Assembly: GCA_018657065.1 (NCBI GenBank)
Contig: JABHXU010000009.1
Location: forward strand, 1-64,000
Length of the DNA: 64,000 bases
Source: an archaeon
GTDB lineage: Archaea > Nanobdellota > Nanobdellia > Woesearchaeales > GW2011-AR15
Reading direction: 5' to 3'
Shown: positions 1-64,000 of the stretch, one piece after another
Layout of the letters: the number at the start of each line of letters is the position of its first letter
Numbering within the stretch: the first letter of the stretch is position 1
Notes under the pieces: generated by a model
The model's input: only the letters and a program-made list of their open reading frames with translations
Database searches by the model: none
What the model was told of the DNA's origin: nothing
Translations under genes and position numbers: made by a program

Positions 1-3000
1 ACACTTCATAATAATAGTGCACCTATAGGATCTGATTTATCAGGCTACAATGTTTACACAAATTTTAGTGGATCTTGGGCTTTATTATTTACAACAAGTG
101 AATTATCTTATGAAAATAATACGTTAACTAATGGAGCAAATTATACATTTAAAGTAGCAGCTTATGATGCTTCAGGATATGAGGGATTTAATTCTACAAC
201 TGTAGATGCGTCTCCTTCAGAGCGACCTAGTATTACAATAGTTCCAGTAACAAACTCAAGAATTAAACCAACAGTCCAAATAAATATGAGTATTAGTTCA
301 GGTCAGACCCTTGATTCTGTTTCATATTTTTTATATAATTCATCTGGAGTACAAATAGAAAATCAAACAAATACCTCTGTAGGAGGAAATTCTTGGTCTT
401 ATAATATTACACCTAATTTATGGATAGAAAATGATATGCATTCATTAGTTGTTAGAGCTAATGATACTGCAGGTCAAAATAATTCATTAAATTATAATTT
501 TATGTTAGATAATACTAATCCAGTAACAAAAGATTCTGATTCAGATGATTCAGATAATAAAGTAAAAAATACTGATACAATTACAATTTCTGTTAATGCA
601 ACAGATCTAAATACAGTTTCAAGTGTATTAGTTAATGGCACTGTGTTATCACAATCTGGAGATATTTGGTCAGTTTCAACAACAACATCCTCAGCATTTG
701 GTTGTACTGGTGACCGTACATGTGTTTTAACATTTATTGCTACAGATCTTGCAGGTAATATAAATAATTCAGAAACACTAACATTAACAGTTGATGATCT
801 TGCACCATCAGTTTTAGCATCAAATACAAATGACTCAGATAATAAAGTAATTAGTTCAAATTTACTAAATTTTACAGTTAATGCAACAGACACAAATACA
901 GTGTCAAGTGTTATAATGAATGGAACAAATTTAATTGAAGGACCTAGTGGTGTTTGGTCAAGTGTAAATACTACAGCACAATTTGGTTGTACTGGTGACC
1001 GTGCTTGTGTTTTGACATTTGTAGCCACAGATGAAGTAGGAAATATCAATAACTCACATACATTAACAGTTACAGTTGACGATACAGCTCCAGTAGCAAG
1101 TTCTGGAAATACAAATGACACAGATAATTATGTCACAAGTATAGATTCCTTAAATATTACAGTAAATGTAACAGACACAAATACAATTTCATCAGTTATT
1201 GTTAATGGAACAAGTATGACTCAATCAGGAGATATTTGGTCAACAGTTAACACAACAACCCAATTTGGTTGTACCGGAGATCGTACATGTGTTTTGACAT
1301 TTGTAGCTACAGATGAGCTAGGAAATATTGATAATACTCACACATTAACTATTACAGTTGATGATGTTAATCCTCTTGTTAGTGATTCAAATACTGATGA
1401 TTCAGATAATATTGTAAAGAAAACAGATTCACTAAATATAACAGTAAATGTGACAGATTCAAATATTAATACAGTTGTTGTCAATGGAACAAGTATGACT
1501 CAATCAGGAGATATTTGGTCAACAATAAATACTACTACACAATTTTGTCCATCAGTAACTGATGGTAGTTGTGTATTAACATTTGTTGCTACAGATGTTG
1601 TAGGAAATATTAATAATTCACACACATTGACAATCACAGTCGATAGTTTGTCACCAATAGCACATTACTCAAATTCAGATGATTCAGATAATAAAGTAAA
1701 AAGTAGTGATACAATTAATATAACAATAAATGCAACAGATACAAACACAGTATCAAGTGTTTTAGTGAATGGAACAAGTATGACTCAATCTGGAGATATT
1801 TGGTCAACAGTTAATACAACATCACAATTTGGATGTACTGGAGATAGATCTTGTGTTTTGACTTTTATTGTTACAGATGCAGCAGGAAATATTAATAATT
1901 CTGAAACTTTAACTTTGACAATTGATGATGTTGTACCATCAGTTTTTGGATCTAATTCTAATGATTCAGATAATAAAATACTAAGTACAGATTCATTAAA
2001 TATTACAGTAAACGTAACAGATACAAACACAGTATCAAGTGTAATATTAAATGGCACAACTTTGGTTGAAGGTCAAAATAATGTATGGTCAACAGTTAAT
2101 TCAACATCACAATTTGGATGTACTGGGGATAGATCTTGTGTATTAACATTTGTAGCCACAGATGAGCTAGGAAATGTAAATAATTCTCACACATTAACAT
2201 TAACAATTGATGATGTTAATCCTGTTGTTAGTGCCTCAAACACAGATGACTCAGATAATTATGTGTTAAGTACAGATTCCTTAAATATTACAGTAAATGT
2301 GACAGACACAAACACAGTATCAAGTGTTATATTAAATGGTACAACTTTAGTAGAAGGTCAAAATAATGTATGGTCAACAGTTAATTCAACATCACAATTT
2401 GGGTGTACTGGAGACAGATCCTGTGTATTAACATTTGTAGCTACAGATGAGCTAGGAAATGTAAATAACTCTCATACTTTGACAATCACAGTAGATGATA
2501 TAAATCCAAGTGTAAATTCTGTTTCACTTTCAGATTATTATTTAATGCCTGGACAAATAGTTGAAGTTACTGTAAATGTAACAGATACTTATGTTTTAAG
2601 TGTTACAGCAAATGGAAATTCATTAACAAACTTAACAACAGCAACCGAGCTTTGGGCAGCAAATATAACTATGCCTTTAGTAACTGGATACGTAACTGTT
2701 GTTGCAACAGACAATGCTGGTAATATAAACACAACAAATACAACAGGTTTTATTGTAGATAGTGTTGCACCTATTTTTTCATATACTTTACCAGTAAGTA
2801 ATGGTGTTTATTCAAATGCTGATGGAAACATAACTTTTAATTTCAGTGTTTCAGATCAAAATCTTTCAACAGTGAACGTGTCTATTGATTCAGGATTAAA
2901 TACAAATGGAAGTACTGAAAATGGCACTAATATTTGGATATTTAGTGGATTAGAAGCAGGACTTCATACAGTAATTTTTACTGCACAAGATGAACCAGGA

Positions 3001-4971
3001 TGGAATACATCAGAAACATTTAATTTTACAATATATAGGCCTGTAAATATCACAAAATATAGAGAAGATCTTACAAGTGAACTAGGTACACCAGTTTTAA
3101 GAATCAATATAACAGCAAATTTTACAGATCTAAATAATAATGATACTGCTGAAGTAAATCAAACATTATCACTGGATATTGGTTTAAATGTTACAGGAAC
3201 AAATGTTACAGCTAGGATTCCTAATTTTAATGGACTTAGAGCAAGATGGGAACATAAATTTTCAGTTGAAACCAATGAAAGTTCAACAAAAGGTTCAACA
3301 GCATCATCAAAGTCAGGTTCAACAATACAAAAAGTTGTTATTTTTGAAAATGCAACTAACTTTTTAGGAGAAGCAGACTTTGGAATGGCAACAATTACAT
3401 TTTACACAATTCTAGGAAATTTAGATGTGTTTTTTATTGAAGATAATTTAGGTAATACTTTGTTTAAATTAAGTGAATGTTCAAGTGTACCTACTTCAGT
3501 AGCAACTTCAGCAGCTGCTTGTTATTTGAATACAAGTACAAATGTTACTTTGTATCTTCCTCATTTCTCAGGAGGTGGATTAGGAAATGATACAACAGCA
3601 CCACTTGTAAATATTAGTTATCCAGTAAATGATACAACATTAACAAATAGTTATTTTAACCTAAATTTCACTGTTTATGAAGCAAATCCAAACACAAATA
3701 ACTTTTGTAATTACACTTTAATTAATGGAGGAACAATTCATAAAATTGACACAGCTATAGCATATACAGAATTTACTAATGATGGTTCAACAGAATATAC
3801 TTATTCAGTTGCACTGCAAAATATTAGTGATAATTTATATAATTTAACTGTGAGTTGTATGGATGCAAATAACAAAAATTCTACAGTGATATATAATTTA
3901 ACAGTATTAGATGCAACTAATCCAACTGTTTCATCATATACTCCTTTAACAGATGTTACTACAACAGAAACTAGTGCTACAGTAGCACTTAGTGCAACAA
4001 CAAGTGAGTTCACTTTATGTAAATACAGTGTATCAAATTCTTCATTTGTATCGATGACAGATTATCTTGGAAGTAATAGTATTTATGGATTAACACATTC
4101 AACAGATCTTTCATACACTAGTGATGATGCTTCAGAAATATACTATGTTGTATGTCAAGATGTAGCAGGAAGAAACTCAACATCTCAACAAATAAGTTAT
4201 GCAGTTGATGTTGGAACTGAATCTTCAACTAGTTCATCTTCATCAACTTCAACAAGAACAGATGATGATACTGTAGTAGAGAGTACAAAAACAGTATTAT
4301 CAATGAGTTTTGGACAAATAATTCCTGGAGACAAAGTAAACTATGAATTAAGTAGTATAAATATTCCAATTAAAGTGATAAATTTTGAATCTTTATCAGA
4401 AATAAAATTTATGACAATGGTTGTATCTGCTTATGAAAACATGCCTAGTGATGTTAGTGAATTAATGAATTCATACAAATATCTTGAAATTACAAGTTCA
4501 GGATTCACTCAAGCAGATGTAAAGAATGGAAAAATTGCAATTACATTCTTGGTTGATAAAGAATGGGTTGAAAATAATGCAAAAGACACTAATTCAATTT
4601 ACATGTACAGGTTTGTTGGAGGAGAATGGGTAAAACTTGAAACTGAATTTGTTAAATCAAATGGAGGTAGTTATGAATTTATTGCATACACTCCAGGATT
4701 TAGTTACTTTAGTATTGCAGCAGATGAAAAAGTGATTATTCCTGAAGCTGTAGTAGAAGAACCTGAACCTGAAGTAATTAATGAACCTTCAAAAGAAGAA
4801 TTTGTAGTTAAAGAATCAATTAAAAAACCAATGTGGCCTGCATTAATTATGTTTTTTACACTTGTAGGTGCAGCAATACTTTTATTTTATCATCCAAAAA
4901 AGAAAAAACAGGATTTAAATAAAATAAAGAAAAAATTGGATAAAATTGATACAAATTCGAAAAAATCATAG
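1..4971 (+). CDS. Giant secreted/cell-surface protein (5' truncated by window): FN3-like segment, tandem Ig-like/Big-type repeats, PGF-pre-PGF-like domain, C-terminal TM helix and Lys-rich tail
   Basis: Frame 1 is open from base 1 (TLHNNSAPIGSDLSGYNVY...), upstream of the listed M at 286. Repeats 'STDSLNITVNVTDTNTVSSV..NGT...FGCTGDRxCVLTFVATDELGNxNNSHTLTxTVDD'. C-terminal 'KKPMWPALIMFFTLVGAAILLFYHPKKKKQ'. Confidence 0.9.
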   Translation, partial: TLHNNSAPIGSDLSGYNVYTNFSGSWALLFTTSELSYENNTLTNGANYTFKVAAYDASGYEGFNSTTVDASPSERPSITIVPVTNSRIKPTVQINMSISSGQTLDSVSYFLYNSSGVQIENQTNTSVGGNSWSYNITPNLWIENDMHSLVVRANDTAGQNNSLNYNFMLDNTNPVTKDSDSDDSDNKVKNTDTITISVNATDLNTVSSVLVNGTVLSQSGDIWSVSTTTSSAFGCTGDRTCVLTFIATDLAGNINNSETLTLTVDDLAPSVLASNTNDSDNKVISSNLLNFTVNATDTNTVSSVIMNGTNLIEGPSGVWSSVNTTAQFGCTGDRACVLTFVATDEVGNINNSHTLTVTVDDTAPVASSGNTNDTDNYVTSIDSLNITVNVTDTNTISSVIVNGTSMTQSGDIWSTVNTTTQFGCTGDRTCVLTFVATDELGNIDNTHTLTITVDDVNPLVSDSNTDDSDNIVKKTDSLNITVNVTDSNINTVVVNGTSMTQSGDIWSTINTTTQFCPSVTDGSCVLTFVATDVVGNINNSHTLTITVDSLSPIAHYSNSDDSDNKVKSSDTINITINATDTNTVSSVLVNGTSMTQSGDIWSTVNTTSQFGCTGDRSCVLTFIVTDAAGNINNSETLTLTIDDVVPSVFGSNSNDSDNKILSTDSLNITVNVTDTNTVSSVILNGTTLVEGQNNVWSTVNSTSQFGCTGDRSCVLTFVATDELGNVNNSHTLTLTIDDVNPVVSASNTDDSDNYVLSTDSLNITVNVTDTNTVSSVILNGTTLVEGQNNVWSTVNSTSQFGCTGDRSCVLTFVATDELGNVNNSHTLTITVDDINPSVNSVSLSDYYLMPGQIVEVTVNVTDTYVLSVTANGNSLTNLTTATELWAANITMPLVTGYVTVVATDNAGNINTTNTTGFIVDSVAPIFSYTLPVSNGVYSNADGNITFNFSVSDQNLSTVNVSIDSGLNTNGSTENGTNIWIFSGLEAGLHTVIFTAQDEPGWNTSETFNFTIYRPVNITKYREDLTSELGTPVLRINITANFTDLNNNDTAEVNQTLSLDIGLNVTGTNVTARIPNFNGLRARWEHKFSVETNESSTKGSTASSKSGSTIQKVVIFENATNFLGEADFGMATITFYTILGNLDVFFIEDNLGNTLFKLSECSSVPTSVATSAAACYLNTSTNVTLYLPHFSGGGLGNDTTAPLVNISYPVNDTTLTNSYFNLNFTVYEANPNTNNFCNYTLINGGTIHKIDTAIAYTEFTNDGSTEYTYSVALQNISDNLYNLTVSCMDANNKNSTVIYNLTVLDATNPTVSSYTPLTDVTTTETSATVALSATTSEFTLCKYSVSNSSFVSMTDYLGSNSIYGLTHSTDLSYTSDDASEIYYVVCQDVAGRNSTSQQISYAVDVGTESSTSSSSSTSTRTDDDTVVESTKTVLSMSFGQIIPGDKVNYELSSINIPIKVINFESLSEIKFMTMVVSAYENMPSDVSELMNSYKYLEITSSGFTQADVKNGKIAITFLVDKEWVENNAKDTNSIYMYRFVGGEWVKLETEFVKSNGGSYEFIAYTPGFSYFSIAADEKVIIPEAVVEEPEPEVINEPSKEEFVVKESIKKPMWPALIMFFTLVGAAILLFYHPKKKKQDLNKIKKKLDKIDTNSKKS
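520..2510 (+). repeat. Tandem Ig-like module repeats (~80-95 aa each) within the surface protein gene
   Basis: Recurrent '(N/S)(T/S)(D/N)DSDN' starts and 'GCTGDR(T/S/A)CVLTF' cores. The last two modules are essentially identical in protein sequence. Confidence 0.9.
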
Positions 4972-5026
4972 AAATCAAACGAAAATATTTGATTTCTAGG
5001 ATGTAAAAGAGGACACATTTGTCCTC
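4969..5026 (+). terminator. Double hairpin downstream of the surface-protein gene, followed by a T-rich tract
   Basis: TAGAAATCAAA-CGAAAATA-TTTGATTTCTA (11-bp stem, 4969-4998) and GAGGACA-CATT-TGTCCTC (7-bp stem, 5009-5026), then 'tttttatatttttttt'. Confidence 0.55.
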
Positions 5027-5070
5027 GTTCACATAGATTTTTATATTTTTTTTATTTATCTTTTTCTTAA

Positions 5071-5778
5071 ATGCTTTTAACAAACAATATTGAAATTATA
5101 GATTTAGGACTTTTTCTTAAAAAAGAAAAAATATTAATTTTTACAGATACTCAAATTGGATATGAAGAATCATTAAATAAAAAAGGAGTATTAATTCCTA
5201 GATTTCAATATGATGATTTACAAAAAAGAATTAAAAAAATAATTGTTAAATGTAAACCTAAGACAATTATAATTAATGGAGATATTAAACATGAATTTGG
5301 TACAATTTCTGATACTGAATGGAGATATGTTTTAAGATTCATTGATTTTTTATCAATATATGCAAGATTAATTTTGATTAAAGGAAATCATGACACAATT
5401 CTTGAACCAATTGCTAAGAAAAAAAATATTGAAGTTAAAAATTATTTTAAAATTGGAGATGTATTTTTATGTCATGGGCACAGAATCTTAGAAAATAAAG
5501 AAATAGAGTCATCTAAAGTTATTATTATAGGTCATGAGCATCCTGCTGTTGGGTTAAAAGAAGGATCAAGAGTTGAAAAATTTAAATGTTTTTTAAAAGG
5601 AAAATTTGACGATAAAATATTAATTGTTCAACCTTCTACAAATTTAATTACTATTGGGACAAATGTTCTAACAGAAAAATTACTTAGTCCATATTTAGAT
5701 CAGAATTTAATTAATTTTGAAGTTTATGTTGTAGCTGATGAAATTATGTATTTTGGAAAGATTAAGAATTTAATCTAA
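5071..5778 (+). CDS. Archaeal metallophosphoesterase (SbcD-related type)
   Basis: Calcineurin-like motifs: 'FTDTQIGYE', 'INGDIKHEFG', 'IKGNHD', 'CHGHR', 'GHEHP'. Confidence 0.8.
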   Translation: MLLTNNIEIIDLGLFLKKEKILIFTDTQIGYEESLNKKGVLIPRFQYDDLQKRIKKIIVKCKPKTIIINGDIKHEFGTISDTEWRYVLRFIDFLSIYARLILIKGNHDTILEPIAKKKNIEVKNYFKIGDVFLCHGHRILENKEIESSKVIIIGHEHPAVGLKEGSRVEKFKCFLKGKFDDKILIVQPSTNLITIGTNVLTEKLLSPYLDQNLINFEVYVVADEIMYFGKIKNLI

Positions 5779-6308
5779 TAAATACTTTTTAATAAATCTG
5801 ATTTAGTTATAATTCCTATCATATTTCCTTTTTCTTCAATTAAAATTAGAGGATAATATTTTAAGAGTCCTGCTACTGCACTTTGATTTGCGTTTAAAGG
5901 AAGAATTGGTGGTGTAGGTTCCATAACATCAGCTACAATTGAATAAGATCCTTCAAGTAAAGTATCAATTAAAATTGATTCAGAAATAAAACCAATCACT
6001 TTATCTTGTTTTTTAATAGGCATTTGAGAAATATTATGCTTTCTCATAATTGAAATAGCAGATTTTAATGTTTCATCATGTTTTAAAAAAATAATGTTAC
6101 GTTGCATCATATTTTTTGCTATTTTTTCTGATGTTTTATTTAAATTTTGAAGTGTTTCAATAATTTTTTTAGCATTTGAATAACTTGGATCAATGTTTCC
6201 AGATTCAATTTTTGCAATTAATGATTGTGAAACATTTGATTTTACAGCTAGGTCGTGCTGTGTAAGTCCTAATTTTTTTCTTAATTTTTTAAGTTCAATT
6301 AATTCCAT
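5775..6308 (-). CDS. HTH-XRE + CBS domain transcriptional regulator
   Basis: N-terminal 'LRKKLGLTQHDLAVKSNVSQSLIAKIESGNIDPSYSNAKKI'; C-terminal CBS pair. Confidence 0.85.
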   Translation of the reverse strand: MELIELKKLRKKLGLTQHDLAVKSNVSQSLIAKIESGNIDPSYSNAKKIIETLQNLNKTSEKIAKNMMQRNIIFLKHDETLKSAISIMRKHNISQMPIKKQDKVIGFISESILIDTLLEGSYSIVADVMEPTPPILPLNANQSAVAGLLKYYPLILIEEKGNMIGIITKSDLLKSIY

Positions 6309-6512
6309 AAGTATACTAAAAGAATATTTTCTTTATAAATTTATTCTTAAATGAATATTCACTAATGAATAAGTTTTATTTTTAATAATTAAATCAAGAC
6401 TATTTAAAGAAGGTAATTAATTATTCTTATTGGAATAAAATTGTCAAGAACCTTTAAAAAGCATTTTTGAGTTTAATGAGATAAATAACCTTAAACAAGG
6501 GGAAAATATAAA

Positions 6513-6575
6513 ATGATAACAGAGAAAAACAAAGTTTTTCGAGTTTTCATAAAAAGAACGGAGGAATTTTTATGA
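6513..6575 (+). CDS. Putative 20-aa leader peptide/uORF overlapping the metK start
   Basis: ATG at 6513 reads [20 protein letters not shown] and stops with TGA 6573-6575, overlapping the metK ATG (6572-6574) as ATGA; purine-rich 'aaggggaa' upstream. Confidence 0.4.
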
Positions 6576-7753
6576 TAGGAAGAAAAGGAAATTTTTTGTT
6601 TACAAGTGAAAGTGTAACTGAAGGACATCCGGATAAAATATGTGATCAAGTTAGTGACGCTATTGTTGACGCTATAATTAAAGAAGATCCTAAAGCTAGA
6701 ATTGCAGCAGAATGTTTTACAAAAACAGGTTCAATTATGGTTGGTGGTGAAGTTACTACTTCAACATATGTTGAAATTCAAGAAGTTGTAAGAGATGTTG
6801 TTAGAAATATTGGATATGATAAACCTGAATATGGATTTGATGCAGATGCAATAGGAGTATGGGTTAATTTAAGTAAACAAAGTCCTGATATTGCTCAAGG
6901 AGTTAATGAAGGAGAAGCAAAAGGTAAGGAAGGAAGTGAACAAGGTGCAGGAGATCAAGGAATGATGTTTGGTTTTGCAACAAATGAAACGAAAGAACTT
7001 ATGCCTATGCCTATAATGATTGCACATAAACTTGCATATAGATTAGCTGAAGTTAGAAAAACTAAAACACTAGGTTATTTAAGACCAGATGGAAAAAGTC
7101 AAGTTACTATTGAATATGTTGACGGAGAACCTAAAAGAGTTCATACAGTTGTTATAGCAGCTCAACATGATCCAGATGTGACACTTGAACAAATTAAAAA
7201 AGATATAATTAGAGAAGTAATTAAGCCAGTTTGTGGAGATTTAATGGATAATGATACAATTGTTCATGTGAATGGAACTGGAAAATTTGTTATTGGAGGA
7301 CCTGTAGGTGATAAAGGTTGTACAGGAAGAAAAATAATTGTTGACACATATGGTGGAGTAGGTAGGCATGGTGGAGGATGTTTTAGTTCAAAAGATCCTA
7401 GTAAAGTTGATAGATCTGGAGCATATTACACAAGATACGTAGCAAAAAACCTTGTTGCTGCAGGACTAGCTGATGTGTGTGAAGTACAAGTTGCCTATTG
7501 TATAGGTGTAGCTCAACCAGTTTCAATTATGGTAGAAACATTTGGAACAAACAAAATTCCAGAAGAAAAAATAGTTGAATTAGTTCGAAAAAACTTTGAC
7601 TTTAGACCAGCTAAAATTATTAAAGAACTAGATCTTCTTAGACCTATATATCTAAAAACAGCAGCATATGGCCATTTTGGAAGAGATGATCCTGATTTTA
7701 CATGGGAACTTACAGATAAAGCTGAAGATCTGAAAAAACAAGCTGGACTTTAG
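6572..7753 (+). CDS. metK: S-adenosylmethionine synthase, bacterial-type MetK
   Basis: '[26 protein letters not shown]', '[12 protein letters not shown]', '[21 protein letters not shown]', '[23 protein letters not shown]'; SD 'ggagg'. Confidence 0.97.
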
Positions 7754-8061
7754 TTTTTTCTTTACTTTTTCTTATTATTTTTAATAAAAATTAGTTTTGG
7801 TTTTATTGTTAGAATTTGATGATTTTTTCTAAATAAAATTTAATTGTCTGGACAAAATACTGATGTTTTTTCATATAAATTCTATTAGTTTCAGTAAATT
7901 TGATGATTTACGTTAAATATGTGCTAATATAAGCTCAAAACTCCCGTTATTCCATTTATTTGATAAATTAATGGAGGTTTGGAACATTTTAGATCAAACA
8001 TTATATAAAGGAGATAATAGTTACTACTACTAAATAACAATTAAACTAAAAAGGTGATAAA

Positions 8062-8457
8062 ATGATTGATTTTTACAAACCATTTCCATTAACAGATTTA
8101 ATAAATAAAGAAGGAAGAGCAGATCCAGGTATTTATAGTGTTAGAATACCAAATAGTGAGGGTAAACTTACAAATGACTCCAGCAGAATTGGGTCAGCTT
8201 TAATAACAATTCTATCTACAGTTCCAAATAATGCAGATGGAGCGTCTCGTGATCATATTATTGAAAAAAGCTGTGAATTTATGCCTGGCAGGGAGCCTGG
8301 ACAGGTGGGACGTTATCTTGACAAATTGGTTGGACTCAAATTAATTGTGGATTCTTCAGTAGATGGGCTATCTCGTGGATATATGAGAAGTCAAACTGCA
8401 GAATATTCGGTTGCATCTAGAATTCCTCCAGCTAGGATGCTTAAGGCTAGCATTTAA
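8062..8457 (+). CDS. Hypothetical protein, possibly winged-helix-like
   Basis: ORF with upstream 'aaggtgataaaATG'; no family recognised. Confidence 0.6.
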   Translation: MIDFYKPFPLTDLINKEGRADPGIYSVRIPNSEGKLTNDSSRIGSALITILSTVPNNADGASRDHIIEKSCEFMPGREPGQVGRYLDKLVGLKLIVDSSVDGLSRGYMRSQTAEYSVASRIPPARMLKASI

Positions 8458-8516
8458 TTATTTATTTTTAAATTTCTTTTAATTATCTTTAAATATAAAG
8501 AATTTCTCCAAAAACT

Positions 8517-9274
8517 ATGCAAGAACCAGTAATTTTAGCTTCTAATGGTTGGCTTTTTGAAGACAATATTGATAATCATGTTGAAATTCTAAGACAATCA
8601 GATTTAAATGGAGTAGAATATGGTGCTAGAAACACTAAAAAGAGACTTAACCAAGTATTGTCTCATGAATTACCTACTGAATTCTATCAATCATTGCATT
8701 TACCTCATGCAGAGACTTTTGGAAACTCAGATGAGCATTATCAAACTTGTTCAGAATTGTTATCTCAAAAAAATCCTGTGTATGCAGTTATTCATCCAAC
8801 AGGAATGAGTGAAACTTAATGGGAAAGAATTCTAGGAATTGAAAATTATAATATAGCAGTTGAAAACATGCAACCTGAAGTTGAATCTTGGAGAGATTTA
8901 CAAAAATATAGAGATTTACTTGAAAAATATAATACATTAGGAATGGTTATAGATGTTCAACATGCAGTAAGAACAGCTAGGGTTGTTCAAAAAACAAAGC
9001 CAAATTATCTTGAAGAACTATTAGATGTAGCAAATGGTAGAATTGTAGGTTATCATGTTAGTGGGTCACGTGATGAACCTTTAATTGGTGCACATGTGAT
9101 GCTTCATAATGATAGAAGTGAAATAAATGTAGCAATGAAGAATTTTTAGTAGCAGCATATAAATCAAATCCCGCACCAATTGCATTAGAAGGTAAACCTA
9201 ATGTTACAAGTCCAGAAACTGTAATTGAAAGTTATAAAGCAGAAGCAAAATATATAAGAGAATTATTACAATAA
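8517..9274 (+). pseudogene. Disrupted TIM-barrel sugar phosphate isomerase/epimerase-like (endonuclease IV superfamily)
   Basis: ORFs 8517-8819 and 8868-9149 share a frame, interrupted by TAA 8817-8819 (...GMSET*WERILGIENYNIAVENMQPE...). A -1 shift near 9135-9147 then restores '..EFLVAAYKSNPAPIALEGKPNVTSPETVIESYKAEAKYIRELLQ*', ending at 9274. Confidence 0.8.
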
Positions 9275-9316
9275 GTATCAAAAAAATTAAATACTCTAAT
9301 ATCATCACTATTTAGG

Positions 9317-10069
9317 ATGACAATTAAACAATTCCTACTACTTTTTGTTCAATCATTAAATCCTAGAGCTTATAGGAGTCTAATTTCTAGAAAAAAACGA
9401 GATGTTGCTAAATATTTTTTTGTTTTAATTTTATATTGTGTTATTTTAAGTGGATTAACTAATATTCCTAATTTTGTTAAAATTCCTTCACAAGTTGAAG
9501 GTACTTTATCAAAAATTTCAAAGCTTAATATTACAGGTCTAGATGTAGAAATAACTGAACCTGTTACTTTGCTTGATCAACCTAAAATAGTTATTGATTT
9601 TTCTCCTAATTTAACAATTGATAATGAATGGATATTAATAACAAAAGAAAATGTTCAATTCAAAAAACTTCAACTTAAATTATTTGAACCTATAAGTACT
9701 CAAGAAAAACCTATAGAAGAGTATTCAAATGTATTGCAAAGTGCAAACATGATAAATGGAACATATTGTATAATTTTGTTTATTATGCTTCCTTCATTAT
9801 TCTTTTTATCATACTTACTTAATTTTGCTAAATATAGTATTATTGTAACTTTTGTATTATTTTTGTCATTCATTGCAACAAAAATACTTAAACGAAAAAT
9901 TAGATTTCAAAACTTACTTAAGTCAGTATTTTTTGCAAGTACTATAATGATATTTTTGGATATTGTTATTAGTCCATTAATAAATCTAAGTATTGTACCA
10001 TTTTTACTTTATTTAGGAATACTCTCATTGGTTCTAAAAGATGAAAAACACTACCCACAAAAAAAGTGA
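9317..10069 (+). CDS. DUF1189-like integral membrane protein
   Basis: N-terminal 'FLLLFVQSLNPRAYRSLISRKKRDVAKYFFVLILYC' and several TM helices. Confidence 0.6.
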   Translation: MTIKQFLLLFVQSLNPRAYRSLISRKKRDVAKYFFVLILYCVILSGLTNIPNFVKIPSQVEGTLSKISKLNITGLDVEITEPVTLLDQPKIVIDFSPNLTIDNEWILITKENVQFKKLQLKLFEPISTQEKPIEEYSNVLQSANMINGTYCIILFIMLPSLFFLSYLLNFAKYSIIVTFVLFLSFIATKILKRKIRFQNLLKSVFFASTIMIFLDIVISPLINLSIVPFLLYLGILSLVLKDEKHYPQKK

Positions 10070-10211
10070 AGAAGATAAAGATAAAGTTATTGATACTCTT
10101 TATAGCGAACTTAAACGTAAAGATGAATTAATTGCTAAACTTAAAGAAGAAAATATTGTTTTAATGAAAACTGCGCTTAAGGCTAGTGAGAAAAAGTTGG
10201 AAAAAAAATAG
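10041..10211 (+). CDS. Small coiled-coil protein (56 aa)
   Basis: MKNTTHKKSEEDKDKVIDTLYSELKRKDELIAKLKEENIVLMKTALKASEKKLEKK*; overlaps the 3' end of the preceding gene; absent from the supplied ORF track. Confidence 0.6.
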   Translation: MKNTTHKKSEEDKDKVIDTLYSELKRKDELIAKLKEENIVLMKTALKASEKKLEKK

Positions 10212-10231
10212 AAATTTTTTGTTTAAAATTT

Positions 10232-11326
10232 TTATCTTAGTTTTTCACTTGCATGACATACAAAATGTGTTTTGTCACCAGTATCTAAAACCTCTCCGAC
10301 AGCGTAGTAAACAGCGTTTGATCCAAATTTAAAATTTTCTATTCCTAAAAAACCATCTTTACTTAATGATAATGGAAAATACTTTACTGAGTCAACAATA
10401 CCGTCATTTCCAATATTATCATACCCTATTTGTAAAAATCCATCACCATTAAGCTGAGATGTTAAGGTTGAGTTTGCATATATACCAAAAGTATCATTTC
10501 CTCTATCTAGAATCATGGAAAAACCTCTTGGAATTGATTTGAACCAGAAATCTGTTCCTGGTCTAATATCTGAAACTGAAAAAACTTCATTTCCATTATT
10601 GTAAACATCAGTTACATTAGTGTAATTAATTGGTTGTTGAGGTTGCTGAGGCTGTTGAGGTTGCTGAGGTTGTTGAGGTTGTTGAGGTTGCTGAGGTTGC
10701 TGAGGCTGTTGAGGTTGTTGAGGTTGCTGAGGCTGTTGAGGTTGCTGAGGCTGTTGAGGCTGTTGAGGTGATTCAGGGGCCACAGATTCAGGAGCTACTG
10801 GTTCAGAGGAGTTAAAATAACTAGAAATTCCACTAAAATCTATTTGTCTGCCTAATGTATAAACAGAAGCAATTCCTGCTGAAATATCTGAATAATTCAT
10901 TAGTCTTTCTGATAGCTCGTGGTTTTGATATTTATTTGCAAGGACTGCTCCTCCTGATAATAATGTTGCAGCAATATTAAAACCTGTACCAACATAATTT
11001 CCTGACAATATGTTTACTGCACCAGATATACCATTCAAAACTGTACTTGAAACTTCATTTCCATAGTTTTCTGATATTAAATTTGCTAAGTATTGACTTC
11101 CTACTCCTATTCCAGCAATTAAGACTCCTGTTCCTAATGCAGCAACAAGGCCTCCTGTTGCTAAAGAAGTACCTACAGCAGTTCCAATTGTAGCTGCTCT
11201 AAGTGTTTTTCTACCAAAATTTTTCAAAGTTTTAGTTCTTTTCTCTGCTTTAACTTCGTTTTCTGCATCTTGGATTAATTCTTCAAGTTTTTCCTCATAA
11301 CTTTGAGTGGGATTTGGAGTGGTCAT
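10232..11326 (-). CDS. Hypothetical protein with Gly/Ala-rich membrane-like segment, (QQP)n linker and C-terminal domain
   Basis: 'RAATIGTAVGTSLATGGLVAALGTGVLIAGIGVGSQYLANL' then the QQP repeat tract. Confidence 0.75.
   Translation of the reverse strand: MTTPNPTQSYEEKLEELIQDAENEVKAEKRTKTLKNFGRKTLRAATIGTAVGTSLATGGLVAALGTGVLIAGIGVGSQYLANLISENYGNEVSSTVLNGISGAVNILSGNYVGTGFNIAATLLSGGAVLANKYQNHELSERLMNYSDISAGIASVYTLGRQIDFSGISSYFNSSEPVAPESVAPESPQQPQQPQQPQQPQQPQQPQQPQQPQQPQQPQQPQQPQQPQQPQQPINYTNVTDVYNNGNEVFSVSDIRPGTDFWFKSIPRGFSMILDRGNDTFGIYANSTLTSQLNGDGFLQIGYDNIGNDGIVDSVKYFPLSLSKDGFLGIENFKFGSNAVYYAVGEVLDTGDKTHFVCHASEKLR
10632..10766 (-). repeat. 9-bp minisatellite encoding (QQP)15
   Basis: Fifteen consecutive 9-nt units of the type GG(T/C)TG(T/C)TGA on the + strand. 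Confidence 0.95.
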
Positions 11327-11356
11327 TTTAACTTATTAAAAAATAAAAATAAAAAA

Positions 11357-12736
11357 TTAGGGTTTGTAAATAGACACTAATTCGTCAGCAATTGCAGGTT
11401 TTGCTAATTGCTTTTCATTTGCTCTAATTTGCTCTTTTAAGATTATTGCATTTCCTATTGGAGCAGACAATGTTACACCGTCTAAATATGGTGTAGACCA
11501 ATCAAGTTCTTTTTTGTATGATGGACCAATTGTATCAGTTGCAAATGTGGACATAGTTGCTAATAAATTGCTGTAGTCTGTTAATTGAGTTTGTAAAGAC
11601 TCAGGATTTGTCCATACTAAAGGCATTACATTATCTTCTGTAATTACGCCTTTTAATATTTGTCTTAGTGCTTTAACATCATTTGCATCGCCTACATCTT
11701 GCATTGCTTTTTGGCCATAAATTCTAACACCATCTATAAGTTTTAACTGATCAACTACATGGTCATAAAATGCATCTTGTTGATCGCCACCTCTCGTAGT
11801 TGAACCATCAATAGTTGGGTTTGCTATTTCCATTTCATATACACCTGCTATAGGAGAAGGGATTATTACTTCTTCTGCAACAATTTCTGCAAGGCCACTA
11901 GGAAGCATTTTAATACTTTTATTACCTGTAACACTTGCTATTGCATCATGGTATTCTGTTAACTCTGCATGCATTCCAACTGCTGCTTCGTGGACAGCTA
12001 ATAAATGTTTATATGCTGTGTTAACGTCAACTTGATGAAATTTAGGTGTTTGTGCTTGTTTTTTTCTTGCTCTAGCTCTAGCTTTTTTTCTTTTTTCTTT
12101 TTCTTTATTATATGTTTCTACATGTGTAGAAATTGAACTTGTTTGTTTATTGAACTTATTAGGATCAGTGTCAAATTGATTACCTGATACCATTTCATAT
12201 AAATCTGCAGTAACTGTGTAAAAATCAATACAATCTTGCCCTCTAACTTGATGGATGTGGTTAGGTTCTAATTGAGGTGCATCTGCTTTTTTATTTCCAC
12301 CTTTTAAACTGACATATACAGTTTGAAGCATATTATTTAATGCAGCTTCTTCTTTAACTTGTGTTTCTTGGAAATTTTCTCCACCTGCAACTATTTGAGT
12401 TCCATATAAATTTTCATGTAAGTCATGAACAAATGCTCGTGCTCGTACATCAGATAATAAAAAATTACTGACTGACATAACGTCTGCTTTTCCTTGTGTT
12501 CCTGTTACTAATTCACTTAAGGTATTTGTAACATCTTGATATTGTACGTGCCCCATTGGGTCTACTTGGACAGTAGGTCTAGGTTGTGTAAGATCATCTT
12601 TTAATACAAAATCTGATACTGTATCTACTAATGCTTGGAAAGCTCTTTCTTCAGATCGATTTCCTCTTCTTTTTCCAAATGCATTCCAATATAATTCATC
12701 TAATAATACTAGTTGTTTTTGTTTTTTTGTTGCCAT
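11357..12736 (-). CDS. Hypothetical protein, Arg/Lys-rich basic linker (KKRKKARARARKKQ)
   Basis: Long ORF immediately upstream (minus orientation) of the QQP gene; no family recognised. Confidence 0.75.
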   Translation of the reverse strand: MATKKQKQLVLLDELYWNAFGKRRGNRSEERAFQALVDTVSDFVLKDDLTQPRPTVQVDPMGHVQYQDVTNTLSELVTGTQGKADVMSVSNFLLSDVRARAFVHDLHENLYGTQIVAGGENFQETQVKEEAALNNMLQTVYVSLKGGNKKADAPQLEPNHIHQVRGQDCIDFYTVTADLYEMVSGNQFDTDPNKFNKQTSSISTHVETYNKEKEKRKKARARARKKQAQTPKFHQVDVNTAYKHLLAVHEAAVGMHAELTEYHDAIASVTGNKSIKMLPSGLAEIVAEEVIIPSPIAGVYEMEIANPTIDGSTTRGGDQQDAFYDHVVDQLKLIDGVRIYGQKAMQDVGDANDVKALRQILKGVITEDNVMPLVWTNPESLQTQLTDYSNLLATMSTFATDTIGPSYKKELDWSTPYLDGVTLSAPIGNAIILKEQIRANEKQLAKPAIADELVSIYKP

Positions 12737-12898
12737 GTTTTTTCACCTTTAATCTCATTTACTACTTTGCCGTAACAAAGTAATTAGAAAAAGATAATTA
12801 GGAAGTGAATATATAATTATGGCTTATAAATTATAATTTATCTTATAATTATAAGTTTAGTAGAAAAATATATAAATACATTTAGATAATCTATTTGC

Positions 12899-13816
12899 AT
12901 GAAAAGAAAAATAATGAAGATTGCTGATACAACTTATGTAGTTTCTATTCCTTTGAAATGGGCGAGAAAACATGGAGTGCAAAAAGGGGACGAAGTTGAG
13001 GTTCAAGAAGGAGAATCAGAACTTAAAATCTCATTGTCAGACATAAAAGAACAAGTCAAAAAAGCACAAATTGAATTAAATCCAATTGGAACTAAAAGAT
13101 ATGTTGAAAGTAAAGTTGTTAATGCATACAAAAAAGGAGTAGATGAACTAACAATAAACTATTCTAATGTGTCTCAACTAGAACATATAAGAACTGCATT
13201 AGGTGAAGTAATAGGATATGAGATTATTGACACAAAAAAAGATAAATGCATTGTAAAAAATATTGCAAAAGTTGATCCTGATCAATTCGATCCAATGTTA
13301 AGGAGGTCATTTTTACTACTATTAAATATGTGTGAATCAAGTTTAGAAAATTATAAAAATAATATTTTGGATTTTGAAAATGTAAAACAAATGAATAATA
13401 CTTTAAAAAAATTAACAACTGTTTTAAAAAGGATATTAAACACTTCACATTCTAATTTTGAAGAAAAACTAACTCTGTATTTAATTGTTAGAGAAATTGA
13501 AAAAATTTCGAATGAGTATATGTATGCATTTAAAATTATAAGTAAAACAAAGTACTCTCTAAGTAAGAATGTTACTGAACTTTTTGAAAATGCAAATTCA
13601 ATGTTAAGATTATTTTATGAAATTTATTATAAAAAAGAGTTAAAAAAAATATCTGAACTTACAGACATAAAAAATAATTTAATTTGGAAAAAGTCATACA
13701 GTTTATTGAAAACTGAAAAAGAAAGTTCAATTATTGTTCATCATTTAGCTTCAGTTGTTAGGAGAGTTTATGATATGCATGGACCTTTTCTAATTATTGG
13801 ACAGAATCAAGACTAG
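12899..13816 (+). CDS. PhoU-like regulator with N-terminal AbrB/SpoVT domain
   Basis: 'MKRKIMKIADTTYVVSIPLKWARKHGVQKGDEVEVQEGESELKIS' followed by a helical PhoU-like region. Confidence 0.8.
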   Translation: MKRKIMKIADTTYVVSIPLKWARKHGVQKGDEVEVQEGESELKISLSDIKEQVKKAQIELNPIGTKRYVESKVVNAYKKGVDELTINYSNVSQLEHIRTALGEVIGYEIIDTKKDKCIVKNIAKVDPDQFDPMLRRSFLLLLNMCESSLENYKNNILDFENVKQMNNTLKKLTTVLKRILNTSHSNFEEKLTLYLIVREIEKISNEYMYAFKIISKTKYSLSKNVTELFENANSMLRLFYEIYYKKELKKISELTDIKNNLIWKKSYSLLKTEKESSIIVHHLASVVRRVYDMHGPFLIIGQNQD

Positions 13817-16472
13817 TTTGATATGCAATTTCTGCTCCACTTATTATTTGATCAAAAAACATAGTTGGATTTGATCCTTTGATTGAACCAAACATTAAAG
13901 GATGATTATAAACGTGATCAAAAATTGTTTGCTGGTCTTGTGGGCTAAGTGAACCAGTTTGAGTTTTTGTACCAAATACTCTTTTAATTCTAGTAAAATG
14001 TGCTCTATCCATTTGCTGAGTTATATACATTGTTTTTTCAAGTATTGAGGATTCATCATCAGAAAGTTGATATTTTTGAGTAGCATGTTCTATAAATCCA
14101 GGCCTACCATAGTCAATATCATCAAAATTTGGAAATGTATCTTGTCCATACTCTATAGTCATGGTGTTAATATCTGGTTTGTTTGGATTATGTGCATTAA
14201 AACCATTAAGATGTGAAACAAAAGCATAAAAAGATGAAACAGCCATTGATCTTCGTAACTCAGCTTCTCTAACAGCTCTATAAATTTCTATAAAACCAGC
14301 GTTAGGATTATTTGTTACAGTATTTAGCATATTTTTTGCTTCCATATTATGTATTTCAAATCCTGAAATCCATTCAGCTAACATATATGGAAAAATTTCA
14401 TGATCTGGAATATTATGTGACCTCATATATTCAGATCTAATCTGATGCAATAAGTCATCGTGAAGAGCAATATTTTCATTTGAGAGAGAGAAAACATCAA
14501 AATTGCCAGCAGTTAAATGATAATCTTTGTGTAAAAAAGATAATTCTAATAATGGATCTACATTTACTATTTCATCACCTAATTCAAATTCTGCGTTAGG
14601 TCTATCAAACGGAATTATTAGATTATCTGGTTTTGAATCACTTGACCAGACACTAAATCTATTAAAAAGTTTGGATCTAGGTTCTCTGCATAAAGTCATA
14701 TAATCAGCTACAAACTTAACGTCAAGAACAAGGTCTCCTTCAGAATCAGATCTTTCTAGATATCTAGCTTGTCTTAGTGCAGGATAATCTTCTACGATTG
14801 CTTGTCTTGTTTTAATGGGTAAACTCATGAAAAATTCATCTTCAGGCATGGAAAGTAATTTTTGAAATAAATCCTCTGATGCACTTGGAAGCTGTCCTTT
14901 TAGAATTGATTTTGCAACAATTCCATAATCTAGTGCTAAAATATATGCTTTTTCATCATCTGTCAATAATTCTTGGGATTGTGTATTTTCTTTTCCAATT
15001 TCAACAATAGCTCTAGAAAGATATTCTCTGGCTTGTTCTTGATCAACTGATATATCTATTCTTGATTCATACTGTTTTGTAGATAAACCAATTAATTCAC
15101 CTAAAGAAAAACCACTTATTTTTTCAAAAATAAGATAATCTTCACCAGTTTCTATTACTTCAGCAAATGAAAGTCCAGATTCACGGGCTTTTTTAATAAA
15201 ATTAGTTAAAATTGGAATCATCCTAGGAGAATGTCTTTCTTCTCCATTATATTCTTTGAAAACCTGTGATCTAAGTTCTTTTTTTGCGGTATCAAGATCA
15301 ACATTTAAAGCAACATAACATGCACGGCCATCCCCTAGAGGTGTCACTTCCATATGTGGTCCTTCATCAATTCTAACACCTAATTTTCCAGAATGGCCTG
15401 ATTTTCTATAAGTTACACCTTGATGTTTTGGACCTATAATATTGTATGGTCCCTTACTATGTGCGGCAGCTGCAAGCTTTAATAGAGGACTAGCGTCTTC
15501 CCATCTTTCTCTTGGAGGAGCCTCGTGAAATTTATTACCTTCTGTAGGTTTTAAGTTAGGATCTCTTATTAACGGTCGCGACATAATATGATCGTGATGA
15601 GCATTTTCAAACACATACAATTCTTCAGGAGAATCCCAAAGCATTGGAATATTTTGTTCTTGAGATATTTGAAACATTCCGGGTTCAACTGTAGTTGCTG
15701 TGTAAATTATATTTTCATCCCTAGGTACGGAATCTACGGCGTAATCCAATACATTAATTATCCTTTTTTTTGTTGAATCTAAATATGCAAATAAGTGTGA
15801 AAATGTTGAAAAATTATGTCCACCTGAAAATGTTTGTTCCCCAATTTGTATATCTTGATTATGTTCTGTTTGTAGTTCTTCATCACGCCAAGTAGTATAA
15901 GATTCAATGTCATAAAAACCCAAAGGTTTATTGTTTTCTATAGCCCATAACATATCTTTTGGAATGATCCAAGGAGATACAATTAATTGTGTTTCTTCAA
16001 ATTCCTGAATTTGCTCATAAACATGTGGGGGAGCAACTAGGAAACCTTCATGATATTGAAATATGTCTAGAGCAGCAAAATTTACTGCAAAAAATTGGGT
16101 ATCGGTTTGAGTAATGGTTGTATTTAGAAAATCTTTTTCCCAAGCAAAATAATCTTCTTTTTTATCCCATAATATAGGTAATTTTAGTTCTAATGCTTCT
16201 CGAGTACCGGGAGACCAAATTAGGCCATTTTCTTCAGGATGTAACCAAGGACTAAAATAAGTTTGCTCTCCTCCTGCAAGGATTACAGAATCATTATTTG
16301 GAGAAAGAACAGTAACATTATTGTCTTGCATAAACTTTTCTAAACTACTTTGATCTGCAAATACTAAAGCAGTATCAAAATTTGTCTGAGTTTTTTGTTC
16401 TAATCCCATTTTACTCTTGAGGAGTGATAATAGTATATAAATGTTTCTCTTTTTGTCACTAATAAGTAACAA
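13794..16472 (-). CDS. Large uncharacterised protein (up to 892 aa) with a possible divergent protein kinase/APH-like region
   Basis: 'VIETGEDYLIFEKISGFSLGELI' (hinge-like) and 'WSSDSKPDNLIIPFDRPNAEFELGDEIVNVDPLLELSF' (catalytic-loop/metal-loop-like). Confidence 0.7.
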   Translation of the reverse strand: MLLISDKKRNIYILLSLLKSKMGLEQKTQTNFDTALVFADQSSLEKFMQDNNVTVLSPNNDSVILAGGEQTYFSPWLHPEENGLIWSPGTREALELKLPILWDKKEDYFAWEKDFLNTTITQTDTQFFAVNFAALDIFQYHEGFLVAPPHVYEQIQEFEETQLIVSPWIIPKDMLWAIENNKPLGFYDIESYTTWRDEELQTEHNQDIQIGEQTFSGGHNFSTFSHLFAYLDSTKKRIINVLDYAVDSVPRDENIIYTATTVEPGMFQISQEQNIPMLWDSPEELYVFENAHHDHIMSRPLIRDPNLKPTEGNKFHEAPPRERWEDASPLLKLAAAAHSKGPYNIIGPKHQGVTYRKSGHSGKLGVRIDEGPHMEVTPLGDGRACYVALNVDLDTAKKELRSQVFKEYNGEERHSPRMIPILTNFIKKARESGLSFAEVIETGEDYLIFEKISGFSLGELIGLSTKQYESRIDISVDQEQAREYLSRAIVEIGKENTQSQELLTDDEKAYILALDYGIVAKSILKGQLPSASEDLFQKLLSMPEDEFFMSLPIKTRQAIVEDYPALRQARYLERSDSEGDLVLDVKFVADYMTLCREPRSKLFNRFSVWSSDSKPDNLIIPFDRPNAEFELGDEIVNVDPLLELSFLHKDYHLTAGNFDVFSLSNENIALHDDLLHQIRSEYMRSHNIPDHEIFPYMLAEWISGFEIHNMEAKNMLNTVTNNPNAGFIEIYRAVREAELRRSMAVSSFYAFVSHLNGFNAHNPNKPDINTMTIEYGQDTFPNFDDIDYGRPGFIEHATQKYQLSDDESSILEKTMYITQQMDRAHFTRIKRVFGTKTQTGSLSPQDQQTIFDHVYNHPLMFGSIKGSNPTMFFDQIISGAEIAYQTSLDSVQ

Positions 16473-16509
16473 ATTAATAGAAATATTTATATATCAGATA
16501 TAAATAACA

Positions 16510-17067
16510 GTGAGTATGGTTTTGTACAAAAAATCAAAAAACCTGAGAGTTAAAGAGTTTTTTATAGAGAATAAATCAACATTTTTACTTGGATTTTTAA
16601 GTTTTATTTTAGCTATTTTTCTTAAAAAGCTTTTTTTTATATCTTTTTTTGTAATTTTAGATTTAACAAATTCTTGGGCAAATAGTAAATACAAATTAAG
16701 TTTACCAATGGATTTTTTACTAACAGGATTGGTTCTTTTTAGTATGAAATATGATTTTTATAATGGTATGATTTTCATTCCATTTGTAATTTTAAATAAA
16801 TTAATTATGGGAAAATTAGAATTTACACATTTTTTAAAAGTACCAACATTGATTTTTATATCCTTAATTACACCTATTTTTTCAAAATCAAATTTAAGCT
16901 ATTCAATTTTTGTGCTTTTGTTAGTTAGATATATGGTGGAATACTTGATTACATTTATTGTCATGGGAGAATTAGATATAAGAAAAATTCCTCGAAGAAT
17001 GTACAATCTTTTAGGTATGCAAGCATTTTTTATTGTATTTGGATCTATTTTTTTGACAATAATTTAA
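16510..17067 (+). CDS. Multi-pass membrane protein
   Basis: Repeated hydrophobic segments. Confidence 0.6.
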   Translation: MSMVLYKKSKNLRVKEFFIENKSTFLLGFLSFILAIFLKKLFFISFFVILDLTNSWANSKYKLSLPMDFLLTGLVLFSMKYDFYNGMIFIPFVILNKLIMGKLEFTHFLKVPTLIFISLITPIFSKSNLSYSIFVLLLVRYMVEYLITFIVMGELDIRKIPRRMYNLLGMQAFFIVFGSIFLTII

Positions 17068-17142
17068 TTAATATACATTTTCCTATACTAATTCACAAAA
17101 ACGATATATTTATATACTAAAACCCCTCTTAAAATTACTAAA

Positions 17143-17727
17143 TTGAATAAGAAATTTGCGATTAGTGGGGTAGTTATCATAATTCTAATTAGTTCACTTG
17201 TTATTGGGCAAGTTGTTATAAAAGAAGACGCACTATTAAAAGACCCAAAATTCTATCTTTCTTTAGGGGATTTTTTTATGAAAAAAGGATATGCTAGTAA
17301 TGCATTATCTATGTATGAAAAAGCTCTTGAATTAAGTCCTGAAAATACTGCAACACTCAATAATTTAGGTTTTTATTATAAAGAAATTAATCCTCTTTTA
17401 GCTGAAGATTATTTTAATAAAGCATTAGAAATTGATCCAGAATATGAACTTGCAAGAAATAATTTAGCTCTTTTGTTTAATTCTCTAGAAAATTATGAGC
17501 AAGCAGCTTATCATTTAAAATTTTTAGTTGATGATTATCCTGATAACATTAATTATAATTATGATTATGCAATTAATGTTGCAAATGTTTTTTATTATAA
17601 AAGTAATAGTTATGAAGATTTACAAATAGCTCTTAAACATTTTAAAATAGTATATGAAATGGATCCTAATTTTAATCATGTTCTAGATAATATTAAAGTA
17701 CTAAATGAAATGGAGAGTTTGTATTAA
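17143..17727 (+). CDS. TPR repeat protein with N-terminal TM/signal (TTG start)
   Basis: 'SLGDFFMKKGYASNALSMYEKALELSPENTATLNNLGFYYKEINPLLAEDYFNKALEIDPEYELARNNLALLF'. Confidence 0.85.
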   Translation: MNKKFAISGVVIIILISSLVIGQVVIKEDALLKDPKFYLSLGDFFMKKGYASNALSMYEKALELSPENTATLNNLGFYYKEINPLLAEDYFNKALEIDPEYELARNNLALLFNSLENYEQAAYHLKFLVDDYPDNINYNYDYAINVANVFYYKSNSYEDLQIALKHFKIVYEMDPNFNHVLDNIKVLNEMESLY

Positions 17728-17735
17728 ATAAAAAG

Positions 17736-18275
17736 GTGAAAATTGTGGATATAGGTAAAGTTCAAAGATTAAATCAAATGGCATTAAATTTACAAAAGCA
17801 TAATATTGTTTTAGATAAAAACGCGGCAATTGCAGATGCGCAAAAAATATTTGGTGTAGAAAATAATTATTCAAAAGAAGAGGTTGTACATATGACAGAC
17901 GATGTTCCTGATGAAGTTAAAAAAGATGTTAGAAAGATTGCGTTTGCATTACGTGACGCATTAAATGAAATAAAAGATTTAAAATCTCAAATGGGTAAAA
18001 TGCAACGAGAGTTTAATGATATTATTGTTAATCAAAAACCTACGAGACAAAAATTAACAACATCTCAGGAACAAGTTCAAGCTCAATCACAATTTCAGGC
18101 AATTGTTAATCCTGAACCAGAAAAGAGGCAAGAAGCACCAGTACAACAACAATCACAACCTGTTCAAAGAACTTTTAGTGAACCTCAAACAAAAATTGAG
18201 TGTCCTATAGACAGAAATAATGTAGCACCAGCAGATGTTGCTATTGACAAAATGTTTTATTATGGGAATAAGTAA
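17736..18275 (+). CDS. Hypothetical coiled-coil/Gln-rich protein (GTG start)
   Basis: ORF after 'aaaaaggtgaaa'; helical and low-complexity. Confidence 0.55.
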   Translation: MKIVDIGKVQRLNQMALNLQKHNIVLDKNAAIADAQKIFGVENNYSKEEVVHMTDDVPDEVKKDVRKIAFALRDALNEIKDLKSQMGKMQREFNDIIVNQKPTRQKLTTSQEQVQAQSQFQAIVNPEPEKRQEAPVQQQSQPVQRTFSEPQTKIECPIDRNNVAPADVAIDKMFYYGNK

Positions 18276-18318
18276 ATAACTTATTTTCTATTTGCAGCAC
18301 GTTAGAATATTATAGTTT

Positions 18319-18346
18319 TCAAAGGGGCGCGAGGAACTGCGCATAA
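18319..18346 (+). repeat. GC-rich inverted repeat, left copy
   Basis: TCAAAGGGGCGCGAGGAACTGCGCATAA, matching the reverse complement of 20257-20284 at 26/28 positions. Confidence 0.9.
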
Positions 18347-18354
18347 TTATTTTT

Positions 18355-20223
18355 TTAATTCTTAATTTTTTTCTTAGTCAAATAAATAACAAGAATTAAA
18401 GCAATAATAAAATAACTTAGTAGGTAAATAACTTCAGTTTTTATTGTAGGAACATTAAAAATGAGTATTTTTCTAAATGCTGAACTAGCTATTACATAAG
18501 GATTTTTCGCAGCTATACTTGCTGCTAATTTAGGCATTGTTTCTAGAGGAGTTACTGAATTACTAAATAAGAAAAATCCAAGAGCAACAAATGTTGTTGT
18601 AAGAATTGAAGACTGTTCATTTCTAATTAATAATGCAAATATCATACCTATTGAACTAAACAGTAATACAAGTAAAAGAATAATAAAAATTAAAGGCCCA
18701 AATTGACTTAATATATCAATATTAAAACTAAATTTAGCAACAAGTAATAAAATAACCACTTGAAATAAAACAACAAAAATATTAGTTATCATAAGTCCAA
18801 TTGTAAAAATTAATTTATTTACTGGAGTAATTAAATTTCTATAAAATGCTGTTGAATTAATTTCACCAAGTGTTACAATATTTGCAAATAAAATACTAAT
18901 AAAAATAATAATAATTGTTAACATTCCTGGAAACGCTATTTTTATATTTTCTACACCAGGTAATAAAGGTTCATAATTCTCCATTATTGGATTAACTAAT
19001 TGTTCTGCTAATTCTGGATTTAATTTACTTAAATCTGCTAAACTAGAATTTAGTTCTTTTTGAACTAAAAGCATGCTAGCGACACCAGAATTAATTTTTA
19101 AAATATATTCATCACTGGCTTTTATATCAGCGTCAATTAATTTTTTAACAGTATCTAAAAGAGAAACAGCCGTATCAAATTCAGTTTTTTGTTCATCAAT
19201 ATAATTAAAATACGTTGTTGTTGAGTTTTGTAATTTTGTTGCAGAGTTTCTAAATAAACTAATAGAATCTAAAGATAATTCTAAAATTAATCCAGTTGAT
19301 AAATCTGAACTTAAATCTTTTAAATCAATAGATTGGTTAAATTCTGGAATAGAAATTGACTCATTAATTAAACTAAAATTTAAATCACTTAAATTATAAT
19401 ATGAAATATTTGCACTAACAAATTCACCAATATTTGTTGTAAATGTTTTGTTTGAAATATAGATTTTTTGACTTGGATATGTTAATTTTAAAATTTTAAG
19501 ATTGTTTTCTAAAACTTCTAAATTATCAAAAACTAATTCCATTGAAGAATCAAATTCATTATATGATTTATTTATTTCAATACTCAAATTATCAAGTTTT
19601 ATTTGAATATTTTTTATTTTATTGTAACTAGGTTCAAATTCTTTTTGAATAACAATTAATTTTTCTTTTCTTAAAATTAAATCATTTTTGATCGAATCAC
19701 TTTCATTAATTATAAAAGCAATATCTTGGTTTTTATCATATAAATAAACAACCATATTTTCAATATTTTGAAATATTGTTGTTGCTGAATCTAAACTAAT
19801 TTTATCAGCCTGTACTCCAAAAAAATCTGAAATTGTCTCAACAATTTTATTTGACAAAGCTTTTTTTGAATTATCAAAATAAAATATAATTGTTCCTGTT
19901 GGAATGTCTCCAGTTGTCATAAATTCTTCACTAAATTCTAAACAAATATGAACTTTTTCTAAAGCCATATCATTAATACAAGATTCAGGATTTTCATAAG
20001 AGATTACATCAGCAAAATAACTAAAATTAGAAAATGCTGGTTCAAGAGTATTAAAATCAGAACTGATTGCTCCAATATTAACACTATGAATTCCTTCACC
20101 ACTGTAAGCAAAACCTATAAGTAAAATTAAAGCTAAAGGTCCAATAACAAGCATTAGAAGTGAAGAAATATTTCTAAATAAAATCTTAAAATTTTTTATT
20201 TGCTCAAATAATAATTGTTTCAT
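18355..20223 (-). CDS. ABC-2 type transporter permease with large extracytoplasmic domain
   Basis: N-terminal TM, long soluble region, then C-terminal TM bundle 'FPGMLTIIIIFISILFANIVTLGEINSTAFYRNLITPVNKLIFTIG'. Confidence 0.9.
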   Translation of the reverse strand: MKQLLFEQIKNFKILFRNISSLLMLVIGPLALILLIGFAYSGEGIHSVNIGAISSDFNTLEPAFSNFSYFADVISYENPESCINDMALEKVHICLEFSEEFMTTGDIPTGTIIFYFDNSKKALSNKIVETISDFFGVQADKISLDSATTIFQNIENMVVYLYDKNQDIAFIINESDSIKNDLILRKEKLIVIQKEFEPSYNKIKNIQIKLDNLSIEINKSYNEFDSSMELVFDNLEVLENNLKILKLTYPSQKIYISNKTFTTNIGEFVSANISYYNLSDLNFSLINESISIPEFNQSIDLKDLSSDLSTGLILELSLDSISLFRNSATKLQNSTTTYFNYIDEQKTEFDTAVSLLDTVKKLIDADIKASDEYILKINSGVASMLLVQKELNSSLADLSKLNPELAEQLVNPIMENYEPLLPGVENIKIAFPGMLTIIIIFISILFANIVTLGEINSTAFYRNLITPVNKLIFTIGLMITNIFVVLFQVVILLLVAKFSFNIDILSQFGPLIFIILLLVLLFSSIGMIFALLIRNEQSSILTTTFVALGFFLFSNSVTPLETMPKLAASIAAKNPYVIASSAFRKILIFNVPTIKTEVIYLLSYFIIALILVIYLTKKKIKN

Positions 20224-20256
20224 TTTATTTTTGTTTTTCTGGTTTTTAAAATATTT

Positions 20257-20284
20257 TTATGCGCCGTTCCCCGCGCCCCTTTGA
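20257..20284 (-). repeat. GC-rich inverted repeat, right copy
   Basis: + strand TTATGCGCCGTTCCCCGCGCCCCTTTGA; reverse complement TCAAAGGGGCGCGGGGAACGGCGCATAA. Confidence 0.9.
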
Positions 20285-20319
20285 TTTATGAATTAAAACA
20301 AATTCAATTAATTATATCT

Positions 20320-21024
20320 TTATTTAACAACTCTATCAAATTCTTTTCGTAAATCTACACCACGTTTAACAGTGACTGATTTAATTTTACCATTGTATAA
20401 AATTCCTGCTTTGTTACAGTTTTTTTCTAATTCAGAAAAAATATGTGATATAACTATTATTGTTTTACCTTCTTTACTAACTTCTTTAATAATTTTCCAA
20501 AATTGATCAACTAATTTAGGGTCTAGGCCAGTTGTGGGTTCATCTAAAATAAGTAATTCAGGATTATGAACAAGAGATATTGCAAAATCCAATCTTCGTT
20601 TCATTCCTCCTGAGATATTTTGTGCTAATTTGTCTTTTGAATCATATAAGTTTACAGATCTTAAAATTTTATTAATATGAACATCTAGATCTTTTTTATT
20701 CATTTGAACAGAATTTAAATTTGCATAATAATGCATATTTTCTTTAACTGTTAATTTATAATAAAAAGAATTTTCTTGAGTAGTAAGACCTGTTACTTTA
20801 AGTAAAAAATTTGAGTCTTTTAAAACTTCTTTTTCTTTAAAATAAATACTTCCTGATGTAGGTTTATAAATACCCATTAATACTTTCATTAAGGTTGATT
20901 TACCGGATCCAGATGGACCTATAATTCCAAAAATATCACCCTTACTAATTTTAAGATTAACATTATCTAAAATTTTTTTAGAACCAAAGGCTTTAGTTAT
21001 ATCTTTAAATTCAATTATATACAT
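20320..21024 (-). CDS. ABC transporter ATP-binding protein
   Basis: Walker A 'GPSGSGKST', signature 'NISGGMKRRLDFA', Walker B 'LLILDEPTTGLDP'. Confidence 0.95.
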   Translation of the reverse strand: MYIIEFKDITKAFGSKKILDNVNLKISKGDIFGIIGPSGSGKSTLMKVLMGIYKPTSGSIYFKEKEVLKDSNFLLKVTGLTTQENSFYYKLTVKENMHYYANLNSVQMNKKDLDVHINKILRSVNLYDSKDKLAQNISGGMKRRLDFAISLVHNPELLILDEPTTGLDPKLVDQFWKIIKEVSKEGKTIIVISHIFSELEKNCNKAGILYNGKIKSVTVKRGVDLRKEFDRVVK

Positions 21025-21069
21025 AAAAAAAGTTATTGGTAATAGGTATATAAAGATTATCTAGAAAGA

Positions 21070-21711
21070 TTAAGTTTTTAACAGGATCATAATTAAACAA
21101 TTTTCTTTTCCATACATTTTTGATTCATAGATTTCTCTTTTTACCTGTAAAACATTTAAATTATATTTTTGTCCAAACTCAGTTATTTCTTCTTTTGAGT
21201 ACGCTCTACTGTATATGTCTTGCTTATCGATTTTACAAATTAATTTACTTTCATCAAGTTTACCTTTTAATTCATTTAATGCAATGAAAAATAATCCATT
21301 AGGTTTTAGTGCTTTTGATATTTTTGAAATTGTAATTTCAAAATTTTTAGGATCTAAACATAACATAGAATAGCTTGAAATAATTCCATCAAATTCATTT
21401 TCATAATTAATATTTGTCATTGATATTTCTTTAAAATTTGCAGTAGGATTGTTTGATTTTGCATGTTTAATCATTTCCTTTGAAAAATCTATTCCTGTAA
21501 CATTAAAACCTCTGAATACTAATTCTGTTGTAACTGGAATTCCTGGACCACATCCTAAATCTAACACCTTGGCATTTTCTGGTAATTGATCACAAAATTC
21601 ATTAAATAGAACTAAATAATTTCCTTGGTTAAGATATGGCGAAGCAGTCCTAGCCCCAATTTTATTCCAAGATTTTTGATTTAATTTTATAATGTTCATT
21701 ATTATCTCCAA
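21070..21711 (-). CDS. SAM-dependent class I methyltransferase
   Basis: 'VLDLGCGPGIPVTTELVFRGFNVTGIDFSKEMI'. Confidence 0.88.
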   Translation of the reverse strand: MEIIMNIIKLNQKSWNKIGARTASPYLNQGNYLVLFNEFCDQLPENAKVLDLGCGPGIPVTTELVFRGFNVTGIDFSKEMIKHAKSNNPTANFKEISMTNINYENEFDGIISSYSMLCLDPKNFEITISKISKALKPNGLFFIALNELKGKLDESKLICKIDKQDIYSRAYSKEEITEFGQKYNLNVLQVKREIYESKMYGKENCLIMILLKT

Positions 21712-22685
21712 GTAACTTTTACATCATCAGTTCTTTCATAAGGTCTGATTGGAGAATTTACAACAGTTGTTTTAAGTCCAGCTTTATTCATAATTATTCC
21801 TAGCCAAGCAATCATAGCAGCATTATCTACTAAAAATTGGTTTTCAGGGCAGTAAAATTTTGCTTCACGTTCATCGCACATAATTTTACACATTTCTTGA
21901 AGTCTTTTATTACAAGCAACGCCTCCACCTAAAACTAATTCTTTTTTTTCTGTGTGAGCTAAAGCTCTTTCACTAATTTCAACAAGCATAGCAAAAACAG
22001 TTTCTTGCATAGAATAAGAAAGATCTTCAAGTGTGTATTTTTTTGAATTATATTTGGATTTTAAATTTGTTAAAAGTCCACCAAAATTAACATCCATTCC
22101 TTTAACATTATAGGGAAGTTCAATGTATTTTTTTCCTTTTTTAGCTAATTGTTCAATTTTTGGCCCACCTGGAAAACCTAGACCAGTAAACCGAGCAAAA
22201 CTATCAATAAAATTTCCTATACCAATGTCAAGAGTTTCTCCAAAAATTCTATATTTACCACCATCATATGCAATAACTTGAGTGTTAGCTCCTGAACAAT
22301 AAAGTAAAATTGGATCTTTAAATCCACTTGTCATTTTTCCTATTTCTAAATGAGCAATAGCATGATTTACACCAATTAATGGTTTTTTTAATTTTAAAGC
22401 AAGTGATTTAGCAACAGTTGTACCAACTCTTAGACAATGGCCTAGACCTGGAGCAATTGAAAATGCAATTAGATCAATATCTTTTAATTTTACCTTAGCA
22501 ATTTTTAAAGCTTTAATTATTAATTCATCACAAATATCAATATGATGTTCAGCAACTTTTACAGGAATAAGTCCACCAGTTTTAGTTGTAAAAAGTTTTC
22601 TTTCATTAGATAAAACTGTTTTATCATCTTTTACAATACTAATTCCAAAAGTATGCGCTGTTGATTCAATTCCTAAGCAGATCAT
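21702..22685 (-). CDS. kae1: Kae1/TsaD tRNA N6-threonylcarbamoyladenosine synthase
   Basis: Natural start probably 'MICLGIESTAHTFGISIV' at 22685; 'NHAIAHLEIG', 'LVLGGGVACNKRLQEM'. ORF is open to 22736. Confidence 0.95.
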   Translation of the reverse strand: MICLGIESTAHTFGISIVKDDKTVLSNERKLFTTKTGGLIPVKVAEHHIDICDELIIKALKIAKVKLKDIDLIAFSIAPGLGHCLRVGTTVAKSLALKLKKPLIGVNHAIAHLEIGKMTSGFKDPILLYCSGANTQVIAYDGGKYRIFGETLDIGIGNFIDSFARFTGLGFPGGPKIEQLAKKGKKYIELPYNVKGMDVNFGGLLTNLKSKYNSKKYTLEDLSYSMQETVFAMLVEISERALAHTEKKELVLGGGVACNKRLQEMCKIMCDEREAKFYCPENQFLVDNAAMIAWLGIIMNKAGLKTTVVNSPIRPYERTDDVKVTWR

Positions 22686-22716
22686 AACTAGTGTGAATAA
22701 TAAAGAGTATAAAAGT

Positions 22717-23013
22717 TTATTTGATCTTTTTATCAAGGATTTTATAGAGTGTAAGAATCATATATGGAACAACTAAAAAAAACAAATATTCTTCTAAAGG
22801 TAAAATTCCTATTTTTATTCCTATAAGCATTGAATCACTAAAAGTCCAATGATTTCTATATACTGCGTAAGTATCCCAAATAGTTCCAATAATAAAAAAA
22901 ATTAATGGGATAATAATTCTTTCCTTTCGAGAGTGATATAAGTGAATATGAAGTTTGTATTCTAAAAAAAGTGTAATTAAAAATATACCAATTAAAATAA
23001 TTAGATACTCCAT
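22717..23013 (-). CDS. Single lycopene cyclase-type (CarR half-domain) membrane protein
   Basis: 'WDTYAVYRNHWTFSDSMLIGIKIGILPLEEYLFFLVVPYMILTLY' resembles the lycopene cyclase domain motif (W.. / PLEE.lFF..vp). Confidence 0.75.
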   Translation of the reverse strand: MEYLIILIGIFLITLFLEYKLHIHLYHSRKERIIIPLIFFIIGTIWDTYAVYRNHWTFSDSMLIGIKIGILPLEEYLFFLVVPYMILTLYKILDKKIK

Positions 23014-23090
23014 GCATATTTTTTAAGTATTAAGATATATAAATTTTTTTACTATAAAATTAATATAGTAATGATAGTTTTATGTAAAAT

Positions 23091-23720
23091 ATGGATTCAG
23101 CAGATTTTTGGAAAGAATACCCAAAAGAACCCATCAAAACTAAACCAAATCAATTAGCAAAGAGAGTATATGAATTAACTAAAAACTTTCAAAGCAAAAA
23201 AATATTAGATATTGGTGTAGGAAGAAGTTTTGATCCGATTTTTTTTAATAAAGAAGGATATGATGTAACAGTTATAGATATTTCTCCAAATAGAATAAAA
23301 ACAATAAATGAAGAATTGAAGCTTCAAAGTATTTTAAATGTCAAAGTTATTTTAGAAGATGTTAGAAAAATTAATTTTCCAAATCAATCTTTTGATATTA
23401 TTTATGCTCATGCATCATTACATTATTTTAATGAAATTGAAACTTTAGAAGTAATTAATAATCTTTTTAAAATTTTAAGACCAAATGGAATGATTTTTAT
23501 TCAATGTAAATCTACGTCTGATTCTTTGTTTGGAAAAGGAAATAAACTATCCTCAAATATTTTTGAAAGCAATGGAAGGATTAGACATTTTTTTACAAAA
23601 GAATTCATGAAAAAGCTTCTAAATAAATTTAAGGTTTTAGAACTTGAAGAGATTGTTAGTGAATATATTGGTCATAAAGGAAGATCAGCTTATATAGCAG
23701 TAATTGCTAAGAAATTATAA
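23091..23720 (+). CDS. SAM-dependent methyltransferase
   Basis: 'KILDIGVGRSFDPIFFNKEGYDVTVIDISPNRI'. Confidence 0.85.
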   Translation: MDSADFWKEYPKEPIKTKPNQLAKRVYELTKNFQSKKILDIGVGRSFDPIFFNKEGYDVTVIDISPNRIKTINEELKLQSILNVKVILEDVRKINFPNQSFDIIYAHASLHYFNEIETLEVINNLFKILRPNGMIFIQCKSTSDSLFGKGNKLSSNIFESNGRIRHFFTKEFMKKLLNKFKVLELEEIVSEYIGHKGRSAYIAVIAKKL

Positions 23721-23745
23721 ATACTAGATTAACAAATTAATAATT

Positions 23746-23982
23746 ATGACATTAGATGTTATTGGTTTTTTTGGAATGAGTTTAATTCTGTTTGCATTTA
23801 TTATGAACCAAATTAAAAAATGGCATGAAGATGATTTAATCTATGATATATTTAATGCGGTAGGTGGAGTTATTATGGTTGTTTACGCATATTTAATCAA
23901 AGGTTATCCTTTTTTAGTATTAAATTTTATATGGGCTATTGTTTCAATTAGAGATGTAATTATTGGTTTAAAGAAACTTTAG
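23746..23982 (+). CDS. Small CBU_0592-like membrane protein
   Basis: 'IGFFGMSLILFAFIMNQIKKW...AVGGVIMVVYAYLIKGYPFLVLNFIWAIVSI'. Confidence 0.65.
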   Translation: MTLDVIGFFGMSLILFAFIMNQIKKWHEDDLIYDIFNAVGGVIMVVYAYLIKGYPFLVLNFIWAIVSIRDVIIGLKKL

Positions 23983-23983
23983 G

Positions 23984-24535
23984 TTAAGAAAAACTTTTTC
24001 TAAAACTAATTGCAAAAAATATACTTACTATTGAAAATCCCATCATTGTGTAAAACAAATAATTAAATCCAAAATTATGTACTATAATACCACCTAAAAA
24101 TGCAGCTCCTGCCATGACAAAAGAACTAAGGGCAGAATTAAATCCCCAGTCTGAAGCATATTTTCCTTTTGTTAAAAAACTTGAATAAATTAAATTGTAT
24201 GATGGAGTTCCAAAGGATTCACCTAGAGCCATAATAATTTGAATTAAGTATAAATGAATTAAAGATGTTGCAAAGACATAACTAGTCCATCCAATAAGTC
24301 TGCAAATAAATCCTAAAATTAAAAAATAATCTGCATATTTTTGATGATTTTCATAATTTCTAATAATTAATGTTAAAATTCCTACAGTTAATATGTAAAA
24401 ACTCCATATACCTCCAACATGGTAAATTGCTGAATCAATTTTTTGAATAAATACAGCATACAAAGGTGAAAACATATTCATAGCAAATAAAAAAAAGGAA
24501 TTTACAAGGAGTAATTGTTTTAGTTGTTTTTTCAT
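23984..24535 (-). CDS. Half-size MFS-like membrane protein (about 6 TM)
   Basis: 183 aa hydrophobic ORF; overlaps the upstream NUDIX gene by ATGA. Confidence 0.6.
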   Translation of the reverse strand: MKKQLKQLLLVNSFFLFAMNMFSPLYAVFIQKIDSAIYHVGGIWSFYILTVGILTLIIRNYENHQKYADYFLILGFICRLIGWTSYVFATSLIHLYLIQIIMALGESFGTPSYNLIYSSFLTKGKYASDWGFNSALSSFVMAGAAFLGGIIVHNFGFNYLFYTMMGFSIVSIFFAISFRKSFS

Positions 24536-25110
24536 TTTTTAATTGATAAAATGTATTTTAATAAAACTCCAATAGTTCGATCTTCTTTAATTTGTCCATT
24601 TAGACACATTGTTTTAGTTTCTTCTAAAGATTTCCATACAGGTTCTATTTCTTCACCTTGTTCAAGTTTTTGTCCTGAAAGATTTTTTTCAAATTTATTT
24701 ACAATAAAGTAAAATAAATCCCATTCAATAGTTGCACCAGCTTTTGCTGTATGAATGTGTTTAAGTTCTTTAATTATATGTCCTGTTTCTTCTAAACATT
24801 CATTTTTAGCAGCTGACAAAGCAAACTTAAGTATATTTTTCCCAGAAGTTCTAGCCGCATTGTATTTTTCTAAAGAATTAAACACTTTTCCACCTGGAAG
24901 TCTATAATCATAATCTTCAAGTTCAGCTCTATATTCTTTTGTTAAAAGAATTTTATCTTCTTTAACTAAAATTAAACGAACACCTGGACACCTTCTTGCA
25001 ATTTCAAAATCAACTTTAATGTCACCTGAAATCATTGGTTTTTTTATAACTTCAAAATGTTTTCCTGAATATACAATTCTCTCAGGACCGTTTGGTAGAA
25101 ATTTAGACAT
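24532..25110 (-). CDS. NUDIX hydrolase
   Basis: 'YRLPGGKVFN...ALSAAKNECLEETGHI', an interrupted Nudix box. Confidence 0.8.
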   Translation of the reverse strand: MSKFLPNGPERIVYSGKHFEVIKKPMISGDIKVDFEIARRCPGVRLILVKEDKILLTKEYRAELEDYDYRLPGGKVFNSLEKYNAARTSGKNILKFALSAAKNECLEETGHIIKELKHIHTAKAGATIEWDLFYFIVNKFEKNLSGQKLEQGEEIEPVWKSLEETKTMCLNGQIKEDRTIGVLLKYILSIKK

Positions 25111-25174
25111 AGCTAAATATAAATTAGAGAGTTATAAATATTTTTCTGAGTCAAAATTGAAAAAAAATTCATAT

Positions 25175-26077
25175 CTAAGTCGAATCTTTATGATTATAAT
25201 GTGGAATTCCTTTTGAAATCACTCTAATTAAATTTAGCACGACAGGGTAGCTCATATTCAAATCCTCTTGCATATGATTTAGCATATTAAATTCGCCTTC
25301 AAATTGATCTGGTGAATTAAGTTCTCTATATTCACCATCTTGTTTTTGAATATATGTTTTTGAAACAAATTCTTGTTCTACAAGAGTATCAAGAACGGAA
25401 TCATCTTTAATAGTTTCAATTAGTTGTTTAATTTCATTGATTTTTTCTGCTTTAACTTGAAATCTGATATACAATTCATTATGAGTACTATCTGTAACAC
25501 TTTCACATGTTCGTGAGGAAAGTATTACTTCATAGACATATTCATCAGATGTTTGTGCTTCCATTAAATCAAAACCAGTACAATATAAGTAAACTTCGTT
25601 AAATAATTCTTTATATCTTGTAACACTAAGCATTACTGCATTTTGAGAAAAATTAAGATAAGCAAGATGCTCATTTTGTATGTTTTTATGTTCTTTAGTA
25701 GCAGCATGACCTGGATTTATTTTTTCATACCAGGGAGTGACATCAAGTTGTACCCAACTTTTTGTAATTGGATCTAATACTTCAATATAATTTTGAATAG
25801 ATCCAAATTCACTTTGAGTTGCAAAATATTTTACTTCAAATCCTTTCTCTTCAAGATCTTGTCCAAGTCTATAAGCTACTCTTGCACAGTCTGACGCATC
25901 AATAAATTCAGGGTTAAAAGCTAAGATACCTTCAGGATTTATTGGGTGGATGTATAATTCTAGATTAGGTGATAAAAATTCATTTCTAAAACCAAAAACC
26001 TCAACGCGTCTAACTAAGTCTAAATGATGTTCAAATTCTGCTTTGATGTCAGGATGTATGTCATCTAAAGTGACCAT
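25175..26077 (-). CDS. Hypothetical protein, possible transglutaminase/papain-like fold
   Basis: 'SDCARVAYRLGQDLEEKGFEVKYF...SIQNYIEVLDPITKSWVQLDVTPW' resembles Cys ... (His) ... Asp transglutaminase-core spacing. Confidence 0.5.
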   Translation of the reverse strand: MVTLDDIHPDIKAEFEHHLDLVRRVEVFGFRNEFLSPNLELYIHPINPEGILAFNPEFIDASDCARVAYRLGQDLEEKGFEVKYFATQSEFGSIQNYIEVLDPITKSWVQLDVTPWYEKINPGHAATKEHKNIQNEHLAYLNFSQNAVMLSVTRYKELFNEVYLYCTGFDLMEAQTSDEYVYEVILSSRTCESVTDSTHNELYIRFQVKAEKINEIKQLIETIKDDSVLDTLVEQEFVSKTYIQKQDGEYRELNSPDQFEGEFNMLNHMQEDLNMSYPVVLNLIRVISKGIPHYNHKDST

Positions 26078-26179
26078 GAGGTGAGGGGAATTAGCTTATA
26101 TTTAAGAATATCTAGGTAAGAACTATTTTATTTTTTAAGTAGGTTAAATTAAATTTATTCTTAATTTTTCTAGTGATAA

Positions 26180-26188
26180 TCCACTGGA
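26180..26188 (-). promoter_or_regulatory. ORB-like origin recognition core (TCCAGTGGA) upstream of orc1/cdc6
   Basis: + strand TCCACTGGA at 26180-26188 in the ~150-bp gap preceding the orc1/cdc6 ORF. Confidence 0.5.
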
Positions 26189-26232
26189 CATTTTCACGTC
26201 AGGTTTATAAAAGGTAGATTTAAATAATTAAT

Positions 26233-27321
26233 TTGATTATAATGAAAGTTATGGGTGTATTTGACGAGATGCTTAAAAGTGGAGAATCCTTATTTATGGA
26301 TCCTGTTGCTTTAGATTATGATTATCTTCCTAAATTAATTCCTTATAGAGAAAAAGAACAAAGACAAGTTGCTCTATGTATAAAGCCTTTGTTTGGAAAC
26401 AGAAATGGAAAAAACGTGTTAGTTCATGGTGCACCAGGAATAGGAAAAACTGCAGCAATAAAACATATTTTTAGAGAATTAGAAGATAAAACAGATGATA
26501 TTATTCCCATATACATTAATACTTGGCAAAAAAATACAACTTATAAAATTGTTGTAGAAATTTGTGATCAATTAAACTATAAATTTACTCATAATAAAAA
26601 AACAGAAGAATTATTTGCAATTGTTCAAAAAGATTTAAACAAAAAATCTGTAGTATTTTGTTTTGATGAAATTGATAAAGTTGAAGATTTAGATTTTTTA
26701 TATATGATTTTAGAAAAACTTTACAGAAAAACAATAATTTTAGTTACTAATTATAAAATCTGGGCAGTTAATCTTGATGAAAGAATTAAATCAAGATTAA
26801 ATTTAGAATCACTAGAATTTCAAAAATATAACTCAAGTGAATTAAAAGGAATTTTACATGAAAGATTAAAATATGCTTTTGTACCTAATGTTTGGGATAC
26901 TGCAGCTTTAGAAATGGCTGTACGAAAAACTGCTGTTGTTGGTGACGTTAGAACTGGTTTATATATTCTTAGAGAGGCAGGAAATAATGCTGAAAATAGA
27001 TCAAGTAGAAAAATTGAAATTGATGATGTTAAGCACGCAATATCTAGTATTTCAGAAATAAAAATTAAAAAAACTACAGAACTTAAAGATGAAGAGCAAA
27101 TGGTTCTAAAATTAATTAAAGATAATTCTGGGAAAAAAATTGGAGATTTGTTTAATATTTACAAAGAACAAGGTGGAGAAGGGGTCTATAAAACATTTCA
27201 AAGAAAAATTGAATTCTTATCAAAAAACAAATTTATCTCAACTAAAAAACAGCTTGGAGGCAATGAGGGCACCACTACATTAGTTAATTATGAGAGAGAA
27301 ACTAAGTTAGATGAATACTAA
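26233..27321 (+). CDS. cdc6: Orc1/Cdc6 replication initiator AAA+ ATPase
   Basis: 'VLVHGAPGIGKTAAIKHIFRELE', 'SVVFCFDEIDKVED', C-terminal winged helix. Confidence 0.92.
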   Translation: MIIMKVMGVFDEMLKSGESLFMDPVALDYDYLPKLIPYREKEQRQVALCIKPLFGNRNGKNVLVHGAPGIGKTAAIKHIFRELEDKTDDIIPIYINTWQKNTTYKIVVEICDQLNYKFTHNKKTEELFAIVQKDLNKKSVVFCFDEIDKVEDLDFLYMILEKLYRKTIILVTNYKIWAVNLDERIKSRLNLESLEFQKYNSSELKGILHERLKYAFVPNVWDTAALEMAVRKTAVVGDVRTGLYILREAGNNAENRSSRKIEIDDVKHAISSISEIKIKKTTELKDEEQMVLKLIKDNSGKKIGDLFNIYKEQGGEGVYKTFQRKIEFLSKNKFISTKKQLGGNEGTTTLVNYERETKLDEY

Positions 27322-27361
27322 CTAAATCTTTAAATATTTACTTTGCATACTGTTTTTTATT

Positions 27362-28042
27362 ATGGGGGATATTATTACTTATGAGAATCTATACGAAGTA
27401 GTTCGTAAAGAAAAATCTAGTGACGCTCTACAAAAACTTAATTCTAATGTTATTAGTCAAATGACTGATTATTTAAGAACAAAAATCCAAGTATATAAAG
27501 AAGCTAAACAAAAAAACTTACCTGATTTAGAAAAAATTCGAACTCAAGTTCTGAGTGCTAGAAGACTTATAAAAAATTTATATGAGCTTAGAGAAAGAAA
27601 AATAGTAAATTTATCTGTAACTAAAAGTAGGGCAAAATCTAATTTAGAGGAAGAAGAGAACCTTTTAGACTATGAAAAACAATTGCTTGGTGAACTGTGT
27701 AATAATATAACAAAGTTACGAAAAACAGTTCTATTAAACCTTCTAAACGCAAAGACACCAGGAAGTGAAGCAGAACCTAATAAAAACACACAAGAATCTA
27801 AACCTGTGCAAAATGTTGAGGAAAAAAAATTAGCAGAAGTATCTAAAGAAGAATCTAAACAAGAAGTAAAAACAGTTATGATTCGATTTACCAATAATGT
27901 TCCTAAATTTTTAGGAAAACAAATGGAAGTTTATGGACCTTTTAAACCTGGTGACATAGCTAACTTAGATATTGATATAGTAAATATATTAATTAAAAAA
28001 GAAGTTGCTGAGATTATAGTAAGCGATAGTCCAGTTAATTAG
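27362..28042 (+). CDS. Archaeal GINS complex subunit
   Basis: 'ITYENLYEVVRKEKSSDALQKL' N-terminus and C-terminal B-domain 'PKFLGKQMEVYGPFKPGDIANLDIDIVNILIKKEVAEII'. Confidence 0.85.
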   Translation: MGDIITYENLYEVVRKEKSSDALQKLNSNVISQMTDYLRTKIQVYKEAKQKNLPDLEKIRTQVLSARRLIKNLYELRERKIVNLSVTKSRAKSNLEEEENLLDYEKQLLGELCNNITKLRKTVLLNLLNAKTPGSEAEPNKNTQESKPVQNVEEKKLAEVSKEESKQEVKTVMIRFTNNVPKFLGKQMEVYGPFKPGDIANLDIDIVNILIKKEVAEIIVSDSPVN

Positions 28043-28117
28043 ATTTCTAAATATTAAAGTAATATAAAAATAATAAATAAATTAAATATTAAATAATTAA
28101 GAATAAAAATTTTAAGA

Positions 28118-28426
28118 TTATACAATCTCAAATCTCTTAGCTCTAAATCCTTGTCTTTGAACATGGAATTTTTTGCAATCTAGACACTGAAATTTAATAT
28201 CTGATTTTTTAGTTTGTTTTTTACCAGTCATTTTCCATTTAGTAATAGCTGGTTTAGAATACTTACCGTGGTTACCAAATCCTCTAGCTTGTCCTCTTAA
28301 TTTTGCTCTATATTTTGATCCATACGATAAACTTGATGATTTACCTTTTTTAACTTGGTAAACTTTGTGTTCTGTATGTTTTTTACATGTTGGACAATGT
28401 GTTCTCTTCGATTTAGGTAGTTTCAT
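28118..28426 (-). CDS. rpl44e: 50S ribosomal protein L44e
   Basis: 'MKLPKSKRTHCPTCKKHTEHKVYQVKKGK...KFQCLDCKKFHVQRQGFRAKRFEI'; ORF open to 28450. Confidence 0.95.
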   Translation of the reverse strand: MKLPKSKRTHCPTCKKHTEHKVYQVKKGKSSSLSYGSKYRAKLRGQARGFGNHGKYSKPAITKWKMTGKKQTKKSDIKFQCLDCKKFHVQRQGFRAKRFEIV

Positions 28427-28526
28427 GACTATTCTGGAAAAAAGAGTCATTTAAAAAGCTTTTGAAATTGGAACTATTTTAAAGCTCAAAAATAGTTTAG
28501 ATTTCTTATGTTTTGTATAGATAATA

Positions 28527-29063
28527 ATGAATAAAATCAAACAACTTAAATTAAAGAAATTATTTTCTTTTTTTATGAGTGTTCCTAAACAACCAAAAAA
28601 TGCAAATTTAATCATTAGTTTAATGTATAGAGATGAGAAAGTCTATAATGAAGTTCTAGAAATCTTAATTAAAGAATTTGGGGAAATCAAAAAACAAACT
28701 GAAGTGTTTGATTTTAATTTTACTAAGTTTTATGAAGAAGAATTTGGAAAAGAATTAAAAAAAATATATTTAATCTTTGATCAAATTCAAATGGTAGATA
28801 TTGTTAAAATTAAGCATTATTGTTTTCAAATTGAGATGAAATATTCACAAATTGGACAAAGATTCATAAATATTGATTGTGGATATGTAACTAAAAATTC
28901 ATTTGTTTTAGCAAGTTTTAAAGAAAGAGCACATAGAATATTTGTTGGAGATGGAGTTTATGTAGATCTACAGCTAGTTAAAGAAAATAAAGAATGGAAA
29001 TCCTTTAAATGGACTTTCCCAGACATAGATAAAATAAAAAAATTATTTCTTGCAAAAACCTAG
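28527..29063 (+). CDS. DUF4416 family protein
   Basis: 'ANLIISLMYRDEKVYNEVLEILIKEFGEI...RFINIDCGYVTKNSFVLASFKERAHRIFVGDGVYVDLQLV'. Confidence 0.75.
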   Translation: MNKIKQLKLKKLFSFFMSVPKQPKNANLIISLMYRDEKVYNEVLEILIKEFGEIKKQTEVFDFNFTKFYEEEFGKELKKIYLIFDQIQMVDIVKIKHYCFQIEMKYSQIGQRFINIDCGYVTKNSFVLASFKERAHRIFVGDGVYVDLQLVKENKEWKSFKWTFPDIDKIKKLFLAKT

Positions 29064-29393
29064 TGAACATTTACATTCACATTTTTGTACTTTATTGAAA
29101 ATACATGCAAATATTAATCCGGCTACAAAGAAATCTACAAAAGCCCATACCATTCCAAGTAAGATTCCTAGAAAGCTTAAGTTGTAACCTACATACACTG
29201 AACTAAGCATATGAACAAACGCTGTACCCCAACCAAGCCACGCAGCACTAACACTTAATATTAAAATGTAAATTGAAGCTGTTAATCCTAATGCAATACC
29301 TAATTTTTTAGGATGTAAGTGGTGGTCATGTTTTCTACTTTCACCAGATGATTTGCGGTGAGCTGTTTTATGATGAACTCCTTTTTTTGCCAT
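29043..29393 (-). CDS. Small membrane protein of the archaeal 'bacteriophage holin'-annotated type
   Basis: 'KLGIALGLTASIYILILSVSAAWLGWG...LGMVWAFVDFFVAGLIFACIFN'. Confidence 0.6.
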   Translation of the reverse strand: MAKKGVHHKTAHRKSSGESRKHDHHLHPKKLGIALGLTASIYILILSVSAAWLGWGTAFVHMLSSVYVGYNLSFLGILLGMVWAFVDFFVAGLIFACIFNKVQKCECKCSLGFCKK

Positions 29394-29454
29394 TTTATTA
29401 TAAAATGAATAAGTTCACTATAAATATTTTTCTTTATTTAGTTACAACTCTTAA

Positions 29455-29829
29455 GTGACAAATAAAACGAAAGATTTATATAGTATTTGCAGATTTACTA
29501 CTGATATGTTAAAACAAATATCTGTAAAAGCAATAAAGGGAAAAAATGCATTAAAACAAATGTATAATGAAGCACAAATATATCTTGATAATATTGGGTT
29601 TTCAAAAGAACAAATTCTTTCTTTAACAGATAGCGATAAAGCAATTAGAACCTATTTGTTTTCACAAGGAAAAGAAAAAATACTACTTGAATATCAACAA
29701 GATAATGTTGAAGAAGTATTAAAACTTGTATTCCATCCTATGGAAATTAAATTTGTATATGATATTTTGCTTATGAGATTTAATCAATTAGCTAAAGAAA
29801 AAGGTTCAGTCTATATCTTTAATACGTAA
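29455..29829 (+). CDS. Hypothetical protein (GTG start)
   Basis: ORF only. Confidence 0.5.
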   Translation: MTNKTKDLYSICRFTTDMLKQISVKAIKGKNALKQMYNEAQIYLDNIGFSKEQILSLTDSDKAIRTYLFSQGKEKILLEYQQDNVEEVLKLVFHPMEIKFVYDILLMRFNQLAKEKGSVYIFNT

Positions 29830-29862
29830 TAATAAAATATTAAAAAAATATTAAGAAAAATT

Positions 29863-30609
29863 TTATTCAGCAGGTTTTTCTTCTGCTGGTTGTTCAGTTG
29901 CTGCTTCTTTCTTTTCTTCAACAGGTAAGAATTCACTAATTATTTGCAGTGGAAGTTCAGCTTCAAGCATTGCGGCTTCAATATCTTTTCTATCAGCATC
30001 TTTCATGTTAGCTAGAATTTCATTAGCTTTAGCTACGAATTCATCTCTTTTCTCTTCCATTTCTTTTTGCATTCTAACTCTTTCATCTTCTTGATCTTGA
30101 AGTTCTTGTGCACTTAATTTAGTTTTACCAGAAACAATTTTCTGATCATATTTTCCTAATTTTAATTCTTCTAAAAATTCAGGTACTGCTTTTCCCTCAA
30201 CTTTAATTCCCATTGATTGGCATGTTCCTAAAATTTCTTTAACTCTCATTATAGGATCTTTTCCTAAAAGAGCATCTTCTTTCATTTTTGAAATTTTAAT
30301 AATTTGCTCCATTTTTAAATCAGCTACAAATGCTGTGTTAGGAGTTCCAGAACCATTTTTAATACCTGTTTCTTTAATTAATAATTGAGATGTTGGTGGT
30401 GTACCAATAGAAATTTTATATTCTTTTGTATCAGAATCAACTGAAACTTTTACTGGAACTTGCATACCTGCAAAATCTCCTGTTTTTTTGTTAATATCAG
30501 CGACTATTTGACCTATATTGACTCCAAGTGGACCTAATGCTGGACCTAATGGTGGTGCAGCTGTTGCTTTTCCTCCTTGAACTAAGACTTCAACTACTTC
30601 GGTTGCCAT
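29863..30609 (-). CDS. rpl11: 50S ribosomal protein uL11 with charged C-terminal extension
   Basis: 'VEVLVQGGKATAAPPLGPALGPLGVNIGQIVADINKKTGDFAGMQVPVKV'. Confidence 0.96.
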   Translation of the reverse strand: MATEVVEVLVQGGKATAAPPLGPALGPLGVNIGQIVADINKKTGDFAGMQVPVKVSVDSDTKEYKISIGTPPTSQLLIKETGIKNGSGTPNTAFVADLKMEQIIKISKMKEDALLGKDPIMRVKEILGTCQSMGIKVEGKAVPEFLEELKLGKYDQKIVSGKTKLSAQELQDQEDERVRMQKEMEEKRDEFVAKANEILANMKDADRKDIEAAMLEAELPLQIISEFLPVEEKKEAATEQPAEEKPAE

Positions 30610-30708
30610 GGGGTTTTGAATTTACTGGAGATTTAAATAGTTATCGTTCCTTATAAAGACGGATATCATATTTGTACTAAAAAACATGGAACATTTATAA
30701 AGGTAAAT

Positions 30709-31841
30709 TTGTTTATTTTGATTATGTATAAAGCAAAAAAATATCTTGCTATTTTTTTTGGTATTTTGCTTGCATTTGTGATTATTGAATTATCTCTAGT
30801 TTTTTTACAAAACCAATATTTTGAAAGAACATTGAAACAAGAACTAAGTGAGATTAAGGATCCATCTCATAGAGTTATAATTTTAGGTGATTCAATGTCA
30901 ACAGGTAAATATGCGTGGCCATTATTTTTTGACAAAAAAATTAATAACAATTCAAAAAATTTAAGTTTGGAAATTATTAATTTAGCAATTCCAGGTAAAA
31001 CTTCAAAGTATTATGTAAATAATATTGAAAACATAATTGAAAAATATGAAAAAATCGATTTTGTAATTATAATGCTCGGAAATATCGAAAGAGTAAATAA
31101 ATACAATTCAAAGTTTGTAAATCATTTAAAATATTTACTTTCTGAAAATTTAATATATAATTATATTACTTTTTTTCCAATAATTTAAAGCTAAAATTAT
31201 TTAGCAAAAAAAATACAAAAGAAAAATCTTTAGAAGCTGCCAAAGAGTTAATTTTTCAAAATAATTTAGTATATGCAAAAAATTATTATGAAAATATTTC
31301 TAATGAAAGTGAGAAAATATTTGGTTTAGGTGTGGTTAATATGTTTGAGGGAGATCTAATAAAAGCAGAACATTATTTTAATTTATCAAATAGTTTTAAT
31401 TCAACAAAAGACTCAATTGAAGCTTTAGGACTAAATTTACTTAAAATGGGTAAAGAAGATGAAGCAAGGTTATTGTTAAGTGAAAATAATTATTATCCAA
31501 ATTATTTAAATTCTTATGATGAAACAAAAAAGAATCTTAAGTATCTTCATAACTACCTAGATAATAAGAATATATCTTTAATTGTAATGCAATATCCAGC
31601 ATTAAATACTGACTTTATTCAGAATATTTTTGACGATAATGAGGATGTTTTAATTGTTGATTCTAATACTATTCTTAATAAAGACTTAATTAAAAATAAA
31701 TATGATTCACTGTTTATAGACAAACAAGGAGTGAGTTTAAATACTGTGTATGTTGGTTACTATGGACATTGTACTAAGTTATGTAGTAAATTAATTGGAG
31801 AAAACTTAGCAAATAAAATTCAAATGAAATTTTTATCCTAA
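30709..31841 (+). pseudogene. SGNH/GDSL hydrolase-like protein with helical/TPR-like insert, frameshifted
   Basis: 'VIILGDSMSTG' in ORF1 and 'YYGHCTKLCSKLIGENLANKI' in ORF2. Frame 1 changes to frame 3 at the T7 run 31170-31176; the continuing frame reads SNNLKLKLFSKKNTKEKSLEAAKELIFQNNLVYAKNYYENIS... into the second ORF. Confidence 0.75.
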
Positions 31842-31890
31842 AAATAAATTCATAAAAAAGTTTAAAAAAGAAGGATTCTTTTATCTTTTT

Positions 31891-32403
31891 ATGGCAGATC
31901 AAATAGACATATTGGAAGGGCAACCATGCCCTATGTGTAGTAAAAAGACATTAACATTAAGAGAGATCACTAGAGAAATACCTTATTTTGGTATGAGTTT
32001 TGTTTTTTCAATGGATTGTTCTGAATGTGATTATCACATGGCGGATGTTGAGCTTGAATCTGATGGTAAAGCAATTAAGCAGACTATTGAAATTGAATCA
32101 GAAGAAGATCTAAACATTCGTGTAATTAAATCAAGTACTGCCACTATAAAAATACCAAGATTAGTTGAAATTACACCAGGACCAATTTCTAATGGATATA
32201 TAACTAACGTTGAAGGAATTTTAAATAGAATTAAAAAAATTATTGAATCTAAAAGAGATGATGAAGATAAGTCAATAAGAAAAAAAGCAAAGAACCAACT
32301 AAAAAAAATTCAAAAAGTTATTTGGGGAAGAGAAAAAATAACATTGACTATAACAGATCCAAAGGGAAATTCAGCTATTGTTAGTGATAAAGTTAAGAAA
32401 TAA
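31891..32403 (+). CDS. ZPR1 zinc-finger domain protein
   Basis: 'GQPCPMCSKKTLTLREITREIPYFGMSFVFSMDCSECDYHMADVE'. Confidence 0.88.
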   Translation: MADQIDILEGQPCPMCSKKTLTLREITREIPYFGMSFVFSMDCSECDYHMADVELESDGKAIKQTIEIESEEDLNIRVIKSSTATIKIPRLVEITPGPISNGYITNVEGILNRIKKIIESKRDDEDKSIRKKAKNQLKKIQKVIWGREKITLTITDPKGNSAIVSDKVKK

Positions 32404-32484
32404 TTTTATTCTAATATACCTTTTTTATTATATAAATCTTTTTAAATGAAATTTAAACCTCTTAAATATGGGTGATTTACAGAT

Positions 32485-33255
32485 ATGGCAATAGGACTGA
32501 TTGGGGGATCAGGGGTATATGATCCAGAATTATTGAAAAATATTGAAGAAGTTAAAGTTCACACTCCTTATGGGGCACCTTCTGATGTTTTTACAAAAGG
32601 AGAAATTGGAGGTAAAACAGTTTATATTTTACCTAGGCATGGTAAAAATCATTCTTTTAATCCTACAAATGTTCCATATAAAGCAAACATTTGGGCATTT
32701 AAAAAACTTGGATGTAAAAGATTAATTACTGTTTCTGCAGTAGGATCATTAAAAGAAGAATTAAAACCTGGTGATTTTGTTTTTACAGATCAATTTGTAG
32801 ATAGAACAACTAAAAGAGATCAAACTTTATATGGTAGTGTTCATATTTCAGTTGCTGAACCTTTTTGTCCTAATCTAAGAAAAGTATTAGTTGATCAAGC
32901 AGAAAAATTAGGTTATAGACATCATAAAAATGGAACTTGTGTTGTTATTGAAGGACCTAGATTTAGTTCAAAAGCAGAATCAAAAATATATCAATCTTGG
33001 GACTCAGATATTATTAATATGACTCTTGTTCCTGAAGTAGTTTTAGCTAGAGAAGCAGAAATTAGTTATGCTAATATTGCAATGGTAACAGATTATGACA
33101 CTTGGAAAGATCAACAAGTCAGTCACGCAGCAGTATTAGAAACTATGAAAAACAATTTAGATAGAGTAAAAGAGCTTTTAATGACTGTTATACCTAAAAT
33201 CGATGATGAAACAGTTTGGCCTTCTAATGATACATTAAAAGACGCAGGAATGTAA
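32485..33255 (+). CDS. S-methyl-5'-thioadenosine/purine nucleoside phosphorylase (MTAP/PNP family)
   Basis: 'IGLIGGSGVYDPELL', 'PYGAPSDVFTKGEIGGKTVYILPRHGKNHSFNPTNVPYKANIWAFKKLG', 'IEGPRFSSKAES'. Confidence 0.93.
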   Translation: MAIGLIGGSGVYDPELLKNIEEVKVHTPYGAPSDVFTKGEIGGKTVYILPRHGKNHSFNPTNVPYKANIWAFKKLGCKRLITVSAVGSLKEELKPGDFVFTDQFVDRTTKRDQTLYGSVHISVAEPFCPNLRKVLVDQAEKLGYRHHKNGTCVVIEGPRFSSKAESKIYQSWDSDIINMTLVPEVVLAREAEISYANIAMVTDYDTWKDQQVSHAAVLETMKNNLDRVKELLMTVIPKIDDETVWPSNDTLKDAGM

Positions 33256-33327
33256 TTATTAAACCTTCTAGTTTATTTTTTTTATACTATTTATATTTAA
33301 AGAACATAGTTTTACTACTTCAAATTA

Positions 33328-35033
33328 GTGAAACTTATGCAATTTGAAAAACCTCCTGAAAATCTTGAAGAATTAGTTGAAATAGGTTTCACTTCAGATG
33401 TACCACATAGGATTTCAGAAACAAAAAAACAAAGAAAATTAATTATTTCTAGAAGAGCTGCTATAAACTTTGGATTAGATCGTGAATATAGTACAATCCT
33501 TGATCAAATTAAAAGTGAAGAAGATATAATATTTATTGAGAATACAAAAACAGGTGAGTTATCAAAAAAAACAACTATTGAAGATATAATTCAGGAAGGA
33601 TTACATAGATTACAAAAAAGAAGTTGGTTAAAGCCTTACGATCAGATTAGAATAGTTGATCAAGAAAAAAAAAATGGAAACAATGGTTCATATACAGTAA
33701 CATTATACCATGTGATGAAGATATCGGTTCTGTAAAATTTAAAAAATCATATGACTCATTAATATTATCTCCACATACTAAGGGTGAAATTGAAAATTGG
33801 TCAAGTACAACTTTTCCTCTACAAATTGATTTAGAACATAAAATTGGCAAAGATTGTTTAAGTAGAGATGGTGAGAAATCATGGAGAAGATCAAGATCTA
33901 ATAAACAAAAGTTTGGTGATTTTTTTTATGGAACAAAACACAAAGAAATGAGATTATTGTATGATTATTTTCCCAGTGTAAAAGAAACTATTTCAAATGC
34001 ATTTTCTAGAGGATTAGGATATAGTGCATTATCCTTGTATGTTTTTACAAAAATGGCACTTATTTCTGCAGATAATGCATTAACTCAGGTTGATGCTAAC
34101 GTAGTTGCTACAATGGCGTTTTTAGCTACAAATTATCTTTTGATGAATACTTTAGGAAAAAGAAATGCTCTTTCTCATGAGCAAGGTCCATTAAAATTAC
34201 TTGAAAATCAAATATCAGAAATTGCAGATTTTAGGTATTCTGGATCTGAACTAGGTACTGCTCAAGCACATATTGAAGCAACAGTATCTGAAATGAATAA
34301 AATCTTAGCAGAAAATGATTTCGAGCAATTAAATGAAACTACATTAGTAAATCTACTAATCACAAAATATGGTAAAAATGGAACATATGGTGTTGAAAGA
34401 GAAATAATTTTACAAGATGTATTGAATGAATTAGATAAAGATATTCATCCTGAAGATATACGAGCGGAAGCTCCAAAGAATTTGGCCAATGTAAATTTGA
34501 TGAATAAAATTGATGCAATTAAAACTGCTTCATTAGTAGGTTTAACATATGCAACTAACTATTTTCCAATTTCATTAATGGGTTCAAAATTATTAAATAT
34601 AGGCATGCAGGCTGGAAGCAGTGTTATTCAAGCAGCAAGGTATAGATTAAATGGTCAAGTTAGTAGAATGTTTACGTATTTACATAGTTTAGGTCTATTA
34701 AGGGGTTATATGGATGAAGCAAATCAAAGACCTGTTAATATTGATCGAGATGCATTATCAACAAGATATTGGGGAACTGTAACAAATGCTTATAATTTAG
34801 GTTCTTTAGCCGGAGGTATTGCCGTAGCATCAGCATTAAGAGGATATAATGCAGGTCATACAGGGCTAGCTGATGCTTTTATGCTAACATTACTAGGTGG
34901 TGCAGCGGTATATAATTGGGTAAGTTCAAATAAAGCACATGGTAAGCCAAGCACACAAGATAAGCAAGGAACTGGTTTAAATTATGATATTGAAAAAATT
35001 ACTGAACCTCAGATATGTTCAGTATCTGCTTAA
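33328..35033 (+). pseudogene. Uncharacterised membrane-associated protein, frameshifted
   Basis: ORF 33328-33735 (frame 1) and ORF 33948-35033 (frame 3). Frame 3 is open upstream as ...KKKWKQWFIYSNIIPCDEDIGSVKFKKSYDSLILSPHTKGEIENWSS...FGDFFYGTKHKEMRLL, joining at the A10 run 33665-33674. Confidence 0.7.
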
Positions 35034-35169
35034 TTGTTATTTTGTATTTTATATTGTTTAAATTTCTTTTTTACATAAAAAATTAAACCAAAGTTTATAT
35101 ATTCAACAATACCTTAATTCTATATTAATATACAAATTTGTATATTTAATTTGTTGAAGGTACTGCAAA

Positions 35170-36386
35170 ATGTTTGAAGTTACACATTTAGGGGGAGAAA
35201 TGGCTGTATTTATGCTAGCAATTATTCTAGGTGCTTTTTTAGCATCTAAAACAAATCAATCTGCACTTGTTGGTCAAATAATTTTAGGAATAATTATTGG
35301 TCCAGCTGTTTTAGGAGTTGTTACATATAATGAAGTAGTAAAGAATTTAGCTGAACTTGGAATAATTTTCTTAATATTTTTAGTTGGATTAGAGTGTAAA
35401 TTTAGTGAAGTATATACAAAAAAAAATATTGGTGTTGCAATCATAAGTGCAGGAGTTACATGGAGTTTTGGGTTTATTGTTTCACTATTATTTGGGTTTA
35501 GTTCACTACAAGGTGTATTTATTGCTACAGCAATTGTATCAACAAGTACTGCAGTTGTTGCTAGTTTACTTAAAGAAACAGGAAAAATTAAATCTACAAT
35601 AGGAAAAATAATTATGGGTGGATCAGCAATAAATGATATAATTGGACTTATAATTTTTTCAATTGTTGTTAGTGCAATTAAAACAAAAATGACATTAAGT
35701 ACAATTTTTTTCAAAGTTTTTTTGTCTATTTTATTTATATTTGCTTTTTTTAAAATTGGAAAAAAACTATCAAAATATCTTAAAAAAATTGAATATTGGG
35801 GTTTAATGAATGGACATAAAAAAATTGGATTTACTTTTAGTTTAATGATTGCTTTTTTTTTGCAGCAATATCTGAAATTGTAGGATTATCAACTATTATG
35901 GGAGCTTTTGTAGCAGGATTAGCTTTAGAACATATAAAAGACAGGGATTTTAGAATTGGAGCCGAATATCTAGAAATGATATTTGGATCAATATTTTTTG
36001 TTTCACTTGGATTATTAGTTAATAGTTTATTTGATCCTCTAAAAAACATATTAATTGTAGTTTGTTTACTTGGAGCAGCAATTTTAGGAAAGTTAATAGG
36101 TGGATATTATGCTTGTAGAATTGGAAAAACAAAGCTTACAAAAAAAGAATCAATCATTGTAGGAATTGGTTTAAGTCCAATAGGTGAAATTGCTGCTTTA
36201 GCAGCTCTTGTTGCGTTTCAAAATGGAATTTTTACTAGTGAAATCTACTCTTCAATTATTTTTGTAAGTATTATTTCAAGTGTTATTGTTCCAATGATTC
36301 TAGTAAAATTAATGAATATTAAAAAAGAGCAAAAATCTGAATTTAGATTAGATATAAAACATAGAAAATCTCTAATATATCAGTAA
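35170..36386 (+). pseudogene. Monovalent cation:proton antiporter CPA2/KefB-type, frameshifted
   Basis: 'LGAFLASKTNQSALVGQIILGIIIGPAVLG...IATAIVSTSTAVVASLLKE' in ORF1 and 'GAFVAGLALEHIKDR...SLGLLVNSLFDPL' in ORF2. The frame breaks in the T9 run 35853-35861; one extra T gives ..MIAFFFAAISEIVGLSTIMGAFVAG. Confidence 0.88.
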
Positions 36387-36419
36387 ATATTTATTAAGGA
36401 AGTATACTTCTAAGAAGTT

Positions 36420-37175
36420 ATGCGAATTAGTCTTAATTATACAAAATCTGTTGAACAAAATGCCTCAATATATTTTGAACAAGCTAAAAAAGCAAAAAAG
36501 CAATTAGAAGGAGCAACGATTGCTTTGGAAAAATCTCATGAAAAACTTGAAAAAATTAAACCTGCTGAAATTCAAAAACAAGTAATAAAAAAGAAGAGAA
36601 AAATTCATTGGTTTGAAAAATTCAGATGGTTTTATACTAATGAAGATATGTTGTTTATTGCAGGAAGGGATGCTACAACTAATGAAATTATTATAAAAAA
36701 ACATACAGATAATCATGATATTGTATTTCATTCTGAAATGTCAGGAAGTCCTTTTGGTGTATTAAAAACTGAAGGAAAAAAACCTTCAAAAGAAGCTTTA
36801 GAAGAATGTGCAGTTTTTGTTGCATGTTATTCAAAAGCGTGGAAACTTGGTTTAGGTGTTATGGATATATTTTATGTTACTCCAGATCAAGTAACTAAAG
36901 AAGCACCTTCAGGAGAATTTATAGGAAAAGGATCATTTATGATTTATGGAAAAAAAACTATTTTATCAGTTTCATTAAAATTGTATATTGGAAAATATAA
37001 TGATTTGATGATGTCTGCTCCATATTTAGCAATTAAAAAACATTGTGAAAAATATATAGAAATAAAACAAGGAAATAAAAAAACCTCAGATATTGCTAAA
37101 AAAATAAAAAAACAATTTAATCATGATGACTTAGATGATATTGTTAAGATTTTACCTGTTGGTAGTTCTCTTTGA
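36420..37175 (+). CDS. Stand-alone NFACT-R (DUF814) domain protein, C-terminal half of RqcH/NEMF
   Basis: 'WFEKFRWFYTNEDMLFIAGRDATTNEIIIKKHTDNHDIVFHSEMSGSPFGVLK' preceded by a short coiled coil; no NFACT-N region. Confidence 0.85.
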   Translation: MRISLNYTKSVEQNASIYFEQAKKAKKQLEGATIALEKSHEKLEKIKPAEIQKQVIKKKRKIHWFEKFRWFYTNEDMLFIAGRDATTNEIIIKKHTDNHDIVFHSEMSGSPFGVLKTEGKKPSKEALEECAVFVACYSKAWKLGLGVMDIFYVTPDQVTKEAPSGEFIGKGSFMIYGKKTILSVSLKLYIGKYNDLMMSAPYLAIKKHCEKYIEIKQGNKKTSDIAKKIKKQFNHDDLDDIVKILPVGSSL

Positions 37176-37197
37176 TTTTAAAATATATTTCTAAATA

Positions 37198-37662
37198 CTA
37201 TTCTTCATGCATTACTTTATCATAGAATTTTCTTGTAAGTTCTGGTAATGCAACTGTTGAAGTGTATTTAGGATTATTTAATTGTAAATTAGGTAATTCT
37301 TGATCACTTAATTTTACATTAATAGGTTTAATTATATGTTCATTAAAATGATCGATTACTTGTTGTTCAATATATGTATTGCTTAAACCACCAATAGTTA
37401 AAGTATCTAGATCTTTTTTATCATATCCAAAAGTAAAACCCCAAGGACCATCGATTTGGAATTTTAGAAAGGGTAAGGGGATTCCAAACCAATGTCCTTC
37501 ATATCCTAATTGTTTACGAGTCTCATCATCAAAATGTACACTAACTCCCCAAAGTGAATTTGATTTAGGTTTAGTAATCTCCTTAATTCCAGGTACTTCT
37601 TGCAATAAATAGTCTAATGTTGCTTCTAGTATTTCTTCATTTGAATATATATGATCTACCAT
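37198..37662 (-). CDS. Hypothetical protein
   Basis: ORF only. Confidence 0.5.
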   Translation of the reverse strand: MVDHIYSNEEILEATLDYLLQEVPGIKEITKPKSNSLWGVSVHFDDETRKQLGYEGHWFGIPLPFLKFQIDGPWGFTFGYDKKDLDTLTIGGLSNTYIEQQVIDHFNEHIIKPINVKLSDQELPNLQLNNPKYTSTVALPELTRKFYDKVMHEE

Positions 37663-37751
37663 TTTCTGATTTATTAAATTCTTATATTTAAAGTTATTTT
37701 ATTGTTTGAACGTAAATAACTTTTTAAAGCACCTTTTACTTCGTTAAATAA

Positions 37752-38018
37752 ATGGATAAAATTAAACTTAAGCAACATGCAAAGAATTTGCAACCAGTTT
37801 TAAGAATTGGTAAAAATGGAATAAATGAGAATGTTGTTATTGAAGTAGAAAAATTACTTAAAAAAAGATATATAATTAAAATTAAAGTTCTAAATAATTG
37901 TCCTATTGAGGATATAAAACAAATAATTGAATTTGTCCTAACAAAAACTGGGAGCGAATTGGTGTCAAAAGTTGGAAACACATTCACTATCTATAGAAGA
38001 AAAGCAAAAGCGAAATAA
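37752..38018 (+). CDS. YhbY/CRM-domain RNA-binding protein
   Basis: 'KLKQHAKNLQPVLRIGKNGINENVVIEVEKLLKKRYIIKIKVLN'. Confidence 0.85.
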   Translation: MDKIKLKQHAKNLQPVLRIGKNGINENVVIEVEKLLKKRYIIKIKVLNNCPIEDIKQIIEFVLTKTGSELVSKVGNTFTIYRRKAKAK

Positions 38019-38547
38019 ATTACTTAGATTTGCTCTAATAATATCAATAGTTTTAATTCTATTCTTTACCTTTGATTCATTAAAACGTTTAGGACTTCTT
38101 TTAGTAATTGTTGGTTTTAATTTTATTGTTGCTTTTATTAAAAGAAAAATACCTACATTACTTATTAGAAAATATTTTTTTGGAATTGAATATATTTTAT
38201 TTTCAACAGTAATTGTTAGTGTTTCATTTGGACCTAAAATTGGTGCAGTTATGGGAAGTTTATCTATACTTGCAAATTATATTGCTGAAAGAAGAATTTC
38301 AAAGTATTTTTTTCCTACAATTATTCAATATATATTAATAGGATATTTTTCTTATTTTTTTAGAAGTATTGATATTATAATTTTAGGAATAATTATTACA
38401 TTGATTTACAATGTTTTTTCATTTATTTTTGCAAAATTAATTGGTGCTAATACAATTACTTTAGTTGTGTTTAATACTGTAAATATTTTATTTAATATTT
38501 TTTTATTTACAAGTTTTGGACATAGTGTTTTAAAATTATTAGGGTAA
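37972..38547 (+). CDS. Integral membrane protein (start uncertain)
   Basis: Multiple TM segments; overlaps the yhbY 3' end. Confidence 0.6.
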   Translation: METHSLSIEEKQKRNKLLRFALIISIVLILFFTFDSLKRLGLLLVIVGFNFIVAFIKRKIPTLLIRKYFFGIEYILFSTVIVSVSFGPKIGAVMGSLSILANYIAERRISKYFFPTIIQYILIGYFSYFFRSIDIIILGIIITLIYNVFSFIFAKLIGANTITLVVFNTVNILFNIFLFTSFGHSVLKLLG

Positions 38548-38579
38548 GACATAAAAAGGCACGAAAATATCAGTAAAAA

Positions 38580-39548
38580 ATGTTACAATATTTAATGCCA
38601 ATAATTTTCTCAACAATAATTTGGTTTATGAATTATTTTGTATTAAAATCAGTTAAATATGGAATACTAATTTCAACTTTAATCGTTATTTTTGTTTGGG
38701 TATCAATGGGTTTAAATCAAAAGAAACCATCTGGGTTTTCAAGAGTACTATATTTTATTTCAATGATGTCTTTTGCAATTTTTTCTCAGTTATTTGTATA
38801 TTTTTTAATAGCAGATATTTTTAAAATTCCTCGGTTGTATGTTTTTTTTCTAACATTAATTTTAACAGGATATGGGTATCTTAATTCAAGAAACATATAT
38901 GTTCAAAAATATGATGTTGGTCTAGGAAAAAGAATTGTACAATTAACAGATGTTCATATTGGACCTGCAAATAGAGAAAATAGAGTAGAAAAAGTAATTC
39001 AGATAACAAACAAATTAAAACCTGATATTGTTTTAATAACTGGAGATTTAGCTGATATGTCAACAAAATTAGATTCTCATATGTTTGATTCACTTAAAAA
39101 AATTAAGGCACCTAAATATATGATTCATGGAAATCATGAGTTTTATGATGGGAAGAAAAAAATTGAAGAACAGCTTAAGACTGCAGATATAAAAATACTA
39201 AATGATGAGTCTGTTTATATAAAAGATTTAACAATACTTGGTGCAGATTATAAAAGTGATCCTGAAATTGTAATTAATAAAACAAAAATTAAAGGAAAAT
39301 CAATTTTAATGATTCACGAACCTTTAGGAGAAAAAGCAGCAGCAAAACATAAAATTGATTTAGTGTTATCAGGTCATACTCATGGAGGACAATTTTTTCC
39401 TTTTACAATATTTGTAAATTTGTTTTTTAAGTTTACAAGAGGAATTCATGATTATAAAGGATCAAAAATTATTGTTTCTATGGGAACATTAACCTGGGGA
39501 CCTCAAGTAAGGATAGGAAGTAGAAATCAAATTATTGTTATTGATTAA
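38580..39548 (+). CDS. Membrane-anchored calcineurin-like metallophosphoesterase
   Basis: N-terminal TM helices; 'LTDVHIGP', 'ITGDLADM', 'IHGNHEFYD', 'LSGHTHGGQFFP'. Confidence 0.9.
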   Translation: MLQYLMPIIFSTIIWFMNYFVLKSVKYGILISTLIVIFVWVSMGLNQKKPSGFSRVLYFISMMSFAIFSQLFVYFLIADIFKIPRLYVFFLTLILTGYGYLNSRNIYVQKYDVGLGKRIVQLTDVHIGPANRENRVEKVIQITNKLKPDIVLITGDLADMSTKLDSHMFDSLKKIKAPKYMIHGNHEFYDGKKKIEEQLKTADIKILNDESVYIKDLTILGADYKSDPEIVINKTKIKGKSILMIHEPLGEKAAAKHKIDLVLSGHTHGGQFFPFTIFVNLFFKFTRGIHDYKGSKIIVSMGTLTWGPQVRIGSRNQIIVID

Positions 39549-40363
39549 TTCCAATTCTCAAAAAATAATTTTTCAAAGGCATCCATTGTTTCTTTTGAAG
39601 CTAATTCTAAATTTAATGGAGTAACTGAAATATTTCCATTCATTAGAGCATGTAAATCAGTACCTGGAACAGTTTTAATATTATCAAATTTTGGATTTTT
39701 ATGAACAAATTCATTTCCTTCTTTATGAAATAATTTTCCATAATGATTTCTAAATGGCTTAGTTATTTCAATTTTTGAATTTAAATCCGCTTCATATGGA
39801 ATGTTAATTGTAATTAAATCAATTCCTTTAGGAAATGGAATATTTTCAAAAGTCTTGACAATTTTAGCTGTAATTTTAGCGGCATTTCTAAAAACTTCAT
39901 AAGTATGAGGCTTGAATAATTCTTTTTTATCTTCTAGATTCTTTAAGGGCAGACGTAGTGAAGAAGATATTGCTCTTATACCATTAATAGAAGCTTCCAT
40001 AGCAGCACCAACTGTGCCAGAACTTAAAATAAATCCATGACCAATATTAACACCTAGATTAATTCCTGAAACAACTAAATCAGGCAGTTTTTTACACACA
40101 TCATGAATTCCAATTTGAGCACAATCAGCAGGAGTTCCATTAAGTGCATATATTAAACGATCATTTAGTTTAATCTCTTTATATGAGAGTTTGTTAAATC
40201 TTGAAATAGACTTAGCTACCCAACTTCTTTCAGTATCAGGCACAAGTGTTTCAACATTAAATTCTTTGTCAAGTTCTTCAAGTAAAGGATAAAATCCAGA
40301 TGAATCATATCCATCATCATTTGTTAATAGAATTGTTTTCATAAGTTGTTTAATTCTGTTCAA
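39545..40363 (-). CDS. surE: 5'/3'-nucleotidase SurE
   Basis: 'ILLTNDDGYDSSGFYPLLEEL', 'NGTPADCAQIGI', 'VVSGINLGVNIGHGFILSSGTVGAAMEA'. Confidence 0.95.
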   Translation of the reverse strand: MNRIKQLMKTILLTNDDGYDSSGFYPLLEELDKEFNVETLVPDTERSWVAKSISRFNKLSYKEIKLNDRLIYALNGTPADCAQIGIHDVCKKLPDLVVSGINLGVNIGHGFILSSGTVGAAMEASINGIRAISSSLRLPLKNLEDKKELFKPHTYEVFRNAAKITAKIVKTFENIPFPKGIDLITINIPYEADLNSKIEITKPFRNHYGKLFHKEGNEFVHKNPKFDNIKTVPGTDLHALMNGNISVTPLNLELASKETMDAFEKLFFENWN

Positions 40364-40465
40364 AGATTAAATAAGTTTCTAAGAAAAAATAATAATAAAT
40401 GCTAAATGAACTTTTAAACATTAGATTAAAATAAGATGTAATGTTTTAGAAAAATAGGTGATAAA

Positions 40466-40765
40466 ATGACTAATAAAAATATTTTTGACTTAATTAAATA
40501 TTCAAAAGATGGAATTTTGAGTAATGTTATTTTTAAAGAAGTAAACACTCAAGTAACATTATTTTGTATGGCAGCTAATACTGATATAGGAGATCATACA
40601 TCAACTAAAGAAGGTTATGTACAAGTTATTGAAGGAAAAGGTATATTTAATCTTGAAGGTGAAGAAATAAGTATGGAACCTGGTAGACTTATTTATATGA
40701 AAAAAAATGCAAAACATTCATTAAAAGCAATTCAAAATACGTCATTTATACTAATTTTAAATTAA
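40466..40765 (+). CDS. Cupin domain protein
   Basis: 'EGYVQVIEGKGIFNLEGEEISMEPGRLIYMKKNAKHSLKA'. Confidence 0.85.
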   Translation: MTNKNIFDLIKYSKDGILSNVIFKEVNTQVTLFCMAANTDIGDHTSTKEGYVQVIEGKGIFNLEGEEISMEPGRLIYMKKNAKHSLKAIQNTSFILILN

Positions 40766-41245
40766 AGAGTAAGCATAACCTTGTTGAAAAGAACCAATAT
40801 TTCCAGCAAAAATCATAATTAATAGTCCAACAAATACTAATATGAATATTAAAACAAAAACTCCAAGGAGTATAATTAACCAAGTTGGAAAGTTAGAGTT
40901 ATTTTTTCCTCCTGTTCCTTGTTGAGCGTTTTGAGATACATTTTTAGCCCCTTTTTTCTTAGAACCTGAAGCAGAAATATTTTGTTGAATTATAACATTA
41001 TTCCCACCATTTGCAATTTTACGCCCGGATGCAATTGCAACTATTAAAATTATCAACCATACACCAGGTATCCAGCAAAGAAACATATTTAACAAAATTA
41101 TAACAGTAAAATTATCTTTTTTCCTAGCAATTATTGAAGGCAAAAAGTATAAGAATAAAGATAATACTAAACTTAATATTAAAACAATAATTATTATTAA
41201 AATTCCAAGAATTGATCCAATACCTGATCCTCCCATCACTTCCAT
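40757..41245 (-). CDS. Superinfection-immunity-like membrane protein
   Basis: 'LPSIIARKKDNFTVIILLNMFLCWIPGVWLIILIVAI'. Confidence 0.7.
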   Translation of the reverse strand: MEVMGGSGIGSILGILIIIIVLILSLVLSLFLYFLPSIIARKKDNFTVIILLNMFLCWIPGVWLIILIVAIASGRKIANGGNNVIIQQNISASGSKKKGAKNVSQNAQQGTGGKNNSNFPTWLIILLGVFVLIFILVFVGLLIMIFAGNIGSFQQGYAYSLI

Positions 41246-41294
41246 TGGTTATTGGGTTAGATAATCCTATATTTAAAATTTTCTTATGGTTTTT

Positions 41295-41477
41295 TTATGC
41301 ATAAGATTCTAAATAACCACAACTAGAACATCTATATGTCCAAATAATTTCACCTTTTAGAACCGAAAGTGTTGTTAAAGGTTTTCCTTTTACCCATTTT
41401 GATGATTTAGGTGACAATATTTTTCCTTTTTCCATTTTTCCTTTCCATTTTGGACATTTAATTTCGTCTGCTGCCAT
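41295..41477 (-). CDS. Small zinc-ribbon-like protein
   Basis: 'CSSCGYLESYA' C-terminal motif; the N-terminal pair is degenerate (CPKWKG). Confidence 0.65.
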   Translation of the reverse strand: MAADEIKCPKWKGKMEKGKILSPKSSKWVKGKPLTTLSVLKGEIIWTYRCSSCGYLESYA

Positions 41478-41608
41478 ACTAATATGGTTAATTAAAGATA
41501 TTTTTAAATGTTTCTCACATATATAATTTCAATTTTATTAAAACAAAAATAAATATGGAAAGCTTCAAAAATTTAAAAAATTCGATCAAACAATTACAAT
41601 AAAAAAAG

Positions 41609-41690
41609 CGCCACGAGCCGGATTTGAACCGGCAATCCCAAAGGGACTGGCTCTCAAGGCCAGCGCAATACCGGATTATGCGATCGTGGC
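41609..41690 (-). tRNA. tRNA-Ser (anticodon UGA)
   Basis: Minus strand GCCACGA TC GCATAATCCGGTATTGC G CTGGC-CTTGAGA-GCCAG TCCCTTTGGGATT GCCGG-TTCAAAT-CCGGC TCGTGGC G: acceptor, D, anticodon (UGA), long variable arm and T arm all pair. Confidence 0.95.
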
Positions 41691-41780
41691 AAAATGATAT
41701 ATCTTATGTGACTAAGCACTTTTTTTGTGCGTATGTCGCATCTATTTGGTTTCTAACCTTATTAAAGGTTAGCGGACCTA

Positions 41781-41796
41781 ATGCGATCGTGGCAAA
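41781..41796 (-). repeat. Duplicated 5' end of tRNA-Ser plus upstream flank (TTTGCCACGATCGCAT)
   Basis: Identical to 41678-41693, which covers tRNA-Ser nt 1-13 plus 3 nt upstream. Confidence 0.85.
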
Positions 41797-41853
41797 TAAA
41801 ATATAATATGTCGATAGAAACACAGATAGTTTAAATATTTATTTGTCAAAATT

Positions 41854-42873
41854 CTAAAGCTTTGGAATTTTATATGTTTCAAATATTGTTAGAAGTAATA
41901 CTAGTATCATTGGTCCTAAAACAAGTCCAATCATTCCATAAGCAATAATTCCTCCAATAACTCCAATTAAAATAAGGGCTGGATGAACTTTAACTTTTCC
42001 ACTGATAACTAAAGGTTTGACTAAATTATCTACTGAGCTGACAATTCCAAATCCAAAAACTAAAAGGATAATTCCTTTTACAGCTAAAATTGTGTTAGTT
42101 CCAACAAATCCTTTAATAATCATAATTGCACTAATTGGAACATAAATAATAGCTGGACCTACAACAGGTATCATTGAAAAAAAGAAAGTTGTAATTGCCC
42201 AAAAAATAGGTGCTTTAACTCCTAAAATTGAATATGCTAAAAGTAAAAGTACAAATTGGATTATGGCAGTAATTAGTTGACCATAAACAACTGCATCAAT
42301 CATATCTTTAACTTTTTCAAAAATTACTAATGATCTTTTTTTACCAAAAGGCAAAATTTCACTAATACCATGAATCATGTTTGGTCCTTCTTTAAAGAAA
42401 AAGAACATAAAAAACAATCCTAAACTAATGTTAAAAGCATGTCCTGGAATTGCTCCAAGTGAATTTTGAAGAAATATTAATATTTTGGAGGCAATAGTTG
42501 AAACAAGATTGGTTAAATCAAATGAAACACCAAAATTAGCATATACATCGGTTAAAAAATCATTAACTAAATATGCATGATCAGCAACATATACAATATT
42601 TTCAAAAACATCAGGTATTTCATTAATTAAAGTTCCAGTAATATACGATATAGGAACAATGAAAATTAAAAATATGAGTAATATCATAATTACAGCAGAC
42701 CAACCTCTACTTTTGATTTTGCTTGAAATTTTCTTGTAAATAGGATAAAATAAATATGATAAAATTGAAACAGTAATCATAGGCATTAAAAATGGTTTAA
42801 GAATAATATATGCAAAATAGAGTAATATTAAAACAACTAAAGTTGGACCAAATTTTCTATAAGTATGATTCAT
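41854..42873 (-). CDS. AI-2E family transporter/permease
   Basis: Repeated TM helices; 'VKPLVISGKVKVHPALILIGVIGGIIAYGMIGLVLGPMILVLL'. Confidence 0.9.
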   Translation of the reverse strand: MNHTYRKFGPTLVVLILLYFAYIILKPFLMPMITVSILSYLFYPIYKKISSKIKSRGWSAVIMILLIFLIFIVPISYITGTLINEIPDVFENIVYVADHAYLVNDFLTDVYANFGVSFDLTNLVSTIASKILIFLQNSLGAIPGHAFNISLGLFFMFFFFKEGPNMIHGISEILPFGKKRSLVIFEKVKDMIDAVVYGQLITAIIQFVLLLLAYSILGVKAPIFWAITTFFFSMIPVVGPAIIYVPISAIMIIKGFVGTNTILAVKGIILLVFGFGIVSSVDNLVKPLVISGKVKVHPALILIGVIGGIIAYGMIGLVLGPMILVLLLTIFETYKIPKL

Positions 42874-42960
42874 AGATAAAAAGTATAAAAATTGTGCTAT
42901 AAATAATTATCGTTTTATAACTATTCATTTTAGAAAAGTTTTATAATTCTAATTTAATTA

Positions 42961-43755
42961 ATGTTCATTATGAAATTCACAATAATTGTTTCAAAAAAAG
43001 ATCTAGCAGGAATGAATATTTATGAAGAATTAATTAAAAAAAATATTTCAGATAAGTCTAATGTTAATTTAGTAGTTATTGAAGATGAAACAGTGAATCT
43101 TAAAGAAGAATATTTTGATTCAGATTATGTAATTTTTGCAACTAGACATCAAAGTAAATCTGGTGAAAAAACTCTTTCAATTCATTTTCCAGGAAATTTT
43201 GAACGGGCTGAATATGGAGGTATTGATAATGTTTTATGCATGAGTGCACCTAGATTAGCAAAGCAGGCTTTTATTTTATTAAACAAAAATGCCAAAGATT
43301 CAAATTATTTAGTATCACTTGAAGCAACACATCATGGACCAAATTTAAAAACACCTTGTTTTTACATTGAAATAGGCTCAAATAAAGAACAATGGTTAGA
43401 TAAATTAGCTGCAAATATTATAGCAAATACAATTATTCAAACTATTGATTCATTTGAAACAAAGGATCAAGAAATTGTTATTGGATTTGGAGGAATGCAT
43501 TATTGTTCTAATTTTAATAAAATCGAATTAAATTCTAACATTACAATGTCTCATATTTGTCCTAAATATGCTGTTGAAAAATTAACTAAGGACACAGTTT
43601 TAGAAATGATTTCATCTACTAAAGGTATAGTTAATTTTGCTCTATTAGATTGGAAAGGTTTAACAGGAGAACAAAAAAATAAACTTAAATCAATTTTTGA
43701 AGATATTAATTTACCTTATAAAAAAACTAAAGATATAAAAACTATAAATGAATAA
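42961..43755 (+). CDS. dtdA: D-aminoacyl-tRNA deacylase, archaeal type
   Basis: 'EATHHGPNLKTPCFYIEIGSNKEQW', 'GFGGMHYCSNFN'. Confidence 0.9.
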   Translation: MFIMKFTIIVSKKDLAGMNIYEELIKKNISDKSNVNLVVIEDETVNLKEEYFDSDYVIFATRHQSKSGEKTLSIHFPGNFERAEYGGIDNVLCMSAPRLAKQAFILLNKNAKDSNYLVSLEATHHGPNLKTPCFYIEIGSNKEQWLDKLAANIIANTIIQTIDSFETKDQEIVIGFGGMHYCSNFNKIELNSNITMSHICPKYAVEKLTKDTVLEMISSTKGIVNFALLDWKGLTGEQKNKLKSIFEDINLPYKKTKDIKTINE

Positions 43756-43764
43756 ATTCTAAAT

Positions 43765-44508
43765 ATGTATAAACTAGTTTTACTTCGGCATGGCCAATCA
43801 GTCTGGAATAAGTCAAATAAATTTACAGGATGGACTGATGTAGGGTTATCTAAACAAGGAATAAATGAAGCAAAGGAAGCGGGAAAAATATTGAAAAAAC
43901 AAGGCTTTGTATTTGACTTGGCTTATACTTCAGTTCTAAAGAGAGCCACTAAAACACTCGATTATGCTCTTAAGGAAATGAATTTGAAAATTTCTGTAAT
44001 TTATTCTTGGAAACTAAATGAAAGACATTATGGAGCATTACAAGGCCTAAATAAAACAGAAACATGTAAAAAAGAGGGTGAAAAACAAGTTCATATTTGG
44101 AGAAGAAGTTATAATGTGAGACCTCCATTATTAACAAAAAAAGATATACGGTGGCCAGGCCATGATCCTTTATATAAAAATATACTTAGAAAAGATTTAC
44201 CTTATGGAGAATGTTTAAAAGATACAATAAATAGAGTTTTGCCTTATTATAAAGAAGAAATATTAAAGAATATAAAAAAAGGAAGAAAAATAATTATTAG
44301 TGCTCATGGTAATAGTCTTAGAGCATTAGTTAAATATTTGGATAAAATTTCAAATAAAGAAATTCCTAATTTAAATATCCCAACAGGAATTCCTTTAGTT
44401 TATGAGTTAAATTCTAAATTTAAGCCTATAAAACATTATTATTTAGGCGATAAAGAAAAAATTAGTCAAGCAATTAACAAAGTTAAAAATCAGGCTAAAA
44501 GCTCTTGA
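43765..44508 (+). CDS. gpmA: 2,3-bisphosphoglycerate-dependent phosphoglycerate mutase
   Basis: '[33 protein letters not shown]', '[12 protein letters not shown]', '[16 protein letters not shown]'. Confidence 0.95.
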
Positions 44509-44634
44509 TTTCACTTATTTTCTTAAAATCAATATTTTTTTAAAGTGAAAATAAAACGAAAAGTATTTAAAATAAGGTCTACACACCAAAAAAAAGATAT
44601 AACTGCAATTAAGTGGTTATGAGGAGGGCTCAAA

Positions 44635-44805
44635 ATGGCAAATGATTTTGAGGATGAAGTTTATGATGATTCAATTAATGAGTCACCAAAAGACCAATTA
44701 GATGACGATGAAATTACTCCTGAAGAAGAAGGTTTTATGAAAGGATATGATTCAGCATATGATGAAACTGTCGATGAAGACGATTTAGATAAAGAATTTG
44801 AATAA
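44635..44805 (+). CDS. Small highly acidic protein (56 aa)
   Basis: MANDFEDEVYDDSINESPKDQLDDDEITPEEEGFMKGYDSAYDETVDEDDLDKEFE* preceded by SD 'gaggagg'; absent from the supplied ORF track. Confidence 0.75.
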   Translation: MANDFEDEVYDDSINESPKDQLDDDEITPEEEGFMKGYDSAYDETVDEDDLDKEFE

Positions 44806-44806
44806 G

Positions 44807-46798
44807 TTACATAAATTCCTTAATTTTTTTAACAGTATTTTTGTATTTTATTAACTCATCTTGGCTTTGTTTCAATTTATTTAATTCACTAATGTAGTGT
44901 GTTCTTAATTTATCAAGATGATCTTTACCTTCTTTTATTTCTTGTTCAGCTTCTTTGAGGTTTTCTTCTCTTTGTAAAATTTTACTATATTTTTTATCAA
45001 TTTTATGGTTATGTTTCTCAGATTTAATTTCAAGTTCTTTGATTTTTTGTCTTAATTCATATATTTTTTCTTCTTCACTTTTTCTAAGATCCATTAAATT
45101 TTCAACATCATACTTTAATTTATCTTTATTATTAAAAAATTGATTTTTTTCTTCTTCTAATTCAATTTCTTTTTTATTAATAGATTCAATTTTTTTAAGC
45201 AAACCTCTTTTTAATGAATGAAGTTTTTTAATCTCAAGTTCTACTTTACTTTTTTTTAACTGTAACTTATTAAAAGAAATATTGATATTTTTTTCCTTAT
45301 TTTCAAGCTCTTTTTCTAAATTTTTCAAAGAGTTTTTTTCATTTTTGTATGTTTGTTCAAGTTTATTAAATTCAATAATTTTTTCTTCAAATAATTTTTT
45401 TTTGCTTTCAAATTTATCTTCCCATTTTTGTAATCTACTTTCTTTTTTATTTAAATGAAGTTCAAAAGAATCAAGTTCTTTAGATTTTGAAGCAATTGAA
45501 GTTTCGTTAATTTCTAAATTCTCAATTTGTAGAATTAAATTTTTTTCAGTTTCATTAAGAGATTTTTCTAGAGTGTCTAATCTTTTTTCTCTATCAATTA
45601 AAAATTTCTCTTTTTGATTAAGATTTGAATTTTTTTCTTTAATTTTTACATTCTTTTTATTTAATTCCTTATCAAGTTCTATTAAATGTCGTTCTTTTTC
45701 AAATAATAAATCTGATTTTAGGTCAAGTTCACGTTTTTTTGATGTGTATTCAGAATGTTTTAAATCAACTAATTTAATTTGTGAAATTAAATGTTCTTTA
45801 TTTTTTTTAGTTAAATGATCTTTTTCTAATAATTTATTTTGAGCAATTGAAAGTTCATCAGTTTTTTTATTTATATTTTTTTCACGTTCTTTAATATTTA
45901 CTTCTTTTTCATTAATATTTTTTTGAAGTTTTTTTAAAGAGCGTTCTTTATTATTTAAGGAGATTTCATACATTTTTAATTTATTTCTTTCAGCATCCAA
46001 TTTTTTCATAGTTAAATTTAGAAGTTTAGTTCTATGATGTATTTCTGATAAATTTGATTTATGTTCTATTTCAAAAGCATTTAATTTTTTAAATCTAGAA
46101 TTTAGTTTATGTGAATATTTTTCTAATTCATTTGATGTAATATCTAATTCTTTATGTTTTTTATCCAATAAATTTTCTAACTTTTCTAAATCCTTTTTTT
46201 TAGAATCTAATATTTCTTTATTATGGTTAAAATGTTCTTCTAATTTTCTTTTTTTGTCATTATATCTATTGTCAATATTTTTCTCTTTGTTTAATTTTTC
46301 TTTAACAATCTTACCTAATTTTGATCTAATGCTAGCTTCTTTAAGATTCATGGCTTTTAATTTGAAATCAAAGTTATCACTTAATTCTTTTATTCTCTTT
46401 GATTTTTGTTCAATTTCAATTGTTTTAACTCGATTTGTATTTTCAAGATTTGAAATTTCATTAAGTTTATTTTTTATATAAAATTCAGATTGAGAATTTT
46501 TTTTAGATTTAATTTCATTTAATTTCATTGAATCTAGTATTTTTTGTTCTTTTGTTGAAATTTTCTTTAAATTTTCTTTAATTTCAATATTTTTTTTAGA
46601 AATAATACTTTTATTTTTTGAAATTTTACTTAATTTTTCATTTATATTTTTAGATTTTTTTTCTAATATTTTTTGTTTTTTTTCAAAATTTATTAATTGT
46701 TTTTTTAGCTCTAATTCTTTTAATTTAACACTATCTTCACGATCTTGTAATTTCGCTTTCAAATCTTTTTCAATCTCTTTAATAATAAGATCTTTCAT
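44807..46798 (-). CDS. Giant coiled-coil protein (663 aa)
   Basis: Continuous Lys/Glu/Leu/Ile-rich heptad-like sequence without a globular domain. Confidence 0.85.
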   Translation of the reverse strand: MKDLIIKEIEKDLKAKLQDREDSVKLKELELKKQLINFEKKQKILEKKSKNINEKLSKISKNKSIISKKNIEIKENLKKISTKEQKILDSMKLNEIKSKKNSQSEFYIKNKLNEISNLENTNRVKTIEIEQKSKRIKELSDNFDFKLKAMNLKEASIRSKLGKIVKEKLNKEKNIDNRYNDKKRKLEEHFNHNKEILDSKKKDLEKLENLLDKKHKELDITSNELEKYSHKLNSRFKKLNAFEIEHKSNLSEIHHRTKLLNLTMKKLDAERNKLKMYEISLNNKERSLKKLQKNINEKEVNIKEREKNINKKTDELSIAQNKLLEKDHLTKKNKEHLISQIKLVDLKHSEYTSKKRELDLKSDLLFEKERHLIELDKELNKKNVKIKEKNSNLNQKEKFLIDREKRLDTLEKSLNETEKNLILQIENLEINETSIASKSKELDSFELHLNKKESRLQKWEDKFESKKKLFEEKIIEFNKLEQTYKNEKNSLKNLEKELENKEKNINISFNKLQLKKSKVELEIKKLHSLKRGLLKKIESINKKEIELEEEKNQFFNNKDKLKYDVENLMDLRKSEEEKIYELRQKIKELEIKSEKHNHKIDKKYSKILQREENLKEAEQEIKEGKDHLDKLRTHYISELNKLKQSQDELIKYKNTVKKIKEFM

Positions 46799-46805
46799 AA
46801 ATTTT

Positions 46806-49370
46806 TCACTTCTTTTTTGCTAATTTAATTTGTTCTTTTTTTAATATGATTTGTTCTTTTACAACTTCTTTTTTTTGGTCACTTAATTTTTTTTCTAATG
46901 TATTTAGTTCTTTACTTTTTTTAATTAAAATTTGTTTAAGAGATTCAATTTCTTTTTTTTCCTTTAAAATTTTATCTGCGTGCTTTTCTTTACTTTTTAA
47001 TTCATTTTTTTCACTAATTAATTGCTTATTTACTTTTTTTGATTTATTGTATAATGATTTAATTCTTTGTTTTTCTTTATCTAATATTGCTTTGTCTTTG
47101 AATAAAGCTTTAGCTTTTTTTGAAAGCATTTCATTAACAGAATTAAGTTCTCTTTCTTTTTCAATAAGATCTTTTTCTTTCTTATTTAAAAATTCAATTA
47201 ATGCTTGATTTTCATCAAGTTCATTTGAAAGTGAATTAATTCTTTTTTCTAATTCAACCCTTGATTCTTCAATTTCTTTTTCTTTTTTAGTTAGATTCTT
47301 TTCTTTACTATTTAGATCTTTTCTAATTGAATCATGAAGTATTTCCTTATCTAGAGTTTGTTTTGATTTATTATCAATTAATGCTTGATTTTTATTTAAT
47401 TCAATTGCTAATTCATTTAATACTTGTTTTTTTGTTTTCAGTTTATTTTCTTGTGTATTAATAATATTAATTTTTTTCTCTAATTTAATTGATTTTTGTA
47501 AAAATTCCTTTTGTTTTTTATCAAACATTGCTTGTTTTTTTTCAAAATTTAATTTTTTCTTTTTAAATTCAGATACTTCAATGTTAAATTCAGAGATTTT
47601 TTTGCTTAAATTAAGCTTAAGTTTCTCAATTCTATTTATTTTGGAACTTTGTAGAACTGTTGTTTTATCAATAGAGTTTTGTTTACGAATCAACGCTTTT
47701 TTTGATAATTCTAAATTCTTTTTAGATTTTTTTAATTCTAAATTCTTTTTAGTATAGTATTCTTTTTCATTAAGAATAGTTGCTATATGTTTGTTTAATT
47801 CTGTTTTATCATTTTTTAAAGATGACTCCAAATTGTTTAATTCTTTTTCTTTTTTTTCAAGATCAATATATTTTTGGTTTAAATGAAGTTTGTTTTTAGA
47901 AGAAAGCATAAATCTTTTTTTCATTAGTGCTTTTTGAGATTTTAATTGTTTTAATTCATTTACTAAAATTAATTTTTGTTTTTGAAAATCCAGGTCTTGT
48001 TTTTCAAATTCTTCAATTTTTGACATTAAATTTAATTTTTTATTTTTAATATGTTCATTTTTTTCTTTGATTTTTTGAATTAAATTTTTCAAATTTTCCT
48101 TTCTTTGATTTAAATTATCTTCTTTAAGAACATATTTAGTTTCTAATAATTGAAGTTCTTTTATTTTTCTTCTAGCAGTCTCTGCTTTAATTTCTGATTC
48201 AGAAATCAAATTTGAAACTTCCATTTGTTTCTTATTAAGATTTTTTTCTTTTATTGATAGTTTTTTCTTAAGATTATCTAATTGTGTTTGTTTTTCTAAT
48301 ATTGGTTTTTCATGTGTTCTAACAAACACTTCTTTTTTATGTAATTCAATTTTGCTTTTGGTAATTTCTTTACCTAAATGTTTTAATTTAGACTCTGCGT
48401 CATTTAAATCATGATTTCTTGTTTTGAATGTTTCTTGTTGCTGTTTAACAATATTTTTTAGACGAATAATTTCTTGATTTAATGAGTTTATTAGTTTTTC
48501 ATTATGTTTATCTTTTTTATTATGTAAAAAAGTTAGTTTATATTTGGTTTTTTCTTTATTTTCTAATTTTGATATTTTGGTAGAAAGTTCAAGATTTTTT
48601 TTTTGTAAATGATCATAATCTTTTAATTTTTTTAAAAGTTCTAATTTTTTTGATTCAATTTCCTGTTGTTGTTCTTTCAAGGTTTTTTCTTTAATATGAA
48701 GTAATTCTTCTTTGCTAAAAAGAGTTTTTTGCGTTTTTTCAACTATTGTTTTTTCACTTGATAATGATTTTGATTTATTTTTTAATTCACTAATTTTTTC
48801 TTTATTTGATATAATATCTTGTTTTAATGATTCAATTAAATGATTTAGACTAATAATATGTGAATCTCTTCTAATAAGTTGTTTTTGAAGAGAAGAAACA
48901 GCATGAATATTATTATCAACATTATTCTTAAGAGTCGATATTGATGATTTTTCAGATTTGATTTTATTCTTTGCTTGTTCTAATTTTTGTTTTAAATTAT
49001 TTTCATTTCTATTTTGAAATTTTATTTTTTCAGCATCTAAGTAATATTTCAATTCAAATTTGTTATAAAATCCAATAGAACTTAAGGTATTAAGGAAATT
49101 AAGCCAATCATCATTTGTATAATTTCCTTTAGTTTTTTTAATAAATGATCTACATAAGTTAATTAATTTAGATTTTGATACTATTTTTAGACCTTGTTTT
49201 TTAGCTAAAAAAACATTTTTTTCAGTCTCTAAAAATTCACCAAGATCATTTTCATTTATATTTATGCCACTTTTATTAACATTTTCAACTAGATCAAGCC
49301 AATCTTCATGATTCCAAATAGCGTTTTTACCTTCTATAAACTCATCTACTATATGCACTAGTTTATTCAT
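46806..49370 (-). CDS. Giant coiled-coil protein (854 aa) with N-terminal duplicated helical domain
   Basis: N-terminal repeats 'FIEGKNAIWNHEDWLDLVENVNKSGININENDLGEFLETEKNVF' and 'FIKKTKGNYTNDDWLNFLNTLSSIGFYNKFELKYYLDAEKIKF', then about 700 aa of coiled coil. Confidence 0.85.
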   Translation of the reverse strand: MNKLVHIVDEFIEGKNAIWNHEDWLDLVENVNKSGININENDLGEFLETEKNVFLAKKQGLKIVSKSKLINLCRSFIKKTKGNYTNDDWLNFLNTLSSIGFYNKFELKYYLDAEKIKFQNRNENNLKQKLEQAKNKIKSEKSSISTLKNNVDNNIHAVSSLQKQLIRRDSHIISLNHLIESLKQDIISNKEKISELKNKSKSLSSEKTIVEKTQKTLFSKEELLHIKEKTLKEQQQEIESKKLELLKKLKDYDHLQKKNLELSTKISKLENKEKTKYKLTFLHNKKDKHNEKLINSLNQEIIRLKNIVKQQQETFKTRNHDLNDAESKLKHLGKEITKSKIELHKKEVFVRTHEKPILEKQTQLDNLKKKLSIKEKNLNKKQMEVSNLISESEIKAETARRKIKELQLLETKYVLKEDNLNQRKENLKNLIQKIKEKNEHIKNKKLNLMSKIEEFEKQDLDFQKQKLILVNELKQLKSQKALMKKRFMLSSKNKLHLNQKYIDLEKKEKELNNLESSLKNDKTELNKHIATILNEKEYYTKKNLELKKSKKNLELSKKALIRKQNSIDKTTVLQSSKINRIEKLKLNLSKKISEFNIEVSEFKKKKLNFEKKQAMFDKKQKEFLQKSIKLEKKINIINTQENKLKTKKQVLNELAIELNKNQALIDNKSKQTLDKEILHDSIRKDLNSKEKNLTKKEKEIEESRVELEKRINSLSNELDENQALIEFLNKKEKDLIEKERELNSVNEMLSKKAKALFKDKAILDKEKQRIKSLYNKSKKVNKQLISEKNELKSKEKHADKILKEKKEIESLKQILIKKSKELNTLEKKLSDQKKEVVKEQIILKKEQIKLAKKK

Positions 49371-49419
49371 TTACCCCACAATAAAGAGATTAACAGATAT
49401 GGTTTATATATATTTCGAT

Positions 49420-49746
49420 TTAAATGAGAGTTAATTCGTCTATAATTAAAAGATGGTTTTCATACTTTCCGATGATTTTAACATTATCTCCTTTTGAAAT
49501 ATTAATATAAGAATAAGCTACAGCATCAATTTCATTTTCATTAAATATTGTTAATTTAGTGAATTTATTGGAAGATTGTACTTCTTTTACTACTCCACCA
49601 ACAATGATACTACCTTTAATTTCTTCATTATTTATTTTTTGAATTGTGGTGTCATTAATTTGAATATTTTTTGCAATAATAAATAAAGAAATTATTCCTA
49701 GAACAGAAACAATTAAAACTATCCTTAAAAAATGTTTTTCATTCAT
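49420..49746 (-). CDS. Membrane-anchored OB-fold-like small protein
   Basis: N-terminal TM then 'IKGSIIVGGVVKEVQSSNKFTKLTIFNENEIDAVAYSYINISKGDNVKIIGKYE'; start overlaps the LonB stop (ATGA). Confidence 0.6.
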   Translation of the reverse strand: MNEKHFLRIVLIVSVLGIISLFIIAKNIQINDTTIQKINNEEIKGSIIVGGVVKEVQSSNKFTKLTIFNENEIDAVAYSYINISKGDNVKIIGKYENHLLIIDELTLI

Positions 49747-51626
49747 TTCGCGGCTTTAATTTCTTTTAAAATTTTTTCATTCCCTTTCCAATCAAGTGCA
49801 TGTTCTAAGACTTCTTTGATTGTTGTTACTGGAATTACTTTAATTCTTTTTAATTTAACATTGTTAATAATTATGTCTTTTAAATTAGATTTAGGTACAA
49901 TAACAGCATTTAATCCAGCTTCAATTGCAGCTTCAACTTTGCTTGTTACTCCGCCAATTGGTAAAACTTCACCTCTAACTGAAAGACTTCCTGTCATTGC
50001 AATGTCTTGTCTGATAGGAATTTTTTTAAGAGCTGAGATTATTGTAGTAGCTACAGCAATACTTGCTGAATCTCCTTCAACCCCTTCATGTGTTTGAAGA
50101 AATTGGACATAGATATCATATTTTTCTTTAATGTCTTCTCCAAAGAATTTTTTGACTATAGCAGTGACATTTATTATGGCTTCCTTAGCAATTTCACCTA
50201 ATTTACCTGTAGCTATTACTTGAGTTTCTTTCCCACCCATTGTTACTTCAGATTCAATTGGTAAAATTATACCTGAAAATGCAGCTCCTCCACCAATTAC
50301 TGCTAATCCATTAACTCTTCCAATTTGTTTCCCTTTTGTCTTAATTACTTCATATTCCTTTTTTCTCTCAATATATTTATCAGCAATTTGTTGTTCTAGT
50401 GTTCTTGCTACTTGTTTTGCTTTTTCAATATGTTTAGGTTCAACTAACTTAGCTTTTTCTTCTTTAGCAATATCTCCTGCAGCTCTAATCAAACCACCTA
50501 AATCTCTAAGTCTTAATGTTAAATGATTCTTTCTGTTAGCCCTTTTTTGAGCTTCATGTATAATTGATTCAACAGCAGTTTTTGAAAAATGAGGAATTTT
50601 TTGATCTTTTTTAACTTCTTGAGCCACAAAAACTGCAATTTTTTCTCTATTTTCTTTTGTGTCTGGAATAGTTTCATCCATAAATACTTCATATCCATAT
50701 CCTCTAATTCTTGAACGTAAAGCAGGATGCATATGTTTAAGTGTTTCCATATTTCCTGCGGCAATCATAATAAAATTACATGGGACTGGTTCAGTTCTAA
50801 CCATAGCTCCAGCACTTCTTTCAGATTGACCTGTAATTGAATATTTTCCTTCTTGAAGAGCAGATAACAATTCCTGCTGTGTTTGAGGTTGTAATGTTGC
50901 TATTTCATCAACAAATAATACTCCCATATTACCTTTATGAATCATACCGGCAATTACCCTTTCATGGCTAGGTGTTCCTAGACCACCAGATTGAAATGGA
51001 TCATGTAAAACGTCTCCTAATAAAGCTCCAGCGTGAGCTCCTGTAGCGTCAAAAAAAGGTGCCTGTTTTTTCCCAAAATTATCAACTATAACTTTAGGTG
51101 ATAAAACTTTCTTATCCATTTTTTTATTAAAATTCATCATAAAAACAATTCCAAAAACAAATACCATTCCTGTAACCATAGATGCTGAATAAATAATTGC
51201 ATTTGCAGTAGGATTATCAGGTACAAAAAAATTATTTTTCCAAAGATAATATGGCAAAAAAGTTGAAACTAAAATTAAAATTATCATTAAAATATTTACA
51301 TTTTTTAAATTTGAATCAGATTGTACTTTTGCTTTTGCAACAAATTCTCTTCCTTTTCCTCCCGGCATTGTTCTAATAAGAGGTTGATTTTCATCATTTG
51401 GATTAGGAAAAGACAAAATATCTACTAATTTTTCTTTAGGTAAAAGTTCAGCTAGTGCAAGACCAAGCATAGATTTTCCTGTACCTGGTTCACCTATAAG
51501 TAAAACATGTCTTCTTTGTTCTGCAGCTTTTCTAACTATTTTAACCGCATGCTTTTGACCAATAACTTGATCAATGATTTTTTTTGAAACGGGAATATCT
51601 TTAGTTGTTTTATACTTTAATGCCAT
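49743..51626 (-). CDS. lonB: Archaeal membrane-bound ATP-dependent protease LonB
   Basis: Walker A 'LLIGEPGTGKSMLGLA', two TM helices in the AAA+ insert, 'GDSASIAVATTIISALKKIPIRQDIAMTGSLSVRGEVLPIGGVTSKVEAA'. Confidence 0.96.
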   Translation of the reverse strand: MALKYKTTKDIPVSKKIIDQVIGQKHAVKIVRKAAEQRRHVLLIGEPGTGKSMLGLALAELLPKEKLVDILSFPNPNDENQPLIRTMPGGKGREFVAKAKVQSDSNLKNVNILMIILILVSTFLPYYLWKNNFFVPDNPTANAIIYSASMVTGMVFVFGIVFMMNFNKKMDKKVLSPKVIVDNFGKKQAPFFDATGAHAGALLGDVLHDPFQSGGLGTPSHERVIAGMIHKGNMGVLFVDEIATLQPQTQQELLSALQEGKYSITGQSERSAGAMVRTEPVPCNFIMIAAGNMETLKHMHPALRSRIRGYGYEVFMDETIPDTKENREKIAVFVAQEVKKDQKIPHFSKTAVESIIHEAQKRANRKNHLTLRLRDLGGLIRAAGDIAKEEKAKLVEPKHIEKAKQVARTLEQQIADKYIERKKEYEVIKTKGKQIGRVNGLAVIGGGAAFSGIILPIESEVTMGGKETQVIATGKLGEIAKEAIINVTAIVKKFFGEDIKEKYDIYVQFLQTHEGVEGDSASIAVATTIISALKKIPIRQDIAMTGSLSVRGEVLPIGGVTSKVEAAIEAGLNAVIVPKSNLKDIIINNVKLKRIKVIPVTTIKEVLEHALDWKGNEKILKEIKAAK

Positions 51627-51701
51627 GTCAATTGAAAAAAGACAAATGCTATTTAAATCTAGTGCTTAGAAATACCAAATAGAATCAAAATTAAAAATAT
51701 A

Positions 51702-52445
51702 TTAAAGTTTCTTTTCAATATCTTGGATACTAATATCACTTAAAGGTTTATTTAAATTAATTATTTTACTTCCCTTAGAGTCCCATAAAAATGTTCCTGA
51801 AAATTCTAAACTTGGTTCAATTACAATTTCAGGAGGTATCAAGAATGAACTATATATGTTTTCTTTAATTAATTCAGGAGAAATTGAATCAATATCAGAC
51901 TTATCTTGAATTATTTTTCGTATAATTACTCTACAAGCATCAGCAATTTCTTGTTTAGGATTATAATTAATACATAAATTCAAGAAAAAATGATCAAATT
52001 CAGAACTTTGAGTATTTAATTTTTTTAATTCTTCAACTAATCGTCCTTCTAATTCATACCATTTACCTATAACAGTAAACTTAATTTTCTTTTCATTAAT
52101 CCAATTTGATAATTTTTCTATATAATTAAATAAGATTTTTTGATCAATATTTTCTTCATTGCCTAGAGAGAGAGTTAATATTGGAATATTTTTATTAATT
52201 TGCAATTGCATTAAATCATCTGCAAGAGATATAACTTTTTTAAACTCTTCACAAGGATATAGATTAACAATAACATGTTTAGGTACATCTTTTTGATCTG
52301 TAGTTCTTTGAGTAATAATTTTTTTGATATCAAGTAATCCTGCCATATCATATTGAATGTTATATTTATTTTTATACTTAATGAAATCTAATATTAGTAA
52401 AATGTTTTTAAAAAAGAATTTTAATTCTAAAAAAATTCGTAACAT
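51702..52445 (-). CDS. Divergent cis-prenyltransferase (UppS/Nus1-like) protein
   Basis: 'FDHFFLNLCINYNPKQEIADACRVIIRKI...ISPELIKENIYSSFLIPPEIVIEPSLEFSGTFLWDSKGSKIINL' aligns with UppS C-terminal motifs; the catalytic DGNxRWA motif is absent. Confidence 0.65.
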   Translation of the reverse strand: MLRIFLELKFFFKNILLILDFIKYKNKYNIQYDMAGLLDIKKIITQRTTDQKDVPKHVIVNLYPCEEFKKVISLADDLMQLQINKNIPILTLSLGNEENIDQKILFNYIEKLSNWINEKKIKFTVIGKWYELEGRLVEELKKLNTQSSEFDHFFLNLCINYNPKQEIADACRVIIRKIIQDKSDIDSISPELIKENIYSSFLIPPEIVIEPSLEFSGTFLWDSKGSKIINLNKPLSDISIQDIEKKL

Positions 52446-52478
52446 TTTTAAAGAGTTTATTATAAGTAGATAATTAAT

Positions 52479-52856
52479 ATGAAATCAAAAAAAAAAGTTC
52501 TTGTGGTTGATGATGAACCTCATATGGTAAAGCTAATAGAAGCAATTTTTGATGCAGAGGGAATTGAAGTAATATGTTCTTATAATGGTGAAGATGCTTT
52601 AAATATAATTAACAAAAAAAAACCAGATTTAATACTTTTAGATATTATGATGCCAATTATGTCAGGATTTGATGTTTGTGAAGAACTGAGATCTAATCCA
52701 AAAACAAAAGATCTAAAAATTATTTTTTTAACAGCTTTAAAGTTATCAGCAATTGATAAAAGTTACCTTAGAAAACTAAAATCTTTAGCTTATATTACAA
52801 AACCATTTGAAAATGATGAGTTAGTAGTAAAAGTTAAAAAATATTTAGAAATCTAA
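52479..52856 (+). CDS. Stand-alone response regulator receiver domain (CheY-like)
   Basis: 'KVLVVDDEPHMVKLIEAIF...PDLILLDIMMPIMSGFDVCEELR...IIFLTA...YITKPFENDEL'. Confidence 0.93.
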   Translation: MKSKKKVLVVDDEPHMVKLIEAIFDAEGIEVICSYNGEDALNIINKKKPDLILLDIMMPIMSGFDVCEELRSNPKTKDLKIIFLTALKLSAIDKSYLRKLKSLAYITKPFENDELVVKVKKYLEI

Positions 52857-52908
52857 GAATCTAATTTAGTATACTTTTTTAAAACAAATATTCTTTCCTC
52901 ATTTTATC

Positions 52909-54591
52909 ATGGATTTTTATACAGAAATCATTTCAATATTAAAAAAAGAAGAAATATCTAAACATAATCTAAATATTTTAAAAAATAAATTAGCTAAAAA
53001 ACATGGAATTAAACGTATTCCTACTGACGCTGAAATTCTTCTTCATGCAAATAATGATGATTATAAAAATTTAAAATTAATAACAAAACCAACAAGAACT
53101 CTATCTGGAGTTGCACCTATAGCATTAATGTGTAAACCACATAAATGTCCACATGGTACTTGTATTTATTGTCCAGGTGGTCCAGGAAGTGAGTTTGGTG
53201 ATGTACCTCAATCATACACAGGTAAAGAACCTTCAACAATGAGATCCATTAGAAATTTGTATGATCCTTATTTGATTGTATTTAATAGATTAGAGCAATT
53301 TGTAATACTTCATCAAAATCCACAAAAAACAGAAATTATTGTACAAGGTGGAACGTTTTTATCATTAGATAAAAAGTATAAGGATGAGTTTATTATGTAT
53401 ATTTTTAAAGCACTTAATGATTTTTCAAATTTATTTTATAATAATAATGAATTGGATTTTGTAAAATTCAAAAAATTTTTTATGTTACCTGGAGATAAAG
53501 ATGATCCACTTAGAATTAAAAAAATTCATGAAAAATTGTTAAAATTAAAAGGAAATTCCACACTTAAAAAAGAACAAAAAATAAATGAAAAAAGTATTAT
53601 TAGATGTGTAGGGTTAACAATTGAAACTAAACCAGATTATGGATTATTAAAACAAGGAAATGAGCTTCTTGAATATGGATGTACGAGAGTTGAACTAGGT
53701 GTTCAAACTACAAATGATGAAATATTAAAATTTGTTAATAGAGGACATAATAATCAAACAACAATTGATTCTACTAGAATATTAAAAGATCTAGGTTTTA
53801 AAATAAATTACCACATGATGCCTGGACTTCCTAAATCTAATCCTAAAAAAGATTTAAAAGAATTAATCAAAACACTTGAAAATGAAGATTATAGACCTGA
53901 TATGTATAAAATATATCCTACAATGGTTATGAAAGGAACCGGATTATTTAATTTATTAAAACATGAAAAATATGTTCCAATTTCTACAGAAACTGCAGCA
54001 AAAATTATTGCTGATTTTAAAAAACATATTCCTAGATGGGTTAGAATAATGAGAGTTCAAAGAGATATCCCAACATTTCAAACAGAAGCAGGTGTTGACA
54101 AAACAAATTTAAGACAATATGTTGAAAAAATTACTTCAAAAGAAAAAATTATTTGTCAATGTATAAGGTGTAGAGAAGCAGGACTTGCTTCAAGAAATAT
54201 GAAAATTAGTGAAAAAGAATTACAATTGTTTGTTGAAGAATACGGCGCAAGTGAAGGAAAAGAATTTTTTATTACTTTTGAAGACAAAAATAGAAACCAT
54301 TTATTTGGTTATTGTAGATTAAGATTTCCTAGTTCAAATTTACGTGGTGAAATCACTAAAACAAGTTCAATAATTAGAGAATTGCATGTTGTTGGTAGTG
54401 CTGTAGGTTTAGGTGATGAAGGAAATATTCAACACAAAGGTTTAGGAAACAAATTATTAACTAAAGCACAAGAGATTTCAAACTTAAATAAAAAAGACAA
54501 AATTGTAGTTATATCGGGTATTGGGGCTCGAGAATATTATAAAAAATATGGGTACAAATTAGAAGGTCCATATATGATAAAAGAAATCTAA
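52909..54591 (+). CDS. elp3: Elp3 tRNA uridine(34) modification radical SAM/GNAT enzyme
   Basis: 'CKPHKCPHGTCIYCPGGPG', 'VELGVQTTNDEILKFVNRGH', C-terminal GNAT 'RELHVVGSAVGLGDEGNIQHKGLGNKLL'. Confidence 0.95.
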   Translation: MDFYTEIISILKKEEISKHNLNILKNKLAKKHGIKRIPTDAEILLHANNDDYKNLKLITKPTRTLSGVAPIALMCKPHKCPHGTCIYCPGGPGSEFGDVPQSYTGKEPSTMRSIRNLYDPYLIVFNRLEQFVILHQNPQKTEIIVQGGTFLSLDKKYKDEFIMYIFKALNDFSNLFYNNNELDFVKFKKFFMLPGDKDDPLRIKKIHEKLLKLKGNSTLKKEQKINEKSIIRCVGLTIETKPDYGLLKQGNELLEYGCTRVELGVQTTNDEILKFVNRGHNNQTTIDSTRILKDLGFKINYHMMPGLPKSNPKKDLKELIKTLENEDYRPDMYKIYPTMVMKGTGLFNLLKHEKYVPISTETAAKIIADFKKHIPRWVRIMRVQRDIPTFQTEAGVDKTNLRQYVEKITSKEKIICQCIRCREAGLASRNMKISEKELQLFVEEYGASEGKEFFITFEDKNRNHLFGYCRLRFPSSNLRGEITKTSSIIRELHVVGSAVGLGDEGNIQHKGLGNKLLTKAQEISNLNKKDKIVVISGIGAREYYKKYGYKLEGPYMIKEI

Positions 54592-54626
54592 ATCACCAAA
54601 AATTATTTAAAGTAACCAATACTCTA

Positions 54627-54941
54627 TTGGCTGTAGAAAATACAATGGCTAGAATAAGATTATTAGTTTTAGATGTACTAAAACCACACCAACCTTCTAT
54701 AATAGAACTTGCCAAAGAACTCAGTGATTTGCCTCATATTGATGGAGTAGATATAACTGTTTATGAAATTGATAGTAAAGTAGAAAATGTTAAAATAACT
54801 ATTAAAGGAACTACTATTAATTATGATGAAATAATGAAAGTTATAGAAGATAAAGGGGCTAGTATTCATAGTATTGATAAAGTTGCTTCAGGCAAAGAAA
54901 TTGTTGAGGAAGCACAAACACATCAAGATTCGCCACATTAA
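54627..54941 (+). CDS. DUF211 family protein
   Basis: 'ARIRLLVLDVLKPHQPSIIELAKELSDLPHIDGVDITVYEIDSKVENVKITIKG'. Confidence 0.85.
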   Translation: MAVENTMARIRLLVLDVLKPHQPSIIELAKELSDLPHIDGVDITVYEIDSKVENVKITIKGTTINYDEIMKVIEDKGASIHSIDKVASGKEIVEEAQTHQDSPH

Positions 54942-54946
54942 AGACA

Positions 54947-55531
54947 ATGCTTGTTAAAAAATTTCTTAAAAATTATAAAGAGTATGATAAAATCTCTAAT
55001 ATTAGTAATATTGCTAGAAGAGTATTTGCAAATAATTCTTTTGATGGAATTCTTACAATAATGGGTATCTTACTAGGTGCGTATTATGCAGGTATAGATA
55101 GTGCAATGGTAATTATAAAAACTGGTTTAGGTGCATCAATAGCTATGGGAGTTAGTGGTGCGTGGGGAGCGTATTATACTGAAAAAGCAGAGCGTAAGAA
55201 AAAAATTCATGAATTAGAAAAAGCAATACTTAAAGACATGAAGTCAACTAAAATTGAAAGAGCTGAAAATTTCGCTGTTAAAATTATTACTGTAACTGAC
55301 GGTTTGAGCCCATTTATTTCTTCATTAATTGTGATAACTCCTTTTTTTTTTGTTAACGGTAATCTTTTTTCAGCTTATGTAATTTCTATGATTATAGCAT
55401 TTATTTTACTTGGTTTTTTAGGTGCTTTTTTAGGAAAAATATCTAAAGATAATATCATTAAAAGTGTATCAAGAATGCTTGTTGCAGGTGTTGTATGTAT
55501 AATTTTAACTTTAATCTTACAAGTATTATAA
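54947..55531 (+). CDS. VIT1/CCC1-like membrane protein (DUF125-type)
   Basis: 'ANNSFDGILTIMGILLGAYYAGIDSAMVIIKTGLGASIAMGVSGAWGAYYTEKAERKKKIHELE'. Confidence 0.75.
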   Translation: MLVKKFLKNYKEYDKISNISNIARRVFANNSFDGILTIMGILLGAYYAGIDSAMVIIKTGLGASIAMGVSGAWGAYYTEKAERKKKIHELEKAILKDMKSTKIERAENFAVKIITVTDGLSPFISSLIVITPFFFVNGNLFSAYVISMIIAFILLGFLGAFLGKISKDNIIKSVSRMLVAGVVCIILTLILQVL

Positions 55532-55567
55532 ATAACCAAACTATTTTATACAATCCATTAATTCTAA

Positions 55568-56536
55568 ATGTTTATGGAGTTAAAACCTTTCCCAGATACA
55601 AATAAAGTAAAATTTAAACCTGAATTTGAAAAGAGATATAAGAAATTATTAGGGGATAGATATGATGAATACATAAAATATAGTCTTTCATATTTAACAA
55701 GGTCTATAAGAATAAATACAATCAAATCAACAATTCCTAAAGTTAAAAAAGCATTAAAAAAAAGGGGCTGGATATTAACTCAAGTGCCCTTTTGTAAAGA
55801 AGGTTTTTGGGTTGAACATGAAACAGGAAGATTGGATATTGGAAACACATTAGAACATTCATTAGGTTATTATTATGTACAAGAAGCAGCTTCTATGATT
55901 CCTCCAATAGTTTTAGATCCTAAACCTGGAGAATTAATTCTTGATATGTGCGCTGCACCTGGAAGTAAAACAACTCAAATCGCTCAATATATGGAAAATA
56001 AAGGACTTGTAATAGCTAATGATTTTACAGGAATTAGACTAAAACCTTTAGGAATTAATGTACAAAGAATGGGATTAACAAATGTAATTATTACAATGAT
56101 GTTTGGACAATGGTTTGCTAAAAAAAATATAATGTTTGATAAAATTCTTGTTGATGCTCCATGTTCAGGTACAGGTACAATAAGAAAAAGTCTTAAGACT
56201 TTACGGATTTGGAATCCAACAATGATTGAAAGATTAGCAGCAACTCAACGTAAATTAATTGAAACAGGATTTACAATATTAAAACCCGGTGGAACTATGG
56301 TATATTCAACTTGTTCAACAGAACCTATTGAAAATGAAGCAACTGTATCATATTTATTAAATAATTATAAAAAAGCAAAATTACTAGATATTAAATTAAA
56401 TATTCCTAAGTCAAAAACAATTTCTGAATTTGATGGTGAAAAATATAATTCTGAAGTTAAAAAAACATTAAGGTTATGGCCTCAAGATAATAACACTGAA
56501 GGTTTTTATGTAGCTAAAATTGAGAAACAGTTGTAA
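55568..56536 (+). CDS. NOL1/NOP2/Sun-family RNA cytosine-C5 methyltransferase
   Basis: 'ILDMCAAPGSKTTQIAQYM', 'VDAPCSGTGTIRK', 'MVYSTCSTEPIENE'. Confidence 0.93.
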   Translation: MFMELKPFPDTNKVKFKPEFEKRYKKLLGDRYDEYIKYSLSYLTRSIRINTIKSTIPKVKKALKKRGWILTQVPFCKEGFWVEHETGRLDIGNTLEHSLGYYYVQEAASMIPPIVLDPKPGELILDMCAAPGSKTTQIAQYMENKGLVIANDFTGIRLKPLGINVQRMGLTNVIITMMFGQWFAKKNIMFDKILVDAPCSGTGTIRKSLKTLRIWNPTMIERLAATQRKLIETGFTILKPGGTMVYSTCSTEPIENEATVSYLLNNYKKAKLLDIKLNIPKSKTISEFDGEKYNSEVKKTLRLWPQDNNTEGFYVAKIEKQL

Positions 56537-56553
56537 TTCTATGTTAAAAATAG

Positions 56554-56623
56554 CAAATTTTAAACAATCTCATTTAGGATAAAGTTCGAAGTTTAAAATT
56601 TGAAAAAAATAGCAAATTTTAAA
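56554..56623 (+). promoter_or_regulatory. Three-segment repeat/anti-repeat with two mutually exclusive hairpins
   Basis: A CAAATTTTAAAC (56554-56565), B GTTTAAAATTTG (56591-56602), C CAAATTTTAAA (56613-56623). A:B is 12 bp with a 25-nt loop; B:C is 11 bp with a 10-nt loop. Confidence 0.5.
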
Positions 56624-56660
56624 TATCCTCAAATATGATTGATTTTTATGGTGATACTCT

Positions 56661-57107
56661 ATGGATTCTGAATCAGATAAATTACGAAGACAAATTAATG
56701 AATTAAATAAAGATAATGAAAGATATGGTTCAAATGAAGATTTAGCAAAATCAATTAACTCATTAATAAAGATTTTTGCAGAAGCATCTGATGACCTTAA
56801 AATGGACACACATGATGCAGTCTTGGTTACACAAAAACTAGATAAAATTGTTGAAAGACTTGAAAGAATAGAAATTCAAAATGAGAAAATTGCTAAAGGA
56901 ATTGTTGCTATAGCTGATATGGTTGAAGATGCTGAAGGAATTAATTCTCTTCCTAGACAATCATTAAGATCAAGTTCAAAACCTTCAATACCTAGTTCAA
57001 TACCGCCCTCTGCAAATCAATTTAATGGTACTAAACCCTTACCAACTTTGAATATGCCTAGAGAACCTGAACAGAAAAAAAAATCATTCCTGAATTTTAA
57101 GATGTAA
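56661..57107 (+). CDS. Hypothetical helical protein
   Basis: ORF; amphipathic helices then a Ser/Pro-rich tail. Confidence 0.6.
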   Translation: MDSESDKLRRQINELNKDNERYGSNEDLAKSINSLIKIFAEASDDLKMDTHDAVLVTQKLDKIVERLERIEIQNEKIAKGIVAIADMVEDAEGINSLPRQSLRSSSKPSIPSSIPPSANQFNGTKPLPTLNMPREPEQKKKSFLNFKM

Positions 57108-57108
57108 G

Positions 57109-57525
57109 ATGTTTGAAGATTACAGCCAATATTCTAAGGAAAAAGTAAATTTGTTTTTAAGATACTTAGCATATGCTGCATTTCGACAAGTAAAAAAAGA
57201 AAATAGGCAACAAATTGTAGGAAATGAAGAAGTAAAAACAGTTTTTACAAAAAAAGAACTTTTAGAGCAAGGTAATTTTAAACAAAGAATTGAAGATAGA
57301 TTAATGAAATTAAATGTTGATCGAAGAACTGAACTTGAAGACAAAATTTCAATTCATTATAGTAACAATAAATTTGTTCCTTATGAAAATAAATTGAAAA
57401 AATTAAAATCAAGATATGCTAATGCAAAAAAGAAAAAATCATATCCAAAAGATAGATTGCATAGATTAAAGGACAAAATTACTAAATGTGATTTATTAAT
57501 AAAAAAACTTAAGAAATCTTCATAG
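57109..57525 (+). CDS. Hypothetical basic protein
   Basis: ORF, Lys/Arg-rich. Confidence 0.55.
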   Translation: MFEDYSQYSKEKVNLFLRYLAYAAFRQVKKENRQQIVGNEEVKTVFTKKELLEQGNFKQRIEDRLMKLNVDRRTELEDKISIHYSNNKFVPYENKLKKLKSRYANAKKKKSYPKDRLHRLKDKITKCDLLIKKLKKSS

Positions 57526-57684
57526 ATCTCTAGCCATTAATGTTCTTCTATTGTTTTTTTTAGCTCTTTCTAATGCTTTTAATATAATTCTCTTAACTTC
57601 AATATTTAGAGCTGGATAAAATTCTTCAGCAATATTAACATTCCCTACAATATCTCTAATTTGTGCTTTAGTTACTAAATACAT
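57520..57684 (-). CDS. Mini histone-fold-like DNA-binding protein (54 aa)
   Basis: MYLVTKAQIRDIVGNVNIAEEFYPALNIEVKRIILKALERAKKNNRRTLMARDL*; the end resembles the archaeal histone helix 2 / loop 2 'A..A...gRkTv.a.Dl'. Absent from the supplied ORF track. Confidence 0.65.
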   Translation of the reverse strand: MYLVTKAQIRDIVGNVNIAEEFYPALNIEVKRIILKALERAKKNNRRTLMARDL

Positions 57685-57695
57685 ATAATCACCTT

Positions 57696-59375
57696 TTATT
57701 TATTTGTAAACATAAAATTATATTTATTATCTTTAATTGAGTCAAGCTTACAAAATCCAAACCGTTGAAATTGAATAATATCTCCTATATTAAGCTTTGA
57801 AATACTTGCCTCAGCTAATCCCTCTAGAATATTATTATCTGGCATTCTAACACTAACATTAGTTAAATTATCAGATACAGGTAACCATTGAATAATTTGT
57901 TTTCCAGTTTTTCTATATTCTTCATGATTTAAAGAATGAAATTTAAATTTTGTTTCATAAATAAAATTTAAACAATCCATGAGTCTAACCAGGTCTCCTT
58001 GCCTTATATTATCATGATCTTCTTTATTTATATAGAATTTTGAAGATGTTTCAAATAATCTACTTCCCCTTTTTGGATGATCTGGATGTAAATTTAATTC
58101 AATTTTTTGTTTAGGAGCTTGTAAAACATCAATTTCAACAGGATCAATAATTAAAAAATATTTATTTGTTACTGGATCTAAAATTGACCTATTAATTGAT
58201 GAAATCATTGTCCAATCAATGTTTTTTCCAGTATTAGCTGATATTTTCATTTGATTCATTAATTCAACTAAGGTTTCTTGCAATATTCCTCTCCTATTTA
58301 ATGCTTTAAGTGTAACTAATGATGGATCATCCCATCCACTCACTTTACCTTCTTTAATTAATTCACGAATTTCTCTTCCTTTAGTTGTAGCACCTTTAAT
58401 ATTGAATCTTCCATATTGAACAACTGTTTGTTTTTTGCATCCAATTTTATCTTTTATAAAATTTTGAAGTTCTGTTCTCATAGTTCCAAATTCAGAACTT
58501 CTTAGAATATGTGTTACACCATATTTGCAATCTTCAACTGAATTTTCAAAATCATAAAGTGGCCAAACACAGTATTTATCTCCATGTCTAAAATGAGGAT
58601 GATAATTAATCCTCCAAATAACTGGATCTCTCATAACTTGATTAAGTGCATCAACTTGTCCTTTTAGTCTTAAAATTGCTTCACCCTGTTTATATTTTTT
58701 CAATTTCATATTTTCCCATTCATCAATATTTTTAGAAACAGGATTATTTCTACACGGACATTCAATACCTTTGTGTCTGAAATCTTGCATTGAATCTCGA
58801 TCACAAAAACAAACATATGCATGTTCTTTTTTTACCATTTCATCTGCAACTTGAATCATCTGAGACATATCATCACTAATGTAAATAATTTTATCTGGTT
58901 TAATTCCTAAATATTTTATAATGTCATGTTCCATAGCATCTGCAAATTCTTTAGTACATTTTTCAGGATTTGTGTCTTCAAATTTTAATATGCATTTTCC
59001 ATCATATTTTTTCGCATAAGTATAATTTATTAAGAAAGATAATGCATGACCCAAATGATTATATTTACTAGGTTCAGGAGGAATTCTAGTTACAACTTTA
59101 CCTTTTATAGCATTAGGTAACTCAGGTAACCCTTCTTGAATAATTTTTTTAGGTTTTTTTATTTTATCAACAGATTTAAAAGCATTTTTTTGTTCATCTA
59201 AAGCCATTGAATTAACTTCTCTTACAATCTCTTGAATTGTTTTAGATAATAATTTCATATCTTTTCTAGCTTCTGGATGCAAAGCTAGAATTTTTCCAAT
59301 AACAGCACCAGGATTACATTTTCCATTGAATTTTATCGCATTTTCTAATGCAAAAAATTTGATTTTTTCTTCCAT
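57696..59375 (-). CDS. gltX: Glutamyl-tRNA synthetase (archaeal type)
   Basis: 'RIPPEPSKYNHLGHALSFLINYTYAKKYDGKCILKFEDTNPEKC', 'YGRFNIKGATTKGREIRELIKEGKVSGWDDPSLVTLKALNRRGI'. Confidence 0.9.
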   Translation of the reverse strand: MEEKIKFFALENAIKFNGKCNPGAVIGKILALHPEARKDMKLLSKTIQEIVREVNSMALDEQKNAFKSVDKIKKPKKIIQEGLPELPNAIKGKVVTRIPPEPSKYNHLGHALSFLINYTYAKKYDGKCILKFEDTNPEKCTKEFADAMEHDIIKYLGIKPDKIIYISDDMSQMIQVADEMVKKEHAYVCFCDRDSMQDFRHKGIECPCRNNPVSKNIDEWENMKLKKYKQGEAILRLKGQVDALNQVMRDPVIWRINYHPHFRHGDKYCVWPLYDFENSVEDCKYGVTHILRSSEFGTMRTELQNFIKDKIGCKKQTVVQYGRFNIKGATTKGREIRELIKEGKVSGWDDPSLVTLKALNRRGILQETLVELMNQMKISANTGKNIDWTMISSINRSILDPVTNKYFLIIDPVEIDVLQAPKQKIELNLHPDHPKRGSRLFETSSKFYINKEDHDNIRQGDLVRLMDCLNFIYETKFKFHSLNHEEYRKTGKQIIQWLPVSDNLTNVSVRMPDNNILEGLAEASISKLNIGDIIQFQRFGFCKLDSIKDNKYNFMFTNK

Positions 59376-59465
59376 AGATATAAAGTAATATTGAAATATT
59401 TTAAAGCTTTTCTACAGATATTTCTTTTACACAATGTTTAAATATAGATATTATTCGCCAAAAAT

Positions 59466-60218
59466 ATGGTCAAAATAGTTGCAATAGGGGGCGGTGAGAC
59501 TGGAAGACCCGGTACAAATCATAAAACTAAAGCAATAGATGAAGAAATAGTTAGACTTTCAGGAAAGAATAATCCAAATGTTTTATTTATTCCTCCTCCT
59601 AGTGATCCTTTGGATCAAGAAGAATATTTTGGAGTTATAAAAAAAGTATTTAAAAGATTTGGATGCGATGTTTCTCCATTATATTTAAACAATTCAGAAC
59701 CTAAATTTGAAGAATTAGAAGAAGTAATTTTAGGTTCAGATATAATTTATGTAGGTGGAGGTAACACTTTTGAAATGTTAACCTATTAGAGAGAACATGG
59801 AATTGATAATATTCTTGAAAAAGCGTTAGAAAAAGACATTGTGTTGTCAGGATTAAGTGCTGGTGCAATTTGCTGGTTCAATTCTGGATGTTCTGCATAT
59901 AAGAGATTAACAAATTCTGAGCCAGAACTAGCGAAAATTAATGCTTTAAATTTTGTTCCTGCATTATATTGTCCTCATTATAACTCTGATCCCGAGAGGA
60001 AAGCAAAATTAAAAGAAATTATGAGAGAAACAACTGAAATTGCTCTTGCTTTTGATGATTGTTGTGCTATTGAAATAGTTGATAATGAATATAGAATTTT
60101 AGCATCAAATAAAACAGCAAATGCATACAGAGTTTTTTGGAAAAATGGAATGTTTCAAGAAGAAATCATAGAAAAGAAAGATACTTATTCTCCTATTGAT
60201 GAATTATTAAAGAAATAA
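59466..60218 (+). pseudogene. Peptidase E (S51) with in-frame TAG
   Basis: 'AIGGGETGRPG', 'IYVGGGNTFEMLTY*REHGIDNILEKALEKDIVLSGLSAGAICWFNSG'. Both parts are in the same frame, interrupted only by TAG 59787-59789. Confidence 0.88.
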
Positions 60219-60240
60219 CAACATAATCAATAAAAAAATC

Positions 60241-61929
60241 TTAAACAACCCTTTTAAACATTTTTTCAAGATCATAAAACGACCATTTTATAACTATAGG
60301 TCTACCATGTGGACATGTTGAAGGAAAACCTTTAGAAAATATTTCTTGAACATATTTTTTAATTTGAGGCAATTCAATAGTATCACCAGCTTTAATTGCA
60401 TTCCTACATGACATTCTAGCTATTCGTTCATGATAATAAAGGTGTAATGAATTAAGTTTTCCTTTATCAATTTCAAGTAGAAAGTCAAAAAATAAAGATT
60501 TGTCAAATTGTCTACCTAATATAATTGGAATTGTTCTAACTATTACTGTGTTTGTTCCAAATTCTTCAGTAATAAAACCTAATTGACCTAATTTTTCTAT
60601 ATTATTTTTACACACAAGAAATTGTTTAGGTGTTAATTCCAAAATAGCTGGATCAAGTAATTCTTGAGTTATAACTTCATTATTTTTTAATTCATTTGTA
60701 TAATTTTCATATAGTATTCTTTCTGCTGCTGCATGTTGATCAATCAAGATTATATTTCCCGGAATTTCAGCAACAATGTATGTTTTTTTTATAATTCCTA
60801 AAATTTTCATATCTGGTTGTTTAGATGTTTGAATTGAATTTTCTTCTTTAATTAGAAGTTTTTGTTTAGTGGCATCAACAAAACCATCATCAAAATTATA
60901 GTCAAAAACTTTTTTTTCAAGTAGAGGTTTAACAATTAAATCTTCATTTTCTAAAGAATTTCTAATTGCATCATAAACATCTTTGTAAAGATCTTTTTCA
61001 TTTTGAATTCTAATTTCAGCTTTTTGAGGATGCACATTTACATCTGTTTTATTTGAATCAACATCAATACTTAGAATTGTTATAGGATGACGATTAACCA
61101 TCATTGATGAATGAAATGCGTCTTCAATTGCAGAACTTATAGTTGTATTTTTTTTAATATATCTATTATTAACATATATTGATTGCATTGATCTATTTGA
61201 TCTGCTTAAACTTGGTTTAGATACGTATCCTTTAATTTTAAAAATATTTGAATAATCAATTTTAATTAAATTTTTAGCAATGTCTTTTCCATATATTGAA
61301 GAAATATTTGATAAATTATCCTTAAACACTGGAAAATTAAGTATTTCTTTATTTTCATGTTTAAATTTAAAATGAATTTTGGGATAAATTAACGCATATC
61401 TTGTTATGATGTCAGTAATTTGATTAAGTTCTGTTTCAATAGTTTTTAGATATTTTTTTCTTGCTGGCGTATTAAAAAATAGATTTTTTATTTCAATATT
61501 TGTTCCAGTTTTTGCTGCAGTTGTTTCATTTAAAATCTCTTTACCGCCTAAAATATTAATTTTTATCCCTGATATTTCTGATTCTGTTTTAGTTATAATT
61601 GTCATATCAGATACTGAAGCTATACTTGCTAGTGCTTCACCTCTAAAACCAAGTGTATTAATTGAAAACAAATCTGTTGAATTTTTTATTTTACTTGTAG
61701 AATGTCTATGCCAACAAATTTTTGCATCAACTTTATTCATACCTTTTCCATTATCACTAATTTTTAAATACGATTTTCCACCTTCTTTTGCTTCAATAAA
61801 AATAGATGACGCATTTGCATCAATTGAATTTTCAATAAGTTCCTTTACTATTGAAGCAGGTCTTTCGATTACTTCACCTGCTGCAATTTTATTTATCAAT
61901 GATTCATCAAGTATAATAATTGTAATAAT
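60241..61929 (-). CDS. mutL: DNA mismatch repair protein MutL
   Basis: 'INKIAAGEVIERPASIVKELIENSIDANAS', 'DNGKGM', 'STLGFRGEALASI'-type motif (NTLGFRGEALASI), C-terminal 'CRNAIKAGDTIELP', 'CPHGRPI'. The N-terminus IITIIILDESLINKIAAGEV needs a start upstream of 61899 at a non-ATG codon. Confidence 0.9.
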   Translation of the reverse strand: MITIIILDESLINKIAAGEVIERPASIVKELIENSIDANASSIFIEAKEGGKSYLKISDNGKGMNKVDAKICWHRHSTSKIKNSTDLFSINTLGFRGEALASIASVSDMTIITKTESEISGIKINILGGKEILNETTAAKTGTNIEIKNLFFNTPARKKYLKTIETELNQITDIITRYALIYPKIHFKFKHENKEILNFPVFKDNLSNISSIYGKDIAKNLIKIDYSNIFKIKGYVSKPSLSRSNRSMQSIYVNNRYIKKNTTISSAIEDAFHSSMMVNRHPITILSIDVDSNKTDVNVHPQKAEIRIQNEKDLYKDVYDAIRNSLENEDLIVKPLLEKKVFDYNFDDGFVDATKQKLLIKEENSIQTSKQPDMKILGIIKKTYIVAEIPGNIILIDQHAAAERILYENYTNELKNNEVITQELLDPAILELTPKQFLVCKNNIEKLGQLGFITEEFGTNTVIVRTIPIILGRQFDKSLFFDFLLEIDKGKLNSLHLYYHERIARMSCRNAIKAGDTIELPQIKKYVQEIFSKGFPSTCPHGRPIVIKWSFYDLEKMFKRVV

Positions 61930-62038
61930 TAAGCACCCCGAAAAATAAGATAATATTTCTAAATAAATAAATTATGGTTTTTATATGCACTTGATAACAA
62001 ATTATAAATACAACCCTTCTCTTAAATCCTTTTAAGAG

Positions 62039-63817
62039 GTGCTAAATATAATAATCAAACATTCTTGGAAAGATTATAATGCTCAAGGTGAAGGTAAACC
62101 TAAATTTATTCTTACATCAAATGGTGCATATTTTTACAATAATCCTAATAGTAAATTTCAAGGCCTATATTATCCAATAAAAAACGATGAACATAATTGG
62201 ACATTATTTAAAGTCATAGACCATATACAAATAGATAGCGAAATTAAAACAATAACTAATTTTTTTACACATATTGAATTAAAAACAGACAAAGGATCAA
62301 TTGGAATCAAATTTGAAAATGATGTTTTACATTTAGATCTAGATTATGATGGTGAACTAACTTTTACTTTAGATATGCGTGAATCATATGAACACGAAGA
62401 CAAAGGAAGAGTTTACGAATTTGAAAGAGAAAAAAATAATATTATCTTAGAGTATACCAAATATTTTAATAATATGCTTGAAAATATTAGTTATACGAAA
62501 TTTCTAAGTATTAGAACACGTTTTGATCATGAAAAAGTAATGGAGTGGAGATTGCAACATTATTCTGAAGATGAAAAAAGACAATCAAATCCTTATGAAT
62601 TATATGTTTTTGATGCATTTAAATTAAAATGTAAAGGAAAAGATACAATTAAAATTAGTTTTTCAGATGAAAAAAAGAATGCAATTAATAATTTAAACAA
62701 AGAAATTAAGCCACAATATGATTTTATTGAACGAGAAAAGGATTCAATTGAATATAATTGTGCAGTTAAATCTCTACTTGATTTATATGTTGATTTTGCA
62801 AATAATAAAGGTTTTTATGCTGGTCTTCCTTGGTTTTTTCAAATATGGACTCGAGATGAATCTATATCTATGAAATCAATTATTGATTTAAAAAAATATG
62901 ATTTAGCTAAGCAAATTCTACTTAGAAGAATACATTTAATTAGTGAATCAGGTAGAATTCCTAATAGATTTCCATATTCAAAACTAGGAACTGCTGACGG
63001 AACTGGATGGACATTTAAACGTATTCATGAATTAATATTAAAAATTAAAGAAAATGAACCTTTTGAAGAATATTTTAGTTTTAAAGATTTAAATTATATT
63101 GATAGACAATTAAAAAAATCTATTCAATTATCTAGAAAAGATACAAATGATTTTTTAATTAAAAATCAACCCTTAGAAACATGGATGGACACATCATATG
63201 GAGATGATGTTAGAGACGGTTATAGAATTGAAATTCAAGCATTATGGTTATCAATGTTAAAACTATCTAACTATCTTGATGAATTATTAAAACATAAACC
63301 AACATATAAAACACTTGAAAAAAATACAAGAGAAAAAGTTAAATCAGAATTTTTTACAGGAGAAATTTTAAAAGATGGTTCCAATGATAATACAATTAGA
63401 CCAAATGTTTTTCTAGCACATTATATTTATCCTGAATTATTATTTAATGAAGAATGGGAAAAAGTTTTTGATAATTCCTTATCGAAATTATGGTTAGAAT
63501 GGGGAGGACTTAGTACGATTGATAAAAGTTCAAATTTATTTTGTGATAGATATAGTGGTGAAAACAACAAAAGTTATCATCGTGGAGATTCTTGGTTTTT
63601 TGTAAATAATATAGCAGCTATTAGTTTAAAAAGAATAAATTTTGAAAAATATAAAGAAAAAATTGAGAAAATTATCTCTGCATCAGGAAAAGATATGTTA
63701 TATCATGGAGTTATTGCTAGACCTTCAGAATTAAGTTCAGCTATTGAATTAACTGCAGATGCATCATTACATCAATTATGGAGTGCAGCAACTTTTATTG
63801 AATTAGCAAATGAGTAA
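62039..63817 (+). CDS. Glycogen debranching/amylo-alpha-1,6-glucosidase-like protein
   Basis: 'GFYAGLPWFFQIWTRDESISMKSIIDL', 'GRIPNRFPYSKLGTADGTGW', 'ETWMDTSYGDDVRDGYRIEIQALWLSMLKL'. Confidence 0.85.
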   Translation: MLNIIIKHSWKDYNAQGEGKPKFILTSNGAYFYNNPNSKFQGLYYPIKNDEHNWTLFKVIDHIQIDSEIKTITNFFTHIELKTDKGSIGIKFENDVLHLDLDYDGELTFTLDMRESYEHEDKGRVYEFEREKNNIILEYTKYFNNMLENISYTKFLSIRTRFDHEKVMEWRLQHYSEDEKRQSNPYELYVFDAFKLKCKGKDTIKISFSDEKKNAINNLNKEIKPQYDFIEREKDSIEYNCAVKSLLDLYVDFANNKGFYAGLPWFFQIWTRDESISMKSIIDLKKYDLAKQILLRRIHLISESGRIPNRFPYSKLGTADGTGWTFKRIHELILKIKENEPFEEYFSFKDLNYIDRQLKKSIQLSRKDTNDFLIKNQPLETWMDTSYGDDVRDGYRIEIQALWLSMLKLSNYLDELLKHKPTYKTLEKNTREKVKSEFFTGEILKDGSNDNTIRPNVFLAHYIYPELLFNEEWEKVFDNSLSKLWLEWGGLSTIDKSSNLFCDRYSGENNKSYHRGDSWFFVNNIAAISLKRINFEKYKEKIEKIISASGKDMLYHGVIARPSELSSAIELTADASLHQLWSAATFIELANE

Positions 63818-64000
63818 CAATAGATTTCAAAAAATAATTGAAGAATTAATTTTGATAGTCTTAATTTCTATGAACCTACTTGAGTTTGCAGGGTTGCTTC
63901 CTGGTGAAGCAAGTTTTGTTAAAGCTATAATTTCAGTTACTGGTTTAGGATATGTATTGTATAAAACAAGTTTAAGTGATATATTTTTTGGTGAACGAAA
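63810..64000 (+). CDS. Membrane protein, 3' truncated by window
   Basis: ATG 63810: MSNNRFQKIIEELILIVLISMNLLEFAGLLPGEASFVKAIISVTGLGYVLYKTSLSDIFFGERK... Confidence 0.6.
   Translation, partial: MSNNRFQKIIEELILIVLISMNLLEFAGLLPGEASFVKAIISVTGLGYVLYKTSLSDIFFGER

Follow-up and report, generated by a model that had tools for sequence, protein, structure and literature searches.

A REP-like hairpin repeat dispersed in an AT-rich archaeon shares its core with an intergenic repeat of Streptomyces

The inverted repeats at the permease locus

The window analysed here is the first 64,000 nt of contig JABHXU010000009.1 (GenBank assembly GCA_018657065.1), from an archaeon of the Woesearchaeales. An ABC transporter ATPase gene is followed on the minus strand by an ABC-2 type permease gene, which converges with a plus-strand gene for a 179-aa protein (Table 1). 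Two copies of a short GC-rich repeat, A and B, flank the permease coding sequence in opposite orientation. Copy A lies 43 nt past the stop of the 179-aa protein gene, with the stop of the convergent permease gene 8 nt away; copy B lies 33 nt from the other end of the permease gene, inside the 96-nt spacer between ATPase and permease, and on the same strand as both genes. GC-rich inverted repeats flanking the permease were the core of the original prediction, and they are real: the copies match at 26/28 positions, and a search with the 28-mer at ≤3 mismatches returned two sites in the window (copies A and B) and 0 in 100 dinucleotide shuffles. The repeat sequence itself is far beyond chance. 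The DNA around it has a GC content of 24–26% (27.8% in a sample of the genome).

Table 1. Features of the permease locus and copies of the repeat. Coordinates without a prefix are window positions.
Feature	Coordinates	Strand	Description
892-aa protein	13794-16472		No Pfam match
179-aa protein gene	17736-18275	+	From ORF list; no Pfam match; 3' end followed by copy A
Copy A	18319-18346	+	TCAAAGGGGCGCGAGGAACTGCGCATAA; core GGGGCGCGAGGAACTGCGC at 18324-18342; hairpin GCGCG-AGGAAC-TGCGC at 18327-18342
ABC-2 type permease	18355-20223	-	622 aa; Pfam PF01061/PF12698; 42–50% identity to relatives
Copy B	20257-20284	-	TCAAAGGGGCGCGGGGAACGGCGCATAA; core GGGGCGCGGGGAACGGCGC at 20261-20279
ABC transporter ATPase	20320-21024	-	234 aa; Pfam PF00005; 49–60% identity to relatives
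Copy C1			94 nt past a gene
Copy C10			3 nt past thyA, 40 nt ahead of folA
Copy C11			Between divergent genes
Copy C12	gene pair at L029:6604-8612		Between groES and groEL
Copy C13:16073	gene at L030:5819-7096		Extreme 3' end of tRNA methylthiotransferase gene
Copy C13:103716			85 nt past dnaJ
Copy C13:161925			11 nt past a gene, convergent setting
Virus copy	L014:1840-1864		Intergenic; AAA-core-ATA

In all six relatives in which the ATPase was found, the permease adjoins it in the same order, and in five of these the gap between the genes is only −20 to +8 nt, compared with the 96 nt that contain copy B here. Because the adjacency holds in 6/6 relatives, the permease is, on this comparative evidence, the native operon partner of the ATPase and a mere bystander to the repeats, with copy B inside the operon. 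The repeats had been suggested to bound a mobilised cassette or an inversion switch that includes the permease. Two inverted copies do closely flank a single gene, and inverted REPs frame RAYT genes in other genomes (PMC2817692). However, the seven other copies in the genome (below) are solitary and the supposed cassette is not a unit that relatives lack. The bracketing is also weak evidence, because nine randomly placed copies produced an inverted pair within 1.94 kb in 4.5% of simulations. Phase inversion of the permease is unsupported, and we regard either form of this explanation as extremely improbable.

A dispersed repeat at gene ends of the archaeal genome

The host genome (1.49 Mb in 25 contigs) carries the archaeal markers transcription factor IIB and a TIGR01578-type tRNA methylthiotransferase; its size and gene content suggest a DPANN-type lineage. 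Searching it with the 19-nt core, GGGGCGCG[GA]GGAAC[TG]GCGC, gave eight sites at ≤1 mismatch and one decayed copy; relative to GGGGCGCGNGGAACNGCGC, seven copies are exact, one has a single mismatch (C10) and one has two (C13:103716). The reversed pattern gave 0 matches in the same genome. With its flanks, the element spans ~27 nt and reads (C)AAAGGGGCGCG[GA]GGAAC[TG]GCGC[AC]TAA, i.e. (C)AAA-core-[AC]TAA. In a survey of repeated 20-mers and GC islands covering 856 kb of the 1.49 Mb, it was the only dispersed non-coding repeat seen and made up seven of the ten strongest GC islands. Two copies (L028:7693-7830 and L033:6616-6753) have ~110 nt of non-coding sequence in common that ends in the element (~72% identity over 81 nt); perhaps these belong to a longer unit or to a small RNA.

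Each of the nine copies is intergenic or coincides with a gene's 3' end; eight follow a stop on their own strand by 3–94 nt or form the 3' end of a coding sequence. The seven copies added by the whole-genome search place the element at many unrelated gene ends, a pattern that the original prediction had set against its own reading. Contamination or an assembly chimera, also raised there, is unlikely given nine loci with different AT-rich flanks, only ~28 nt at each, and a further copy on a separate virus contig. The groES–groEL pair that holds one copy is of bacterial type, in an archaeon with transcription factor IIB.

Intrinsic terminators are likewise short GC-rich hairpins at gene ends, but the archaeal element is invariant in sequence and occurs inside operons, and copy A alone has a T-run behind it (mixed A/T elsewhere). 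Terminator-like sites in the region were as frequent as expected (1 observed versus 1.3). We rejected an intrinsic or generic terminator on the T-run and the operon copies; a terminator pair that sets the permease apart from the ATPase transcript is unlikely for the same reasons, with copies inside groES–groEL, thyA–folA and ATPase–permease.

Single-strand folding gave a GCGC/GCGC stem with the loop region G[GA]GGAAC[TG]. The C12 copy forms a stem of six pairs capped by a GGAA tetraloop, and the copy B hairpin is more stable than its shuffles (z ~ −3). Rfam returned no match at gathering score in the window or in the Streptomyces arrays described below; around the copies in the window, the virus and C11, its matches were weak and below threshold. 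Alternatively, selection could maintain the element as an RNA signal, a 3'-terminal hairpin of the message that would mark processing, stability or termination and be bound by a putative host RNA-binding factor. The stability of copy B, the invariant GNRA-type loop (GGAAC) and the position past stops in 8/9 copies are consistent with this. In codirectional gene pairs, moreover, 5/5 copies are in the sense orientation; an RNA role explains this more readily than random insertion, although the sample is too small for a firm conclusion (n = 5; two-sided p ~0.06). However, nothing can be read from sense orientation in convergent pairs, the genes on either side of C11 are divergent, and termination at the copies in groES–groEL and thyA–folA would split operons.

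No copy of the core turned up in 60 relatives (two of them from the same genus), and a further 370 genomes of the phylum yielded nothing convincing (one variant in a GC-rich contig is chance-like). The suggestion that relatives might lack the repeats or the permease thus held for the repeats but not for the permease, which is kept in 6/6. Copy C13:16073 supplies the last seven codons and the stop (RGARNGA*) of the tRNA methylthiotransferase gene. The gene ends 10 codons past a DLR-like motif, while eight homologs end 2–9 codons past it with their own stops (same genus, 4). From sequence comparison, this gene end looks like what insertion of the element would leave, and we infer that the element entered this archaeal lineage recently and by insertion. 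A DGR/IMH was considered for this copy and rejected: it encodes residues at a gene end, but there is no upstream region common to all copies, and no reverse transcriptase (PF00078) was found in the archaeal genome, which is 95.65% complete, so that a missing gene is possible.

The same core in Streptomyces and on a virus contig

The original prediction had noted a resemblance to actinobacterial repeats, and this proved strongly supported. One scan of a genome collection, in which the [AC]TAA suffix was required, matched a single record, Streptomyces sp. ASQP_92. This genome has ~950 copies of the core at ≤1 mismatch (4 with the backwards control), and the archaeal core is its most frequent 19-mer in the 400 kb examined. 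The copies stand in arrays of 1–7 with ~40-nt spacers, the core conserved and the spacers variable. Across 118 genomes of the class, six (ASQP_92 counted) contain 17–891 exact copies, two contain singletons and the rest none; the repeat-rich actinomycete genomes are 8–10 Mb each. Among the plasmid records matched, 8/10 were from Streptomyces. The window variants GGGGCGCGAGGAACTGCGC and GGGGCGCGGGGAACGGCGC both occur verbatim in repeat-bearing actinomycete genomes. Two side observations concern ASQP_92: in its arrays (L073-L092), the core alternates with CCCGC-GCGGG-TTTT terminator-like hairpins, and the genome has a second abundant repeat, GGGGCTCCGCCCCAGACCC.

The likeness extends to the pattern of variation. 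In both the archaeal copies and the Streptomyces GGGGCGCG family, the core is invariant except at positions 8 and 14. In ASQP_92, variation is appreciable only at these positions (G/A and T/C, respectively), and across the repeat-bearing genomes of the class position 14 is T, G or C. The Streptomyces intergenic repeat, GGGGCGCGGGGAACTGCGC, thus has an identical 19-nt core, variable positions in common, an intergenic location and a hairpin; it differs in reaching ~950 copies per genome in arrays, often between convergent genes, and in a downstream flank that is mostly GA rather than ATAA. Because core and variable positions are the same, the two repeats probably represent a single type of element, or else are targeted by a single recognition machinery, and we infer a probable common origin. 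The identity of the core is the most unexpected part of the finding. The scans of the genome collection, the phylum genomes and IMG/VR revealed no intermediate hosts apart from the virus contig below. In open-access text, we found no paper with the repeat sequence, and in open papers no published name for the Streptomyces repeat.

Could the identity be a coincidence, a convergence of two unrelated GC-rich hairpin repeats? GC-rich palindromes are constrained; with the palindrome granted, the chance of a random GC-rich sequence matching is ~2e-4 for this single comparison. Coincidence keeps some weight, because repeat families from many genera were available to be compared. Nevertheless, 17/17 fixed positions match, the same two positions vary (G/A; T/G/C), and both repeats are intergenic, downstream of genes, and the leading dispersed repeat of their own genome. 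We consider coincidence improbable.

In ASQP_92, 21/39 clusters lie between convergent genes. Of the codirectional cases, eight are in the same orientation as the genes and six in the opposite orientation, i.e. with no clear strand bias (from crude gene calls), which counts against an RNA signal. Among 141 Streptomyces copies the stem positions hardly vary, and the 8–13 pair is often broken (A–C, 16%). Because of this, it is the sequence itself that is retained, not the fold alone. The stem, being invariant rather than covarying, also lends the proposed RNA structure no separate support.

A 25-nt match, identical to copy B at 25/25 positions, was found on a 12.4-kb circular contig of a tailed virus (L014; IMGVR_UViG_3300035698_001374) with 37% GC, a 127-nt direct terminal repeat, and terminase and capsid-like genes. 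Both virus genes next to this copy run antisense to it, a point against a strict sense-RNA role; overall, we consider a selected RNA signal unlikely. Relaxed IMG/VR scans for more viral copies gave only chance-level matches in coding or GC-rich DNA, and none of the relatives of the virus spans the place of the element. We rejected a link to halovirus intergenic repeats, which are AT-rich promoters unrelated to the element.

One copy on a circular virus and nine in the host could also indicate a site-specific recombination site (att or Xer-like) at which a virus or plasmid integrates. Against this, no integrase was recognised among the virus genes examined, no provirus lies at any copy, nothing convincing is similar between virus and archaeal genome outside the element, and the element does not have an 11-6-11 Xer-type symmetry. 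We judge a recombination site very unlikely.

Nature and spread of the element

The element is REP-like, but it is not a REP. Like the GTAG and CGTC REPs, which are 20–40 bp, dispersed, extragenic, hairpin-forming and mostly downstream of genes (PMC3733652), it is a short extragenic hairpin repeat. It differs in its ends (AAAGGGG and GCGC[AC]TAA), which carry neither tag, and in the archaeon in its very low copy number, eight or nine where REPs exceed 100 per genome; ASQP_92, with ~950, does exceed it. The Y1/HUH transposase domain of RAYTs (PF01797) had no match in the archaeon (at the completeness given above, a missing gene is again possible) or in ASQP_92, and control genomes were positive. 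We rejected a RAYT-driven REP on this ground; CGTC REP families likewise are without a dedicated transposase (PMC3733652). The REP hosts named in that paper are bacterial phyla, and Streptomyces is not mentioned. MITEs are also small, non-autonomous, dispersed DNA, but the archaeal element, at ~28 nt, is without transposon terminal inverted repeats, and no parent transposon was seen.

Our preferred reading, to which we assign a probability of roughly 0.6, is that the repeats around the permease are two of ~9 copies of an untagged REP-like dispersed hairpin that was recently acquired and spread to intergenic and gene-end sites, and that is probably one element type with the Streptomyces repeat. 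The element would have entered the archaeal lineage recently and then been scattered by some factor, with copies surviving where coding sequence stays uninterrupted or little harm is done. Transcription would place a GCGC-stem hairpin, its loop GGAA (GNRA-type), at the 3' end of the upstream mRNA. If known REPs (PMC3733652) are a guide, its effect on mRNA 3' ends would probably be minor and fall short of strong termination. Several points stand against a REP-like insertion: nine copies are few beside the numbers in known REP families; the tag is missing; no mobiliser was identified, since neither a Y1 transposase (in the archaeon or ASQP_92) nor a reverse transcriptase (in the archaeon) was found; the five copies in codirectional pairs all point with the genes; and the two copies with ~110 nt in common may belong to something longer.

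More tentatively, Streptomyces, an AT-rich archaeon and a virus that possibly infects it may hold one sequence-specific element with its own putative recognition or copying machinery. Such a REP-like system would cross domains and do without a RAYT. Bacteria are the main source of known short extragenic hairpin repeats, and RAYT transposases are credited with their spread. In the present case, a repeat without a RAYT has an identical core in Streptomyces, whose leading intergenic repeat it is, and in an archaeon with ~28% GC. If this is one element, comparing the two lineages for common features could guide a search for its machinery, and laboratory strains of Streptomyces would allow the arrays to be tested.
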